From contig NZ_JACIDS010000005.1 in assembly GCF_014196455.1 (NCBI RefSeq), positions 248,001 to 312,000 of the forward strand: a stretch of 64,000 nucleotides of DNA. Direction: 5' to 3'. This DNA comes from Kaistia hirudinis. GTDB taxonomy: Bacteria; Pseudomonadota; Alphaproteobacteria; Rhizobiales; Kaistiaceae. The position numbers and the translations under genes are program-made. Shown here in pieces: positions 1 through 64,000 of this stretch. The number at the start of each line of letters is the position of its first letter. Within the stretch, counting starts at the first letter, position 1. The notes under the pieces are model-generated. The model did no database searches, was not told the origin of the DNA, and worked only from the letters and a program-made list of their open reading frames with translations.

Positions 1-109
1 ACTTGAGCAGGCGGCCGGAGGCGGCCTCGGCGGGAGCCACCTGGAAGCCGGTCACGAGGACGACGGCGGCGAGAGAGGCAAAAAGACCCGTTACGCAGAA
101 CTTCTTCAT
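1..109 (-). CDS. Exported protein, N-terminal fragment only
   Basis: The gene starts with ATG at 109-107 on the minus strand and runs off the left edge, so only 36 residues are visible. They read as a signal peptide: MKK, then a hydrophobic core (about residues 5-22), then a small-residue stretch ending APAEA that fits a signal peptidase I site. The mature protein lies outside the window, so no function can be given. The 120 bases up to the amidase gene show no other gene. Confidence 0.6.
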   Translation of the reverse strand, partial: MKKFCVTGLFASLAAVVLVTGFQVAPAEAASGRLLK

Positions 110-229
110 CCCGTGGATGCACTCGCATTGTTGACGACGGCGGCCTCTCTCGCCGGTCAACCGAACCAAAATGCGGCGCAGAAACTCAAATCAGATGTCT
201 TTATGAAATATTTCGTGAGCGCTTCTGTC

Positions 230-1015
230 TCATTTCGAGACGGTTTTCGCACCCGCAGCGTCTTCCGGCGGCGTCAGCGCGCGCGACAGCCGGTGCAGCG
301 TCGCGATCGTCGAGGCATCGGCGATCCCGTCCACCTTCGCCGGACGGAAATGGCGCTGGAACGCGGCGACGACCGATTCGGTGACGGGTCCGAACACGCC
401 ATCGATTTCAAGGCCGTAGCCATACCAGACGAGCATGGCCTGCAGCGCCTCGACCGGCGCGCCCTGGTCGCCGATCTGGAAGAAGCGTCCGCCGCGGATC
501 GGCTCCGGCTCGACGAAATGACCGACGCCGGCGGCGGCGAGCCGCGCCCAGGGAAACTTCTCGCCGGGGTCGCGCTTGCGCAGCGGTGCGACATCCGAAT
601 GGGCTAGAACGCGCTCCGGCGCGATCTGGTTCCGGGCGCAAATGTCGCAGGCGAGTGCGATCACCGCCTCAACCTGGGCGTCAGGAAAATCGGGATAGCC
701 GTGATCATGGCCAAGATTGGCGATCTCGATCCCGATCGAACGCGAATTGATATCGCCCTCTCCGCGCCATGTTGCGACGCCGGCATGCCAGGCGCGATCC
801 GCCTCCGCCACCATCTGCGTGATCGTCCCGTCCTCCGCCACGACATAGTGGCAGGAGACCTGCGAGCGCGGATCGGCGAGCCAGGCGATCGCGCCCTCGG
901 CCGTAGGCATGTCGGTATAGTGCAGCAGCAGGATGTCCGCCGCCACGTCGTCCGGCCGCGGGCCGAAATTGGGCGACGGCCTGAGCGCGGCCGCAAGCGT
1001 CGTGTCGGCGATCAT
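230..1015 (-). CDS. N-acetylmuramoyl-L-alanine amidase with peptidoglycan-binding domain
   Basis: This 261-residue protein should cut the amide bond between MurNAc and the stem peptide. Residues about 25-150 form an Amidase_2 domain, with likely zinc ligands at His32 (in LLHYT), His139 and Asp149 (LAHSDVAP...KRDPG). Residues about 180-245 form a PG_binding_1 domain ([11 protein letters not shown] ... [16 protein letters not shown]). No signal peptide is visible, so it may act on turnover fragments in the cytoplasm (AmpD/AmiD type) or leave by another route. Its ATG overlaps the stop of the upstream DnaJ-like gene by 4 bp (ATGA), so the two are translationally coupled. Confidence 0.92.
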
Positions 1016-1716
1016 GCGAAGGCGCGCTCCCGGCGGATCCGGTCATAGGCGTCGTTGAGGGCGGCGACCTTCTGCGTCGCGATCGCGATGAACTCGGCCG
1101 GGACGCCGCGCGCGATCAGCCGGTCGGGATGCGTCTCCGAGACGATCCGCCGGTAATGCCGCTTCACGTCGTCGTTCGACGCCGACCGCTCGATGCCGAG
1201 GATCAGATAGGGATCGCCCTCCGCCGGCACGACATGGCGGCTCTCGATCCGGCTATAGGCCGCCTCGGGAATGCCGAAGATGACAGCGACCTGACGCAGA
1301 AAGGCGAGTTCGTCCTCATGCAGCGCGCCATCGGCCGTGGCGATGTGAAAGAGGCCGTCGACGATGTCCTCGAAGATCTCCGAGCCGTCGTCGAACAGGC
1401 CGCGCATGCGCCGCGCATAGGCGTCGAAGCCGGCCACGTCCTGCTTGGCGAGGTTGAAGAGGCGCGCGACATTGCGCTTCTCGCCTTCTGGAATCTCGAA
1501 CAATTCCTTGAACGCGGCGATCTCGTCGCTCGTCACGACACCGTCCGCCTTCGCCATCTTGGCCGAAAGCGCAATCATCGAGATCGAGAACGCGGCATGG
1601 CGCCGCTCCTCGGCCGTCCCGAAGGCCGAACGCACCGCCTCGACGACATGATCGACCAAGACGCAGCCGCCGGGGATGCGGCAGATGATTTCCCCCAGAC
1701 GATTCCAGAAACTCAT
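1012..1716 (-). CDS. TerB/J-domain (DjlA-like) co-chaperone
   Basis: A 234-residue protein with a TerB-like helical domain at about residues 40-155 (two acidic stretches, [10 protein letters not shown] and [11 protein letters not shown]) followed by a C-terminal J domain at about 167-232 with the diagnostic HPD tripeptide at 196-198. J domains stimulate DnaK ATPase. Unlike E. coli DjlA there is no clear N-terminal transmembrane helix, only a mildly hydrophobic start. It is the first gene of a two-gene unit with the amidase, which suggests, as inference, an envelope-stress link. Confidence 0.9.
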
Positions 1717-1779
1717 GGTGGCGCGATCATAGAGGACGATCGCGGCGACGACGAGACCGCAAGCCGCGGCGATATGCGC

Positions 1780-3138
1780 CTAGCCGGGCTTCGGCGTCAC
1801 GTCGGCTGGCGCGGCTGGCCTGATCGTGTCGTCCTTGATCTGGGCACTGCCGGCGACCGCCGGCGGGACGGGCGTTACGACCACTGTCTTCTTCTCGGCC
1901 TCCGAGAGACGCGCCTCCATCTGTCGGCTGGTCGACGTCAGCAGGTTGGGAACGAGCCGTTCCGAGAAGCCGGCGATGATCGCCCAGATGATGAGAAGCG
2001 CGAGATCCCTCGACGGCACCAGCGCGTTCGGCGTCAGGACGCCGAGGACCGTGGTGATACCCTTCGGGGCTTGCGCTGGCGCCGGCGGGGGGCGGCCGCC
2101 ATTCGGTTCGCCGCCGCCGCTCGGCTGCCCCGGCGCAGGCTGCGGCTTGACCGACGGATCAGCGGAAGCGGCTGGCTTGGCGGGCACGTCGGCTTTCACC
2201 GGGCCCGTCTGGACAACGCAATCGGCGGGACCGCCAAGGAGATCGCAGAAGGGGCCGCTCGCCAGATCCGATCGCGCCGCGACATAGGTCAGTTTCTGGA
2301 GGTCCGGAACGAGCGGACCGGTCAGGAGTTCCGAGGCGGCGAAAAAATAGATGAACATGGCGCCGACTGTGCCGATCAGCATCCGCAGCAGCACATTGGC
2401 GCGGCTGTAATAGGTGTCGGCGTCTCCGAGCGGCACCGACGTCTCGGTCACCTGCTGGAAATCCGTGTAGCGGCTGAACAATGCGCCGAGCGCGCCGAAG
2501 GTGACGGCCGTGTACAAGCCGTAATTGGGAAAGGTCGAGACGATCCAGACGATGCCGTCGCCGAGACCATGCAGCCCGGAATCAACCAGCGAAAGCCGGT
2601 AGACCAGGAAGACCAGGAAGGGGATGACGGCGAAGGTGACCGCCCAGCAGGTCAGCCGTCCGACCAGGGCGATCGCCTGCCCCCGGAGCGCCCTCACCTG
2701 CGCGCTGCGCAGGCCGAGATGCTGCAGATCGACGACCAGGCCGAGCAGGAAAGCCCGCTTGCGGGTATCGTCAATCGGCCCCGCGGACTGAAGCTGCGTG
2801 AATCGCGCACTGGTCTCGGCGATATCCGGCAGCCCGCGACGCTTGGCCTCCACCAGCTTGCGGGCGATCGCCTCGTCGAGTGCCGCGCCGCCAAGGGCAC
2901 TGATCAGGAGCTGTTCGACGACATTGAGGTCGGCGAGCGAGGAGCCGGCCGCGAGCCGCACCTCGATCTCCTGCTGGACGGCGGCAGGGAATGCAGTCCC
3001 GCCATTGGCCGCCGCCTGAATCTGCAGCCAGGTTGCGCGCAGCATGTTGCGCTGCTCATCGACCGAAGCTTGCTGTCCGAGCCCGTCCTGATCAAGCGCG
3101 CCTCGCGGCGAGCTGCCCACTCCATCCGTCGCCATCAC
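1780..3138 (-). CDS. Uncharacterised multi-pass membrane protein with proline-rich loop
   Basis: I do not recognise a named family for this 452-residue protein. The first 150 residues are soluble and helical. Hydrophobic segments follow at about 160-182, 212-230, 255-277 and 372-392. Between the third and fourth is a loop very rich in Pro, Ala and Gly (about 315-360) with one Cys pair. After the last helix is a motif [11 protein letters not shown] and then a charged tail ending in Pro/Lys. The overall plan suggests a small membrane assembly or sensor, but no function can be assigned. It faces away from the oxoprolinase gene across 138 bp of AT-richer DNA that probably holds both promoters. 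Confidence 0.75.
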
Positions 3139-3276
3139 AACCCCCGCGCATCTGCCACCAAGAATAGCAGATGTAACAAATACACCTTATACGGGTATTA
3201 TCCAGAGCTTGCGATCTTGTGGCGGCCTGCGATTGTTGCCCGTGGTTACGAAACGGTGCGCGAGGCGGCAATTTCG

Positions 3277-6200
3277 ATGACGACGGGCTGGGATTTCTGG
3301 ATCGATCGCGGCGGTACCTTTACCGATATCGTCGCGCGTGATCCCTCGGGGTCGCTCAGGGCCGCGAAGCTGCTCTCGGAAAACCCCGGCGTCTATCGCG
3401 ATGCGGCGGTCCAGGGCATTCGCGAGCTTCTGGGCCTTGCCGCCGGGGAGCCGATCCCGCCCGGCGCGATCCGCGCGGTGAAGATGGGCACGACGGTCGC
3501 GACCAATGCGCTGCTCGAGCGCAAGGGCGACCGGACGCTGCTCTTGATCACGCGCGGCTTCCGCGATGCGCTGGCGATCGGCTACCAGGCCCGCCCCGAC
3601 ATCTTCGCCAAGAAGATCATAAAGCCCGAGCTCCTCTATGAACGCGTCGCCGAGATCGGCGAGCGCGTGCGGGTCGACGGCACGATCGAGGCCGCGCCCG
3701 ATGCGGCCGAGATCGAGGCCGCGCTGCGCGCCGCGCTCGACGACGGCATCCGCTCGGTGGCGATCGTCTTCATGCATGCCTGGAAATTTCCGGCGCACGA
3801 AGAGATGGCCGCCGCGATCGCCCGGCGGATCGGCTTCCCGCAGGTCTCAGTCTCGCATGAGGTCTCGCCGCTGATGAAGCTGGTTGGCCGCGGCGACACC
3901 ACCGTGGTCGACGCCTATCTCTCGCCGATCCTGCGCCGCTATGTCGGCGAAGTCGCGCGGGAGCTCGGGGCTTCTCCGCTTGATGTTTCGGCGGAGGTAC
4001 CCCCCTCCCCGGCCTCCCCGCGCCTCATGTTCATGATGTCCTCGGGCGGGCTGACGGCCGCCGATCTCTTCCAGGGCAAGGACGCGATCCTTTCGGGCCC
4101 CGCCGGCGGCGTGGTCGCGGCGGTGGAGACGGCGCGGCAGGCGGGGTTCGGCGAGGTCATCGGCTTCGACATGGGCGGCACCTCGACCGACGTGTCGCAT
4201 TATGACGGCGCCTATGAGCGCTCCTTCGAGACCGAGGTCGCGGGCGTGCGCATGCGCGCCCCGATGATGCGCATCCACACGGTCGCGGCGGGCGGCGGCT
4301 CGATCCTCCATTATGACGGCGCACGCTTCCGCGTCGGGCCGGATTCGGCCGGCGCCGATCCCGGCCCCGCCGCCTATCGCCGCGGCGGACCGCTCACGGT
4401 CACCGACGCCAATGTCATGACCGGCAAGCTCCGGCCCGAATATTTCCCGGCGATCTTCGGCCCCGGCCGCGACCAGACACTGGATGCGGATGCCGTGCGC
4501 GCGCGGTTCGAAACGCTCGCCGCCGCGATCGGCGACGGCCGCGCGCCGGAGGAGATCGCGGACGGCTTCCTCAGAATAGCCGTCGAGAACATGGCGAACG
4601 CAATCAAGAAGATCTCGGTCCAGCGCGGCTATGACGTGACGTCCTATGTGCTGAACTGCTTCGGCGGCGCGGGCGGGCAGCATGCCTGTGCGGTCGCCGA
4701 CAGCCTCGGCATGACGCAGGTGCTGATCCACCCGTTCTCCGGCATCCTCTCCGCCTATGGCATGGGCCTCGCCGACATCCGCGCGCATCGCACGCGCGCC
4801 GTGGTGCGCAAGCTGGACGCGGAGACGCTGGCCGCGCTCAAGACGCTCGCCGAAACGCTGCAGGCCGATGTTGAATCGGAATTGCAGCAACAGGGCGTAA
4901 GCGATTCCAGCGTCTCGATCTTCGCCCGCGCGCATCTGCGCTATGACGGCACGGACACGCCGATCCCGATCGAGGTGTTTTCCAGCGAGGCAGCCAGTCG
5001 AGCCCCTCACCCCAGCCCTCTCCCGCCCGCGGGAGAGGGGGCGGCAGCCATTGAGCATGAGACCAATGAAGTCCACCGTCAGGACTCCCTCGCCCGCAAG
5101 GCGGGAGAGGGCTGGGGTGAGGGTCTTCCTTCACTTTGGCTTCCCCTCCCCGCGATGATCGCGGCATTCGAGGCGGCGCATCGCAAACAGTTCGGCTTCG
5201 TCTTCGAGGGCAAGGCGGTCGTGGTCGAGAGCCTTGAGGTCGAGGCCGTCGGCGGCGGCGCGGCGATTGTCGAACCAGCCGAGGCCGCCGCCCCGCACGC
5301 GGCGGAGACCGCGACACGGGCCCGCATCTTCTCGGGCGGCCGCCATCACGACGCCGGCGTCTACCGCCGCAGTGATCTCGCGCGGGGCGCGCTGATCGCC
5401 GGGCCGGCGCTGATCGTCGAGCCGCACCAGACCATCGTCGTCGAGCCCGGTTGGCAGGCCGAGATCACGGCGCGCGACCATGTCGTGATGCGCCGGACGG
5501 AGGCGGCGGAGCGCCATCGCGCGGTCGGCACCGATGCGGATCCCGTCATGCTGGAGGTGTTCAACAACCTTTTCATGTCGATCGCCGAGCAGATGGGCGT
5601 GACGCTGCAGAACACCGCCTATTCCGTGAACATCAAGGAGCGGCTCGATTTCTCCTGCGCCGTCTTCGATGCCGAGGGCCATCTCGTTGCCAACGCGCCG
5701 CATATGCCGGTGCATCTCGGCTCCATGGATCGCTCAGTGGAGACGATCATCGAGCTCAATCGCGGCACGATGCGGCCGGGCGACGTCTACGCGCTGAACG
5801 CGCCCTATAATGGCGGCACGCATCTGCCGGATATCACCGTCGTCTCGCCGGTCTTCGACGAAAAGGGCGAGAGCATCCTCTTCTTCGTCGCGAGCCGCGG
5901 CCATCACGCCGATGTCGGCGGCACGGCGCCGGGCTCGATGACGCCGCGCGCCACCACGGTCGACGAGGAAGGCGTGCTGATCGACAATTTCAAGCTGCTG
6001 GATCGCGGGCGTTTCCGCGAGGCCGAGCTGGTCGAACTTCTCACCCGCCACCCCTACCCCGTCCGCAACGTCGTCCAGAACGTCGCCGACCTGAAGGCGC
6101 AGATCGCGGCGAACGAAAAGGGCGTGGCCGAGCTCGCCCGCATGGTCGCGCATTTCGGCCTCCACACGGTCCGCGCCTATATGGGCCATGTCCAGGACAA

Positions 6201-7080
6201 TGCGGCCGAGAGCGTGCGCCGTGTCATCGACGCGCTGAAGGATTCGGAATTCGCCGTCGAGACCGACCAGGGCGCGGTGATCCGCGTGAAGATCACCGTC
6301 GACAAGGCGCGGCGCCAGGCAACCGTCGATTTCACCGGTACGAGCCCGCAGCAGAAGACCAATTTCAACGCGCCCGAGCCGGTCACCCGCGCCGCCGTGC
6401 TCTATGCCTTCCGCGTCATGGTCGAGGGCGACATCCCGATGAATGCCGGCTGCCTGCGTCCGATCGACATCATCATTCCGGAAGGCTCGATGCTGGCGCC
6501 GCGCTACCCGGCCGCCGTCGTCGCCGGCAATGTCGAGACGAGCCAGCACGTGACCAACGCGCTGTTCGGCGCGCTCGGCGCGCTCTCCTCGGCGCAGGGC
6601 ACGATGAACAACCTCACCTTCGGCAATGCGACGTACCAGTATTACGAGACGATCTGCTCCGGCTCGCCGGCCGGCGTGTTCAACGATGGCACCGGCTTCG
6701 ACGGCACTGACGGCGTGCACACCCACATGACCAATTCACGCCTCACCGACCCGGAAGTGCTGGAATTCCGTTTCCCCGTCCTGCTCGAGGACTTCCGCAT
6801 TCGCGCCGGCTCGGGCGGCAAGGGCCGATGGTCAGCCGGCGGCGGCACGACGCGCACGCTGCGCTTCCTCGAAGAAATGGACTGCGCCATCCTCGCCTCC
6901 CACCGCACGATCCGCCCGCACGGCCTGCTCGGAGGCGCGGAAGGCGCGCTCGGCAAAACCGAAGTCCGCCGGGCGGACGGCACGATCGAAACACTCGAAG
7001 GCTGCGATCAGACGGTGCTGAAGCCCGGCGAGGCCGTAATCATCACGACGCCGACCGGCGGGGGGTATGGGCGGGCGTAG
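3277..7080 (+). CDS. 5-oxoprolinase/hydantoinase, fused A+B subunits
   Basis: The predicted product (1267 residues) joins the hydantoinase/oxoprolinase A half (about 5-720, starting DRGGTFTDI and containing [16 protein letters not shown]) to the B half (about 750-1267, starting near [15 protein letters not shown]). Such enzymes use ATP to open 5-oxoproline or related cyclic amides. I chose ATG 3277 because homology begins at once. The frame is open for 2.1 kb upstream, but that stretch is antisense to two minus-strand genes. Residues about 576-616 are encoded by an in-frame palindromic repeat, described separately. The gene is monocistronic here. The exact substrate (5-oxoproline, hydantoin or N-methylhydantoin) cannot be read from the sequence. 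Confidence 0.92.
5004..5123. repeat. Palindromic repeat inserted in frame in the oxoprolinase gene
   Basis: Perfect 24-nt inverted arms lie at 5004-5027 (begins CCCTCACCCCAGCCCTC) and 5100-5123. They enclose 72 nt, giving a 120-nt element that is exactly 40 codons. The arm type (CCTCACCCC...CTCTCCC) matches the dispersed intergenic palindromes common in Hyphomicrobiales. Here it is translated as a Pro/Gly/Glu-rich stretch between the conserved [13 protein letters not shown] and [12 protein letters not shown] blocks, where homologues are expected to have only a short loop. No stop codon is introduced. Confidence 0.85.
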
Positions 7081-7116
7081 AAAGGTACCACTCGTCGGCG
7101 AGGACTTCCTCCTTGA

Positions 7117-7188
7117 ACCCGCCCCTTGAGGGCGGGTCGAAAGTGCACAGCGCCTTCGGGGCGGGGTCAGCTTCGGCGACAGCCGAAG
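7117..7188. repeat. Pair of hairpins downstream of the oxoprolinase gene
   Basis: Two perfect hairpins follow the oxoprolinase stop. The first has arms ACCCGCCC and GGGCGGGT (7117-7124 and 7130-7137) with a 5-nt loop. The second has arms CTTCGGC and GCCGAAG (7171-7177 and 7182-7188) with a 4-nt loop. There is no T run, so they resemble a dispersed palindromic repeat more than a classical terminator. They lie between convergent genes and may still stop transcription. Nothing else is seen in 7081-7251. Confidence 0.5.
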
Positions 7189-7251
7189 CGTCCTTCATTG
7201 CCCCGGCCGGACGGAGCGTGACGCCGACGGCTCAGGTCACGCCACGCAGCC

Positions 7252-8265
7252 TCAGCCCGGCCAGCCGGCGATCACGATCTTGCCGATCGTGCGGCCGCTT
7301 TCAACCAGGCGGTGCGCCTCGCGCAGATTGGCGGCGTCGATCGGGGCGAGCGTCTTCGTGAGCGTGGAACGAATGCGGCCTGCATCGACCAGATCGGCCA
7401 CTTCGTTCAGGAGCTTGTTCTGTTCGCCGAGCGTCGGCGTGCCGAAGATCGGGCGGGTGAACATCGATTCCCAATGGACCGACACGGCCTTGCGCTTGAA
7501 CGGCACCACGTCGAAAACGCCGGGATCGTCGATGACGCCGATGCGGCCCTCCGGTGCGATGATCTCCGGCAGGACCGACGCATGCCCGGCCGTGCCCGTG
7601 AGCGACAGGATGATGTCGACCTCGGGAATGCCGATCGCGGCGAGCTGGGGCGCCAGCGGCTTCGAATGGTCGATCACGTGATGTGCGCCGAGGCCGCGGA
7701 CCCATTCCGTGCTTTCGGGCCGCGATGCCGTCGCGATGATGGTGAGGCCGGTCAGCGCGCGGGCGAACTGGATTGCCATCGAGCCGACGCCGCCCGCGCC
7801 GCCGAAGACGAGCAGGCTGCGCGTGTCGGCGCCTTCGCCCTTCTTCACGCCGATCCGGTCGAACAGCAGCTCATAGGCCGTGATCGAGGTCAGCGGCAGC
7901 GCCGCGGCGGCGGTGAAATCGAGGATCTTCGGCTTCATGCCCACGATGCGCTCGTCGACGGTGTGGAACTCGGCATTCGAACCCGGACGAAGGATCGAGC
8001 CGGCATAGAAGACGGCATCGCCGACCTTGAACAGGCTGACGGCCGAGCCGACCGCGGCGACCGTTCCCGCCGCGTCGAAGCCGAGAATGCGCGGCGCGGC
8101 GGAATCGCCGGCGCGGCGGACCTTGGTGTCGACCGGATTGACCGACACCGCCTCGACCTTCACCAGGAGGTCGTGCGGACCCGGCTCGGGCGTGTCGGTG
8201 GTGATGTCGGCGAGCGCGGCGGGATCGTCGGCGGGAAGGGATCGCGTGAAAGCGACAGCGCGCAT
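7252..8265 (-). CDS. Zinc-type alcohol dehydrogenase-like quinone oxidoreductase
   Basis: A 337-residue MDR-superfamily NAD(P)H-dependent oxidoreductase. It has a GroES-like N-terminal half (SVNPVDTKVRR, GFDAAGTVAAVG) and a Rossmann half with FGGAGGVGSMAIQFAR as the nucleotide-binding loop. The Cys/His zinc ligands of true alcohol dehydrogenases are absent, as usual in this subfamily, so it likely reduces quinones or enals. I chose ATG 8265 because GGAGG sits 5 nt upstream; the open frame continues further. It is divergent from an HxlR regulator 126 bp away, a pairing typical of redox- or electrophile-responsive detoxification. Confidence 0.88.
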   Translation of the reverse strand: MRAVAFTRSLPADDPAALADITTDTPEPGPHDLLVKVEAVSVNPVDTKVRRAGDSAAPRILGFDAAGTVAAVGSAVSLFKVGDAVFYAGSILRPGSNAEFHTVDERIVGMKPKILDFTAAAALPLTSITAYELLFDRIGVKKGEGADTRSLLVFGGAGGVGSMAIQFARALTGLTIIATASRPESTEWVRGLGAHHVIDHSKPLAPQLAAIGIPEVDIILSLTGTAGHASVLPEIIAPEGRIGVIDDPGVFDVVPFKRKAVSVHWESMFTRPIFGTPTLGEQNKLLNEVADLVDAGRIRSTLTKTLAPIDAANLREAHRLVESGRTIGKIVIAGWPG

Positions 8266-8391
8266 GAAGGCCTCCGTTTGCGGCAGCCCCGGCACTGCGC
8301 CGGGACCCATGCGGCCATTTCAGTGTTATTGACGGACGTCGCAAGAATGCACATTTCGAGCCTATAGCGACCGATTGGATACCAGGGAACG

Positions 8392-8766
8392 ATGCGGGAA
8401 CTTCTCACGAGCGACGGCAAATGCCCCGTCGAGACGGCACTCGAACTCATCGACGGCAAATGGAAGGGCGTCGCGCTCTACCATCTCCTCGGCGAGACGC
8501 TGCGCTTCAACGAACTGCGCCGCCGCATCCCTCAGGTCACGCAGCGCGTGCTGACCAAGCAGCTGCGTGAGCTGGAGCGGGACGGGCTCCTGACCCGCAC
8601 CGTGTTCGCCGAAGTGCCGCCGCGGGTCGAATACCGGCTGACCGAACTCGGCGAGAGCCTCAAGCCGATCATCCTGGCGCTCCGGCAATGGGGCGCGGAG
8701 TATCGCGCCCGCCAGGACAGCCCCCACCAGGAGAGCGGGGACGCGGCGGCAAAGGCCGCCGCCTGA
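8392..8766 (+). CDS. HxlR-family transcriptional regulator
   Basis: A 124-residue winged-helix protein of the HxlR family. The hallmark N-terminal Cys is in [18 protein letters not shown], followed by [11 protein letters not shown] and the recognition-helix segment [19 protein letters not shown], with the wing VEYRLTELG. Family members such as YodB and HypR sense reactive electrophiles through this Cys. The gene is divergent from the quinone oxidoreductase at 7252-8265, which is its most likely target. The C-terminal tail is Ala- and acid-rich and unremarkable. Confidence 0.93.
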
Positions 8767-8769
8767 GCC

Positions 8770-9492
8770 TCAGTTCGCGGAAGCCAGCGCGCTCTCGAGT
8801 TTGCGCCAGGCATTCGCCTCGAGGAACGGCTTGACGTTGGTCTCGCAGACCATGGCGAAGATCGGCGCCGGCATCGCAGCCTTCATGCCGCCGAGCATTT
8901 CGAGCCGCTCGCCATGGTTCATGGCCGGCATCATCAACCGCAGGAAGCCCATCATGGTCTCCGCGTCGATCGACGAGACGATGCGCTGCTCGATCGCGCG
9001 CAGCTCCGCGTCGCCGAAGAGCTGGTGCAGCAGCGACAGCGTCTCGGTCTCCTCCTCCGCCATGTGCTGGAGGTCGTCGGCGATGAACAGCGAGTAGCGC
9101 AGATAGAGGCCGCGCAGCAGCCCGGGCAGCTCCGCGGCCGGCGCGGTCTCGATCCGGGCGAGCATGGCGTCGAGCTCGTCGAAGTCGCGCTCGTGCTCCT
9201 CGTGCTCTTCGGCCAGCTGTTCGGTCGCGCCGATGACATGCGCCTCGATGACCTGGTGGATATGGATGTTCTCGTGCTCGAGGTGACCGCGGCCGGCGGC
9301 GTTCAGCATGCGCATATCGGCGACCAGCGCCGCGACGGCGGCGGTGTCGTCGGCATCGAGCGCGCCGAGGCGGGTCAGGAGCAGCATCTGCGCGCGGCGC
9401 AGCGCCTTGTGCGGCATCGTGTAGAGGTTGTAGCGGGACTCGTCGACATAGATCGCGCTGGCGGCGGTATCGACCTTGGCATGAGCGTTCAT
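8770..9492 (-). CDS. Hemerythrin-domain protein
   Basis: A 240-residue helical protein with a hemerythrin-like pattern of iron ligands: HKALRR, HLEHENIHIH, EEHEEHERD and LQHMAEEETET in successive helices. Such proteins bind a diiron centre and are linked to O2 or NO sensing and to iron-sulfur repair (RIC/YtfE-like). The C-terminal third (MMGFLRLMMPAMNHGER, CETNVKPFLEANAW) is less characteristic. A CRP-like site ends 55 bp upstream of the start. A second hemerythrin-like gene at 31797 has the same site at the same distance. The gene is convergent with the HxlR gene, whose stop is 3 bp away. Confidence 0.85.
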   Translation of the reverse strand: MNAHAKVDTAASAIYVDESRYNLYTMPHKALRRAQMLLLTRLGALDADDTAAVAALVADMRMLNAAGRGHLEHENIHIHQVIEAHVIGATEQLAEEHEEHERDFDELDAMLARIETAPAAELPGLLRGLYLRYSLFIADDLQHMAEEETETLSLLHQLFGDAELRAIEQRIVSSIDAETMMGFLRLMMPAMNHGERLEMLGGMKAAMPAPIFAMVCETNVKPFLEANAWRKLESALASAN

Positions 9493-9547
9493 GGCTTCAT
9501 CTCCGTGTTTGCCGGCCGCCGCTCTAGAGGAGGCAGCACGGAGCGTC

Positions 9548-9563
9548 TGTGACCGCCGTCACT
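9548..9563. promoter_or_regulatory. CRP/FNR-type operator upstream of hemerythrin gene
   Basis: TGTGACCGCCGTCACT is close to the CRP-type consensus TGTGA-N6-TCACA. It sits 55 bp before the hemerythrin start at 9492. The same sequence with one or two changes lies 54 bp before the second hemerythrin-like gene (31727-31742). Confidence 0.55.
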
Positions 9564-9619
9564 GGACGCCCAAAGCGCTTTGAGCTCATAAGACTTCGGC
9601 TTTTCCGAAGGAAAAGCCG

Positions 9620-10597
9620 CTATTCCGCGTAAGAAAGCGGGATCGAGGCCGGTGGGACCAGGCGGAAGGCGGGAGCGGGTGCGCTCGTCTGCGGATAGAC
9701 CGGCCGCGGATAGCTGGGCGCCGCCTGCGCGGGCTGCGCGACCGCGACGGGCTCGCGGGCGATCACCTGCTGGTTCGGGTTCGGCGCGGTTGCGTCCGGC
9801 GTGCCGAGATTGTCGTCCCAGCGATAGGTGAAGGCGCGCTGCTCCATGGTCACCGGCGTCGCCCCGCCCGGCGGCAGGCTCACCATCGGCACGTTGGGAT
9901 CGAGCGTATCGGGCGGCATCTGCAGCTTCGGCCGGCAATAGCGGGAGGTGCCTGCCGCGTTGTGATGCGCGAGGTCGATATGGATGTGATCCTCGTGCAG
10001 CCGGTTCGAGCCCGGTCCGAGGACGGTGGTGAAATACTGGCAGGCCGAGATCAGCGTCTCGCGCAGGAAGGCCTGCTCCGCCGGGTCGCCGCCCCACCAG
10101 TCGCCCTTGACGCGGATCGTGGTGCCATTGGCGAGGCGGAAGCCGGCGACGTCGAAGGCGTTGGCGAAGGCGTGCTCGGACAGCTTCTCGCCATGGACAT
10201 TGTTGCGGGACCGGCAGGAATAGGTGCCCATGGTCAGGATTTCGGTGACCGGCATGCCGAAGCGGCGCATCGCCGCCGGCTGCACCGACTTCTTGATCCA
10301 GTTTTCCATCGACCAGGTCATCATGCAGCCGAGCACGACGTCGCCGCCGGTGACCGCGACGACACCGCCCTCGAAGGCATTCACTTTCAGCGGGATCTCG
10401 ATGCCGCAGGCGCCGCGGCCGTCGATTTCCTTGGCGGGCTTCTGGAAATAGCTCGGCACGACCAGCTTTTCCTGAAAGCAGGCGCGCTCGCTCGCGTCTC
10501 GCCAGGTTTCCCGTTCTTCAAAGAAGTTCAGGCCACACCCGGAGAGCGCGAGGAGCGCAACCACCGACAGGATACGCGACGCCACGCTACGCAACAT
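9620..10597 (-). CDS. Extensin-like C-terminal domain lipoprotein
   Basis: A 325-residue predicted lipoprotein. The N-terminal signal ends in the lipobox LSGC (Cys at about 21). The core (about 40-235) is the Extensin_C-like family of bacteria, with a Cys-rich globular domain (GACGIEIP, GCMMTW, TYSCRSRNN, SACQYF) and the motifs SEHAFANAFDVAGF and HEDHIHIDLAHH, which resemble the metal-binding sites of D,D-peptidase-like folds. A cell-wall role is likely but unproven. The tail from about 240 is Pro/Ala-rich. Members are common in Hyphomicrobiales. Confidence 0.88.
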   Translation of the reverse strand: MLRSVASRILSVVALLALSGCGLNFFEERETWRDASERACFQEKLVVPSYFQKPAKEIDGRGACGIEIPLKVNAFEGGVVAVTGGDVVLGCMMTWSMENWIKKSVQPAAMRRFGMPVTEILTMGTYSCRSRNNVHGEKLSEHAFANAFDVAGFRLANGTTIRVKGDWWGGDPAEQAFLRETLISACQYFTTVLGPGSNRLHEDHIHIDLAHHNAAGTSRYCRPKLQMPPDTLDPNVPMVSLPPGGATPVTMEQRAFTYRWDDNLGTPDATAPNPNQQVIAREPVAVAQPAQAAPSYPRPVYPQTSAPAPAFRLVPPASIPLSYAE

Positions 10598-10659
10598 GAT
10601 CGCTAGAATGCGATCGAACGGCTTAACGAAGCGTCAAGCCTGTTGCGGCGCGCAGCGCG

Positions 10660-11559
10660 TCAGCCGATCGGCCGCGTCTCCTCCCACCAGGAGAAGACGA
10701 TGTCGCGGAGCGCCTCGCCGTCGCGATCCCCATATTGCTCGCGCCGGGCGAGCCGGCCGAGCAGCGCCAGTTCCTCGGCGTCGAGGGCAATCTCGATCGC
10801 CTCATAGTCGATCGGCGTATTGACGAACTCCGGCCGGTAGTCCGGATCGCGGGCGAGCTTGCGCTCGGTACGGATCGCCTTGACCTTGAAATCCGCCACG
10901 GTGCGCTGCGTGCGCCAGGAGCGCAGCGGCGGCACGGCGGCGAAATCCTCGTCACTCGCCGCGAAGATCTGCACCTTCGCCGGCCTGATCGCGAAATTCG
11001 ACGTGCGCATCACGTCGGCGCCGCAGATGTTCGGCACGGCGAGCACGTCCATCAGCGCCAGCAATTCGACATGATCGCCCGGCTTCGAGACCTGGCGCGT
11101 GATGTAGGTGCGGCCGTTCTCGTCGACGCCGGTGCACATGAACAGGTTGAACGAGTCGTGCACGTCGTCCGGCGTCAGGCCATATTCGCGCTGCGCCTCC
11201 GCCTGGATGTCCTGGCAGTTGGTGTGCGCGTCATAGCCATAGACGGACTCGTAGAGATTGGCGCTGCAGCGGGGGAACATCACGTCGTTCGCCCCGGCCG
11301 TATCGGCGAGGATGTACATCATCGCCCGCTCGCGCGGCGGCGCCGACCAGAGGAAATCGCCCCTGGTCGGATGGATGCCGTGCAGCGTGCGCGTCCGCCC
11401 GCAATGGAAGAATTCCTTGTAGTCGTCGAGATTGAAGCAGTTGAAGTCGAGGCACTGCCCGCCCTCGATCTGCTCCAGCCGCAGGATCTGGCCCTTGCGC
11501 AGCTCCAGCGCCTTGCCCGTGCCGGGCTCCAGCACGAATTCCTCGATCAGCGTGCGCAT
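10660..11559 (-). CDS. DUF1989 (urea carboxylase-associated) family protein
   Basis: A 299-residue protein. Residues about 1-220 match the DUF1989 family, with LRKGQILRLEQIEGGQCLDF, the metal-ligand-like FHCGRTRTLHGIHPTRGD and a later C-x-H-region NLFMCTGVDENG. DUF1989 proteins accompany urea carboxylase and ureide or amine catabolism, but their biochemical role is unsettled. The C-terminal 80 residues (DFKVKAIRTERK onward) look like an added tail. The start lies 3 bp after the stop of the 49-residue RHH-like gene, so they form an operon. No urea carboxylase or allophanate hydrolase is adjacent. Confidence 0.85.
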   Translation of the reverse strand: MRTLIEEFVLEPGTGKALELRKGQILRLEQIEGGQCLDFNCFNLDDYKEFFHCGRTRTLHGIHPTRGDFLWSAPPRERAMMYILADTAGANDVMFPRCSANLYESVYGYDAHTNCQDIQAEAQREYGLTPDDVHDSFNLFMCTGVDENGRTYITRQVSKPGDHVELLALMDVLAVPNICGADVMRTSNFAIRPAKVQIFAASDEDFAAVPPLRSWRTQRTVADFKVKAIRTERKLARDPDYRPEFVNTPIDYEAIEIALDAEELALLGRLARREQYGDRDGEALRDIVFSWWEETRPIG

Positions 11560-11562
11560 GGC

Positions 11563-11712
11563 TCAGCCCTTCTCCGCGTGGAGTTCGCCATAGCGGCGCA
11601 GCGCCAGGCGGATCAGCGCGATCCGGTCCGGCGCAACGCCGGCGGCGACGGTCCTGTCGAGCAGGTCCTTCTGCTGCTGGTTCAGATGGATCGTCACGGT
11701 CGTCTCGGCCAT
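11563..11712 (-). CDS. Small ribbon-helix-helix-like protein (49 aa)
   Basis: This short gene encodes 49 residues beginning MAETTVTIHLNQQQKDLLDR and ending ALRRYGELHAEKG. The pattern of a short beta strand (TVTIHLN), a helix, a turn at GVAPDR and a second amphipathic helix fits a CopG/ParD-type ribbon-helix-helix fold, as an inference from the residue pattern. It lies immediately upstream of the DUF1989 gene with a 3-bp gap, and its own promoter region contains the perfect palindrome at 11723-11736. It could be a co-regulator of the DUF1989 operon. Confidence 0.72.
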   Translation of the reverse strand: MAETTVTIHLNQQQKDLLDRTVAAGVAPDRIALIRLALRRYGELHAEKG

Positions 11713-11722
11713 CGCATCCCCG

Positions 11723-11736
11723 TCATGTATACATGA
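11723..11736. promoter_or_regulatory. Perfect palindrome TCATGTATACATGA, probable GntR/FCD operator
   Basis: A perfect 14-bp palindrome lies 10 bp upstream of the RHH-like start and inside the divergent promoter region shared with the GntR gene (start 11938). GntR/FCD regulators bind short palindromes of the type TNGTNNNACNA, and TGTATACA fits. The core GTATAC recurs at 11892-11897, 40 bp before the GntR start, suggesting control of both directions. Confidence 0.6.
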
Positions 11737-11937
11737 TTGAGCCCACCATGCGCTTCGGACCCCCTAGCAGGAGGCCATCGCGCCGGCGCCATGTCGCGCA
11801 ATATCGCAGATTTCCTGCACTTGACGCGCTCAAACGCTAGGCAGCGCTGCGGCTTCTTTGTGCATCACGCATACTTGTTGGCTGAAATCACGTATACTAG
11901 AAATGCCATCGGTGACGTAACACGTCGAAGGACCGAT

Positions 11938-12684
11938 ATGGCCAAGCCCTCCACCCGCAGCGATCTCGTCTACACGGTGCTGCGCCGCGCCGTGATCGAG
12001 CAGGCGCTGGCGCCCGGCGCCAAGCTGCTGGAGGACGAGATCGGCGCGCATTTCGGCGTGAGCCGGACCGTTGTCCGCGCTGCGCTGCAGAAGCTGGCCG
12101 GTGACGGGCTCGTCGAGATGAAGGCGAAGCGCACCGCGACCGTCGCCCGGCCGAGCCTTGAGGAGGCACGCGCCATCTTCGAGGTGCGCCGCTGCCTTGA
12201 GCGCGAGGCCATCCGCCTGCTGGTCGAGCGCTGGAAGCCCGAATTCGGCGCCGATCTGGAAGGCCATGTCCGCGACGAGGAGGAGGCCGCCAAGCGTCAG
12301 GACAAGGCGCTCTCGATCCGCCTTGCCGGCGAATTCCACATCCGCCTCGCCGCGATGACCGGCAATCCGCTGCTGCTGCGCTACGTCTCCGAGGTCGTCT
12401 CGCGCTGCTCGCTGATCCTCGCCCTCTATGGCCGGCCCCATTCTTCCGAATGCGGCATGAACGAGCACCGCGACGTCATCGCCGCGCTGCGGTCCGGCGA
12501 TGTCGCGCGGGCGGTGCATGTCATGGATCATCACGTCGCGCTGGTCGAGCAGCGCGCGCTCATCGCCGAGGGCGGCGACGAGCCGGATCTCGGCGCCATC
12601 ATCGGCCGCTATCTGCCGCAGAAGCCGGCCGCCGGCGTCGTTCCCCTCCCCGCCCGGCGCCGCGCCGGCAAGGAGGCGTCATGA
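11938..12684 (+). CDS. GntR-family regulator with FCD domain
   Basis: A 248-residue regulator: N-terminal winged helix at about 5-70 (SDLVYTVLRRAVIEQALAPG, GVSRTVVRAALQKLAGDGLV) and an FCD ligand-binding domain at about 80-215 with the metal-site residues expected for the family (EFHIRLAAMTGN, EHRDVIAAL, MDHHVALVE). I chose ATG 11938, which has GAAGGA 5 nt upstream; the open frame extends 67 codons further without coding character. It is the first gene of the unit with the flavin reductase (4-bp overlap) and probably controls both that unit and the divergent DUF1989 genes. Confidence 0.9.
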   Translation: MAKPSTRSDLVYTVLRRAVIEQALAPGAKLLEDEIGAHFGVSRTVVRAALQKLAGDGLVEMKAKRTATVARPSLEEARAIFEVRRCLEREAIRLLVERWKPEFGADLEGHVRDEEEAAKRQDKALSIRLAGEFHIRLAAMTGNPLLLRYVSEVVSRCSLILALYGRPHSSECGMNEHRDVIAALRSGDVARAVHVMDHHVALVEQRALIAEGGDEPDLGAIIGRYLPQKPAAGVVPLPARRRAGKEAS

Positions 12685-13337
12685 GCGTCGCGCATCGCTT
12701 CTTCGATCCGGCGTCGCTCACGCGGCGCGATTGCTACAAGCTGCTGATCGGCACGGTGATCCCGCGCCCGATCGCGCTGGTCACGACGGTGAGCGAGACG
12801 GGACGCGTCAATGCGGCGCCGTTCTCCTTCTTCAACGTCCTCTCGGATGACCCGCCGATCCTGGCGCTCGGCGTCGAGAACCATGCCGACATGTCGTTCA
12901 AGGATACGGCGCGCAACATCCGCATGACCGAGGTCTTCACGGTCAACATCGTCTCGGCCGAGATTCTGGACGCGATGAATGTCTGCGCCGTGCCGTTCGC
13001 CCCGGAGATCGACGAACTGGCCGAGGCCGGCCTGACCGCGCTGCCGGGCGTTCACATCGCCGCGCCGCGCATTGCCGAGGCGCCGGCGGCGTTCGAGTGC
13101 CATCGCCACACGACGATCGAGGTGGGCCGGGCCCGCGAGATCATTCTCGGGCGGATCGTCGGCATCCATGTGCGCGACGATGCGGTCGATGCGCGCCACC
13201 ATGTCGATCCCGACCGGATCGACGCGATCGGCCGCATGGGCGGGCATGGCTACGCCTATACGCGGGACCTTTTCGACCTGCCGACCATGAGCGCCGCCGA
13301 ATGGCGGGCGCGGCAGGACGAACTCCAGACGACCTGA
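12681..13337 (+). CDS. Flavin reductase-like domain protein
   Basis: A 218-residue protein of the flavin reductase (FMN-binding split barrel) family: GTVIPRPIALVTTVSETGRVNAAPFSFF near the N terminus is the characteristic FMN site, and GHGYAYTRDLFDLP is near the C terminus. Such proteins supply reduced flavin to monooxygenases or act as flavoenzymes themselves. No obvious monooxygenase partner lies in this unit. ATG 12681 overlaps the regulator stop (ATGA) and is preceded by AGGAGG. It is followed 117 bp later by a BMP-type binding protein gene on the same strand. Confidence 0.9.
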   Translation: MSVAHRFFDPASLTRRDCYKLLIGTVIPRPIALVTTVSETGRVNAAPFSFFNVLSDDPPILALGVENHADMSFKDTARNIRMTEVFTVNIVSAEILDAMNVCAVPFAPEIDELAEAGLTALPGVHIAAPRIAEAPAAFECHRHTTIEVGRAREIILGRIVGIHVRDDAVDARHHVDPDRIDAIGRMGGHGYAYTRDLFDLPTMSAAEWRARQDELQTT

Positions 13338-13454
13338 CGGCCTTATCCGGTCCGTCCGTTCGGTGCGATCCCCCACCTCGTGAAGGGCGCCTCCCCGCCC
13401 CTCGCCGGCGGAAACGATCGCGCATGCCTTCAACAAGAACGAGAGGGAATGAGC

Positions 13455-14558
13455 ATGAACGGAATTTCGAGACGATCACTCATCAAGGGCGCCGCCTTCG
13501 GTGCCATCGCCGCCACGACCGGGCTGCCGCTCCGCGCCCGCGCCGCCGACGGCCTCACGATCGGCATCATCTATGTCGGGCCGCGTGACGATTTCGGCTG
13601 GAACCAGGCCCATGCGGTCGGCGCGCAGGCGCTGAAGGCGATCCCCGGCGTCACCGTGGTCGAGGAGGAGAACGTCCCCGAGACCTCGGCCGTCTCCAAG
13701 ACCATGGAATCCATGATCGAGCTCGACGGCGCCAAGCTGCTGTTCCCGACCTCGTTCGGCTATTTCGACCCCTTCATGATCGAGGCGGCGAAGAAATATC
13801 CCGATGTCGAGTTTCGTCATCCGACCTCGCTCTGGGATCCGAAGAAGCATCCGATGAATCTCGGCGGCTATTTCTGCTATCTAGACCAAGCGCATTATGT
13901 GAACGGCATCGCCGCCGGCCTCTCGACCAAGTCGAACAAGATCGGCTTCATCGCCGCCAAGCCGATCGCGCTGGTGCTGCGCAACGTCAACGCCTTCACC
14001 ACCGGCGTGCGCAAGGTCAACCCGAATGCCGAGGTTCGGCTGATCATCACCGGCGAATGGTCGCTGCCGGTGCGCGAGGCGGAAGCGGCGAATGCGCTCG
14101 CCGATGCCGGCTGCGATATCCTCGCCTGCCATGTCGACAGCCCGAAGGTCATCGTCGAGACGGCCGAGAAGCGCGGCATCAAGAGCTGCGGCCACAATGC
14201 CGACCAGTCCAGCCTCGCGCCAAAGGGCTTCATCACCGGCGCCGAGCTGAAATGGGGCACCGTCTACACCGCCTATGCCGACCTGCTCGCCAAGGGCGAG
14301 AAGCTGCCGAACGAGAATTATGGCGGCTATGACAAGAACATGGTCCAGAGCACGCCCTTCGGCGCCGGCGCGACGCCGGAGGCCCAGGCGGCCGCGCTCG
14401 CCGCGATCGAGGAGCTAAAGGCCGGCAAGCCGTTCTTCATCGGCCCGATCAAGTCGAACACCGGCAAGCTCGTCAGCGAGAAGACGATCGAGCTCTACGA
14501 TCCGGGCCTGTGGGGTACCGATTATCTGGTCGAGGGCGTGGTCGGCTCGATCACCTGA
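13455..14558 (+). CDS. BMP-family ABC transporter substrate-binding protein
   Basis: A predicted periplasmic binding protein of 367 residues. The N terminus has a Tat-type signal (ISRRSLIKGAAFGA) with cleavage near ARA-AD. The BMP/PnrA-like core follows (IGIIYVGPRDDFGWNQAHA, then GFIAAKPIALVLRNVNAF and the hinge region CDILACHVDSPK). The family binds purine nucleosides or related small molecules. I chose ATG 13455 because GAGAGG lies 8 nt upstream; ATG 13449 is also possible. No permease or ATPase gene is adjacent, so this is an orphan binding protein, perhaps working with transporter genes elsewhere and induced together with the preceding flavin reductase. Confidence 0.88.
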   Translation: MNGISRRSLIKGAAFGAIAATTGLPLRARAADGLTIGIIYVGPRDDFGWNQAHAVGAQALKAIPGVTVVEEENVPETSAVSKTMESMIELDGAKLLFPTSFGYFDPFMIEAAKKYPDVEFRHPTSLWDPKKHPMNLGGYFCYLDQAHYVNGIAAGLSTKSNKIGFIAAKPIALVLRNVNAFTTGVRKVNPNAEVRLIITGEWSLPVREAEAANALADAGCDILACHVDSPKVIVETAEKRGIKSCGHNADQSSLAPKGFITGAELKWGTVYTAYADLLAKGEKLPNENYGGYDKNMVQSTPFGAGATPEAQAAALAAIEELKAGKPFFIGPIKSNTGKLVSEKTIELYDPGLWGTDYLVEGVVGSIT

Positions 14559-14590
14559 AGCCTTCGGTTCCGGCATATCGCAAAGCATAA

Positions 14591-14612
14591 CTCCGCGCCC
14601 CAAGGCGCGGAG
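14591..14612. terminator. Hairpin downstream of BMP gene
   Basis: A perfect 9-bp stem (CTCCGCGCC / GGCGCGGAG) with a CCAA loop lies between the convergent BMP-protein and DUF2336 genes. There is no T run, so it may be a weak or factor-assisted terminator. Confidence 0.5.
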
Positions 14613-14645
14613 CTCCCTGACCTCCGGGTACCGAAGAGCCGTCGC

Positions 14646-15647
14646 TCAGGCCGGCCGCGCGCCTCCGACATGGCGGTCGCGCACCATATCGAGCGCGCGC
14701 AGCGCTTCCGAAGCCGAGAGGCGCTCATAGAGCCGCGCCAGTTCGGCATTCTGCGTCTGCGGACGGCCGCAACGCTCGGCGCGGATGGCGACGAGGCGCT
14801 GGAAGGTCTCGCCCGAGACGCCCGCGGCCTTGCACAGCACGGCGAGCAGCGTCGGATCGGTTCGCGCGATCAGGCGGCTGACCAGTTCCACCGGCAATCC
14901 GGCATGACCGGCGAGCAGCATCGCGACTTCGAGCATGCGCTTGTCGGCGGCGACCGCGTCGATGACGCTCGCCAGCGCCGAGTTGGGGGCCGGCCCCTGA
15001 CGGTCGACGAATTGCAGCACGACGCCGCCGCCTTCGGGCGCCCCGCCCTGCCGGCCTTCGCCCTCGGCGCGCTGGCGGAAGGGGACGACGTTATGCGTGT
15101 CGCCCTCGTCGCGGCAGCGGCGGGCGAGCGTCTCGCCGAGCGCGGCATCCGCCGAGGCGTCGCTGACCAGCCGTGCGAGCCCGGCCGCGGAAAGGCGCGC
15201 CTGGGCATTCGAGGTGACGACGCGCGACAGCAGCGAGTCGCCCCGCGCCACCAGAATATCCGTGACCGCCTCGCCGAGCGGCTGGCGCGAGGCGAGGCAG
15301 AAGAGATGCTCGCGCGGCAGCTCGCGGGCGAGCATCACGAGATCTTCTTCCGCGAGCACGGGCGAATAGCGCAGCACCGGCTCGGCCAGCGCGATCTCGT
15401 CGCGGGCAAGGCCCATGACCACGTCATGCGGCGCGGTCGGCAGCTCGGCGAGGCGCGCCGCGAATTCCGACTGCTCGTGATAGGGAATGGTCGGCAGCAG
15501 GCGACGGACGATATCGCCATAAAGGGCGGCGATGCCGCCATCGACGCAGTGCCCTGCACTCGCGAACAGATCCGTGATCGTCGCAAGCAACTCGGCGCGG
15601 CCGAGCGGAGAGCGGTCCTGTGCCAGCCGGGTCAGTTGGTCGAACAT
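14646..15647 (-). CDS. DUF2336 domain protein
   Basis: A 333-residue, all-helical protein of the DUF2336 family, which is restricted mainly to Alphaproteobacteria and built from HEAT-like helical pairs (for example HDVVMGLARDEIALAEPVLR and REHLFCLASRQPLGEAVTDIL). Some relatives are associated with polar development or with PilZ/motility regulation, but the function of this one is unknown. A Gly/Glu-rich linker at about 205-225 separates the N-terminal DUF2336 part from a C-terminal helical part. It is monocistronic and faces a 307-bp gap with no clear gene. Confidence 0.82.
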   Translation of the reverse strand: MFDQLTRLAQDRSPLGRAELLATITDLFASAGHCVDGGIAALYGDIVRRLLPTIPYHEQSEFAARLAELPTAPHDVVMGLARDEIALAEPVLRYSPVLAEEDLVMLARELPREHLFCLASRQPLGEAVTDILVARGDSLLSRVVTSNAQARLSAAGLARLVSDASADAALGETLARRCRDEGDTHNVVPFRQRAEGEGRQGGAPEGGGVVLQFVDRQGPAPNSALASVIDAVAADKRMLEVAMLLAGHAGLPVELVSRLIARTDPTLLAVLCKAAGVSGETFQRLVAIRAERCGRPQTQNAELARLYERLSASEALRALDMVRDRHVGGARPA

Positions 15648-15954
15648 GGCACCTCGTTACACGCCGTTGAGACGAGGCGGAGGATGTCACCCAACCGATA
15701 AAAAACGATTGAGCGATGCGCGACGTACAAGCATCGGCATTAGTGAATCGGTCACCATCGGCCCGGGACGTTTCGTCTCCTGGCACCCGCCATGGCGGGC
15801 CGTCCGGGGGAGATCATTCCCAGGAACCTTCGAATTGCGAAACGATTAACTCAGGGATGGCCGGAGTGCCGATCCTTCGCTCTTGTCGCGGGGCGGTTTC
15901 CCGTTCATCATTGTGTCAGCATCGTGACGTGGAAGAGCAATGGGAGACCCAGAT
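15648..15954. other. Intergenic region, no gene seen
   Basis: This 307-bp gap separates the DUF2336 gene from the 27-residue membrane protein gene. It contains a CCCGCC-AT-GGCGGG palindrome at about 15786-15799 and an AT-richer patch near 15695-15715 that could hold the DUF2336 promoter. I see no open frame with a ribosome site and no tRNA. Confidence 0.5.
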
Positions 15955-16038
15955 ATGAGCCTCGCTCGACCCTTCCAATTCGTCGTCGTCAGTGCGGCGT
16001 TCATTTTCGTCGCAGCGATCGTCGTGGGCCTGCTCTGA
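15955..16038 (+). CDS. Single-pass membrane microprotein (27 aa)
   Basis: The product is 27 residues: MSLARPFQF followed by an unbroken hydrophobic helix (VVVSAAFIFVAAIVVGLL). GGGAGA lies 7 nt before the ATG, a good ribosome site, and a hairpin follows the stop at 16056-16076, so the unit looks complete. No function can be assigned. Tiny single-helix proteins of this kind often act as subunits or modulators of larger membrane complexes. A similar 31-residue gene is at 47658. Confidence 0.62.
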   Translation: MSLARPFQFVVVSAAFIFVAAIVVGLL

Positions 16039-16055
16039 CGGCCGCATGACGGCCC

Positions 16056-16076
16056 GGCCGGCGAGACCCGCCGGCC
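16056..16076. terminator. Hairpin between convergent genes
   Basis: A perfect 8-bp stem (GGCCGGCG / CGCCGGCC) with a 5-nt loop fills the gap between the 27-residue gene and azlD. It could end transcription from both sides; no T run is present. Confidence 0.5.
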
Positions 16077-16397
16077 TCAGCCCCCGAGCGCGGCGCGCAT
16101 GGCCGCCACGGCGGCCATGCCGGCGACAGCCGCGAGAATATCGTTCCGCCGCCACAGGAAGACCGCCACCGTCGCGGCGAAGCCGGCATATTCGGCCGGC
16201 CCGCCATGCAGCGCGATCGGCGCCAGGATCGAGCCCATGATGGCCAGCGGCAGCGCCTTCAACCACGCCTCGACGCGCGGCGTCACGGACACGAAGCTCA
16301 TCAGGAAGAAGCCGGCGATCCGCGTCAGATAGGCCGCGACCGCCATCGCCGCGACGATGAGCGCGAAGCCGGCCGTGGTGTTCGGATCGATGCTCAT
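16077..16397 (-). CDS. azlD: AzlD branched-chain amino acid exporter subunit
   Basis: A 106-residue protein with three to four transmembrane helices and the AzlD hallmarks VAAYLTRIAGFFLM near the N terminus and ALPLAIMGSILAPIAL in the middle. AzlD is the small subunit of the AzlCD (YgaZH-like) exporter of branched-chain amino acids and toxic analogues. Its start overlaps the azlC stop by 4 bp, which fits a heteromeric complex made in fixed ratio. Confidence 0.92.
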   Translation of the reverse strand: MSIDPNTTAGFALIVAAMAVAAYLTRIAGFFLMSFVSVTPRVEAWLKALPLAIMGSILAPIALHGGPAEYAGFAATVAVFLWRRNDILAAVAGMAAVAAMRAALGG

Positions 16398-17104
16398 GCC
16401 GCGCGCCGCCTCGGCCAGAAGGCGCCGGCGAGGCTCCCTGCAACGCCGCCGCCGAGCACATGCCAGGACCCGCCGACATAGCGATCGAACATGACCGCGA
16501 CGAGCCCGCCGGCGACGAAGGGCATGACATCGTCCCGGCCCTTCCAGAAATCGCAGGCGAGCGACAGGAAGAAGGCCGGCAGGAAGAAATCGAGGCCGAA
16601 CCGGCGGGTATCGCCGAGCAGCTGGCCGAAGGCCGAGCCGGCGATCGTCCCGAGCAGCCAGCAGATCATGCTGGCGACGCCCATGCCGACGAAGACCGCG
16701 ATATCGCGGCGCCCCATGTCGCGCTCGCGCATCGCCACCGCCCAGTTGGGATCGACTAGCAGGAACAGCGAGGCATAGGAGAGCAGCGGCGGCGCGCCGC
16801 GCATCCAGGGCTGCAGCGCGGCGCCGAAAAGGATGTAGCGCGAGTTCATCGCGACGACCGCGACGACGGCGGCGAGCAGCGTGCCGCTGCCGCCCCAGGA
16901 ATGCAGCGCCAGAAGCTGTGCCGTGCCGGCGAAGACGAACACGCTCATGGCGCTCGCGCCGAGCACGGTGAAGCCGACCGAGCCGGCCAGCACGCCGAAG
17001 ACGACGCCGAAGCCGATCATGCCCGGCAGCAGCGCCATGCCTTCCATGAAGCCGCGGCGGAATCCGTCACGGGTGAAGATGCCTCTCATTCTGTCGGCCG
17101 GCAT
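16394..17104 (-). CDS. azlC: AzlC branched-chain amino acid exporter subunit
   Basis: A 236-residue membrane protein of the AzlC/YgaZ family: MALLPGMIGFGVVFGVLAG and FVFAGTAQLLAL early, SRYILFGAALQPW in the middle, and a C-terminal hydrophobic half with FFLPAFFLSLACDFWKGRDD. It forms the exporter with AzlD, encoded immediately downstream. No Lrp-type regulator is adjacent. An internal Met (MRGIF, residue 6) is an alternative start. Confidence 0.92.
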   Translation of the reverse strand: MPADRMRGIFTRDGFRRGFMEGMALLPGMIGFGVVFGVLAGSVGFTVLGASAMSVFVFAGTAQLLALHSWGGSGTLLAAVVAVVAMNSRYILFGAALQPWMRGAPPLLSYASLFLLVDPNWAVAMRERDMGRRDIAVFVGMGVASMICWLLGTIAGSAFGQLLGDTRRFGLDFFLPAFFLSLACDFWKGRDDVMPFVAGGLVAVMFDRYVGGSWHVLGGGVAGSLAGAFWPRRRAA

Positions 17105-17291
17105 GGGGAAGCCTCGTCGGGCGGGAGCGCGCTGTGCCTAGCCCATTTCGCCGACCCAGGCCAGCCGCCCCGAACGTCGCAGCATCAACAATCCGGTGGT
17201 TCTCGGCCCCGCCCTGCCCTATGACGACCGGGCCGCGCGTCCAATGGTGCCGCGGCGGAGTCGGGATCGGGCTTCAAGGGACGGTTTGGAG

Positions 17292-18293
17292 ATGGGCAGC
17301 GGCAATCGGATATTCGATCTGGAGCGCAAGCTGCGGCGCGTCGATTTCTATCTCCGCGGCGTGATCCGCGATGCGATCCCGCATGCGCTCTTCGCCGCCC
17401 GCCGCCGCAGCCTCTTCGCGCATCTGCGGCCGGCCGACGTCCCGGCCCATATCGTCGCGCGGGTCAACTACTGCAACAAGCTCGGCGCGGATGCGTCCGT
17501 CGCCGGCGCGCGGCGGAACGCCGAGATCGCGCTGAAGGATGGCAGCTTCTATTATTACGACCTGAAGCAATATGCGAAGGCCTTCGCCCCCGACCTGCTG
17601 CTCGACTATGCCTTCGGCGACATAACCTTCGTTCCGGAACGCCCGGCCATCGTGAAGAGCCGCCCGATCGCGGGCGAGAACACCAATTCCGTCGTGATGA
17701 AGCTCGACGCGCTCCGGCATTTCGCGCGCTTTCCCGATCGTCTCGCTTTCGCCGACAAGCCGAAGACCGCCGTCTGGCGCGGGGCGAGCCCCGGGCATTC
17801 GGGCATGCGGCGCCGCCTCGTCGAGAAATTCCACGACCATCCGCGCCACGACATCGGCTATGTGCACGCCGTCGATCAGCTTCCCGCGAAGCCGTTCCTG
17901 ACGCCGCACCAGCAGATGCAGCACCGCTATGTGATCTCGGTCGAGGGCAACGAGGTCGCGACGAACCTCAAATGGATCCTCGCCTCGCAATCGCTCTGCC
18001 TGATGCCGCGGCCGATCTTCGAGACCTGGTTCATGGAGGGCACGCTCCAGCCGGGCATCCACTATGTCGAGCTCAGGCCCGATTTCGAGGATCTCGAGGA
18101 GAAGATCGCCTATTTCGACCGCAACGAGGACGAGGCGCGCGCGATCATCGCCGCGGCCAACGCCCATGCGGCGCACTACGCCAATCCGCGCCACGAGCGG
18201 CTCGCAGCGTTGCTGGTCCTGCAGAAATACTTCGAGCGCACCGGCCAGCTGCCGCCGGAGCCGTTCTCCGACGCGCTCTTCGGCAAGGCTTGA
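17292..18293 (+). CDS. Family 90 glycosyltransferase (LpsA/CAP10-like)
   Basis: A 333-residue protein of the CAZy GT90/CAP10 type, as in rhizobial LpsA of lipopolysaccharide-core synthesis. Typical segments are RVNYCNKLG, TFVPERPAIVKSRPI, KTAVWRGASPGHSGMRRRLVEKF and the C-terminal YVISVEGNEVATNLKWILASQSLCLMP split over two blocks, which is the donor-binding core. No signal peptide is seen, so it should act on the cytoplasmic face. I start at ATG 17292; TTG 17286 has a better-spaced AAGGGA and is an alternative. It stands alone, convergent with metH. Confidence 0.85.
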   Translation: MGSGNRIFDLERKLRRVDFYLRGVIRDAIPHALFAARRRSLFAHLRPADVPAHIVARVNYCNKLGADASVAGARRNAEIALKDGSFYYYDLKQYAKAFAPDLLLDYAFGDITFVPERPAIVKSRPIAGENTNSVVMKLDALRHFARFPDRLAFADKPKTAVWRGASPGHSGMRRRLVEKFHDHPRHDIGYVHAVDQLPAKPFLTPHQQMQHRYVISVEGNEVATNLKWILASQSLCLMPRPIFETWFMEGTLQPGIHYVELRPDFEDLEEKIAYFDRNEDEARAIIAAANAHAAHYANPRHERLAALLVLQKYFERTGQLPPEPFSDALFGKA

Positions 18294-18299
18294 GCCGTC

Positions 18300-20975
<2,676 letters not shown>

Positions 20976-21028
20976 CAACGATCCGATCGGGACAGGCTGT
21001 TGCGTGGCGGGTTGGATGGGCTCGGCTT

Positions 21029-22095
<1,067 letters not shown>

Positions 22096-22096
<1 letters not shown>

Positions 22097-22524
22097 CAGA
22101 CCTCCTCGCCGGTCCAGGGATTGACCAGCCGGGCACCGGTGTCGCGCACATCGTCGATATTGCGGGTCACCAGCGTCATCCCATGTACGATCGCCGTCGC
22201 GGCGATCAGCGTATCGACGATCGGCCGGGGCCTCTGCGCAGAGAGGCGCCCCCAGAGATCGGCCGTGGCGGCATCGACGGGTAGGATCCGCTCATCGAAT
22301 TCCCGCTCGATCTCCGACAACCACTGCGTCAGCCGCTCTGCCGCCACGACATCCGTTCGCCGCTTCAGTTCCGCGCCCCGGCGCATCTCGCCGATCGTCA
22401 GGACACTGACATGGACCGCCGACATCGGCAGACGACCAAGAAATTCTGCAACGGCCGCATCGGGACGCTTACGCCAGCGTTCCGACACGACATTGGTATC
22501 GAGCAGGACCTGACGGCTAGTCAA
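22096..22524 (-). CDS. vapC: VapC/FitB-type PIN-domain toxin
   Basis: A 142-residue PIN-domain RNase toxin with the four acidic residues in order: LLDTNVVSE near the N terminus, [19 protein letters not shown] and VTRNIDDV near the C terminus. The product most likely cleaves RNA when free of its antitoxin. It overlaps the antitoxin gene by 8 bp upstream and the metH start by 1 bp downstream. All catalytic positions look intact, so it is probably functional. Confidence 0.9.
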
Positions 22525-22801
22525 AGTCTATGTCTCGCGGATAGTCCTTGATCCGCTCGAAATCGAACTCGACGTCGTCATCGAATTTCGGCCCGCTCAG
22601 CAGAAACTCCTTGAAGCTTATGCGCGGCTTACCGGCTTCCGGCGCTGTGCTTCCCGCCGCCATCGCACGGTATTCTTCCATCGACAGGACGACCGCGCGC
22701 GGCTTGCCGTGGCGGGTGATCGTCTGCGGCCCCTCATGGATGGCGCGCTCGACCAGCTCGCTGAACTTCGCCTTCGCCTCTTGGACTTGCCAATCCGCCA
22801 T
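22517..22801 (-). CDS. Phd/YefM-family antitoxin
   Basis: A 94-residue antitoxin. The N-terminal DNA-binding Phd/YefM fold is clear (WQVQEAKAKFSELVERA ... ITRHGKPRAVVLSMEEY). The acidic C-terminal tail (FDDDVEFDFERIKDYP) should wrap the toxin. Phd proteins repress their own operon. A near-perfect inverted repeat around the likely -10 element lies 19-48 bp upstream. Located between metF and the vapC-metH genes on the same strand. Confidence 0.92.
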   Translation of the reverse strand: MADWQVQEAKAKFSELVERAIHEGPQTITRHGKPRAVVLSMEEYRAMAAGSTAPEAGKPRISFKEFLLSGPKFDDDVEFDFERIKDYPRDIDFD

Positions 22802-22819
22802 CGCCGCCTCCAGTTCAGA

Positions 22820-22849
22820 TCAGGATGACCAGATATAAGGTCATTCTGA
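22820..22849. promoter_or_regulatory. Autoregulatory operator/promoter of the phd-vapC pair
   Basis: Inverted arms TCAGGATGACC (22820-22830) and GGTCATTCTGA (22839-22849) match at 10 of 11 positions around the spacer AGATATAA, which reads TTATATCT on the coding strand and could be the -10 element. This is the arrangement expected for antitoxin autorepression. It lies in the 65-bp metF-phd gap, so metH may be transcribed partly from here. Confidence 0.65.
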
Positions 22850-22866
22850 CCCGAATTCCAGCTTTC

Positions 22867-23799
22867 CTACGCCGCCACGGCCTCCCCGGATGCGGGCGCG
22901 GGCTTCGCGGACCGCATGCCCAGCAGGTGACAGATCGCATAGACGAGATCGGCGCGGTTCATGGTGTAGAAATGGAAATCCGTCACGCCGCGGTCGACGA
23001 GATCGAGCACCTGCTCGGCGCAGACTGCCGCCGCGACGAGCTGGCGCGTCGACGGATCGTCCTCCAGCCCCTCGAAGCGGGCGGCGAACCAGGGCGGCAC
23101 GCTGGCGCCGGCCTTCTGCGCGAACTTCGCCGTCTGGGTGAAGTTCAGCACCGGAACGATGCCCGGCACGATCGGGATGGAGAGGCCCGCCGCCGCGACA
23201 CGGTCCAGGAAGGCCGAATAGAGGTCGTTGTCGAAGAAGAACTGGGTGATGGCGCGGTTCGCGCCGGCATCGACCTTGCGCTTCAGATTGTCGATCTCGG
23301 TCGACCAGTCGGGGCTCTCGGGATGGCGCTCGACATAGGCCGAGACCGACACCTCGACCTCGGGATGACGCGCACGGATCGCAGCGACGAGGTCGGCCGA
23401 ATAGGCGTAGCCGCCCGGATGCGGCCGATAGGTCGCGCCGATGCCCTCGACCGGATCGCCGCGCAGCGCCACGATGTGGCGCACACCTGTCGCGGCATAG
23501 TCGTCGACCACCGCATCCACCTCGGCGCTGGTCGCCCCGACGCAGGTCAGATGCGCCGCCGGGTTCAGCGTGGTCTCCGAGAGGATGCGGGCGAGCGTCG
23601 CGTGGGTGCGCTCGCGCGTCGAGCCGCCCGCGCCATAGGTCACCGAGACGAAGGACGGGCTCAGAGGGGCCAGACGCTCGATCGACGTCCAGAGCGTCTG
23701 CTCCATCGCCTCCGTCTTGGGCGGAAAGAACTCGAACGAGACGCCCAGTCCGTTCGCTCCGCCGCCGTTCCGGCTCGCCCGGCCGCCAGCTTCCGTCAT
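22867..23799 (-). CDS. metF: 5,10-methylenetetrahydrofolate reductase
   Basis: A 310-residue MetF TIM-barrel flavoprotein that reduces methylene-THF to methyl-THF, the methyl donor for MetH. Signatures are VSFEFFPPKTEAMEQTLW near the N terminus, SVTYGAGGSTRERT, HIVALRGDPVEG and ANRAITQFFFDNDLY. ATG 23799 shares a base with the stop of the upstream ArsR-methyltransferase gene (TGATG); GTG 23802 is an alternative. The unit ArsR-methyltransferase-metF is therefore tightly coupled. Confidence 0.95.
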   Translation of the reverse strand: MTEAGGRASRNGGGANGLGVSFEFFPPKTEAMEQTLWTSIERLAPLSPSFVSVTYGAGGSTRERTHATLARILSETTLNPAAHLTCVGATSAEVDAVVDDYAATGVRHIVALRGDPVEGIGATYRPHPGGYAYSADLVAAIRARHPEVEVSVSAYVERHPESPDWSTEIDNLKRKVDAGANRAITQFFFDNDLYSAFLDRVAAAGLSIPIVPGIVPVLNFTQTAKFAQKAGASVPPWFAARFEGLEDDPSTRQLVAAAVCAEQVLDLVDRGVTDFHFYTMNRADLVYAICHLLGMRSAKPAPASGEAVAA

Positions 23800-24812
23800 C
23801 ACGCCGTCTCCATCCCCGAGATTTCTTCCGCGACCAGCAGGCGCGGATCGCGCGCCAGCCAGATCGTCACCGTCAATTGTTCCGTCCTGTCGCCCGCGCC
23901 GAGATCGGCCGTCTCGACCAGATCGAGCCCCGCCTTGCCGATCCAGCCGGCCATGGCCTCATGCGAGAAGCCGAGCCGGCGATGCGCATGGCGCTCGCGC
24001 AGGAACTCCAGCGCATGCGGCGCGAAATCGACCACCAGCAGCCGTCCGCCCGGCCGCAGCACGCGCGCGGCCTCGGCGATCGCCTCGCCGGGATCGTCGA
24101 GAAAATGCAGCACCTGATGGATCGTCACGAGATCGAAGCTGCCGGCAGCGAGCGGCAGTTTCATGATGTCGCCATGCCGGATCTGCGCGTGGCGGACCCC
24201 GGCCTTGTCGAGATTGGCGCGCGCGACCGCGAGCATGGCGGTCGAGGCATCGATGCCGACGCCCTGCCGATAGAGTGGCGCGAAAAGCTCGAGCAGACGA
24301 CCCGTGCCGGTGCCGATATCGAGCAGGCGATCGACCGGCCGTCCACCGAGGAGGCGCAGCATCGTCGCCTCCACCGCCGCGTCCGGCACATGCAGCGAAC
24401 GGATCGTATCCCAATCGGCGGCGTTGGCCGTGAAATAGCGCGCCGCCTCCGCGGCGTGCTCGCGCTTGACGGCGGCCAGCCATTCGCGATCGCGGATCAG
24501 CGTCGGATCGGTGAAATCGGCCAGCGCCGTCAGGTCTTGCACCAGCCGCCGCGCCGCGCCACCTTCGGCGATCCGGTAATAGACCCAGGCGCCCTCCGGA
24601 TAGCGCGCGATCAGCCCGGCCTCGGCGAGCAGCTTGAGATGGCGCGAGATCCGCGGCTGCGACTGGCCGAGGATCGCGGTCAGATCCTTCACCGTCAGCT
24701 CGCTCCGCGCCAGCAGAACCAGGATGCGATAGCGCGTCGCCTCGCCCGCCGCCTTGAGCGCGGCGATCAGGGGTTCGGTCGCTATCGTGGGAGAAGCTCG
24801 GCTTGCGCTCAT
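23799..24812 (-). CDS. ArsR-family regulator fused to SAM-dependent methyltransferase
   Basis: A 337-residue fusion. Residues about 15-95 are an ArsR winged helix (ATRYRILVLLARSELTVKDL, QPRISRHLKLLAEAGLI). Residues about 150-300 are a class I methyltransferase with motif I LDIGTGTGRLLELFAP and motif IV DLVTIHQVLHFLDD. In Alphaproteobacteria this fusion is typically found beside metF/metH. It is likely related to SahR-type regulators, which sense S-adenosylhomocysteine through the methyltransferase-like pocket and repress methionine-cycle genes. A 24-bp perfect palindrome lies 43 bp upstream. Whether the domain still methylates anything is unknown. Confidence 0.88.
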   Translation of the reverse strand: MSASRASPTIATEPLIAALKAAGEATRYRILVLLARSELTVKDLTAILGQSQPRISRHLKLLAEAGLIARYPEGAWVYYRIAEGGAARRLVQDLTALADFTDPTLIRDREWLAAVKREHAAEAARYFTANAADWDTIRSLHVPDAAVEATMLRLLGGRPVDRLLDIGTGTGRLLELFAPLYRQGVGIDASTAMLAVARANLDKAGVRHAQIRHGDIMKLPLAAGSFDLVTIHQVLHFLDDPGEAIAEAARVLRPGGRLLVVDFAPHALEFLRERHAHRRLGFSHEAMAGWIGKAGLDLVETADLGAGDRTEQLTVTIWLARDPRLLVAEEISGMETA

Positions 24813-24855
24813 GTCGATCCAGCCTGCGCGGCACTGCGCCCTCGCGTGGCCAGCA

Positions 24856-24879
24856 ACATATAAAGATATCTTTATATGT
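24856..24879. promoter_or_regulatory. 24-bp perfect palindrome, probable SahR-type operator
   Basis: The sequence reads outward symmetrically from the core AAAGATATCTTT, with no mismatch over 24 bp. It lies 43 bp upstream of the ArsR-methyltransferase start, in the promoter of the metF operon, and stands out strongly from the GC-rich surroundings. From memory, methionine-cycle ArsR regulators bind AT-rich palindromes with this core, so autoregulation of the whole unit is likely. Confidence 0.78.
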
Positions 24880-24896
24880 GTAAAGGGTGTCCGCCG

Positions 24897-25619
24897 CTAA
24901 ATCGCGATCTCGACCAGCGGCTGCCTCCGGTCCGCGGTCACGAAGCGACCCTTGCCGCCACAGGACGCACCGACGAGCGCGATGAGATCCTGCGCGGCTG
25001 TCTCGACGCTGCCCGCCCCGTTCGACTGGATCGTCACGACGGCGCGCCGCGTCGTGGGGCCGACGAGCGAGCGCGCGTCCTGACGCCAGTTCCAGCGCCG
25101 GCAGAGCACCTTCTCGTGATCGGCATAGACCACCTCGCCCTCCTTGGGCGGATCTTCGGCGGGAGCGCCGCCCTCCCCCTCCTCGCCGCCAGCCATGTCG
25201 AGGAAGCTGTCGCCCGGCCGGGCATAGCGGAAGGCGATATCACCCGCGACGCGGTCGAGATCATCCGCCCCGATCGGCAGGACATGCGCGATCGAGACGG
25301 CGTTATAGGCGTCGACAAAGGGATTGATCGCCGGGAGCGGGCGATCGGCCAGCATGTTCTTGACGAGGCGCTCGACCGAGGAGCGGTAGCTGGTCTTCTT
25401 GATCCCGAAGGCGCGGTAGGCGCGCCGCCAGGCGGCCACGCCCGGGATCTCCGAAAGCTCGGTGCCGGCAAAGCGCGCCCGGACATCCGCCTCGCGCCGC
25501 GCGATCTCTGCCGACAGAACGGGCGTTCGCCCTTCTCCGATCGCCAGTCCGTCGAAGATGACCACGGCGACGCGAAAATCCGGAAAGACCTCGGAAAGCT
25601 CGGAAATGTCGATGCGCAT
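24897..25619 (-). CDS. B3/B4 tRNA-binding-domain protein
   Basis: A 240-residue stand-alone B3/B4 domain, as found in the beta chain of phenylalanyl-tRNA synthetase. The typical stretch is AWRRAYRAFGIKKTSYRSSVE followed by NPFVDAYNAVSI and DLDRVAGDIAFRYA. Free-standing B3/B4 proteins may act in trans on tRNA or amino-acid substrates, but their role is not settled. The loop at about 150-165 is Gly/Glu-rich. It lies upstream of the ArsR-methyltransferase gene on the same strand, but the palindromic promoter in between separates the two transcripts. Confidence 0.82.
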   Translation of the reverse strand: MRIDISELSEVFPDFRVAVVIFDGLAIGEGRTPVLSAEIARREADVRARFAGTELSEIPGVAAWRRAYRAFGIKKTSYRSSVERLVKNMLADRPLPAINPFVDAYNAVSIAHVLPIGADDLDRVAGDIAFRYARPGDSFLDMAGGEEGEGGAPAEDPPKEGEVVYADHEKVLCRRWNWRQDARSLVGPTTRRAVVTIQSNGAGSVETAAQDLIALVGASCGGKGRFVTADRRQPLVEIAI

Positions 25620-25715
25620 GCCACCCCCCTCTCGATGGAAGCGGGTGGTAGTGCATTTCGGCGTGCGGCAGAAGCGACGAATTGCTCCCGAAGCGCCCCG
25701 GACGGAAACGAATCC

Positions 25716-26276
25716 TCAGCCCGCGGCGAGGTGTTCGACGAGGATCGCACCGCCGAGAATGATCAGCGCCGCGCCCGCCACCAGTTCCGCGGCTCGGCCG
25801 AACTGGTCGCCGATAAGGCGCCCGACCAGCATGCCGCCCGACGACATGACGAACGTGGCGAGGCCGATCGCGATGGCGATGACGACGATGTTCACGTCGA
25901 GGAAGGCGAGCGACACGCCGACGGCCATGGCGTCGAGGCTGGTGCCGAGCGCGGTGGCGAGCAGCACGGCGATGGATCGGCCCTTGGGCGCTTCGTCCTG
26001 ACGCTTCCAGATGGCGGCATAGAGCATGTGAAGGCCGACGGCGCCGAGCAGCCCGAACGCGATCCAGTGGTCGACGGCCTCGATGTAGCGGCTCGCGGCG
26101 AGGCCGGCGGCCCAGCCGATCACCGGCGTCGCGGCTTCGACGAGGCCGAACACCGCGCCGGTGCGCAGCGCCTCGCCGACACGCGGACGGCCGATCGCCG
26201 CGCCACGGCCGACGGAGACGGCAAAGGCATCGACGGACATGCTGAAGGCCAGCACGAGAATGGCAAAGGGAGACAT
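25716..26276 (-). CDS. mntP: MntP manganese efflux pump
   Basis: A 186-residue, six-helix exporter of the MntP family with the duplicated acidic motif: [13 protein letters not shown] in the first half and [14 protein letters not shown] in the second, whose Asp residues are needed for Mn(II) transport. I chose ATG 26276; the frame stays open upstream but homology starts here. No good ribosome site precedes it, which suits control by the riboswitch at 26340-26437. It should protect against Mn(II) excess. Confidence 0.93.
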
Positions 26277-26339
26277 GACAATGACCAACGGACGAGAGAC
26301 CGCGCCCCGGAAACCTCTCCGTCCGCGGGAGAGCCGGCA

Positions 26340-26437
26340 CAACGGTCTGGTCTGGCCGATCGTTCGGCTGACCGCGCCATGCGCTGCTGCGCAAGCCTGT
26401 TGACGCGATCCCGCTCGGAGGCGGTGACTACTCCCCG
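26340..26437 (-). promoter_or_regulatory. yybP-ykoY manganese riboswitch upstream of mntP
   Basis: Read on the minus strand, the leader contains the family hallmarks in order: GGGGAGTAG (26436-26428), then CGTCAACA (26405-26398) and, further on, GCCGA...TCGGCCAGACC. These are the two conserved segments that dock to bind Mn(II). A CTCTCC/GGAGAG hairpin follows nearer the mntP start and may be the expression platform. In this class Mn(II) switches mntP on. Confidence 0.85.
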
Positions 26438-26574
26438 ATGACGATGTCGATAGGCATCGTGGAGGAGGAAGTCAAACGATTTCAAAGAGTTAAAATGGTT
26501 CTGAAAAGCATTCGCAACTGCCGCATCGACGATATGCGCCGCAGCATGGAGCATCGCGGTCAGGTCACGCCCAA

Positions 26575-26610
26575 CAAAAAAGGCCCCGTCCCTGCGGACG
26601 GAGCCCTTTT
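26575..26610 (-). terminator. Rho-independent terminator downstream of catalase
   Basis: A 10-bp stem with one mismatch (GGCCCCGTCC / GGACGGAGCC, loop of four) is flanked by A6 on the left and T4 on the right. On the minus strand it follows the katA stop and ends in T6. The flanking runs would also allow function in the other direction. Confidence 0.85.
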
Positions 26611-26635
26611 GAAAGACATCGTTATGACGGCTCGG

Positions 26636-28099
26636 TCACTCCGCCGCGGCGGCGAGGCCTTCCGTCGCGAGGCCGAGCTTGCGGGCGACGCCGAAGCCAT
26701 ATTCCGGATCCGCCCGATAGAAGTGCACGAGTTGGCGATTGACGATCTCGATCGGCACGCCCTGCATCGCCGCGGCGAGATTGCCGAAGAGCCGCTCCTT
26801 CTGCTCCGGCGTGAACAGGCGGAACAGATCGCCGGGCTGCTGATAGTCGTCATTGCCCTTGCGGCGATCATAGCGGTCCGCGTCGCCCGAGAGTTTCAGC
26901 GGCGGCTCGCGGAACTTGTCGTCCTGCTTCGGCCCGCCGAAGGAATTGGGCTCGTAATAGGCGTCGGGATTGGTGCCGGGCGGGAAGAACCGCATGGCGC
27001 CGTCCTTGTGATAGTTGTGGACCGGCACCTTCGGCGCGTTGACCGGCAGCGCCTCGTAATGCGTGCCGAGGCGATAGCGATGCGCGTCGGCATAGGAAAA
27101 GATGCGCGCCTGCAGCATCTTGTCGGGCGAAAAGCCGATACCTGGCACGATGTTCGACGGCGAAAAGGCGACCTGCTCGATCTCGGCGAAATAATTGTCG
27201 GCGTTGCGGTTCAGCTCGAGGATGCCGACATCGATCGGCGGATAGTCGGCATGCGGCCACACCTTGGTGAGGTCGAAGGGATTGTACCAGGTCTTCTCCG
27301 CGTCGAGCTCGGGCATGACCTGGACCTGAAGCCGCCAGCGCGGGAACTCGCCGCGCTCGATCGCGCCGAACAGATCCTCCTGCGTCGATTCGCGGGTGCG
27401 CCCCACGACCTCCGCCGCCTCTCCATTGGTCCAGTGCTTGTGGCCCTGCAGCGTCTTGAAGTGGAACTTGACCCAGAAGCGCTCGCCGGCTGCGTTGATG
27501 AAGGAATAGGTGTGCGAGCCGTAGCCGTTCATGTGGCGGACGGTCTGCGGCAGCCCGCGATCGGAAAAGAGGATCGTGACCTGATGCAGACTCTCCGGCG
27601 AAAGCGACCAGAAATCCCACATCGCCGTCGGCGAACGCAGATTGGTCTTCGGATGACGCTTCTGCGTGTGGATGAAATCGGGGAACTTCAGCGGGTCGCG
27701 CACGAAGAAGACGGGTGTGTTGTTGCCGACGAGGTCCCAATTGCCCTCGTCGGTATAGAACTTCAGCGCAAAGCCGCGCACGTCGCGCTCGGCATCGGCC
27801 GCGCCGGTCTCGCCGGCAACGGTCGAAAAGCGGGCCATCATCTCGATCTTCTTGCCGACCTGCGCGAAGACGCTCGCCTTGGTGTATTGCGTGATGTCGT
27901 GGGTGATGGTCAGCGTGCCGTGCGCGCCCCAGCCCTTGGCGTGCACGACGCGCTCGGGGATGCGCTCACGGTTCTGGTGCGCCAGCTTCTCGACGAGCTG
28001 CCAATCCTGCATGAGCACCGGCCCACGCTCGCCGGCCGTCAGCGAATTCTGATTGTCGGAGATCGGCGCGCCCGCCGTCGTGGTCATCTTGTCGGTCAT
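26636..28099 (-). CDS. katA: Monofunctional heme catalase
   Basis: A 487-residue small-subunit catalase that dismutates H2O2. The active site is intact: distal His in [13 protein letters not shown], Asn in [11 protein letters not shown], proximal heme Tyr in [15 protein letters not shown]. The NADPH-region and C-terminal helices end near EGLAAAAE. I chose ATG 28099, preceded by GGAGGG 5-6 nt upstream. It is divergent from oxyR across 155 bp, the usual peroxide-response pairing, and is followed by a strong terminator. Confidence 0.96.
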
Positions 28100-28196
28100 G
28101 GCGCCCTCCAGGCTGCTGCGGCCGCTCCATCGGCCGGCTCTTGGTGGCTGCAACATGCCATGTGCCTTAGATCGGTTCCAATCATATTGAAGGGTT

Positions 28197-28211
28197 AGGA
28201 CGATAAGTCCT
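28197..28211. promoter_or_regulatory. Inverted repeat in the katA-oxyR promoter region
   Basis: AGGAC-GATAA-GTCCT lies in the 155-bp divergent region, overlapping an imperfect ATAAG...CTAT element that resembles part of the OxyR ATAG-N7-CTAT pattern. It is a candidate OxyR site, nearer to oxyR, but the match to consensus is partial. Confidence 0.4.
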
Positions 28212-28254
28212 ACCTATCGGGATCGACCAAACCGCAGGAAACCATTCTCGCGCC

Positions 28255-29160
28255 GTGATCACCCTTCGTCAGCTCCGCTATTTCGAAGCCGTCGCCCGGC
28301 ACCTGCATTTCGGCCGCGCCGCCGACGAATGCGGCATATCCCAGCCCGCGCTCTCGCAGCAGATTCGCGAGATGGAGGCGATCTTGGGCCTGCCGCTGGT
28401 CGAGCGCGGCGCACGCCGAGTCGCGCTGACGGCGAAGGGCACGGAGATCGCCCGCCGCGGCCTCAAGATCCTTGGCGATGTGCGCGACCTCACGGACTTC
28501 GCGCGCCATGGTGCCTCCGTCCTGTCGGGCATGCTGAAGCTCGGGGTCATCCCCTCCGTAGCGCCCTATGTGCTGCCCCGCGTCCTGCCGCGCGTGCAGC
28601 AGACTTATCCGACGCTCGAACTGCAGCTACGGGAGACGCGGACCGACCAGCTCGTCGACGAACTGCTGCAGGGACAACTGGACCTGGTCCTGATGGCGCT
28701 GCCGACGGGCGAGCCGGGCCTCGACAGCCGCAAGCTGTTCGAGGATCGCTTTCTCCTCGCCTCGCGCGCCGGCGCGGCGGTCGACGAGACCCGTCTCGCG
28801 ACGCCCGACCAGATCGAGCCCGAGCGGCTGCTTCTGCTCGAGGATGGCCACTGCCTGCGCGACCAGGCGCTGCGCTATTGCGGCATTGCGCGCACCGAGC
28901 GGATGAACGGCTTCGGCGCGGCGAGCCTTTCGACGATCATGCAGATGGTCGCCAACGGCTATGGCGTGACGCTGCTGCCCGAAATGTGCGTCGAGGTGGA
29001 GGCGCGCGACGCGCGCATCGCGCTGACGCGATTCGCGGCGCCCGAGCCCTCGCGCGAGATCGGGCTCGTCTGGCGCTCCTCCTCGCCCCGCCGGCACGAT
29101 TTCGATGCGTTCGGCGACATGCTCGTCGCCGCCATCGGCGAGACGCGATCCGCATCCTGA
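28255..29160 (+). CDS. oxyR: Peroxide-sensing LysR regulator OxyR
   Basis: A 301-residue LysR-type regulator with the winged helix at about 3-60 (LRQLRYFEAVARHLHFGRAA, SQPALSQQIREME). The C-terminal domain keeps both redox cysteines of OxyR in LEDGHCLRDQALRYC, which form a disulfide on H2O2 exposure. The start is GTG 28255, the first codon giving the canonical N terminus; the ribosome site is weak. Divergent from katA, its expected target. Confidence 0.95.
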   Translation: MITLRQLRYFEAVARHLHFGRAADECGISQPALSQQIREMEAILGLPLVERGARRVALTAKGTEIARRGLKILGDVRDLTDFARHGASVLSGMLKLGVIPSVAPYVLPRVLPRVQQTYPTLELQLRETRTDQLVDELLQGQLDLVLMALPTGEPGLDSRKLFEDRFLLASRAGAAVDETRLATPDQIEPERLLLLEDGHCLRDQALRYCGIARTERMNGFGAASLSTIMQMVANGYGVTLLPEMCVEVEARDARIALTRFAAPEPSREIGLVWRSSSPRRHDFDAFGDMLVAAIGETRSAS

Positions 29161-29252
29161 CGAAGCCAGGCCCGGTGATGGGCGATGCGAATCGGGCGAA
29201 CTCATCTACTATGACGCGTTAGCGGTTTCGTCGCAGGCGACCGGAGGGGGCG

Positions 29253-30854
29253 TTGCCGCACGATCGAAGGCTCGGGAGCATCGGATTGGCCATGGCGCGG
29301 CAGGCGGCGCGGGGCCAAAGGCTCGCCGAGGAGGCGGCCCGCGAGGAAGCCGCCGAGACCCGCCGCCTGCAGGCTGTCGAGCTTCGCCTTGCGCTCAAGG
29401 CGGAACGGGAAGCCTTGCGCGCGGCGATCCGGCCCGGCTTCCGCCGCCCGGAGGATTCCCGCAGCGAGAAGGAACTCTTTCTCCGCGAAAAGCAGCACGA
29501 GGCCGGCGAGCGGGCCGCGGAGATCCGCGAACGCTGGCGCGCGGCGCAATCGCTGCTCGCCGACGGCCTCGCGAACCGCTGCACCTTCTTCCTCGACGAT
29601 CTCCGCCTGACCGAGCCGCCGCCCGAGATGCCGCCGCCGCCCGAGCTCGCCCATCCGGAACCGCGCCCCGCACAAGACCCCGTCGGCGCGCGGGATGAGC
29701 GCGCCTGGGGGCTCGCCACGCTGGTGCACAGGAGCCGGCCACGGACGAACCCGGCCGAGGACGAGGCGGCCCGCCTCGCGCGCCTCGCGGCGCAAGCGCA
29801 ATGGGCCGAACAGGAACGGCGCCGGCTCGAGCGGCTCACGGCGTGGGAGGTGGCGCAGGAGAGCGACCACGAGGCGTTCCGCCTGAAGCAGCTCTGGCGG
29901 GCGCGCGAGATCGAGGCCATGGGCCAGGCCATCGTCGACGGCGATCCGGAGGCGATCGCCGCCTATGCCGCCCTCACGTTGGAACGCTCCGTCTATCCGC
30001 CCGGCTTTCCGCGCGATTTCGACATCGCCTTCGACCGGGCGAGCGGCGTGCTGACCGTCGAGATGATGCTGCCCGACATCGCGATCCTGCCGCTCGACAC
30101 GGATGTCCAATACATCCAGTCGAGCAACCAGATCGTCCCGGTGCCGATCCGCGGTCTCGACCGCAAATTCATCTATCACGACGTCATCGCCATGACGGCG
30201 CTGCGCACCATGCACGAGCTCTGCGGCGCCGTTGTCGGCCTGCCCGTCTCTGTGATCGGCTTCAACGGCCTGATCGCGCGCCGGTCATGGGAGGGCAGCG
30301 GACCACCGCTCTGCGTCGTCTCGCTGCGCGCGACCACCGCCGCCTTCACGCATCTCGATCTCTCCAAGGTCGATGCGAAGGCCACGGTCCGCGCGCTCGG
30401 CGGCGTGATCGCCCGGCCGACCGACGAAAGCCCGGCCGTGTCGCCGATCGTGACCATGCCGGCACGGTCCACGCGGGACCTGCCGCGGATCGACCTGCAG
30501 GATCCGGCGCCTTTCCGCCTGGCACTGGAACGCCTCGCGGCCGATCTCGGCTTCGATGCGGTCCGTTCGATCGATGCGGGCGACGCGCTCCGTCTCGTCG
30601 CGTTCGACGATCACCCGCTGGTCGGCGGCAAGGTCATATTGGGCGCGGTGCCGGACGCGGCGGCCAACGAGGCGTCCGTTTCCGCCTTTCTGGATGCCAT
30701 CGCCACGGAGGGCGCGGTCCGGGGCATTCTGGTCAGTGACGGAACGTTCGATCTGGCGGCGATCCGCCGGGCCGAGCGCCGCCCGGTCGAGCTGATAGAC
30801 CGGCACGGCCTCGCGCTTCTGGCGCGCCTGCCGGCACGGCCCGCCGAAGACTGA
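29253..30854 (+). CDS. Coiled-coil protein with degenerate Mrr-like nuclease domain
   Basis: A 533-residue protein. Residues about 15-210 are highly charged Ala/Arg/Glu helices (coiled coil). The middle (about 245-400: YPPGFPRDFDIAFDR, DVQYIQSSNQIV) and the C-terminal domain (about 420-525) resemble restriction-endonuclease (Mrr_cat) proteins, including VAFDDHPLVGGKVIL, GILVSDGTFD and PVELIDRHGLALL. The catalytic QxK after the GGK strand is replaced by LGAVPD and the preceding Asp motif is also lost, so the nuclease looks inactive. TTG 29253 has GGAGG 5 nt upstream and is preferred; ATG 29292 is the alternative. A role in DNA binding or regulation without cleavage is inference. Confidence 0.7.
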   Translation: MPHDRRLGSIGLAMARQAARGQRLAEEAAREEAAETRRLQAVELRLALKAEREALRAAIRPGFRRPEDSRSEKELFLREKQHEAGERAAEIRERWRAAQSLLADGLANRCTFFLDDLRLTEPPPEMPPPPELAHPEPRPAQDPVGARDERAWGLATLVHRSRPRTNPAEDEAARLARLAAQAQWAEQERRRLERLTAWEVAQESDHEAFRLKQLWRAREIEAMGQAIVDGDPEAIAAYAALTLERSVYPPGFPRDFDIAFDRASGVLTVEMMLPDIAILPLDTDVQYIQSSNQIVPVPIRGLDRKFIYHDVIAMTALRTMHELCGAVVGLPVSVIGFNGLIARRSWEGSGPPLCVVSLRATTAAFTHLDLSKVDAKATVRALGGVIARPTDESPAVSPIVTMPARSTRDLPRIDLQDPAPFRLALERLAADLGFDAVRSIDAGDALRLVAFDDHPLVGGKVILGAVPDAAANEASVSAFLDAIATEGAVRGILVSDGTFDLAAIRRAERRPVELIDRHGLALLARLPARPAED

Positions 30855-30860
30855 AACGCT

Positions 30861-31640
30861 TCAGGCTCGGATCGCCACCAGGAAGAGGCGCGGAAAGCGC
30901 AGCAGCACCTTGCCGTCGGCGAGCGGCGGATAGGCTGCGGCGATGGCCGCGCGATAGGCATCGAGATAGGCAGCGCGCCGCGCCCCCGGCAGAGCGCCGA
31001 GATAAGGCCTGAGGCCGGTGCCCTTGACCCATTCGACGATCGCCTCCGCATCCTGAAGCGGATGGTTGTAGATCGTGTGCCAGATATCGATCCCGGCCGC
31101 GTTCGGCGCGAACGCATCATAATAGTCGCGCGGCGCGGGAAGCGCGGGCCGACGCAGCGAGCGGCCGGCGAATTCATCGGCAAAGGCCGCGTCCTGCGCG
31201 ACGCTCTCCATGAGGCGGTGGGTGGGTTCCGATAGATTGTCGGGCATCTGCACGGCGAGGACGCCGCCGGCGGGCAGTGCCGCGAACAGGCGCTGCAGCA
31301 CGGCGAGATGATCCGGCACCCATTGGAAGACCGCATTGGCGAAGAGCAGGTCGAACGGCTCCGCCGGCGTCCAGACGGTCAGATCCGCCTCTTCGAAGTT
31401 GACCGCCGGCAGGCGTTCGCGGGCCGCGCGCAGCATGTCGGGAGCGGAATCGAGGCCCACCACCTCCGCGCCGGGCCAGCGCTCGACCAGAAGCTCGGTC
31501 GAATTGCCGGGCCCGCAGCCGAGATCGGCGATTCGCGCCGGGCTGGCGAGCGGGATATGCGCGATCAGATCGCGCACCGGGCGCGTCCGCTCATCCTCGA
31601 ACTTCACATATTGTCCGGCTGACCACGCAATCGCGCTCAT
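30861..31640 (-). CDS. tam: Trans-aconitate 2-methyltransferase
   Basis: A 259-residue class I SAM-dependent methyltransferase. The start [20 protein letters not shown] and the block [19 protein letters not shown] are typical of Tam, which methylates trans-aconitate, an inhibitor formed spontaneously from the citrate-cycle intermediate. Motif I is [14 protein letters not shown] and motif [13 protein letters not shown]. The open frame extends 419 codons upstream but without coding character; ATG 31640 gives the family N terminus. It is convergent with the Mrr-like gene (6-bp gap). Confidence 0.92.
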
Positions 31641-31726
31641 CGACGACACCCTGCTCCGCTTGCGGCTCTGCTTGGCGCGGGAGAAAGAGTCCGGTCCGCC
31701 GGCTCCCGCGAAGACGCGGCCGCGAC

Positions 31727-31742
31727 TGTGACCGACGTCATA
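31727..31742. promoter_or_regulatory. CRP/FNR-type operator upstream of second hemerythrin-like gene
   Basis: TGTGACCGACGTCATA ends 54 bp before the GTG start at 31797. It differs at few positions from the site at 9548-9563, which sits at almost the same distance from the other hemerythrin gene. Confidence 0.55.
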
Positions 31743-31796
31743 TCCCCCGAGAAGGCCCGGCACTAGCTTCGCCGAACACAATGACAGGAGGGTGTC

Positions 31797-32480
31797 GTGA
31801 TCTGGATCACCCCCGATCTCTATGGCCCCGGACAACGGGCGCTGCGCATTGCACTTGCCCGCTTCGTCGACCGACTCGAAACGGCCTCTGCGGAGGCTGA
31901 ATCGGTGCCGGCGCTGGCGTGCGCCTGGACGACCGTGATCGAGCTGGTCGAGGCGCAAGGCAGCAGCGAGGCAGCCTGCCTTCACCCGATGCTGCGGCTT
32001 CGCGCGCCCGCCTTCGCGGAGCGGCTCGACCGCCAGCACGGGCGCCTCGAACGCAGCGCCGGCGCCATCAGCCGCGTACTGGCCAGTCTCCGCGACATCG
32101 AGACCGATGCCGCACGGCAAAAGGCGATCCGCGAGACCTGCCGCCTCGCGGCTACCTTCCTCGCCGACTGCGAGCAGCACCAGCGCGAGGAACGCCAGGG
32201 CGCATTGCCCGTCCTTCTCGACGCCTTCCCGCCGCCGGCGCTCCATGCAGCCGCGCGCGCCCTGGCGGCGACCGCGCCGTCGATCGAAGACGGGCAGGAC
32301 CACCAGCGCGCCGACCCATCGGCCGGCTCGAACTTCTTCGCTCACGCCCGCCGCAGCCTTGAACGCGCCGCGCGCGGCGCCCGACCGAGTGTCGAGCACA
32401 GAGCCCACGTCACACGAGCACCGCGCCGGGATCGCCGGCCTGTGACCGGCGTCACAGACGGACGCGACGGAACGAAATAG
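31797..32480 (+). CDS. Hemerythrin-like (HHE) protein
   Basis: A 227-residue protein starting at GTG with AGGAGG 5 nt upstream. The first 150 residues are helical with hemerythrin-type ligands: [18 protein letters not shown] and [17 protein letters not shown]. The last 60 residues are Arg/Ala-rich and disordered. It likely carries a diiron centre. Regulation by the CRP-like site 54 bp upstream is inferred from the shared spacing with the gene at 8770-9492. A third, perfect copy of the site (32441-32456) lies inside its own 3' end. Confidence 0.7.
32441..32456. promoter_or_regulatory. Third CRP-like site inside the 3' end of the hemerythrin-like gene
   Basis: TGTGACCGGCGTCACA matches TGTGA-N6-TCACA perfectly and shares its centre with the sites at 9548 and 31727. 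It is intragenic, 24 bp before the stop codon. What it would control is unclear, since no good gene starts in the following 464 bp. Confidence 0.4.
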
Positions 32481-32944
32481 GGTCCAATCAAGTTGATGAC
32501 GCGGATGACCCCGCCGCGTCACGGACGGAAGAGAAGCGTGGTGACGATCGATACGGACCTCCCGGTCGTCGGCCAATGCCGGAGCTTCCGAACAATTACG
32601 GCCCCCTGCCGGCGCGGCGTCTTCGCTGCGACAGCAGGGGACCTTCGAGACCCTCGGCCACTTGTGGCTGAGGAAGAGCGGACGGCCCTGCCCCTGCCCC
32701 CCTAGACCCAGGTGGGGTCGTCCGCTGCAAATTCGAGATGCCGCGCTCCCCCCGGGCACGGCAAAGCCCAAACCGGCCCAGCCGGTGGGGCGACGAGCGA
32801 TCCATCGGCGACGCATAGCCGGCGCCGAAGGATCGCTCGTTCGCATTTGGACGCCCTTTGGTTGCACGCCCCCGATAAATACAACCCATGAGATCAATTC
32901 ATGGTAGCATGCACCCCTGGGTTACACCCCACGGGAGGCTGCAC
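32481..32944. other. Intergenic region before the endolysin gene
   Basis: This 464-bp gap contains a 70-codon open frame (from about 32493) with no ribosome site and no recognisable sequence, which I do not call. Near its right end is an inverted repeat CCATGA...TCATGG (32886-32904), just before the endolysin's ribosome site. No tRNA or transposase is seen. Confidence 0.5.
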
Positions 32945-33550
32945 ATGATCAACCGCGACTTCTTCTTCAAGCAGGTTCGGCTGACGCACTTCGGCGGATC
33001 GCTCAGCGCCAAGCAGGTAAACGGGCTGACCGGCCTGCTTGATGAATGGGAAAAGCACCACGCCGCGCGCGACGACCGCTGGCTCGCCTATGCCCTTGCG
33101 ACGGCGCATCACGAGACCGATCGGACGATGCAACCGATCCACGAATACGGAACGCGCGAGCGCTTCATGCGGCTCTACGACATTTCGGGCGTGGACCCGA
33201 AACGCGCCAAGAGCATGGGCAATACGAAGGTCGGTGACGGCGCGCTCTATTGCGGCCGCGGCTTCGTCCAGCTGACGTGGAAGAACAACTACATCCGCGC
33301 AGGAAACGAGATCGGCTATCCCGAACTCGTGAACAATCCCGACGATGCGATGAAGCCGGAATATGCCCGCCCGATCCTCTTCCAAGGCATGATCGGCGGC
33401 TGGTTCACCACCAGGAAGCTGCCAGACTATTTCAATCCCAACAAGGCAGACTGGGTCGGCGCCCGCGCCATCATCAATGGCAAGGACAAGGCCAATCTGA
33501 TCGCGGGCTATGGCGAGGCCTATTACGCCGCGATCAGCTATACGACGTGA
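32945..33550 (+). CDS. GH19-like endolysin/chitinase-domain protein
   Basis: A 201-residue soluble protein of the glycoside hydrolase 19/phage endolysin type. Catalytic-region motifs are AYALATAHHETDRTMQPIHEYG (as ATAHHETDRTM and PIHEYG), then GDGALYCGRGFVQLTWKNNY and later NKADWVGARAIINGKD. It should cut glycan strands of peptidoglycan, or chitin. GGGAGG lies 7 nt upstream of ATG 32945. No holin, Rz or phage structural gene is near and there is no signal peptide, so it looks like a lone prophage remnant or domesticated lysin. Confidence 0.85.
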   Translation: MINRDFFFKQVRLTHFGGSLSAKQVNGLTGLLDEWEKHHAARDDRWLAYALATAHHETDRTMQPIHEYGTRERFMRLYDISGVDPKRAKSMGNTKVGDGALYCGRGFVQLTWKNNYIRAGNEIGYPELVNNPDDAMKPEYARPILFQGMIGGWFTTRKLPDYFNPNKADWVGARAIINGKDKANLIAGYGEAYYAAISYTT

Positions 33551-33554
33551 GAAC

Positions 33555-33577
33555 GGCGCGGGCGGCGAGCCCGCGCC
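33555..33577. terminator. Hairpin between endolysin gene and ettA
   Basis: A perfect 9-bp stem (GGCGCGGGC / GCCCGCGCC) with a GGCGA loop lies between convergent genes. The right side is followed by CCTTC rather than a full T run. It may serve both genes. Confidence 0.6.
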
Positions 33578-33583
33578 CCTTCA

Positions 33584-35236
33584 TCAGCGCGTCAGCGGCT
33601 TGTACTTGATCCGGTGCGGGTTCAGCGCATCCGGACCGAGGCGACGCTTCTTGTCTTCCTCATAGTCCTGGAAGTTGCCCTCGAACCACTCGACATGGCT
33701 GTCGCCCTCGAAGGCGAGGATATGCGTCGCCAGGCGGTCGAGGAACATGCGGTCGTGGCTGATGATGACCGCGCAGCCCGCGAAATCCTCCAGCGCCTCT
33801 TCCAGCGCCGAGAGCGTCTCGGTGTCGAGGTCGTTGGTCGGCTCGTCGAGCAGGATGACGTTGTTCGCATCCTTGAGCAGCTTGGCGAGGTGCACGCGGT
33901 TGCGCTGGCCGCCCGAGAGCGAGCCCACCTTCTGCTGCTGGTCGCCGCCCTTGAAGTTGAACGCGCCGCAATAGGCGCGCGAGTTCATCTCGCGCTTGCC
34001 GAGATAGAACACCTCGGCGCCGCCGGAGATTTCCTCCCAGACGGTCTTGTTGTCGGCGAGATCGTCGCGGCCCTGATTGACGTAGCCGAGATGCACGGTG
34101 TCGCCGAGCGAGATCGAGCCGGAATCGGGCTTCTCCTCGCCGGTGATCAGGCGGAACAGCGTCGACTTGCCGGCGCCGTTCGGGCCGATCACGCCGACGA
34201 TGCCGCCGGGCGGCAGCTTGAACGAGAGATTCTCGATCAGCACGCGATCGCCATAGCTCTTGGTGAGGTTTTCGACGTCGATGACCTTCTCGCCGAGCCG
34301 CTCGCCAACGGGAATGACGATCTGCGTGTTGAACAGCGTCTTGTCCTGCGACGCCTCGACCAGCTCGTCATAGGCGCGGATACGAGCCTTGGACTTGGAC
34401 TGCCGGGCCTTGGGCGAAGCCGCGATCCACTCGCGCTCACGCTGCAGCGCGCGCTGGCGGGTGGCCTCCTCGCGGCCCTCCTGCTCCATGCGCTTCGCCT
34501 TCTTCTCCAGATAGGTCGAGTAATTGCCCTCATAGGGAATGCCGCGGCCGCGATCGAGTTCGAGGATCCAGCCGGTGACATTGTCGAGGAAGTAGCGATC
34601 GTGGGTGACGATCAGGATCGCGCCCGGATATTCGCGCAGATGCTTCTCGAGCCAGTTGATCGACTCGGCGTCGAGATGGTTCGTCGGCTCGTCGAGGAGC
34701 AGCAGGTCCGGCTGCTCGAGCAGCAGGCGGCAGAGCGCGACGCGGCGGCGCTCACCGCCGGAGAGCTTGTCGACCGGCGAGTCGCTCGGCGGGCAGCGCA
34801 GCGCTTCCATCGCCATCTCGACCTGCGATTCGAGATCCCAGAGATTCTGGCTGTCGATGATGTCCTGAAGCTTGGCGCCCTCCTCCGCGGTCTCGTCGGA
34901 GTAGTTCATCATCAGTTCGTTGTAGCGCTCGAGAATCGCCGTCTTCTTGGCGACGCCGAGCATGACGTTCTCAAATACGGTCTTGGTCGGATCGAGATGC
35001 GGCTCCTGCGGCAGGTAGCCGACATTCGCGCCCTGCGCGACCCAGGCCTCGCCCGTAAATTCCTTGTCGAGGCCGGCCATGATCTTGAGCAGGGTCGACT
35101 TACCCGAGCCGTTCGGGCCGAGCACGCCGATCTTCGCGTCCGGGTAGAAGGAGAGGTTGATGTTCTCCAGCACCTTCTTGCCGCCAAGATAGGACTTGGT
35201 CAGGCCCTGCATGAAATAGATGAACTGCCGCGCCAT
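33584..35236 (-). CDS. ettA: Energy-dependent translational throttle protein EttA
   Basis: A 550-residue ABC-F protein with two ATPase domains: GPNGSGKST, LSGGERRRVALC and LLLLDEPTNHLD in the first; GPNGAGKST, LSGGQRNRVHLAKLL and ILLDEPTNDLD in the second. The inter-domain linker (KKAKRMEQEGREEATRQ) is the family's. EttA binds the ribosomal E site and adjusts translation to the ADP/ATP ratio. The N terminus QFIYFMQGLTKSY is the EttA type. The ribosome site GGAG is 6-7 nt upstream. It is a single gene. Confidence 0.96.
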   Translation of the reverse strand: MARQFIYFMQGLTKSYLGGKKVLENINLSFYPDAKIGVLGPNGSGKSTLLKIMAGLDKEFTGEAWVAQGANVGYLPQEPHLDPTKTVFENVMLGVAKKTAILERYNELMMNYSDETAEEGAKLQDIIDSQNLWDLESQVEMAMEALRCPPSDSPVDKLSGGERRRVALCRLLLEQPDLLLLDEPTNHLDAESINWLEKHLREYPGAILIVTHDRYFLDNVTGWILELDRGRGIPYEGNYSTYLEKKAKRMEQEGREEATRQRALQREREWIAASPKARQSKSKARIRAYDELVEASQDKTLFNTQIVIPVGERLGEKVIDVENLTKSYGDRVLIENLSFKLPPGGIVGVIGPNGAGKSTLFRLITGEEKPDSGSISLGDTVHLGYVNQGRDDLADNKTVWEEISGGAEVFYLGKREMNSRAYCGAFNFKGGDQQQKVGSLSGGQRNRVHLAKLLKDANNVILLDEPTNDLDTETLSALEEALEDFAGCAVIISHDRMFLDRLATHILAFEGDSHVEWFEGNFQDYEEDKKRRLGPDALNPHRIKYKPLTR

Positions 35237-35378
35237 GTACTGCTCCGATGCCGCCCGCTTTCGGGGCGGAGCGAATATGGGAAGGGGGTTGGCGCTCTTC
35301 TAGTCGAACGGATGCTGCGGGGCAATGTGAACGGCACGGCGGCGCATGCGATGCGAGGGAGCGCATGGAGGACGATCC

Positions 35379-35759
35379 CTAAATGTCCTCCCCTCGCTCC
35401 TTGGCGAGATGAGCCTCGACGTCGTAGGCGAGCGACTGGACATCGATAGCGTCAGCCTCGCCAAGTTCGGCCGAGCGATCGATCCAGCGCTTCACGTCCT
35501 GTCGATCGCCGCGCTGATTGGCCATCATCGCCAGGTTCCAGGCGGCTACCGCGCTACCGAAATCATTGGCCATCAGAAGCCACTTCATCGCGGCATCATC
35601 GTCGCCGTCGTAGGATAGATGACAGCCCAGCGACTCGATCGCCAATTGATGTCCCTCCTCCGCCAGCAACTTCAGTTGAGCCAAGCCGCGCTCGTAGTCC
35701 TCCTCGATGAGGTACAGGATCGGCTCAAGCCGCTCATCGATCTCGCCAACGAAGCTCAT
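35379..35759 (-). CDS. Sel1/TPR-like repeat protein
   Basis: A 126-residue helical protein with two or three Sel1-type repeats (EEGHQLAIESLGCHLSY, ANDFGSAVAAWNLAMMANQRGD, SAELGEADAID). Sel1 repeats mediate protein-protein contacts, and no enzymatic motif is seen. It starts 4 bp after the stop of the FAD oxidoreductase gene, so the two are probably co-transcribed, although a functional link is not obvious. Confidence 0.78.
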   Translation of the reverse strand: MSFVGEIDERLEPILYLIEEDYERGLAQLKLLAEEGHQLAIESLGCHLSYDGDDDAAMKWLLMANDFGSAVAAWNLAMMANQRGDRQDVKRWIDRSAELGEADAIDVQSLAYDVEAHLAKERGEDI

Positions 35760-35763
35760 CGTC

Positions 35764-36981
35764 TCAGCCCTTCGGCATCAGCCCCTTCAGATCGACGCTC
35801 TCATCCGCCACCGCTTCCGGTGACGGCGAGAAGCCGGCGGCGAGCCAGCGGCGGCCGAGCATGTGATCGGTAGCGCGGTTGACGCTGTCGATCGCGACCA
35901 GCCTGTCACCGGCATAATGGAAGACGGAGAAGCTGCCGCTCCCCGGGTCGCCGCGCGTCACGGCCCGGTCGGCGTCCATTGAGAGGCCGACCATCTGGAG
36001 CTTGGCGTCGCCCTGGTCGGACCAGAACCACGGCACGGCGCGATAGGCCTCCGCCTTGCCCATCAGCGTGGCGCTGGCCGTCTTGGCCTGGTCGACGGCG
36101 TTCTGCACGCTTTCGAGCCGGACCGGGCGGCCGAGCGCCCAATGATGGAACGCGACGGCGTCGCCGGCCGCGACGATGCGCGGATCGGAGGTGCGCATGG
36201 CCTCGTCGACGACGATGCCGTTCAGGACGTCGAGCCCGGCTTCGGCGGCGAGTTCGACATTCGGCACCACGCCGACGCCGACGATCACCGTATCGGCCGG
36301 GATGCGCTCGCCGCTCGCCGTCTCCACGGCCACGACGGCGCCATTCTCGCCGATCAGCGCTGCAACCGGCGTCTCAAGGCGCACCGCCGAGCCGAGGCCG
36401 CGATGCAGATCGAGGAAATGGGCCGAAATCGCCGGCGCGACGACGCGGCCCATCAGCCGCGGAGCGGCTTCCAACACCGTCACGGTCTTGCCGAGGATGC
36501 GCGCAGTGGCCGCGAGTTCCAGCCCGATGAAGCCGCCACCGACCACGACGACATCCTTCGCCGCGGCGAAGCGCTCCTTGAGGCGGCGGGCGTCCTCGAC
36601 GGTACGCAGCAGGAAGACATTGGCCAGATCGATGCCGGGCACCGGCGGAATGCGCACGCGCGCGCCGGTCGCCAGCACCAGGCCGTCGAAGGGCAGTTCG
36701 CCATCGTCGAGCACCACCTTGCCCGCCGCGCGGTCGATCTTCTGCACCGTCCGGCCGAGCATCAGCTCGACGCCGTTCTTCTCGTAGAACAGCGCCGGCC
36801 GCAGCTCCTGCAGCGCGTCCTCATCCGCCTTGATGAAGGCCTTGGACAGCGGCGGACGGTGATAGGGCAGTTCCTTTTCCGAGGAGACCAGCACGAGGCG
36901 CCCGTCGAAGCCGTCCGCGCGCAGGCTGGCAGCCGCCTGGGCGCCGGCATGGCCGCCGCCGATGATGACGATGTTCTTCAT
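35764..36981 (-). CDS. FAD-dependent ferredoxin-type reductase
   Basis: A 405-residue pyridine-nucleotide-disulfide oxidoreductase of the ferredoxin/rubredoxin reductase type (rhodocoxin reductase-like). FAD motif IVIIGGGHAGAQAAASLR at the start, NAD motif VVVVGGGFIGLELAATAR in the middle, and the second FAD motif PRIVAAGDAVAF. The C-terminal domain carries WFWSDQGDAKLQMVG, typical of the family. I chose ATG 36981 (AAGGGA 5 nt upstream). No ferredoxin or P450 gene is close. It is divergent from nagQ. Confidence 0.9.
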   Translation of the reverse strand: MKNIVIIGGGHAGAQAAASLRADGFDGRLVLVSSEKELPYHRPPLSKAFIKADEDALQELRPALFYEKNGVELMLGRTVQKIDRAAGKVVLDDGELPFDGLVLATGARVRIPPVPGIDLANVFLLRTVEDARRLKERFAAAKDVVVVGGGFIGLELAATARILGKTVTVLEAAPRLMGRVVAPAISAHFLDLHRGLGSAVRLETPVAALIGENGAVVAVETASGERIPADTVIVGVGVVPNVELAAEAGLDVLNGIVVDEAMRTSDPRIVAAGDAVAFHHWALGRPVRLESVQNAVDQAKTASATLMGKAEAYRAVPWFWSDQGDAKLQMVGLSMDADRAVTRGDPGSGSFSVFHYAGDRLVAIDSVNRATDHMLGRRWLAAGFSPSPEAVADESVDLKGLMPKG

Positions 36982-37076
36982 GGAAGTCCCTTGAACGATC
37001 GCGCGACACTCGCATCCGCCAGCCACCGGATGCAAGACCCGCCGCACCATTGGCCAGATATAAGACCACTATCGCA

Positions 37077-37161
37077 AATTGGTATTTTAAATGACGTCGA
37101 ACGACCAGAATAACAGCGACGATTGTCGAATTGGTCTTGTCCGTGGCCTCGATTTGGTATT
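37077..37161. promoter_or_regulatory. Cluster of repeated TTGGTNTT elements upstream of nagQ
   Basis: Three similar decamers, AATTGGTATT (37077), AATTGGTCTT (37129) and ATTTGGTATT (37152), lie in the promoter region, 52 and 23 bp apart, in an AT-rich block. TGGTNT is close to the half-site of GntR/HutC regulators such as NagQ, so these may be operator half-sites. Confidence 0.5.
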
Positions 37162-37216
37162 GAACTCGGAACCGACGTGAAGCGGCAGCGCTGCTCCGGA
37201 AATCGACAGACCGGCC

Positions 37217-37966
37217 ATGACCGAGATCCTCCTGACATCCGACCGCCTCGCTGCGGCAGAGGGCGGGCCGCTCTATGTCCGCCTCCAGGCGATGATCCGG
37301 GACGCGGTCGAATCGGGCCGGCTCGCGCCCAATGCCAGCCTGCCGCCGGAGCGCGAACTCGCCAGCACGCTCGGCGTCTCCCGCGTCACCGTCCGCAAGG
37401 CGATCGGCGGTCTCGTCGCTGAAGGGCTGCTGCGTCAGCGTCACGGCTCGGGCACCTTCGTCGCCGGCGAGGGCAAGCGCTTCGAGCTGCCGCTGTCGCG
37501 CCTCTCTTCCTTCAGCGAGGACATGCGCTCGCGCGGGCTGGAACCGACGGCGCGCTGGCTGCTGCGGCAGGTCGGCATGCCCTCCTCGGCCGAGGCGATG
37601 ATCCTCGGTCTCTCGCCGACGGAACGGATCACGCGGCTCAATCGCCTGCGTCTCGCCAATGGCGAGCCGATGGCGGTGGAGCGCTCGCTGCTGCCGGCCC
37701 GCCTCATGCCCGATCCGACGATCGTCGAGGGCTCGCTCTATGACGCGCTCGCCGCGGCAGGCCTCAGGCCCGTCCACGCGACCCAGCGCGTCAATGCCGA
37801 GAATGCCGATGAGGGCGACGCGCGCCTGCTCGGCATCCCCACCGGCGCCGCGATCCTCGCGATCGAACGCATCTCCCACCTCGCCGACGGCCGCGTCGTC
37901 GAATTCACCCGCTCCCATTATCGCGGCGACGCCTATGATTTCGTCGCCGAGCTGAAACCCGGCTGA
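37217..37966 (+). CDS. nagQ: GntR/UTRA regulator of amino-sugar use
   Basis: A 249-residue HutC-subfamily GntR regulator with a winged helix (LYVRLQAMIRDAVESG, LGVSRVTVRKAIGGLVAEGLL) and a UTRA effector domain (about 90-245) that in NagQ/NagR binds glucosamine-6-phosphate or GlcNAc-6-phosphate. It heads an operon with the SIS isomerase/deaminase, nagA, nagK and others, so it is probably the local repressor. The repeated TTGGTNTT elements upstream are its likely operators. Confidence 0.88.
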   Translation: MTEILLTSDRLAAAEGGPLYVRLQAMIRDAVESGRLAPNASLPPERELASTLGVSRVTVRKAIGGLVAEGLLRQRHGSGTFVAGEGKRFELPLSRLSSFSEDMRSRGLEPTARWLLRQVGMPSSAEAMILGLSPTERITRLNRLRLANGEPMAVERSLLPARLMPDPTIVEGSLYDALAAAGLRPVHATQRVNAENADEGDARLLGIPTGAAILAIERISHLADGRVVEFTRSHYRGDAYDFVAELKPG

Positions 37967-37988
37967 GCCCGAACGAAGGACAGAGACC

Positions 37989-39011
37989 ATGACGACGCTG
38001 ATGCGCGCCGAAATCGACGAGACCCCGGAGGCCGTGCGCCGCCTGCTGACGGATTCGCGCGACGCGATCGCCGCCGCCGGTGCCGCGCTCCGCGCCCGCG
38101 ATCCGTCCGTGATCGTGACCTGCGCCCGCGGCTCGTCGGACCACGCGGCGACCTTCTTCAAATATGCCTGCGAGATCACGGCCGGTGTGCCGGTCGCCTC
38201 GCTCGGCCCGTCCGTGGCCTCGATCTATGATGCGCCGCTACGCCTCTCCGGAGCGGCGGCGATCGCTCTCTCGCAGTCCGGCAAGAGCCCCGATCTCCTG
38301 GCGCTGTTCGAGGCGACCAAGAAGGCCGGCGCGACGACGATATCGCTCGTCAATGTCGAGGACGCGCCGCTCGCCGCCATGGCCGATATCTTCGTGCCGC
38401 TGCGCGCCGGCCCGGAGAAGAGCGTCGCCGCGACCAAGTCGTTCATCGGCGCCGCCGTCGCGACCCTGGCGGTGCTTGCCGAATGGCGCGGCGATTCCGG
38501 TTTGAAGGCGGCGCTCGCCGCCCTGCCCGACCGGCTGGAAGCGGCGCTCGCCTGCGACTGGAGCCCGGCGCTCGAAACCTTCGTCGGCGCCAAGTCGCTC
38601 TATACGATCGGCCGCGGCCCCGGCTTCGCCATGGCGCTCGAAGCCGCGCTCAAGTTCAAGGAGACGTCGATCCTGCATGCCGAGGCGCATTCCGGCGCGG
38701 AGCTGCAGCACGGCCCGGTCTCGCTGGTCGACGAGTTCTTCCCGCTTCTCGCCTTCATCCCCGAGGATGCCGCCGCGCCGAGCCTCGCCGCCACCGCCTC
38801 CGCGCTCACCGCGCGCGGCGCCACAATCTTTTCCGCCACGACCGCCGAGGTCGCCGGCCCGCGCCTGCCCGTCGCCCCGACCGGCCATCCGCTGACCGAC
38901 CCGATCGCGATCGCCCTCTCCTTCTACCGCTTCGTCGAGAGCGTGTCGGTGGCGCGCGGCTACAATCCCGACAAGCCGCGGGGCCTCAAGAAGGTGACGG
39001 AAACGGTCTGA
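37989..39011 (+). CDS. SIS-domain glucosamine-6-phosphate deaminase-type protein
   Basis: A 340-residue protein with two SIS (sugar isomerase) domains like the isomerase half of GlmS: CARGSSDHAATFFKYACE, ALSQSGKSPDLLALFE and AATKSFIGAAVATL in the first; YTIGRGPGFAMALEAALKFKET and AEAHSGAELQHGP in the second. Without the glutaminase domain, such proteins (NagB-II type) deaminate glucosamine-6-phosphate to fructose-6-phosphate. It follows nagQ by 22 bp and precedes nagA, which fits that step. Confidence 0.9.
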   Translation: MTTLMRAEIDETPEAVRRLLTDSRDAIAAAGAALRARDPSVIVTCARGSSDHAATFFKYACEITAGVPVASLGPSVASIYDAPLRLSGAAAIALSQSGKSPDLLALFEATKKAGATTISLVNVEDAPLAAMADIFVPLRAGPEKSVAATKSFIGAAVATLAVLAEWRGDSGLKAALAALPDRLEAALACDWSPALETFVGAKSLYTIGRGPGFAMALEAALKFKETSILHAEAHSGAELQHGPVSLVDEFFPLLAFIPEDAAAPSLAATASALTARGATIFSATTAEVAGPRLPVAPTGHPLTDPIAIALSFYRFVESVSVARGYNPDKPRGLKKVTETV

Positions 39012-39037
39012 GCCGCCAGGAACAAGGACGCACCATC

Positions 39038-40201
39038 ATGACCAGCCGGACCGCCTTCCTGGGCGCCACCGTCTTCAACGGCTATCGCCGCCTGACCGAT
39101 ACCGCCGTTCTCGTCGAGGACGGCATCGTCACAGCGCTCGCCGAGCCGGGCGAACTGCCGGAGGACGCGACCATCGTCAAGCTCCCGGACGGGCTGCTGA
39201 CCGCGGGCTTCGTCGACCTGCAGGTGAATGGCGGCGGCGGCGCGCTGCTCAACAGCGCCGCGACCGTCGAGGGCGTGCGCACGATCTGCCGCGCCCATGC
39301 GCGCTACGGCACGACGGCCCTGCTGCCGACGCTGATCACCGACACGCCCGCCGTGACGCAGGCCGCGATCGACGCCGTGCGCGGCGCGATCGATGCCGGC
39401 GTGCCTGGCTGCCTCGGCATCCACATCGAAGGCCCGCACCTCTCGATCGCCCGCAAGGGCGCGCATGATCCGGCGCTGATCCGGCCGATGAACGACGCCG
39501 ACATCGAGAGGCTCACCACGACCGGCATCGACCATGTGCTGACGACCGTCGCGGCCGAAATGGTCCCGCCGGCGCAGATCGCCCGGCTGACCCATGCCGG
39601 CGTCCATGTCGCGATCGGCCATTCCGATGCCTCCTACGAGACCGCGTCTGCGGCCTTCGCGGCCGGCGCACGCGGCGTCACGCATCTCTTCAATGCCATG
39701 AGCCAGCTGGGCCATCGCATGCCCGGCGTCGTCGGCGCGGCGCTGGACGGCCCGGACAGCTGGTGCGGCCTCATCGCGGATGGCTTCCATGTCCATCCGG
39801 CGGCGATCGCCAATGCACTCCGCGCCAAGCGGGCGCCAGGCCGCATCTATCTGGTGACCGACGCCATGTCGACGGTCGGCTCCGCACTGACGGAGTTCGA
39901 ACTCAACGGCCGCGTCATCACGCGCGCCGGCGGCAAGCTGACGCTGGAGGACGGCACGCTCGCCGGCTCCGATCTCGACATGATCGGCGCGCTCCGCTTC
40001 ATGACCAATGTCGTCGGCCTGCCGCTCGACGAGACGCTACGCATGGCCTCGCTCTATCCGGCGGAGTTCCTGGGCATCGACCGCACGCATGGCCGCATCG
40101 CGCCCGGCGCGCGCGCCGATTTCGTGCTTCTCGGCGAGGACCTTTCGGCCGAAGCGGTCTATATCGGAGGCGAACGACAGACCTTCGAACCGCTCGCCTG
40201 A
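39038..40201 (+). CDS. nagA: N-acetylglucosamine-6-phosphate deacetylase
   Basis: A 387-residue amidohydrolase, NagA type, which removes acetate from GlcNAc-6-phosphate. Metal and substrate residues are visible in GFVDLQVNGGGG, GIHIEGPHLS, VAIGHSDASYE, THLFNAMSQLGHRMPG and LVTDAMSTVG. I chose ATG 39038; a long frame extends upstream inside the SIS gene. Its product feeds the SIS deaminase encoded just before it. Confidence 0.95.
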   Translation: MTSRTAFLGATVFNGYRRLTDTAVLVEDGIVTALAEPGELPEDATIVKLPDGLLTAGFVDLQVNGGGGALLNSAATVEGVRTICRAHARYGTTALLPTLITDTPAVTQAAIDAVRGAIDAGVPGCLGIHIEGPHLSIARKGAHDPALIRPMNDADIERLTTTGIDHVLTTVAAEMVPPAQIARLTHAGVHVAIGHSDASYETASAAFAAGARGVTHLFNAMSQLGHRMPGVVGAALDGPDSWCGLIADGFHVHPAAIANALRAKRAPGRIYLVTDAMSTVGSALTEFELNGRVITRAGGKLTLEDGTLAGSDLDMIGALRFMTNVVGLPLDETLRMASLYPAEFLGIDRTHGRIAPGARADFVLLGEDLSAEAVYIGGERQTFEPLA

Positions 40202-40208
40202 GGCCCTC

Positions 40209-41135
40209 ATGTCCCCAACCGGATCGCTCCCGACCCTCGCCTTCGATATTGGCGGCTCCAAGATCGAGGCCGCGCGGGTCGGGGCGGACGGCGCGGTCAG
40301 CGAGCGGGCCACGCTGCCGACGCCCCACACGGGCTGGGACGATTTCGCGCGTGCCATCGCAACGCTCGTGGAGAATGCCGGCGGCGCCAGCGCCATCGGC
40401 ATCTCGATTGCCGGCACGGTCGATCCCGCGACCGGCATCGCCAACGCCGCCAATATCCCGTCGATCACCGGCCATCCGATCGAGCGCAAGCTCGCCGCCC
40501 ATCTCGGCCTGCCGGTACGGGTCGGCAATGACGCCGATTGCTTCGCGCTCGCCGAGGCCAAGGCCGGCGTCGGGCGCGACCAGCCCGTCGTCTTCGCCGT
40601 GATCCTCGGCACGGGCGTCGGCGGCGGCGTGGTTATCGACGGCCGCATCCTGCGCGGCGCCCGCGGCTATAGCGGCGAATGGGGCCACGGCCCCGTCCTC
40701 GCCGACGCTGTGCGGGCGCGCGGCATTCCCCTCGTCGCCTGCGGCTGCGGCCAGGTCGGCTGCGTCGATGTCTATGGCTCGGTGCGTGGTCTCGAATATA
40801 TCCACGAAGGCCTTTCGGGCACCAAGCTGGCCCGCCACGAGATCACCGCCGCCTGGCATGCCGGCGACGCCGCCGCCGCGCGCACGATCGAGACCTATGT
40901 CGATCTGCTCACCGCGCCGCTGTCGATGATCGTCAACACGCTCGGTCCGGCCGTGATCCCCGTCGGCGGCGGCCTTTCCGCCGAAACGCGGCTGATCGAG
41001 CGCATCGATGCCGTCGTGAGGGAGCGCGTTCTGGCCCGCTATGACGCCCCGCTCGTCGTCCCCGGGACGACACGCGGCGCGAGCGGCCTGATCGGCGCCG
41101 CCATGCTCGCCGCCGAACTGCTCAGGGAGGCCTGA
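40209..41135 (+). CDS. nagK: ROK-family N-acetylglucosamine kinase
   Basis: A 308-residue ROK kinase. ATP-binding phosphate loop FDIGGSKIEAARV, catalytic region VGNDADCFALAEAKAGVG, and the ROK zinc cluster in CGCGQVGCVDVY. Context points to phosphorylation of N-acetylglucosamine to GlcNAc-6-phosphate, the substrate of NagA. ATG 40209 is 7 bp after the nagA stop. Another amino-sugar or glucose substrate cannot be excluded. Confidence 0.88.
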   Translation: MSPTGSLPTLAFDIGGSKIEAARVGADGAVSERATLPTPHTGWDDFARAIATLVENAGGASAIGISIAGTVDPATGIANAANIPSITGHPIERKLAAHLGLPVRVGNDADCFALAEAKAGVGRDQPVVFAVILGTGVGGGVVIDGRILRGARGYSGEWGHGPVLADAVRARGIPLVACGCGQVGCVDVYGSVRGLEYIHEGLSGTKLARHEITAAWHAGDAAAARTIETYVDLLTAPLSMIVNTLGPAVIPVGGGLSAETRLIERIDAVVRERVLARYDAPLVVPGTTRGASGLIGAAMLAAELLREA

Positions 41136-41138
41136 GCC

Positions 41139-41873
41139 ATGGGCGTGACGGTCGAGATCTGCGTCGACGGGCCCGACGGGCTCGCGGCCGCCATCGCCGG
41201 CGGTGCCGGCCGCATCGAGCTCTGCGCGGCGCTGTCGCTCGGCGGCCTGACGCCGACGCCGGGGCTGATGCGCATCGCGGCGAAGGCGCCGATCCCGGTC
41301 TATGCGATGATCCGGCCGCGCGACGGCGATTTCGTCTATTCGCCCGCGGAACTCGACCAGATGCGCCGCGACATCGACGCGGTGCGCGCCGCCGGCCTGG
41401 TCGGCATCGTCATCGGCGCCTGCGAGCCGCGCGGCCGCCTCGACGCGGGGGCGCTGTTCCATCTGCTCTCGCATGCCGCGGGGCTCGGCGCGACGCTGCA
41501 TCGCGCCTTCGACGCGGCGCCCGATCCGCTGGAGGCGATCGACCTCGCCGCCTCGCTCGGCTTCGAGCGTATCCTCACCGCCGGCGGTGCGGGTCCGGCG
41601 GCCGAAGCGCTCCCGCGCCTCGCCGACTATGCCCGCCATGCCGGCGAGCGAATTTCGCTCATGCCTGGCGGCGGTGTTCGCGCGGGCAACGCAACTCAGA
41701 TCCTCGCCGCGACGGGCGCCCGTGAGATCCACGCCTCCTGCCGGACCGGCGCGCGCGACGAAGCCGAGGCGGCGGTGCGGCTCGGTTTCGCGCATTCGGC
41801 CAGCAGCCCAACGACATCGGAGAGCGAGGTGGCCGCCCTCGTCGCCGCGGTGCGGACGTTCGAATTGGGCTAG
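41139..41873 (+). CDS. cutC: CutC-family protein
   Basis: A 244-residue TIM-barrel protein of the CutC family: VEICVDGPDGLAAAIAGGAGRIELC at the start (shown in parts as VEICVDGPDG and GRIELCAALS), MIRPRDGDFVYS and LMPGGGVRAGNA. Once linked to copper homeostasis, its true activity is uncertain and it often lies in sugar or amino-sugar operons, as here. It begins 3 bp after the nagK stop. Confidence 0.9.
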   Translation: MGVTVEICVDGPDGLAAAIAGGAGRIELCAALSLGGLTPTPGLMRIAAKAPIPVYAMIRPRDGDFVYSPAELDQMRRDIDAVRAAGLVGIVIGACEPRGRLDAGALFHLLSHAAGLGATLHRAFDAAPDPLEAIDLAASLGFERILTAGGAGPAAEALPRLADYARHAGERISLMPGGGVRAGNATQILAATGAREIHASCRTGARDEAEAAVRLGFAHSASSPTTSESEVAALVAAVRTFELG

Positions 41874-42009
41874 GCTGAATTGCATACAATCGATCATCGG
41901 CCATCAGATCGCGATAATCTGAGAAGAATTTAAGCACGCCCGATCTTTGACAGGGCATTCGGCGGCGTGGCACTTTCTCCCCTCTCAACGATGGAGCCGA
42001 AGGGACTCG

Positions 42010-43179
<1,170 letters not shown>

Positions 43180-43213
43180 TGAAAGAGGCTGGGCGGGAGA
43201 TTGGGCTGCCGTG

Positions 43214-43768
43214 ATGTTCAGGCTCGGCCATAGCGTGGACGGCGATTGGGTCGAGCATGTGTACCCGCCGGTCTACCGCATCAACGAAAAGGGCGATCGG
43301 ATCACGGCCACGATTCCCCACGGAGATCCGTCCATCTTCAGGGCTCTGGCCCTGGCATCGGAGCCGCCTCACCTGCTGCTCTACGTCTTGCACACACCAC
43401 GGGGAGAGGGCGAGGCCGGCCGATACCAAAGCCCGGAACTCTCGAACGAGGCCGTCGCCGACTTCATCGACAAATACGCGGCGTTCCTCCGCCAGGACGG
43501 CCGTTTCGACCTGTGGATACACGCCCCGAGGGCATCAACGACGATCGTCTGGGATCGACACAATCTGCTGCATGCCTATGGCGATGCCGAGCGCTTCGGC
43601 GAGCGGCTCGGAGAGCTCGGCTATCGGGCGGGGGAAATCGTCGTCCCGTATCCGCATGAGCACCACTACCACATGGAGTTGGACGACATGGCCCAAGGCC
43701 TTCTCGACGATGTCGATTGGTACCGCACGCCCCTTCGTCCCGAGGATGAGCAACGATTGGATGGCTGA
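43214..43768 (+). CDS. Hypothetical protein, first gene before biuret-hydrolase-like gene
   Basis: I do not recognise this 184-residue soluble protein. It has no membrane segment or signal peptide. Visible features are a central VLHTPRGEGEAGRYQSPEL, the conserved-looking FDLWIHAPRASTTIVWDRHN and, near the C terminus, a His-rich PHEHHYHMELDD that could bind metal. GTG 43211 is an alternative start. It overlaps the isochorismatase gene by 8 bp if that starts at 43761, and may belong with the preceding ATPase or the following operon. Confidence 0.65.
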   Translation: MFRLGHSVDGDWVEHVYPPVYRINEKGDRITATIPHGDPSIFRALALASEPPHLLLYVLHTPRGEGEAGRYQSPELSNEAVADFIDKYAAFLRQDGRFDLWIHAPRASTTIVWDRHNLLHAYGDAERFGERLGELGYRAGEIVVPYPHEHHYHMELDDMAQGLLDDVDWYRTPLRPEDEQRLDG

Positions 43769-44447
43769 CATGCCCCTCCCCTGGCCGCTTTCCGGCTCGC
43801 TGGACCTTTCGCGCACCGCCGTGGTGGTGATCGACATGCAGACGGATTTCTGCGGACCGAATGGCTGGATCGACCGGCTCGGTCAGAGCATCGCGAACAC
43901 CCGCAAGCCCATCGAGCCGATCGCCCGCCTGCTCAAGGCGGCCCGCGCCGCCGGCATGACGATCATCCATACCCGCGAGGGGCATCGCCCGGATCTGACC
44001 GACCTGAACCCGGTCAAGCGCTGGCGCAGCCGCGCGCATGGCGTCGGCATTGGCGACGAAAGCAATCTCGGCCGCGCGCTGACGCGGGGCGAGCCGGGGC
44101 ATGACATCATCCCGGAACTCTATCCGGAGCCGGGCGAGATCGTGGTCGACAAGCCGGGCAAGAGCTCGTTCCACGCGACCGAATTCGACAATGTCCTGCG
44201 GGCTCGCGGCATCGAGGCGATCATCATCGCCGGCGTCACGTCGGACTGCTGCGTCCAATCCACGATGCGCGACGCATCCGACCTCGGCTATGACTGCATC
44301 CTCGTCACCGACGGGACGCAGGCGGTCGAGAACACCAATCACGAAGGCATGCTCGCCGTCATCGCGGCCCATGGCGGCCGCTGGGGCGCCTCGTCCACGG
44401 CTGACGAGATCAACGCTATGATCGCCAAGGTCGCGGAGGCGGCATGA
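43761..44447 (+). CDS. Cysteine hydrolase, biuret amidohydrolase (BiuH)-like
   Basis: A 228-residue isochorismatase-fold hydrolase with the full catalytic set: Asp in VVVIDMQTDFCG, Lys in VVDKPGKSSF, Cys in GVTSDCCVQST. Long identity to rhizobial BiuH-type enzymes is apparent in IIHTREGHRPDLTDLNPVKR. BiuH cleaves biuret to allophanate and ammonia; RutB-like ureidoacrylate hydrolysis is the alternative. It overlaps its inactive-looking paralogue by 4 bp and an allophanate-hydrolase-like amidase lies 0.8 kb downstream, supporting a biuret route. ATG 43770 is a possible later start. Confidence 0.87.
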   Translation: MADMPLPWPLSGSLDLSRTAVVVIDMQTDFCGPNGWIDRLGQSIANTRKPIEPIARLLKAARAAGMTIIHTREGHRPDLTDLNPVKRWRSRAHGVGIGDESNLGRALTRGEPGHDIIPELYPEPGEIVVDKPGKSSFHATEFDNVLRARGIEAIIIAGVTSDCCVQSTMRDASDLGYDCILVTDGTQAVENTNHEGMLAVIAAHGGRWGASSTADEINAMIAKVAEAA

Positions 44448-45073
44448 TGAAGACGTTCCAGCCCGTCGCCTCCCGCCCCTATGCCTGGCCCTATACCGGC
44501 GCCTGGACGCTTGCCGACACGGCGCTGTTCCTCGTCGATTTCCAGCGCGAAGCCGTCGCCGAAACCAAGGCCGAGGCCACCGTCGCGGCGCTCGCGCCGC
44601 TGCTCGCCGCCTGGCGTGCCGCGGGCGGCTTCGTGATCCATGGACGGCGCGGCTTCGATCCGCATGTCGGGCTGCCGCGCGTGCTCGCCGCGCGCAACGC
44701 GGCCCGGCCGCTCGACCGCATCCTGCCGCGCGGCAGCGAGGGCTGGGAGATCGTACCCGAACTCGCGCCGGTCGACGGCGAGCCCGTGATCGAGCATGCC
44801 GGCGACAATGCCTTTCTGGGCACGGACCTCAATTTCCTGATCGAGCAGCGCAAGATCGCCAACCTCGTCTTCGCAGGCCTCAGAACCGAAGGCGCGGTGC
44901 ACGCGACCATGCGCGCGGCCAATGATGTCGGGCTCGAATCCCTCCTGCTCGAGGACGGCACGACCACCGATCTCGCCGGCGCCAAGGACACGATCCTCAA
45001 CATCACCCGCTTCGGCTCCGGCCTGTTCGGCACGACCACGACGATCGCCGTACTGCGGGACGCGATCGCCTGA
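44444..45073 (+). CDS. Isochorismatase-fold pseudoenzyme
   Basis: A 209-residue paralogue of the preceding hydrolase (YAWPYTGAWTLADTALFLVDFQ). The catalytic Asp is kept (FLVDFQ), but the Lys is replaced (PVIEHAGDNAF instead of VVDKPGKSSF) and the nucleophile Cys position reads Ala (GLRTEGAVHAT instead of GVTSDCCVQST). Hydrolysis by the family mechanism is therefore unlikely. The rest of the fold is well conserved and the 4-bp overlap fixes its expression to the active enzyme, so a scaffold or regulatory subunit is plausible. Confidence 0.8.
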   Translation: MMKTFQPVASRPYAWPYTGAWTLADTALFLVDFQREAVAETKAEATVAALAPLLAAWRAAGGFVIHGRRGFDPHVGLPRVLAARNAARPLDRILPRGSEGWEIVPELAPVDGEPVIEHAGDNAFLGTDLNFLIEQRKIANLVFAGLRTEGAVHATMRAANDVGLESLLLEDGTTTDLAGAKDTILNITRFGSGLFGTTTTIAVLRDAIA

Positions 45074-45100
45074 GATCGGCCGAGCTATCTCGCATCTCTT

Positions 45101-45223
45101 CACCTCTCCCTGAGGGGGAGGTCGGCCCGAAGGGCCGGGAGAGGGTTTACGGCCCCTCCGGCGAGTTCCCTCAATCCTCTCCCGCCGGCCTGCGGCCGTC
45201 GACCTCCCCCTCAGGGGGAGGTG
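45101..45223. repeat. Intergenic palindromic repeat
   Basis: Nearly identical inverted arms of about 45 nt, at 45101-45145 (begins CACCTCTCCCTGAGGGGGAG) and 45176-45223, each with an internal hairpin CTCCC/GGGAG, enclose a 30-nt centre. It fills the gap between the pseudoenzyme and the amidase gene. The type is a dispersed REP/MITE-like element, related in composition but not identical to that at 5004-5123. Confidence 0.8.
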
Positions 45224-45245
45224 AAGGAAGTAGCCCCCGGAAGCC

Positions 45246-46664
45246 ATGATGACATCCCCCTGGTCCCCTGAAACCGGTTCGCTCGATCTCCAGACCCTCG
45301 GCCGCCTCTATCGCAGCGGCGCGCTAACGCCCAGCGCCGTCGTCGATGCCGTCTATGACCGCATCGCGCGGCGCGGCGACGATCACGTCTGGATCTATCT
45401 GGCCCCGCGCGCGCAGCTCCTTTCCGAAGCCGCGGCGCTTGAGGCTGCCGGACCGACCGACGATCCGCTGTGGGGCATTCCCTATTCGGTCAAGGACTGC
45501 AACGACGTCCCCGGGATGCCGACGACCAACGCGCTGCCCGAGATGGCCTATGTGCCGGAGACCACGGGACAGGCGATGCAGCGCCTTGCCGAGTCCGGCG
45601 CGCTCTGCCTCGGCAAGGTCAATATGGACCAGTTCGGCGTCGGCCTCGTCGGCGTGCGCACGCCCTATGGCGCCTGCTCGTCGGTGTTCCATGAGGACTT
45701 CATCTCAGGCGGGTCGAGTTCCGGCTCGGGCGTCTCGGTCGCGGCGGGCCTCTGCTCCTTCTCGGTCGCCAATGACGCGGCGGGATCGGGCCGCGTGCCG
45801 GCGGCCTTCAACAACATTGTCGGGCTCAAGCCGACGCCGGGCTTCATCTCCAATTCCTCGGTCTCCGGCGGCGGCTCGCTGAAGAGCGCCGAGACCATGA
45901 CCGTCTTCGCGCTGACCACCGCCGACGCTGTCGCCGTGGGGCGGCGCATGGGCGGCTACGATGTCAGCTATGAATTCTCCAAGCCTGAGGCCAACACGGT
46001 CGATCTGACGATCAGCGCCCTCCCCGCCCGCTTCCGCTTCGGCGTTCCCGGCGGATCGGCGCTGCGCTTCTTCGGCGACGACGAGGCCGCCAAGCTGTTC
46101 GCCGGGGCAATCGCCCGGCTCGAAGCCATGGGCGGCACGCGCGTCGAGGTCGATTTCACGCCGTTCGAAGAGACGCAGAAGCTGCTCTATGGCGGGCCGT
46201 TCATCGCCGAGCGGGCGATCGCGATGGACGCGGTCGTCGAAAAATATCGCGACGTGATCCATCCGGTCACGCTGCAGATCCTGGAGACGAGCAGCGATTA
46301 CAGCGCCAAGGACGTCTTCGCCGCGATGCATCGCATCGCCGCGCTGAAGCGCGACACGCGCGCGACCTGGGCCGATATCGACGTGCTGGTCGTGCCGACG
46401 ACGCCGACGATCTACCGCAAAACGGAGATCCTCGCCGATCCGATCAAACTGAATGCGCAGCTCGGCATCTATACGAACTTCGTCAATCTGATGGGCCTCT
46501 GCGGCATGGCCGTGCCGAACGGTTTCCGCCCGGACGGGCTGCCGCAGGGCGTCACCTTCCTCGCGCCTTCGTGGCAGGATGCGAAGGTGGCGAGCTATGG
46601 CGCCGCCTTCCATAAGGCGACAGGCCTGACGCTCGGCGCCACCGGCAATCCGCAGCCGGACTGA
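45246..46664 (+). CDS. Amidase-signature enzyme, allophanate-hydrolase-like
   Basis: A 472-residue amidase-signature hydrolase with the Ser-cisSer-Lys triad: Lys in PYSVKDCND, Ser pair in ISGGSSSGSGV and nucleophile in NDAAGSGRVPAAFNNIVGLKP. The TAGSGR-type block with NNIVGLKPT is typical of allophanate hydrolases (AtzF), but the usual C-terminal extra domain (to about 600 residues) is missing. Following a BiuH-like gene, it would turn allophanate into ammonia and CO2. Tandem ATGs at 45246 and 45249; GGAAG favours the second. Confidence 0.85.
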   Translation: MMTSPWSPETGSLDLQTLGRLYRSGALTPSAVVDAVYDRIARRGDDHVWIYLAPRAQLLSEAAALEAAGPTDDPLWGIPYSVKDCNDVPGMPTTNALPEMAYVPETTGQAMQRLAESGALCLGKVNMDQFGVGLVGVRTPYGACSSVFHEDFISGGSSSGSGVSVAAGLCSFSVANDAAGSGRVPAAFNNIVGLKPTPGFISNSSVSGGGSLKSAETMTVFALTTADAVAVGRRMGGYDVSYEFSKPEANTVDLTISALPARFRFGVPGGSALRFFGDDEAAKLFAGAIARLEAMGGTRVEVDFTPFEETQKLLYGGPFIAERAIAMDAVVEKYRDVIHPVTLQILETSSDYSAKDVFAAMHRIAALKRDTRATWADIDVLVVPTTPTIYRKTEILADPIKLNAQLGIYTNFVNLMGLCGMAVPNGFRPDGLPQGVTFLAPSWQDAKVASYGAAFHKATGLTLGATGNPQPD

Positions 46665-46690
46665 GCCCGGCCGCGGATCGAGCGGCGCGA

Positions 46691-47440
46691 TCAGACGGCG
46701 CTATAGGCGCCGTCGACAAGGTGATAGCTGCCGGTGATGAACGAGGCGCGGTCGGACAGGAGGAACACCGTCAGTTCGGCCACCTCCTCCGGGCGGCCCA
46801 GCCGGCCGATCGGATGCTTGGCGATCAGCGCCTGCTCCGCCTCGTCCTCCTCGATCACCTCATCGATGAGCGGCGTGCGGATGAAGCCCGGCCCGACCGA
46901 ATTCACGCGCACGCCCTGCGCGGAATATTCCACCGCCGCATTCTTGGTCAGCCCGACGACGCCGTGCTTGGCCGCGACATAGGCGGGCGCGTTGGCGAAG
47001 CCATTGGTGCCGAGGATCGACGCCATGTTGACGATGGCGCCGCCGCCCGACTTCAGGATCGCGGGGATCTCGTAGCGCAGTCCGTAGAACACGCTGTTCA
47101 GATTGATCTGGATGACCTTGTGCCAATCCTCGATCGCATATTCGCCGGTCGGCGCCGACGCGCCGCCGATGCCGGCATTGTTCACGGCAAGATGCAGCGC
47201 ACCGAAGGTGTCGACGGCGAAGGCAACAAGCGCCTCGACGGCAGCGGGATCGCCGACATCGAGCGTGAACGGCTTGGCCGCATCGCCGAGCGCGGCAGCG
47301 ACGCTCTTCGCGTGCTCCTCGTTCAGATCAGCCACCACCACCTTGGCGCCGCCGGCCACCAGCAGCTTCGCGACGGCCGCGCCGATGCCCGAGCCAGCGC
47401 CCGTGACGATCGCAACCTTGCCTGCAAATTCCTCAGTCAT
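46691..47440 (-). CDS. SDR-family oxidoreductase
   Basis: A 249-residue classical short-chain dehydrogenase: cofactor motif VTGAGSGIGAAVAKLL (TGxxxGxG), an Asp after beta-2 (VADLN) that suggests NAD(H), NNAG, and the catalytic Ser-Tyr-Lys in NMASILG and AYVAAKHG. I chose ATG 47440 (AGGAAC upstream); the frame is open further but has no homology. The substrate is unknown. It is convergent with the amidase operon and followed upstream by the 31-residue gene on the other strand. Confidence 0.92.
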   Translation of the reverse strand: MTEEFAGKVAIVTGAGSGIGAAVAKLLVAGGAKVVVADLNEEHAKSVAAALGDAAKPFTLDVGDPAAVEALVAFAVDTFGALHLAVNNAGIGGASAPTGEYAIEDWHKVIQINLNSVFYGLRYEIPAILKSGGGAIVNMASILGTNGFANAPAYVAAKHGVVGLTKNAAVEYSAQGVRVNSVGPGFIRTPLIDEVIEEDEAEQALIAKHPIGRLGRPEEVAELTVFLLSDRASFITGSYHLVDGAYSAV

Positions 47441-47657
47441 CGTTCCTGTTCCAATACGGGTTCGGGCCCGCCGATAAATCGGCACACGGATCATATGGCA
47501 CACGATCCTTATGCCGTGCAGATGACGATCCGGTTTCCCGCCGGACGCGCAGCGCAATGTCGCAGCCTGCACGCGGGACGCGATTGATCCCGATCAAGGC
47601 GTCGCCTCGCCCCGCCCGGGAAATTCGCCATGTCGAGGAATCATCGGGGAGTTCGAA

Positions 47658-47753
47658 ATGTCGGGAGGCCATCTCATCGCCACCGTCTGCATCGTGGCCG
47701 TCTTCGCAGCCTTCATGCTGGCGCTGGCCTATGCGGAGCGCACGACGCGCTGA
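47658..47753 (+). CDS. Single-pass membrane microprotein (31 aa)
   Basis: The product is 31 residues: MSGGHL, then the hydrophobic helix IATVCIVAVFAAFMLALAY, then the charged end AERTTR. GGGGAG lies 6 nt upstream of ATG 47658, and a strong hairpin terminator follows at 47787. Proteins with this LALAY(x)ER/DxxTR pattern are widespread in Alphaproteobacteria, but I know of no assigned role. Confidence 0.7.
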   Translation: MSGGHLIATVCIVAVFAAFMLALAYAERTTR

Positions 47754-47786
47754 AAGGCACGCGAGCGAATCCAGGGCGCACGGACG

Positions 47787-47818
47787 AAAACGGCCAGTCT
47801 CGAGGGACTGGCCGTTTT
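47787..47818. terminator. Bidirectional rho-independent terminator
   Basis: A perfect 13-bp stem (AAAACGGCCAGTC / GACTGGCCGTTTT) with a 6-nt loop ends in T4 on the plus strand and, read on the minus strand, also in T4. It separates the 31-residue gene from the convergent permease gene. Confidence 0.88.
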
Positions 47819-47850
47819 GCTTCTGCTTGCCGAGATAGCCGACGCCGGCC

Positions 47851-48720
47851 TCAGTTCACGCCGCGGGTCACGCCCTGGATGAAGTATCGGTTGAGGAACA
47901 GCGCCATCAGCATGATCGGGATGGTGGAGAAATGGGCCAACGCGCCCAGCGTTCCCCAAGTGATGTCCTTCGTGCCGAAGGCCGCGAGCAGCGCCACCGA
48001 CAGCGGCTTCGAATCGGTGTTGGTCAGGAACATCGCCACCAGGAAGTCGTTCCACGAGAACATGACGCAGAAGAGCGCCGAGGCGATGATGCCGGGGATC
48101 ACGGTGGGCAACGCGACGCGCCAGAACGCGCCCCAGAGCGTGCAGCCATCCGTCAGCGCCGCCTCCTCCATGTCCTTGGGCAGCGAGCGGAAATAGGAGA
48201 ACATCATCCAGGTGACGAAGGCGCAGTTGAGCGTCGTGTTCACCAGAATGACGGCCCACCAGGTCCCGAGCAGGCCGATGTCGCGCATCATCAGATAGAA
48301 CGGGATCAGCGTCGCGATGATCGGCACGATGCGGATCGCGAGGAAGAAATAGGCGATGACGATCGCATAGCGCGACTGCGAGCGGGCGAGCGCATAGCCC
48401 GCCGGCACGCCGAGCAGCAGCGATAGCACCGCCGAGCCGAGCGAGATGATGATGCTCGACTTCAGCAGCGACCAGACGTCGAACACCTCGAAGACGCGGC
48501 GGAAATTATGCAGCGTCGGCTCGAAGATGAAGGTCGGCGGCGAGGAGAACATGTCCTTGGGCGGCTTGTAGGCGGTCGCCACCAGCCACAGCACCGGCAC
48601 CATGTAGATGATGAGGATGATGACGAGCGCGGTGCGCTCGCGCAGCACGCGCTGCTGCAGCGCCGTGCGCCGGCGCGAGGGTGCCCGTGCCGGGCGGCTG
48701 TCGAGGGTCGTGACGCTCAT
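47851..48720 (-). CDS. Carbohydrate ABC transporter permease, MalG type
   Basis: A 289-residue inner-membrane permease with six helices and the EAA loop SLPKDMEEAALTDGCTLWG that contacts the ATPase. The pattern and the pairing with a MalF-type permease and a family-1 binding protein place it in the CUT1 class (oligosaccharides, glycerol-phosphate and similar). It overlaps the upstream permease gene by 4 bp. The open frame extends upstream through that gene. Confidence 0.92.
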   Translation of the reverse strand: MSVTTLDSRPARAPSRRRTALQQRVLRERTALVIILIIYMVPVLWLVATAYKPPKDMFSSPPTFIFEPTLHNFRRVFEVFDVWSLLKSSIIISLGSAVLSLLLGVPAGYALARSQSRYAIVIAYFFLAIRIVPIIATLIPFYLMMRDIGLLGTWWAVILVNTTLNCAFVTWMMFSYFRSLPKDMEEAALTDGCTLWGAFWRVALPTVIPGIIASALFCVMFSWNDFLVAMFLTNTDSKPLSVALLAAFGTKDITWGTLGALAHFSTIPIMLMALFLNRYFIQGVTRGVN

Positions 48721-49664
48721 GTCTCGTTGGCCCTCACATCGGCCCGGCGGATCAGAAGGGCGAAAGCGGCGGCCATGAACGCGATGCAGAGGATCGTGAC
48801 ATTGCCGATCGCGGAGGCGTAGCCGATGTTGAAGAACTGCAGGCCCTGCTTCACGCCATAGACCATCATCGAATTGGTCGCATCGGCCGGACCGCCGCCC
48901 GTCGTGACGAAGATCGAATCGAACACGCGGAACGCATCCATCATGCGCAGCACGAGCGCGAGAAAGACGGTCGGCAGCAGCAACGGCAGGATGACGAGCC
49001 GGAAGCGCTGCGCCGGCGTCGCACCATCGGCAAGCGCCGCCTCGAGAATATCGCCCGGCAGCGATTTGAGGCCCGCGAGCAGGATCAGCGCGACGAGCGG
49101 CGTCCACTCCCAGATATCGATGAAGATCAGCGTGGGCAGCGCCGTCGATGTGCCGGCGAACAGGCCGCGCGGATCGGTGATGCCCCATTCGGCGAGATAG
49201 TAGCCGATATAGCCGTAGTCGACGGCGAGCAGCGCGCGGAAGATAAGGCCGACGACCAGCGGGGTGATCGTCACGGGAATGAGCAGGAAGGCGAGCGCGA
49301 TCCGGTTGAAGCGGCTGTCGCGCCACAGCAGCAGCGCCAGCCCGAGGCCCAGGACGAACTCGAAGACGACGGCGCCGAAGGTGAAGGCGAAGGTGTTGAT
49401 CAGGGCGCGCTGGCCGGTCGCGTCGGTGAGCAGCTCGCGATAATTCTCCAGCCCGACGAACGTCATGCGCCCGCCGCGTCGCAGCAAATTATAGTCGTAG
49501 AACGAATAGACGATGCCCTGCGCCAGCGGATAGACGGCGATGGCGATGACATAGGCGACCGCCGGGACGGCCAGGCAGAACAGGAAGAGCTTGCGCCGAT
49601 CCGTGAAACGCAGGCCGGAGCGGCGCCGCGGAACCGATGCTGTGCCGGCGGAAATGCTGGTCAA
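48717..49664 (-). CDS. Carbohydrate ABC transporter permease, MalF type
   Basis: A 315-residue permease with an Arg-rich cytoplasmic N terminus, six to seven helices and the EAA loop SLPGDILEAALADGATPAQ. No ATG lies near the expected N terminus. TTG 49664, with GAGG about 10 nt upstream, gives a protein of normal length and is my choice. Co-transcribed with the binding-protein gene upstream and the MalG-type gene downstream. Confidence 0.86.
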   Translation of the reverse strand: MTSISAGTASVPRRRSGLRFTDRRKLFLFCLAVPAVAYVIAIAVYPLAQGIVYSFYDYNLLRRGGRMTFVGLENYRELLTDATGQRALINTFAFTFGAVVFEFVLGLGLALLLWRDSRFNRIALAFLLIPVTITPLVVGLIFRALLAVDYGYIGYYLAEWGITDPRGLFAGTSTALPTLIFIDIWEWTPLVALILLAGLKSLPGDILEAALADGATPAQRFRLVILPLLLPTVFLALVLRMMDAFRVFDSIFVTTGGGPADATNSMMVYGVKQGLQFFNIGYASAIGNVTILCIAFMAAAFALLIRRADVRANET

Positions 49665-49742
49665 TACGCTGAATCCTCGGTGGTTCGGAGGGCGCCCTGA
49701 ACCACGATGCTCGACACGTCGCCGTCTACGCCTGACGGATGA

Positions 49743-49768
49743 GGCCCACCCCGCGCACGGGATGGGCC
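49743..49768 (-). terminator. Attenuating hairpin between binding-protein and permease genes
   Basis: A 10-bp stem with one mismatch (GGCCCACCCC / GGGATGGGCC, 6-nt loop) follows the binding-protein stop and precedes malF. Such hairpins commonly stabilise the abundant binding-protein mRNA and lower permease expression. Confidence 0.55.
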
Positions 49769-49803
49769 GATGCTTAGCGGCCGCGCGGGCCGGCTGGAAT
49801 GGC

Positions 49804-51090
49804 TCAGAAGAGCTTCTCAGCCTGCTTCTGCGCCTCGTCCAGCGCCGCCTTGGGATCGGCACCGCCGACGAGAACGGCGTTCACGGCCGTGCCGAGGAGG
49901 TCCTGGATCTCCGGATACTGCGGAATGCGCGGGCGATAGTCGCCGTCGGCGTTCTCGAACGACTTGGCGATGATCGGCAGGAACGGATACTTGGCGTTCA
50001 GCTCGGGATCGGCCAGCGTCGACTTGCGGATATAGCTACCCGCGCCGAGCATGTTCATCTCCTTGTGGACAGGCGGGCTGACCAGCCACTTGATGAACTC
50101 CCAGGACGCTTCCTTCTTCTTCTCGTCGATGTCGTTGTTGATCGCCAGACCCCAACCGCCGAAACCGAACTTGGGCGGCAATCCCTTGCCGACCGGCGTG
50201 TAGGTGATGGCGACGGAATCGACGATATTCGACATGGACGGGTCATAATAGCCGGGCGCGCCGACCGACCAGGTCTCCATCATGGCGACGAGACCCTGGC
50301 GGAAGCTCTCCTCGCGGCCGCCCCAGTCATAATCGACGGCGCCGGGCGGTGCCGCCTTGTCGAACAGCTCCTTGTAGACCTTGAGGCTCGCGATATTGGC
50401 GTCGGAGTTCAGCACCGGCTTGCCTTCGGCGTTCAGCACGGAACCGCCGAGCTGGGCGTTGTACTGCAGCCAGTCCTGCGCGACGGCCGCACCCTTCTGG
50501 CCGTTGGCGACGAAGCCATAGATCTTCTTCGACGGGTCGGTGAGCTTGATCGCCGCCTCGACGAAGTCCTCGGCGGTCTCCGGCACCTTGATGCCGGCCG
50601 CATCCAGAAGATCCTTGCGGTAGGCCATCACGGCCGCATAGCCGGCGAACGGGAACGCGACCTGCTTGCCGTCGTACTGGCCGATATATTTCAGCGCGGC
50701 CGGATAGATGTCGTCGATCTGCAGCTCGGCCGCATCGCGCTTGATCCAGTCGGTCAGGTCGACGGAATAGCCGTTGTCGGCATATTGGCCGGCCCAGACG
50801 ATGTCCATCGTCACCATGTCATAGCTCTTGGTATGACCGACGAAGTCCGCCTGCGTCTTGGTCAGCAGCGAGCCATAGTCGAGAATGTCGACCTTGACGG
50901 TCGCGCCGGTCTTTTCCTCGAACTGCGGTGCGAGCTTGGCGATCACCGCCGCGAACTGGTCGTTCTGCGACGCAATGGTGAGGGTCACGCCGTCGAGCGG
51001 CTTGTCGGCCGCGAAGGCGGCACCGGCCAGGCCGGTCGAGAGAAGCAGGGCGGCGCCGAGCCTCCGGGCTGTCGAATTGAGCTTTGTCAT
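49804..51090 (-). CDS. Sugar-type ABC transporter substrate-binding protein
   Basis: A 428-residue extracellular solute-binding protein (family 1). The signal peptide (LGAALLLSTGLAGAAFA-AD) is cut near residue 29. Ligand-site regions include MVTMDIVWAGQYADNG and PFAGYAAVMAYRKDLL. With the two permeases it makes an importer for a sugar or polyol. No ATPase is encoded nearby. I chose ATG 51090; the open frame begins 21 codons earlier with no signal-like sequence. Confidence 0.92.
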   Translation of the reverse strand: MTKLNSTARRLGAALLLSTGLAGAAFAADKPLDGVTLTIASQNDQFAAVIAKLAPQFEEKTGATVKVDILDYGSLLTKTQADFVGHTKSYDMVTMDIVWAGQYADNGYSVDLTDWIKRDAAELQIDDIYPAALKYIGQYDGKQVAFPFAGYAAVMAYRKDLLDAAGIKVPETAEDFVEAAIKLTDPSKKIYGFVANGQKGAAVAQDWLQYNAQLGGSVLNAEGKPVLNSDANIASLKVYKELFDKAAPPGAVDYDWGGREESFRQGLVAMMETWSVGAPGYYDPSMSNIVDSVAITYTPVGKGLPPKFGFGGWGLAINNDIDEKKKEASWEFIKWLVSPPVHKEMNMLGAGSYIRKSTLADPELNAKYPFLPIIAKSFENADGDYRPRIPQYPEIQDLLGTAVNAVLVGGADPKAALDEAQKQAEKLF

Positions 51091-51507
51091 GACTCTCTTC
51101 CGTTGTGACAAGGGAGCGGAAACGGAGTATACATCAAACAAAATCGCGCTCAAGAAACGACATTTATTCAGTTATCACACAAAAACGAACATGCAACGCG
51201 CGCCTGAACTGAAACTCGACAGTGCGATCACATTCGATGCGTCACGCCACGTAATGTTCGATCCCGTCATCAAACTATGTTCGGGCACGTCTTCTTCCAC
51301 CGATCTCGCTTCGCCCAAGCACGGCCTCGTTCACGCCGGCATGGACGAGCCGACCCAACCTGCCCCATACTCGCCCGTGCCCAATCCTGCATCAAGCCTC
51401 AGATTTGATCGCGGAACCGCGCGGCGAAGTGATCGAAGTCAAAGCAGCCGCCGGCCTGCTGGCCGACGTTCGACTGCCCCCACGCCATGTCGCCAAGGAT
51501 GACATTG
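51091..51507. other. Divergent promoter region of importer and flavoprotein operon
   Basis: This 417-bp gap lies between the importer and the flavoprotein operon. The left 90 bp are AT-rich and include AGTATACAT (about 51126), sharing the GTATAC core of the GntR/FCD palindrome at 11723. No convincing gene or RNA is seen. The right part is GC-rich with weak coding potential antisense. Confidence 0.45.
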
Positions 51508-52929
51508 ATGACTGCTGCCCTCGCCGAGCTCGAGAAACGCATCGCTGACGACCTCGAGCGGATCGAAGCAACCCCGCGCGCCTGGCTTCCCGAGCGGTCC
51601 GGACCGGACGGCGCGACCTTGCATAACGTCGTGATCGTGGGCGCCGGCCTGTCGGGCCTCTCCATCGCTTTCGGCCTCAAGCGCCAGAGCGTCGGCGACG
51701 TGCTGATCATCGACAAGAGCGCAGAGGGGCGCGAGGGACCGTGGGTCACCTGCGCGCGGATGGACACGCTGCGCTCGCCCAAGCACCTGACGGGCCCCGA
51801 CCTCGGCGTGCCCAGCCTCACCTATCGCTCCTGGTACGAGGCGCAGTACGGGGCGCAGGCCTGGGACGAGGTCGGCAAGATCGATCGCGCCGACTGGATG
51901 GACTATCTGCGCTGGTACCGCCGCGTGACCGATCTCGATGTCAGGAATCGCACGACACTCGAGGCGATCGTCCCCTTCGGCGACATTCTCGCCCTCGACG
52001 TCAGGACGCCGGCCGGATCCGAGCGGATCTTCACCCGCAAGCTGGTGCTCGCGACGGGCATCGAAGGCGCCGGCGGTCTCGCCGTTCCGGATTTCGTCCG
52101 CACCGGCCTGCCGCGCGAGCGCTGGACCCATAGCGGCGAGCCGATCGAGACGGATCGCCTCGCCGGGCTCGACATCGGCATTGTCGGCGCCGCCGCCTCG
52201 GCCTTCGACTGGGCCGTCGCCTCGCTCCGCGCGGGTGCCAAATCCGTGACGCTGTTCGCCCGCTCGACCAAGTTCCCGAAGACCGAGGTCCTCGCCTGGA
52301 CGAATTTTCCCGGCTTTCTCGGCCATTTCGCCGATCTCGACACGCTGCGGCGCTGGCGTTTCATGCGGCGCGTGTTCGATCTCAAGGTGCCGCCGACGCA
52401 GGAGATGTATCAGGCCGCGCACGCCTTCCCTCAATTCCGCACGGAGCTCGGATGCCCGCCATCCCGCGCCTCGATCGAGGGGGGCCGCATCCGCCTCGAT
52501 ACGCCGCGCGGCGATTTCCATTTCGACCATCTCCTGCTCGGCACGGGCTATGACATCGACCTGACCCGGCGGCCCGAGCTCGCCGATTTCGTCGACGATA
52601 TCGCCCTGTGGCAGGACCGCTTCTCACCGCCACCCGGCGAGGAGGACAGGTCGCTGGCCCGCTATCCCTTCCTCGGACCGAATTTCGAGTTCCTGGAAAT
52701 CGAGCCGGGACGTGCGCCGTTCCTGGCGAATATCCATGTATTCAACAATGGCGCCGTGCCCAGCCTCGGCCCGATCTGCAACGGCATCACCGGGCTCAAA
52801 TATGGTGTGCCCCGCATGGTCGCGGCTCTCGTTCGCGGGCTGTTCCTCGCCGACGCGGATCGGTACTACGCCGATCTGATGGCCTATGATGAGGAACATT
52901 TCCGCGCCGAGGACAATGGACGGCAATAG
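51508..52929 (+). CDS. FAD-dependent monooxygenase-like oxidoreductase
   Basis: A 473-residue two-dinucleotide-fold flavoprotein resembling flavin monooxygenases. FAD site VVIVGAGLSGLSIAFGL, and NAD(P) site IGIVGAAASAFDWAVASL in which the second Gly of GxGxxG is Ala. Late motifs LLLGTGYDIDL and NNGAVPSLGPICNGITGL fit the family. I chose ATG 51508 (AAGGA 8 nt upstream); ATGs at 51487 and 51499 are also in frame. It heads an operon with a questin-oxidase-like protein and an amidohydrolase, suggesting oxygenation then ring or amide cleavage of an unknown compound. Confidence 0.82.
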   Translation: MTAALAELEKRIADDLERIEATPRAWLPERSGPDGATLHNVVIVGAGLSGLSIAFGLKRQSVGDVLIIDKSAEGREGPWVTCARMDTLRSPKHLTGPDLGVPSLTYRSWYEAQYGAQAWDEVGKIDRADWMDYLRWYRRVTDLDVRNRTTLEAIVPFGDILALDVRTPAGSERIFTRKLVLATGIEGAGGLAVPDFVRTGLPRERWTHSGEPIETDRLAGLDIGIVGAAASAFDWAVASLRAGAKSVTLFARSTKFPKTEVLAWTNFPGFLGHFADLDTLRRWRFMRRVFDLKVPPTQEMYQAAHAFPQFRTELGCPPSRASIEGGRIRLDTPRGDFHFDHLLLGTGYDIDLTRRPELADFVDDIALWQDRFSPPPGEEDRSLARYPFLGPNFEFLEIEPGRAPFLANIHVFNNGAVPSLGPICNGITGLKYGVPRMVAALVRGLFLADADRYYADLMAYDEEHFRAEDNGRQ

Positions 52930-52938
52930 GAGGAAACC

Positions 52939-53979
52939 ATGAGCTTCGCCCTCAGCACGCGCGACGCGCTCGACGACATCCTTGCCGATGCCCGCCGCGA
53001 CAGCGTCGAATTTCCCTATCTTCTCGCCAATCACGTCCCGATGGTGCTCGTCGCGCTATCGCGGCTCGGCGCCTCCGACGCGCGTGTCGCCGAGTATCTG
53101 GCGAATTATCGCCGCGTGAAGGGGCTGGTCCCCATTCCGCCGCGCGTCGCGCCGATCGAGCGGGCGCGCTGGACGGAAGCGCTCGGCGACCGGTCGCGTG
53201 AGGCGGATTATCGCGACTTCTTCGTCGCCGAGGTCCGCCGGCTCGGCGTGAACGACGCGATCGCGGCCTATCTTCCCACGCTCCTGCCCGGCATCGGCGC
53301 CAGCGCGCTGCACGGGCTGATGCGGCTCGCCTATGGCGTGCTGCGGATGGATCCGGACGAGGTCGGCACCGCGCTCGGCTATTGGGCGACGACCTATCTC
53401 AGAATGCCCGAGGCGACAGGCGCCGCGCCGATCACCGACGATCCGGCCGCCGTTCTCGCCCAGTCCGCCGCCATCGAAGGCATGCACCATCTCGAACCCG
53501 AGACGGACCTGCTCTGGCATACGATTCGCGCGGCGGGCGCCGAGCCCGGCTTCGCGCCGGTGGTCGACATGCTCGCCATCAAGTCGGACTGCCTGAAGCG
53601 CCTCGCCGCGACCTCGCTGGTCGTCTTCGCCACGGCGATGGACTTCACCTCGCTGCACGCGGTGACCGGGACCCATTGGGTCCGCCTCGTCACGCCGCAC
53701 CTGCCGGAGGACGAGCGTCCGCGCCTGATCCGCTATTATTGGCAGATCATCGCCTCGCTGGTGCCGAAGATCGGTTTCCCGACGATCCCCGACGCGGAAA
53801 CCATCGAGGCGTGGCGCAATCTGGACGCGCCCGAATGGCCGGAAATCGAGGCGAAGGCCATCCAGTCCGACGACGAGCACGACATCAGCCTGACCTTCTC
53901 CGCCCGCGAGGAGCAGAAGATCTATGGCGATCGGCTCTACCGGGTCGTCGCCGCGCGCCGTGTCGGCCTCATCGCATAG
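52939..53979 (+). CDS. Questin-oxidase-like (DUF4243-type) protein
   Basis: A 346-residue soluble protein resembling bacterial members of the questin oxidase family: EFPYLLANHVPMVLVALSRLG at the start (LLANHVPMVLVAL), then SALHGLMRLAYGVLRM and FTSLHAVTGTHWVRLV. Fungal relatives open an anthraquinone ring by a Baeyer-Villiger-like step; bacterial members are uncharacterised. AGGAGG precedes ATG 52939, and it starts 9 bp after the flavoprotein stop. The conserved His residues may bind metal or act in catalysis. Confidence 0.75.
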   Translation: MSFALSTRDALDDILADARRDSVEFPYLLANHVPMVLVALSRLGASDARVAEYLANYRRVKGLVPIPPRVAPIERARWTEALGDRSREADYRDFFVAEVRRLGVNDAIAAYLPTLLPGIGASALHGLMRLAYGVLRMDPDEVGTALGYWATTYLRMPEATGAAPITDDPAAVLAQSAAIEGMHHLEPETDLLWHTIRAAGAEPGFAPVVDMLAIKSDCLKRLAATSLVVFATAMDFTSLHAVTGTHWVRLVTPHLPEDERPRLIRYYWQIIASLVPKIGFPTIPDAETIEAWRNLDAPEWPEIEAKAIQSDDEHDISLTFSAREEQKIYGDRLYRVVAARRVGLIA

Positions 53980-53993
53980 GAAGAAGACGTCGC

Positions 53994-55178
53994 ATGCATT
54001 CCGATCTCGTCATCTCCGGCGCTCGCACGCCGGAGGGTGATCTCGTCGATATCGCCATCCGCGGCGCCACCATCTCGGCCGTCTCGGCAGCGGGTACGGC
54101 GGGCCCGGCCGAGCAGCGGCTCGACGCTGCCGGCTGGCTCGTGGCGCCCTCCTTCGTCGAGGGGCACATCCATCTCGACAAGACGCTGCTGGGCCTGCCC
54201 TTCATCCCGCATATCCCCGGCGATACCGTGGCCGCGCGCATCGCGGCGGAGAAGCAGCTGCGCCGGACCGTGCCGATGTCGATCGAGGAGCGCGGCGCCC
54301 GGCTGATCGAGCAGATCGCAGCCTTCGGCACGGGCAGCCTGCGCAGCCATGTGGATATCGACACGGAAATCGGCCTCGCCGGCCTGCATCAATTGCTCAA
54401 GCTGAAAGCGCGGTTCGCGCATCTGGTCGACATCCAGATCGTCGCCTTCCCGCAGAGCGGCATCATGGCCGATCCCGGCACGGCGGACCTGCTCGACGCG
54501 GCGCTGGCCGAGGGCGCGGATCTCGTCGGCGGTCTCGATCCGGCCGGCATCGATCGCGACGTGACCGGCCATCTCGATACCGTGTTCTCGCTCGCCGTGA
54601 AGCACGGCGCCGGCATCGACATTCACCTGCATGATGGCGGCACGCTCGGCGCCTTCGAGCTGCGCCAGATCGCCGAGCGGACGCTGGCGAACGGCTTTCA
54701 GGGCAAGGTCGCGGTGAGCCATGCCTTCGCGCTCGGCGATATCGACGATTTCGAGTTCGGCCGCACGAGCGAGCTGCTGGCGCGCGCCGACGTTGCGATC
54801 ATGACCAACGGGCCGGGCCCGGTCCCGATGCCACCGGTCATGCGGCTGGCTGCGGCGGGCGTGACGGTGTTTGCGGGCTCGGACAATATCCGCGACGCCT
54901 GGGCGCCCTATGGCAATGGCGACCTGCTGCAGCGCGCGATGCTGATCGGCTATCGTCAGGGCTTCCTCGCCGACGAGGACGTCGCGCATGCCTTCGCGAT
55001 GGTGACGGCGATCCCGGCTGGCGTCCTCGGCCTCGATGGCTACGGCATCGCGCCGGGCAAGCAGGCGGATCTCGTCCTGCTGCCGATGGCGTCGGTGCCC
55101 GAGGCGGTCGCCACGGTTCCAACCCGCCGCACGGTCATCAAGCGCGGCCGGATCGTCGGCGGCGCAGGCAATTTCTGA
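53994..55178 (+). CDS. Cytosine-deaminase-like amidohydrolase
   Basis: A 394-residue metal-dependent hydrolase. Metal and catalytic motifs are APSFVEGHIHLDKTLLG (HxH), RSHVDIDTEI, DIHLHDGG, VSHAFALG and FAGSDNIRDAWAP, the order found in CodA-type cytosine deaminases and related ring-amidine hydrolases. The gap to the questin-oxidase-like gene is 14 bp. The substrate is probably an N-containing ring, as inference. An MFS gene follows 108 bp later. Confidence 0.88.
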   Translation: MHSDLVISGARTPEGDLVDIAIRGATISAVSAAGTAGPAEQRLDAAGWLVAPSFVEGHIHLDKTLLGLPFIPHIPGDTVAARIAAEKQLRRTVPMSIEERGARLIEQIAAFGTGSLRSHVDIDTEIGLAGLHQLLKLKARFAHLVDIQIVAFPQSGIMADPGTADLLDAALAEGADLVGGLDPAGIDRDVTGHLDTVFSLAVKHGAGIDIHLHDGGTLGAFELRQIAERTLANGFQGKVAVSHAFALGDIDDFEFGRTSELLARADVAIMTNGPGPVPMPPVMRLAAAGVTVFAGSDNIRDAWAPYGNGDLLQRAMLIGYRQGFLADEDVAHAFAMVTAIPAGVLGLDGYGIAPGKQADLVLLPMASVPEAVATVPTRRTVIKRGRIVGGAGNF

Positions 55179-55286
55179 TCCGCACGGAGCCGGTCACAGC
55201 CGGCTCCGCGTTCAATTGGCATCCGAACAAAAAGCTGGCATGTCTCGGCAGCGCCGCGCGCCTGCGGCGTGCGGGGATTCGCTCTC

Positions 55287-56501
55287 ATGCCCACCACTTC
55301 GCGGGAACCCTCGGCGGCCGTCGCTCCGGCGCCGAAGATGACGCCCGCCCTGACGCTCCTCTTCGCCGTAGCCTGCGGTGCGATCGCGGCCAATCTCTAC
55401 TATGCGCAACCGCTCGTCGCGCTGATCGCGCCCGATGTCGGCATGCCGCCGAAGGTGGCGAGCCTCGTCGTGACGCTGACCCAGATCGGTTACGGCCTCG
55501 GCCTGATCTTCCTCGTCCCGATCGGCGACATCTTCGAGAATCGACGCCTGATCCTGACATCGGTCGTCATCACCTCCGGCGCTCTCGTGCTCACGGCGTT
55601 CGCGCCGAGCGCCTTGCCCTTCCTCGCGGCGGCCTTGTTCTTCGGCTTCACGTCGAGCGCCGTGCAGATGCTGGTGCCGCTGGCGGCCAGCATGGCCGAC
55701 GAGGAGACGCGCGGCCGTACGGTCGGCAACGTGATGAGCGGCCTCACCGTCGGCGTCCTTCTGGCCCGCCCCCTTGCCGGCTTCATTGCCGATCTGGTCG
55801 GATGGCGCGGCGTATTCGGTGTGTCCGCGCTTCTCATGATCGCGCTGTCGCTCCTGCTCGCCCGGCATCTGCCGCGGCGCCAGCCCACCGCGCAGCATAG
55901 CTATGGCGAACTGATCCGCTCTCTCTGGACGCTGTTCAAGTCGACGCCGGCCCTGCGCCGTCGCGGCTTCTATCAGTTCGCGCTCTTTGCCGATTTCGCT
56001 CTGTTCTGGACCGCCGTCCCGCTTGAACTCGCCGGCGGCGACTTCCGGTTGAGCCAGACTCAGATCGCCATCTTCGCCCTCGCGGGGGCCTCCGGCGCGC
56101 TTGCCGCGCCCATCGGCGGCCATCTCGCCGATCGCGGCCATTCGCGGATCGCCACGGGGCTCTGCCTTGCCGGCGGATCGATGGCCTTCCTGCTGGCCGG
56201 GTTCGGCCGCGATATCCGCTCCATCATCCTGATGGCCCTGGCGGCGATCGCGCTCGACTTTGTCGCGCAGATGAACACCGTGATCGGCCAGCGCGAAATC
56301 TACCTGCTGCCGTCGGCAGCGCGGAACCGCCTGAACGGCCTCTATATCGCAATGTTCTTCCTCGGCGGCGCAACGGGATCGGCTATGTCGAGCCCGCTCT
56401 ACGAGACCGGCGGCTGGCGCGCCGTGGTCATCGCGGGCGCGATCCTGCCGGCCATCGCCTTCCTCTATTACCTCATGGAACTACGTACGAAGCGCGCCTG
56501 A
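55287..56501 (+). CDS. MFS transporter
   Basis: A 404-residue, twelve-helix major facilitator with the loop 2-3 motif VPIGDIFENRRLI and GRTVGNVMSGLTVGVLLARPLAGF in helix 5. The type (YnfM/AraJ-like) usually exports drugs or metabolites. GTG 55269 is an alternative start. It may belong with the preceding flavoprotein-amidohydrolase operon or serve as a separate exporter. Confidence 0.88.
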   Translation: MPTTSREPSAAVAPAPKMTPALTLLFAVACGAIAANLYYAQPLVALIAPDVGMPPKVASLVVTLTQIGYGLGLIFLVPIGDIFENRRLILTSVVITSGALVLTAFAPSALPFLAAALFFGFTSSAVQMLVPLAASMADEETRGRTVGNVMSGLTVGVLLARPLAGFIADLVGWRGVFGVSALLMIALSLLLARHLPRRQPTAQHSYGELIRSLWTLFKSTPALRRRGFYQFALFADFALFWTAVPLELAGGDFRLSQTQIAIFALAGASGALAAPIGGHLADRGHSRIATGLCLAGGSMAFLLAGFGRDIRSIILMALAAIALDFVAQMNTVIGQREIYLLPSAARNRLNGLYIAMFFLGGATGSAMSSPLYETGGWRAVVIAGAILPAIAFLYYLMELRTKRA

Positions 56502-56505
56502 CGCA

Positions 56506-57465
56506 TCAGCCGCGCGTCACCACGCCCTTCTCGATCAGCCAGGCGAGCGCCTCGAACACAGCCTCGAGCGAGGTATAGCGCGGCGCGTAGCCGAGGAGGC
56601 GCCGCGCCTTCTCGATCGAGCAGTTCGGGCTGTGCGCGATGTGGTCCCAGGTCGCCTCGGCCTCGCGCGTGCTGTGGGTCGCCTTCCATTCCGGCCAGGG
56701 CCGGAAGACGAGCTTCGGCTCGCGCCCGAACCAGGCCGAAACGGCCTCGGCGTAGCCGCGCAGCGTCACGGCGGCGGGCGAGACGGTATGGAAGGCTTCG
56801 CCAACGGCCGTGCTGCGGCTCGCGATCGCGCGCATGAACATCTGCGCGACATCGTCGGCATGAACGTGATGCACCGTCTCGAGCCCGAGATTGGGCAGCA
56901 CCAGCTCCTCCCCCCGCGCCAGCGTCGAGAAGACGGCGGGATCGAAATGGCCGGCCGGGTTGAGCGGCTCCCAGCCCGGCCCGACGATATGGCCCGGATG
57001 GACGAGCGTCGCCGGAAAACCGCGCCGGCGCGCCAGATCCAGCAGATAGGCCTCGATCGCGGCCTTCTGGATTCCGTATTCGCCGAAGGGATGCCGCGGC
57101 TGCATCTCGGTGGTCGGCACGACGGCGCTCGGCCCATGCACCCAGATCGTGCCGGTGTGCAGGAAGTGCTGCACCTGGCCGACCAGGGGCTCGGCGAGAA
57201 GGCGCGCACTCTCGACCGTGAAGCAGGTCATGTCGACGACGATGTCCGGCCGCATCGACAGGATCTGGCGCCCGAACGAACCATCCTTCTCCGCCGCGTC
57301 GCGATCGATCGCGACGCTTTTGACCGAGGCCCAGGCCGCGTGCGGCGTATAGGGCTGGCGCTGGCCGCGGCTGATGTTCGTAACTTCAAACCCCGCCTCG
57401 ACCAGCCGCGGCACCAGATAGGTGCCGACGTGACCGCTTCCCCCGATGACCACGACGCGCGACAT
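56506..57465 (-). CDS. NAD-dependent epimerase/dehydratase-family protein
   Basis: A 319-residue extended SDR: VVVIGGSGHVGTYLVPRL at the N terminus, catalytic-like EYGIQKAAIEAYLL (YxxxK), LVHPGHIVGPGW and HVHADDVAQMF. Such proteins act on nucleotide-sugars or free sugar acids. ATG 57465 has GGAGGAAG upstream. It is downstream of the SDR gene at 57589 on the same strand, in the divergon controlled by DeoR, so a role in the same sugar route is likely. Confidence 0.88.
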   Translation of the reverse strand: MSRVVVIGGSGHVGTYLVPRLVEAGFEVTNISRGQRQPYTPHAAWASVKSVAIDRDAAEKDGSFGRQILSMRPDIVVDMTCFTVESARLLAEPLVGQVQHFLHTGTIWVHGPSAVVPTTEMQPRHPFGEYGIQKAAIEAYLLDLARRRGFPATLVHPGHIVGPGWEPLNPAGHFDPAVFSTLARGEELVLPNLGLETVHHVHADDVAQMFMRAIASRSTAVGEAFHTVSPAAVTLRGYAEAVSAWFGREPKLVFRPWPEWKATHSTREAEATWDHIAHSPNCSIEKARRLLGYAPRYTSLEAVFEALAWLIEKGVVTRG

Positions 57466-57588
57466 GAACTTCCTCCCCGGATTGGTGGTGCGACGCAGGA
57501 CGGCGCATCCCTTTCGCACCACTCTAGCCGTGGCAGACCCCGCCGGGGAGAGCCGATGCGGCCATCGCCGCGATTCGGCCGCGCGGCC

Positions 57589-58371
57589 TCAGTCCATCCG
57601 GACGCCGCCGGTGATGTTGATGCCCTGGCCGGTCATGAAGCGCGAGGCGTCGGACGCGAGGAACACGACGACATCGGCGACATCCTCGGGCTCCTCGATG
57701 CGGCCGAGCGGCGTGAGCGTCACATATTCGGCGCGAACGGCCTCCGGCGTCATGCCGCGCAGCTCGGCTTCCCAGATGATCTCGCGCTCCTGCATCGAGG
57801 TCTTCACGAAACCCGGGCAGACGCAGTTGACGCGGATGCCTTTCGGCGCCAGCTCGCGGGCGAGCGCCTGCGTCCAGCCGAAGACGGCGAACTTCGAGGC
57901 GGAATAATGCGCCAGAAGCGGCGCGCCGACCTTGGCCGCGAGCGAGGCCGTGTTGACGATCACGCCCTTGGGGTTGTGGGCGAGGAAATAGCGCGTCGCG
58001 ATCTGGTTGGAGAGGAAGACGCCGCGCGTATTGACGTCGAAATTGAAGTCCCACTCCTCGTCGGTGATGTCGACGGCCGGGCGCATGGTCGAGACGCCGG
58101 CATTGGCGCAGAGGATGTCGAGCCCGCCGAGGCCTTCCACCGCCTGGTCGAAGGCGTGCTGGACCGATTCCCGCTTCGTCACGTCGATCTCGACCGCGAA
58201 GCCGCCATTCTGCAGCTCGGCGATGACGTTCTGGGCGCCCATGACGTCGAGGTCGGCGATCGCCACCGTGGCTCCGGCCCGGTCGAGCGCGCGCACGATT
58301 GCCGCGCCGATACCCTTGGCACCACCCGTCACCAGCGCCTTGCGCCCCGTGAGATCGAAAATTTCAGCCAT
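57589..58371 (-). CDS. SDR-family oxidoreductase of the DeoR divergon
   Basis: A 260-residue classical SDR: VTGGAKGIGAAIVRALD, Asp after beta-2 (IADLD) for NAD(H), CANAG, NTASLA and HYSASKFAVFG with Tyr and Lys. I chose ATG 58371, since GGGAG lies 7 nt upstream; ATG 58377 is too close. It is divergent from the DeoR regulator by 135 bp. Probably oxidises a sugar or polyol. Confidence 0.9.
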   Translation of the reverse strand: MAEIFDLTGRKALVTGGAKGIGAAIVRALDRAGATVAIADLDVMGAQNVIAELQNGGFAVEIDVTKRESVQHAFDQAVEGLGGLDILCANAGVSTMRPAVDITDEEWDFNFDVNTRGVFLSNQIATRYFLAHNPKGVIVNTASLAAKVGAPLLAHYSASKFAVFGWTQALARELAPKGIRVNCVCPGFVKTSMQEREIIWEAELRGMTPEAVRAEYVTLTPLGRIEEPEDVADVVVFLASDASRFMTGQGINITGGVRMD

Positions 58372-58454
58372 TTGCATGCTCCCGTCGCGGCCACGTTGGA
58401 TGGCGCCCAACAAAACCGAAATCCGAACACTTTACAACGCCGTCCTTCCAGATA

Positions 58455-58471
58455 ATGTGCGGTTATGTGCG
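58455..58471. promoter_or_regulatory. Tandem ATGTGCG repeats in the DeoR divergent promoter
   Basis: ATGTGCG occurs twice exactly one helical turn (10 bp) apart, at 58455 and 58465, 35 bp before the DeoR start. DeoR-family repressors often bind short direct repeats, so this is a candidate operator for both directions. Confidence 0.45.
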
Positions 58472-58506
58472 AACCTGTTGCAGTATGAACGTCGGAGGCT
58501 GAGACC

Positions 58507-59355
58507 ATGGCTGACGACCTTCCAAGTTATGACGCGACGATCGGTTTTGGCCGCATGCCGGCCGGAGCGCGCCAATCCTTGATTCTCGACGTCGTGGAGA
58601 TGGACGGTTTCGTCTCCGTCTCCCAGATCGCTGCCAATCTCAACGTATCGGAGATGACGATCCGTCGCGACCTCGTGGCGCTGGAGGAGCGCGGCCTGCT
58701 GGCGCGCACCCATGGCGGCGCCGTCTCGGCGGCGACCAGCCCGCGCGAGGTGTTCGACCTCGAAGAGCCCGCCTTCAAGCGCCGGCGCCATCGCAATGCC
58801 CGCGAGAAGGCGGCCATCGCCACCGCCGCGGCGCTGCTGATCGGTCCGAGCGAGACGATCGGACTCGATGTCGGCACATCGACGCTCTCGCTGGCCGAAT
58901 CGATCGTCGAGCGCGGCGACCTCCGCGTCTTCACCAATTCGCTGCGCGCCGCGATGGTCCTGTCCGCCTCGAAGAGCCCCGTCTATGTGCTCGGCGGCGA
59001 GGTGCGCAATCCCGAGCAGTCGGTGGTCGGTTCGCGCGCCGTCGGCGAACTCGCGAACTACAATCTCGATCGCGTCTTCATCGGCGTGTCGGGCCTGATC
59101 GAGGCCGGCTTCTTCGATTATTCGATCGAGGATACCGAGGTGAAGCGCGCCTTCATCGAACGCGCAGGACAGACCGTGATCCTGTGCGATTCCTCGAAAT
59201 TCGATCATCGGTCTCTGGCGCGGGTCTGCGACCTCGCCGGCGCCCAGATCCTCATAACCGACGCGCCCCCGCCGCCGCACCTCGCCCAGGCGCTGCAAAC
59301 GGCGCGTGTCGAGGTCATTGTCGCCGGCGTCGCTGCGGAGCGCCGGACCGGCTAG
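58507..59355 (+). CDS. DeoR/GlpR-family regulator
   Basis: A 282-residue DeoR-type regulator: winged helix with FVSVSQIAANLNVSEMTIRRDLVALEERGLLARTHGGA (as VSEMTIRRDL and RTHGGA) and a sugar-phosphate-binding domain (DVGTSTLSLAE, TNSLRAAMVL, GVSGL, ILCDSSKF). Such repressors respond to a phosphorylated sugar made by the local kinase. It heads the BtpA/SgcQ-FGGY kinase genes and is divergent from the SDR. Confidence 0.93.
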   Translation: MADDLPSYDATIGFGRMPAGARQSLILDVVEMDGFVSVSQIAANLNVSEMTIRRDLVALEERGLLARTHGGAVSAATSPREVFDLEEPAFKRRRHRNAREKAAIATAAALLIGPSETIGLDVGTSTLSLAESIVERGDLRVFTNSLRAAMVLSASKSPVYVLGGEVRNPEQSVVGSRAVGELANYNLDRVFIGVSGLIEAGFFDYSIEDTEVKRAFIERAGQTVILCDSSKFDHRSLARVCDLAGAQILITDAPPPPHLAQALQTARVEVIVAGVAAERRTG

Positions 59356-59403
59356 TCAATCGGGGTCGCCGGACGGCGCGGTCCCGCAATGGAGATGAAG
59401 CGT

Positions 59404-60204
59404 ATGGTTTTCGATTTCTTCGGCGATCGCCGCAAGGTCGTGGTCGGCATGGTTCATATCGGCGCCCTTCCCGGCACGCCGCTTTATGACGCCGATGGCG
59501 GCATGGAGAAGCTGATCGCCGATGCCGCAAGCGACATCGAGAAGCTGCAGGCCGGCGGCGTTCATGCCGTGATGTTCGGCAACGAGAATGATCGCCCCTA
59601 TGTGTTCAAGGCGAGCCCCGCGACACTGGCGGCGATGACCGCGGTCGTCACCGCGCTGAAGCCGATGCTGAAGATCCCCTTCGGCGTCAATTATCTCTGG
59701 GATCCGACCGGCTCGGTCGCCATCGCCTGCGCGACCGGCGCCTCCTTCGCCCGCGAGATCTTCACCGGCCTCTTCGCCTCCGACATGGGCCTGTGGCAGC
59801 CGAATGCGGCCGAGGCGCTGCGCCTGCGCCGTGACCTCGGCCGGCCGGACCTCAAGCTGCTGTTCAACATCAACGCCGAATTCGCCCACTCGCTCGATCA
59901 GCGCCCGATCGCGCTCCGCGCCAAGAGCGCCGTCTTCTCCTCGCTGGCGGACGCAATCCTGGTCTCGGGCCCGATCACCGGCCAGCCGGCCGCCACCTCG
60001 GATTTGAAGGCGGTGCGCGAGGTGATCGACACGGTGCCGGTCTTCGCCAATACCGGCGTGCGGCTGGAAAATGTCCGCGACGTGCTGTCAATCGCCGACG
60101 GCGCCATCGTCGGGACCTCGTTCAAGGTCGACGGCAACACCTGGAACCCCATCGACGGGGACCGGGTGAAGCGCTTCATGGATGTCGTCGCGAGCATCGC
60201 GTGA
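59404..60204 (+). CDS. BtpA/SgcQ-family protein
   Basis: A 266-residue TIM-barrel protein of the BtpA/SgcQ family: VVGMVHIGALPGTPLY at the start, GGVHAVMFGNENDRPY and LVSGPITGQPAA. BtpA was tied to photosystem I stability in cyanobacteria; SgcQ-type members occur in sugar operons and their reaction is unknown. ATG 59404 is preferred because GGAG lies 9 nt upstream; ATGs at 59389 and 59395 are in frame. The FGGY kinase starts 7 bp after its stop. Confidence 0.85.
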   Translation: MVFDFFGDRRKVVVGMVHIGALPGTPLYDADGGMEKLIADAASDIEKLQAGGVHAVMFGNENDRPYVFKASPATLAAMTAVVTALKPMLKIPFGVNYLWDPTGSVAIACATGASFAREIFTGLFASDMGLWQPNAAEALRLRRDLGRPDLKLLFNINAEFAHSLDQRPIALRAKSAVFSSLADAILVSGPITGQPAATSDLKAVREVIDTVPVFANTGVRLENVRDVLSIADGAIVGTSFKVDGNTWNPIDGDRVKRFMDVVASIA

Positions 60205-60211
60205 AAACGCC

Positions 60212-61708
60212 ATGACCGCGCGCGACACCGTCATCGGCCTCGACATCGGCACCACCTCGACGATCGGCATCGCCGTGCGCATGCCGGGCGACATCCTGCA
60301 TGTCGCCTCGCGTCCGGTCACGCTCTCCTCCCCGCGCCCCGGTTGGGCCGAGGAGGACCCGGAGGAATGGTGGGCGAACAGCGTCGCGATCCTGCGCGAG
60401 ATCACGGCGACGCTCCCCGGCGGCACGGATTCGCTCGCCGGGCTCTGCGTGACCGGCATGCTGCCGGCCGTGGTGCTGCTGGATGAAAGCGGCGCCGTCC
60501 TGCGGCCGAGCATCCAGCAGAGCGACGGCCGCGTTTCCGACGAGGTCGACGCGCTCAAGGCGGAGCTCGACGAGGCGGCGTTCCTGAAGCGCACCGGCAA
60601 TGGCGTGAACCAGCAGCTTGTCGCGACCAAGCTGCGCTGGCTGGCGAAGCACGAACCGGCAATCTTCGCCCGGATCGCGACCGTGTTCGGCTCCTATGAC
60701 TATATCAACTACCGCCTGACCGGCCGACGCGCGGTGGAGCAGAACTGGGCGCTCGAAGCCGGGTTCACGGATGTCGCCACCGACCGGATCGCGCCGGACC
60801 TCGTCGCACTCGGCGGCATCCCGGCATCCGCCGTTCCGGACCGGACTGTGACGCATGAACAGATGGGCACCGTCTCCGCCGAGTCCGCCGCAGCGACGGG
60901 CCTGCCGGAAGGGCTTCCGATCTATGGCGGGGCCGCCGACCATATCGCCTCGGCGCTCGCCGCGGGCATAGCGCGTCCCGGCGATATCCTGCTGAAGTTC
61001 GGTGGCGCCGGCGACATCGTCGTCGCAGCGGATCATGCCGCGCCAGATCCGCGCCTCTATCTCGACTACCACCTCGTGCCCGGCGTCTATGCTCCGAATG
61101 GCTGCATGGCGGCATCGGGCTCGGCGCTCAACTGGCTTGCCGCCCTGATTGGCGAGACGCAGAGCGTCGAGCGCCCGCATGTCGCGCTGGACATGCTGGC
61201 CGCCGAGGTGCCGCCGGGGAGCGACGGGCTGATCTGCCTGCCCTATTTCCTCGGCGAGAAGACCCCGATCCACGATCCGCTCGCCCGCGGCACGTTCATC
61301 GGGCTGACGCTGACGCATGGCCGCGGCCATCTGTGGCGGTCGCTGCTCGAGGCGATCGCCTATGGCTTCCGGCATCATCTCGACGTGCTGCTCGACATGG
61401 GCCACACGCCCGAGCGCCTGTTCGCTTCGGATGGCGGCACACGCAGCCGGGTCTGGATGCAGATCGTGGCGGATGTCGTCGGCATGCCGCTGCAGCTGCT
61501 CGACAACCCGCACGGCTCGTCCGTGGGGGCGGCCTGGGTCGCCGCGATTGGCAGCGGGCTCAGCGACGATTGGTCGGGCGTCAGCGCCCTCGCCCGTCTC
61601 GGCGATCTCGTCATTCCGAACGAGGCCAATCGGCAGGTCTATGATGCGGGCTATCGGCGCTATCGGGCCTCGTACGAGGCCCTGAAGCCGATCTTCGCAA
61701 TGGCTTGA
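60212..61708 (+). CDS. FGGY-family carbohydrate kinase
   Basis: A 498-residue sugar kinase with the ATPase-fold phosphate loop GLDIGTTSTIGIAV, YDYINYRLTG and the C-terminal LFASDGGTRSRVWMQIVADV (as SDGGTRSRVWMQI) and GAAWVAAIGSG. It resembles xylulokinase- or gluconokinase-like members, but the sugar cannot be named. No transporter lies in this unit. A strong terminator follows. Confidence 0.92.
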   Translation: MTARDTVIGLDIGTTSTIGIAVRMPGDILHVASRPVTLSSPRPGWAEEDPEEWWANSVAILREITATLPGGTDSLAGLCVTGMLPAVVLLDESGAVLRPSIQQSDGRVSDEVDALKAELDEAAFLKRTGNGVNQQLVATKLRWLAKHEPAIFARIATVFGSYDYINYRLTGRRAVEQNWALEAGFTDVATDRIAPDLVALGGIPASAVPDRTVTHEQMGTVSAESAAATGLPEGLPIYGGAADHIASALAAGIARPGDILLKFGGAGDIVVAADHAAPDPRLYLDYHLVPGVYAPNGCMAASGSALNWLAALIGETQSVERPHVALDMLAAEVPPGSDGLICLPYFLGEKTPIHDPLARGTFIGLTLTHGRGHLWRSLLEAIAYGFRHHLDVLLDMGHTPERLFASDGGTRSRVWMQIVADVVGMPLQLLDNPHGSSVGAAWVAAIGSGLSDDWSGVSALARLGDLVIPNEANRQVYDAGYRRYRASYEALKPIFAMA

Positions 61709-61716
61709 AACAGGAA

Positions 61717-61742
61717 AAGCCGGCGCCGCGAGGCGCCGGCTT
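61717..61742. terminator. Terminator after the FGGY kinase gene
   Basis: A perfect 11-bp stem (AAGCCGGCGCC / GGCGCCGGCTT) with a GCGA loop, preceded by AAAA and followed by GT. It lies between convergent genes and can serve both. Confidence 0.8.
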
Positions 61743-61750
61743 GTCGGTGA

Positions 61751-61975
61751 TCAGTTTGCCTTGGTGGTGCCGGCCTTCGCCTTTTGCGAGGGCGACAGCT
61801 CCGACGGCTTGACCTCTGCGCCGGTGATGCCCGATCCCGGTTGCACGACGCTCAGCGGATCGGATGTCGGGAACGAATCATTGAGCTCGCCGTCCAGCTT
61901 GGTGTCGTCGCGCTGGCGCGCCTGACGCGCGGCGCGGCCGGGGACGACGGCATTCAGAATCTGATCGATGACCAT
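61751..61975 (-). CDS. Small conserved protein with SFPTSDP motif (74 aa)
   Basis: A 74-residue hydrophilic protein starting MVIDQILNAVVPG with AGGAGG 5 nt upstream of ATG 61975. The centre carries ELNDSFPTSDPLSVVQPG, the conserved D-S-F-P-x-S-D-P motif of a widespread family of small, often stress-induced proteobacterial proteins of unknown function. The ends are rich in Lys, Ala and Ser. It is probably a single-gene unit. Confidence 0.78.
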   Translation of the reverse strand: MVIDQILNAVVPGRAARQARQRDDTKLDGELNDSFPTSDPLSVVQPGSGITGAEVKPSELSPSQKAKAGTTKAN

Positions 61976-62323
61976 GATATCCTCCTGCACCGGGAGTGGT
62001 GTCGAAGGTTCAAGTCGCGACACCCGCAATCGTTCCTCGGCCCGACGCACGATCGCGCACTGAGACCAGGGAACAAGCACCGCCTCCGCGCATTGGCTCT
62101 TCGATGCACCGCGCGTCAACCGGACGTGGCGGCAAGGGGAACGGGGCGATTTTTCCGGTTTCTCGCCTCGGCCAACGAAACGGCAGCCGAGCCCCTGTCC
62201 CGCCCGCGGCGCATCACCTCTCCCGATCCTGCGCAGTCCTGATCGCCCGATCGTGACGCGCAGCAAGGCGCTGGTGCGCTATGCTCCGGGGGCTCTCGCA
62301 AGAGCTTGGACGGAGGATGGACG
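61976..62323. other. Intergenic region, no gene seen
   Basis: This 348-bp gap holds the promoters of the divergent SFPTSDP and DoxX genes. I looked for a general-stress (GGAAC...GTT) promoter before the SFPTSDP gene and found only a partial match. No RNA or credible open frame is seen. Confidence 0.5.
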
Positions 62324-62734
62324 ATGATGACCTTCCTCGAACGCTGGCAGCCGCATTGCCTCGCAGCGCTCCGGATCGTCGCGGCGTTGCTCTTCATCGA
62401 GCACGGCACGTCGAAGCTCTGGGGCTGGCCCTATGTCGACGGCCTCAGCAACCTGCCGCCCTTCACCCTGTTCTGGACCGCCGGCGTCATCGAGATCGTC
62501 GGCGGCGTGCTGCTCCTGCTCGGCCTTTTCACCCGGCCCGCGGCGTTCATCCTCTCCGGCGAGATGGCGGTCGCCTATTTCATGGAGCACCTGCCGATCG
62601 ATTTCTTCCCGATCCGCAATCAGGGCGACGCGCCGATCCTGTTCTGCTTCGTGTTCCTGTATCTCGCCGCCGCGGGACCGGGCGCCTTCAGCCTGGACGG
62701 GCTCCGGCGTGCTCAGGCGAGCGCGGACTCATAG
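62324..62734 (+). CDS. DoxX-family membrane protein
   Basis: A 136-residue, four-helix membrane protein of the DoxX/DoxD family: RIVAALLFIEHGTSKLWGWP at the start (as FIEHGTSKLWGW), GVIEIVGGVLLLLGLFTRP and MAVAYFMEH. Members are linked to redox or thiol stress. ATG 62324 has GGAGG 7 nt upstream. Its 3' end overlaps that of copZ by 22 bp on the other strand. Confidence 0.9.
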   Translation: MMTFLERWQPHCLAALRIVAALLFIEHGTSKLWGWPYVDGLSNLPPFTLFWTAGVIEIVGGVLLLLGLFTRPAAFILSGEMAVAYFMEHLPIDFFPIRNQGDAPILFCFVFLYLAAAGPGAFSLDGLRRAQASADS

Positions 62735-62910
62735 CCCACAGCATCGAGCGCCTGGCGGATTGCCTCGGCCCCGGCCGAGCTTTCGACCCGCACCGATTTG
62801 GCACCGAGATCGGCAGCGACCGTCGCCTTGGGATCGACCGCATGAACGGCCCTCTCGATCGTCGCGACGCAATGGCCGCAGGACATGTCGGGTACGTTGA
62901 GAACGAGCAT
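62713..62910 (-). CDS. copZ: Copper chaperone CopZ (heavy-metal-associated domain)
   Basis: A 65-residue HMA-domain protein with the copper site MSCGHC at about residues 9-14 and the usual beta-alpha-beta-beta-alpha-beta layout. It should carry Cu(I) to CopA, encoded divergently. A MerR-type promoter lies 29-59 bp upstream. The 3' end overlaps the DoxX gene. Confidence 0.93.
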   Translation of the reverse strand: MLVLNVPDMSCGHCVATIERAVHAVDPKATVAADLGAKSVRVESSAGAEAIRQALDAVGYESALA

Positions 62911-62938
62911 GAAGATCTCCTTCGATTGGATCGACCAG

Positions 62939-62969
62939 AAGATGGCCCTTCCAACGATGGAAAGGTCAA
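62939..62969 (-). promoter_or_regulatory. CueR-type promoter of copZ
   Basis: On the minus strand TTGACC (62969-62964) is followed by a 19-bp spacer holding the inverted repeat CTTTCCA...TGGAAGG, then CATCTT as a weak -10. The overlong spacer and the palindrome are the MerR/CueR signature. Confidence 0.8.
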
Positions 62970-62994
62970 GAGGATGAAACCTCCGATCCCGCCC

Positions 62995-63025
62995 TTGACC
63001 TTCCCATGATGGGAAGCTCTATCTA
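62995..63025 (+). promoter_or_regulatory. CueR-type promoter of copA
   Basis: TTGACC (62995-63000), a 19-bp spacer containing CTTCCCA-TGA-TGGGAAG, and TATCTA (63020-63025). Activation would require CueR to untwist the DNA on Cu(I) binding. The repeat is nearly the same as that before copZ. The cueR gene itself is not in the window. Confidence 0.85.
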
Positions 63026-63055
63026 GGGTGCGTTCCCGAACAAGGAGGCGCGTCC

Positions 63056-64000
63056 ATGTCCCGTCATGCCCATCCCGAACAGCTCACCAAAGCCGAGCCG
63101 ATCGACCTTTCGATCGAGGGCATGAGCTGCGCCTCCTGCGTCAGCCGGGTCGAGAAGGCGCTGAAGAAGGTGCCCGGCGTCGAGAGCGCCAGCGTCAATC
63201 TGGCCACGGAGCGCGCCCGCATCGAAGGCGCGCCCGCATCGACCGAAGCGCTCCAGGCTGCGGTGCGCGCGATCGGCTACGACGCCCATGTGATCGACCA
63301 CAGCCAGCCGATGCACGACCATGCGCACATGCATGACGAGGATGCGAAGCTTTTGCTTCGCGACACGATCATCGCGGCGGTGCTCACGGCCCCGATCTTC
63401 ATCGTCGAGATGGGCGGGCATCTCGTCCCGGCCTTCCACCACTGGACGATGATGACGCTCGGGCCGTGGAACGGCTATCTCCAGTTCATCCTCGCGACCA
63501 TCATTCTCGCCTGGCCCGGACGGCGCTTCTTCGTCTCCGGCATTCCTGCGCTGCTGCATGGCGCGCCCGAGATGAACGCGCTCGTCGCGCTCGGATCCGG
63601 CGCCGCCTGGCTGTATTCAACGGTGGCGACCTTCTTCCCCGGCGTCCTGCCCGAGGGCACGGCGAGCCTGTATTTCGAGGCGGCGGCGGTGATCGTCACG
63701 CTGATCCTGCTCGGACGGCTTCTGGAGGCGCGCGCCAAGGGCCGTACCGGCGCGGCGATCAGCAAGTTGATCAACCTCGCGCCGAAGACCGCGCGGGTCG
63801 AGCGCCATGGCGCCGAGGCCGACATCCCGATCGACGCGGTTCAGGTTGGCGACCGCATCATCGTCCGGCCAGGCGAGCGCATTCCCGTCGACGGGACGGT
63901 CGTCGAAGGCGCGTCTTTCGTAGATGAATCCATGATCTCGGGCGAGCCCGCCCCCGTCGCCAAGAAGGGCGGCGACGAGGTCGTCGGCGGCACGATCAAC
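63056..64000 (+). CDS. copA: Cu(I)-exporting P-type ATPase CopA, N-terminal part
   Basis: The gene runs off the right edge; 315 codons are visible. One N-terminal HMA domain has the site GMSCASC at about 22-28. A His-rich linker [10 protein letters not shown] (about 86-95) follows, then four transmembrane helices (about 100-235), and the actuator domain begins with the SGEP loop (about 301-304). Start ATG 63056 with AAGGAGG upstream. The phosphorylation and CPC motifs lie beyond the edge. Confidence 0.95.

Follow-up and report, generated by a model that had tools for sequence, protein, structure and literature searches.

An in-frame Box C/PIT dimer in a predicted loop of a hydantoinase-type gene of Kaistia hirudinis

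Palindromes within genes and the Box C/PIT element

The best-known palindromes that code for protein are those of Rickettsia. REPIN and BIME elements, moved by RAYT, are head-to-head pairs of short palindromes. The review by Delihas (PMC2229807) describes the Rickettsia palindromic elements (RPE) as palindromes of 105–146 bp that are inserted in frame. Di Nocera et al. (2013) reported intragenic GTAG/CGTC REPs in several species, and by their account recB of two Xanthomonas species carries REPs at about one site (PMC3733652). Alphaproteobacteria have the CIR elements of Caulobacter and Brucella, double inverted repeats of about 110 bp (PMC2229807) that carry GANTC and are described as strictly intergenic (PMC10969869). 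In-frame palindromes are thus a known kind of feature, since RPE and intragenic GTAG/CGTC REPs precede the case described here.

The intrastrand triplex motif TM_ECO is the former Box C or PIT element, of which Holder et al. (2015) listed 3610 copies across 262 proteobacterial genomes (PMC4666352). According to the same paper, the motif is always intergenic in Escherichia coli MG1655, where five inverted pairs are described, each made up of one type A unit (TTA) and one type B unit (CCG); the authors also tie intrastrand-triplex motifs to instability. The text under PMC4666352 contains no word with 'rhizob'. A literature search, with most subscription papers outside its scope, found neither published in-frame Box C/PIT dimers nor published repeated insertion of different repeats into several loops of one enzyme.

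The host gene and its inverted repeat

The window analysed here is a stretch of 64,000 nucleotides from K. hirudinis, whose genome is called G000; G000 to G013 denote the 14 species of the genus that were examined. The features of the locus are as follows.

3277–7080, plus strand: hydantoinase/oxoprolinase-type fusion gene with the A half ahead of the B half, host of the insert (1267 aa)
4988–5131, plus strand: approximate insertion, 144 nt more than in the empty G004 linker (a length difference of 48 codons); ends inferred
4996–5121, plus strand: codons of residues 574–615, with no predicted secondary structure and pLDDT below 50 (AlphaFold2)
5004–5039, minus strand: left Box C/intrastrand-triplex motif (exact pattern match)
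5040–5086, no strand: spacer of 47 nt, 79% identical to the spacer of copy L158 in G004
5087–5123, plus strand: right Box C/intrastrand-triplex motif, CCCTCGCCC variant with one mismatched triplet (exact pattern match)

The start of the gene was set by choice at the ATG at 3277, inside a longer mechanical ORF (1129–7080). The host protein matches the Pfam profiles Hydant_A_N, Hydantoinase_A, Hydant_A_C, and Hydantoinase_B, and its top named relatives come from Hyphomicrobiales and neighbouring Alphaproteobacteria. By sequence, its closest solved relative is the N-methylhydantoinase 7hk5_A (E 4.8e-119), and the top structural match of the A-half model, 9h03_A, is an enzyme of the same kind (E 2.3e-42). 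An earlier note on this DNA had called the gene an oxoprolinase. This holds as a superfamily name and not as a specific activity, because all five NCBIfam equivalog matches lie far under their cut-offs.

The arms of the repeat (5004–5027 and 5100–5123) are 24 nt each, complementary at every position and 72 nt apart, and they are still 96% complementary when lengthened to 27 nt. In 60 simulated windows (first-order Markov) no perfect inverted repeat within 260 nt was longer than 16 nt; the inverted repeat described in the earlier note is a real feature of the gene and not a product of chance. The hairpin predicted for the insert is strong (-95 kcal/mol over 135 nt). The further claims that the repeat is in frame and leaves the gene open are likewise confirmed, the ORF 1129–7080 being uninterrupted and all four Pfam domains matched. 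The gain had been given as exactly 40 codons, which is right for the span from arm to arm; the net gain over G004 is 48 codons.

What kind of repeat is it?

For the motif pattern CCCTCKCCC-N1-9-GGGAGAGGG-N2-4-GGGTGAGGG there are two matches in the window and none in 100 shuffles. Each arm is part of one Box C/PIT intrastrand-triplex motif, and the minus-strand and plus-strand motifs together make a head-to-head inverted pair. By sequence the feature is a head-to-head Box C/PIT dimer, 'triplex' being a name taken from the motif. A right motif with one mismatched triplet corresponds to the variant called 'mm' in PMC4666352. The likeness to Box C/PIT lies in both arms, which fit CCCTC(T/G)CCC-loop-GGGAGAGGG-3 nt-GGGTGAGGG, and in the occurrence of inverted pairs. 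Unlike the pairs of E. coli, both Kaistia units have an identical second loop (CTG), and the dimer lies in frame within an open gene instead of between genes.

The element is RPE-like in behaviour and Box C/PIT by sequence. Set beside RPE by description, it is palindromic, 120–144 bp long and placed in frame, so that it would be translated into additional residues, and an in-frame insertion within a conserved protein gene is seen in the open ORF, the Pfam domains, and the lengthened linker. Unlike RPE, which are noted for many genes, the repeat lies clearly in frame inside genes at 2 of 31 sites in G000. The comparison with RPE drawn in the earlier note is apt for what the insert does, and it fails for the share of copies inside genes.

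Several other families were considered. GTAG/CGTC REPs are also short palindromes, often dimers, within known genes; in 24 copies inspected by eye no GTAG/CGTC tag stands beside the hairpins, and CGTC occurs in some spacers only. Here, unlike in the cases described for those REPs, repeats of several types occupy three loops of one enzyme. The window copy contains a GACTC, as a CIR element might, and GANTC is found in just 3 of the 24 copies. The head-to-head arrangement recalls REPIN/BIME; a profile search of G000 for the Y1 transposase (Y1_Tnp, PF01797) gave no match, while 5 of 14 control genomes matched. Br-REP1/2 of Bradyrhizobium have a different core sequence, as given in PMC5082802. Among Rfam families there were 11 matches at E ≤ 1, all to microRNA-precursor models, which are read as chance because the hairpin is long and every score is below gathering.

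Empty sites and separate insertions

The linker that holds the insert was measured between the RYDGTD and FEAAH-type blocks. It has 76 residues in G000, 83 in G002 and G009, and 28–39 in the other 11 species of the genus, so that the insert is present in 3 of 14 and the excess of G000 over the empty linkers is 37 to 48 codons. G004 is the nearest species to G000 among those compared (88.5% identity over core columns); its linker is empty at 28 residues, from which the net gain of 48 codons follows. The alignment of homologues that the earlier note proposed as a check shows the insertion clearly: same-genus homologues either do not have the residues or, in G002 and G009, have a palindrome of their own, and no stop is seen among the same-genus matches listed, so there is no sign of the repeat breaking the gene in sister species.

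In the nucleotide tree, G000 and G004 are separated from the rest at 100, and G002 with G009 joins the empty G012 at 95 and the empty G006 at 100. The corresponding values are 100, 59, and 100 in the protein tree, and 1.0, 0.242, and 0.998 in a FastTree protein tree. The position of G012 beside G002 and G009 is thus weak in the protein trees, and the grouping with G006 is firm.

When the same linker is filled in distant members of a genus, has it been filled once or more than once? The spacers of G002 and G009 have 84 nt as against 47 nt in G000, and their alignment scores with the G000 spacer are reached by 108 and 86 of 500 shuffles, as expected of unrelated sequences. The left motif of G009 falls outside the exact pattern. 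As the spacers are unrelated and the tree positions differ, separate insertions are the simplest reading: G000 and the G002/G009 lineage probably acquired members of one repeat family independently in the same linker. The alternative is an insert ancestral to the genus, precisely lost in most species and kept by G000, G002, and G009. Such a history would explain why linker and motif family are the same in all three, but along the tree the insert would have to be lost in frame several times independently, and it sits badly with spacers that are alike only as shuffles are when that of G000 matches copies elsewhere; it is quite unlikely.

Two more assemblies with a comparable layout (G002 and G009) also bear on whether the insert is real coding sequence. 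An insert that is not really translated, through a sequencing or assembly error or in a dying gene, is highly improbable: the ORF is open over 1267 codons and the rest of the G002/G009 gene has a dN/dS of 0.07. The insert is presumably translated, and the enzyme that carries it would be expected to stay active.

Copies across genomes and presumed mobility

Exact motifs are present in 13 of the 14 genomes of the genus, and a backwards-pattern control gave none in any of the 14. From most to fewest, the genomes and their counts are G009 (105), G011 (86), G002 (84), G012 (80), G006 (64), G013 (43), G004 (32), G000 (10), G010 (5), G008 (4), G003 (4), G007 (3), G005 (1), and G001 (0). The number of exact motifs therefore swings from 0 to 105 inside one genus. 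A DNA search with the insert found matches at E ≤ 0.001 in all 14 genomes; in G000 there were at least 69 at E ≤ 10, both strands counted, and at least 27 at E ≤ 0.001. Copy counts from such DNA searches are lower bounds wherever first-look candidates outnumbered those scored. The search for related copies suggested in the earlier note thus reveals a dispersed repeat.

The stronger matches in G000, taken from the search with this insert and from that with the S1 insert of G010, cluster into 31 sites, weaker matches and opposite-strand duplicates excluded, and coding flanks were judged by a codon-usage score trained on same-genus copies of the hydantoinase-type enzyme. Two of the 31 sites are clearly in frame within genes, the hydantoinase-type gene and cobN. 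One further site (L023) is open across the repeat with a weak codon-usage score. Several others are open across the repeat from one side, as may happen by chance where G+C is high or where a protein is extended at its C-terminus, and the remaining sites appear intergenic by the codon-usage score alone. The count of copies inside and between genes that had been proposed gives a clear answer for two sites and weak, one-sided or intergenic-looking ones for the rest. An excess of lengths divisible by three, also proposed as a check, is not seen: with approximate ends, 7 of 21 copies outside the hydantoinase-type gene have such a length, which amounts to no preference. Open frames per copy average 3.0 of 6 in 24 copies, equal to shuffles (3.0), and so the repeat shows no sign of being built for coding.

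These 24 aligned copies comprise 20 from G004, G002, G009, and G012, one from G000, and three in-gene copies. In most of them the extended ends follow GCAAGRCCC...GGGTCTTGC, and the insert resembles the other copies in its extended ends. The score of the G000 spacer against that of L158, which lies elsewhere in G004 (79% identity), is reached by none of 500 shuffles. Against 21 copies outside the gene, ten scores are reached by no shuffle and nine by 1–7 of 500, while those for L173 and L176 are reached by 50 and 62; the 20 copies were picked by hand among full-length matches, a selection that favours similar spacers. G004, G002, and G009 have dimers of this layout dispersed through their genomes.

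The repeat would therefore seem to move as one composite unit, dimer and spacer together. Mobility is deduced from dispersal, as neither a target-site duplication at the insert nor, in the search for the Y1/RAYT family, a transposase was identified. Might template switching at one hairpin instead have created the palindrome on the spot? Arms that are perfect over 24 nt are what hairpin-templated correction would leave, and Holder et al. link the motifs with instability (PMC4666352). A local origin is very unlikely, since the spacer as well as the arms matches copies elsewhere and since dimers arranged in this way are scattered through G004, G002, and G009. The dispersed composite unit, the empty site in the sister species and the open frame are matters of observation. 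The explanation that fits best is that a Box C/PIT dimer with its 47-nt spacer was very probably inserted as a unit and tolerated as an in-frame loop of the hydantoinase-type gene.

Structure and constraint of the loop

The AlphaFold2 model of the A half, built with 35 sequences, is of middling confidence (mean pLDDT 75.8). Residues 574–615 are flanked in it by a strand (563–566) and a helix (624–639). Six further segments of the A half also have pLDDT below 50. The earlier note had placed the insert between two conserved blocks, where a short loop is expected; the prediction of an unstructured stretch with pLDDT below 50, in a linker of variable length, agrees with this.

Has the loop been recruited for a function, for example to bind a partner, to stabilise the enzyme or, as an RNA hairpin, to make the ribosome pause between the enzyme parts? 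G002 and G009 have both kept the insert in frame after diverging, and a strong hairpin is predicted (-95 kcal/mol for 135 nt). Between G002 and G009, the 58 codons of the insert show 4.5 synonymous and 5.5 non-synonymous changes (dN/dS 0.43), and the other 1184 codons show 212.5 and 48.5 (dN/dS 0.07). This weaker constraint, drawn from ten changes only, points to tolerance of the loop rather than to tuning. Moreover, 11 of 14 species of the genus do without the insert, and relatives fill the same loops with different repeats; recruitment is accordingly unlikely, and the word 'domesticated' of the earlier note, in the sense of a useful part, is not supported.

In the pair L032/L033, dS is 0.10 in the insert and 0.28 in the rest of the gene, with few sites available. 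The low value might reflect hairpin-templated correction.

Other loops of the enzyme and a second gene

Are other loops of the enzyme filled in the same way? In 106 homologous proteins (ORF >1000 aa), anchors could be scored in 61 for S1 (near residue 240), in 104 for S2 (the insert linker), and in 51 for S3 (B half). The linkers that exceed the median by 15 residues or more number 12, 7, and 2, of which 8, 4, and 1 have a folding z ≤ -4 against single-base shuffles. The long linkers of L042, L046, and L072 (S1) and of L042 and L093 (S2) do not fold beyond chance. Uninserted control linkers have a mean z between -0.5 and -0.75; their lowest values are -3.5, -3.8, and -4.6. Fitch parsimony gives 7 changes at S1, 3 at S2, and 2 at S3 (58, 102, and 51 of 106 leaves scored); these may be gains or losses, and L087 (-2.5, -3.2) and L101 S2 (-2.9) were counted as repeats by choice.

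All three inserts tested for copy number are multi-copy in their own genomes, in counts that include the insert itself. The L087 S3 insert has at least 70 matches in its own genome, at least 79 and at least 70 in two other Mesorhizobium genomes, and at least one in Aminobacter. For the L105 S2 insert there are at least 8 in its own genome and at least 4 in that of L101. The G010 S1 insert has at least 37 in its own genome, at least 67 in G008, at least 36 in G000, at least 12 in G005, and none in G020 among the scored candidates. Relatives carry palindromic inserts at two further loops of the enzyme, S1 and S3. A model of the L087 B half places the S3 insert between two strands, where confidence is low (122–164) and one short helix is predicted. 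At S2, two Xanthobacteraceae MAGs that are sisters in the tree, L101 and L105, have other repeat-like inserts, which may share one origin.

Some genes have more than one filled loop. In L087 (Mesorhizobium prunaredense), two loops of one enzyme gene have inserts that begin in the same repeat type, and in L101 two loops of the hydantoinase-type gene are filled by repeat-like inserts.

The second in-frame copy in G000 lies in a gene for a CobN/Mg-chelatase protein (PF02514, E 1.9e-169 over 975 residues). Its insert, between two conserved blocks, has a second palindrome beside a Box C-like unit. Of 23 cobN genes, five have an exact Box C motif within the ORF, and all five are from the genus (G008, G010, G002, G009, and G012); in G002 and G010 the motif falls between two matched protein pieces, at the same place as the insert of G000. 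The hairpin is read in the frame PLPxAGEG in 7 of 7 cases, namely the five cobN motifs and the exact minus-strand units in hyuAB of G000 and G002.

This cobN gene of G000 (L024, G000:C1:453731-456774) has two loops with in-frame repeat-like inserts. One joins the Box C-like unit to a palindrome starting CGTCATCCCGG, with a resemblance to CGTC REPs by eye. The later loop is variable too, and repeat-like.

How might such inserts arise and persist? A dispersed Box C/PIT dimer would have entered the loop-coding part of the gene after G000 split from its nearest sister, G004. It would have survived if its length and frame left the gene open and the loop tolerated extra disordered residues. A single filter, by which only what is in frame and lies in a loop persists, could account for different palindromes at three loops of the enzyme and in cobN. 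We lean slightly towards a wider proposal for free-living Hyphomicrobiales: that unrelated palindrome families, triplex-type Box C dimers included, have entered large enzymes in frame again and again, at loops that are permissive and are hit repeatedly (three in the HyuAB type and at least one in CobN), and are in this way a main source of loop length evolution there.

For Rickettsia, genome decay is in our reading an easy account of such insertions; here the genomes have 4–7 Mb and the repeat is a different one. Separate hits in one loop are natural replicates, which provide empty and filled versions of an enzyme at about 80–90% identity. They open two questions to testing, the effect of the insert on the protein and the mobility of Box C/PIT.

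The window also contains a second inverted repeat of equal score (45098–45226), with 27-nt arms and of another repeat type. It sits between a gene of the isochorismatase family (44444–45073) and an amidase gene (45246–46664).
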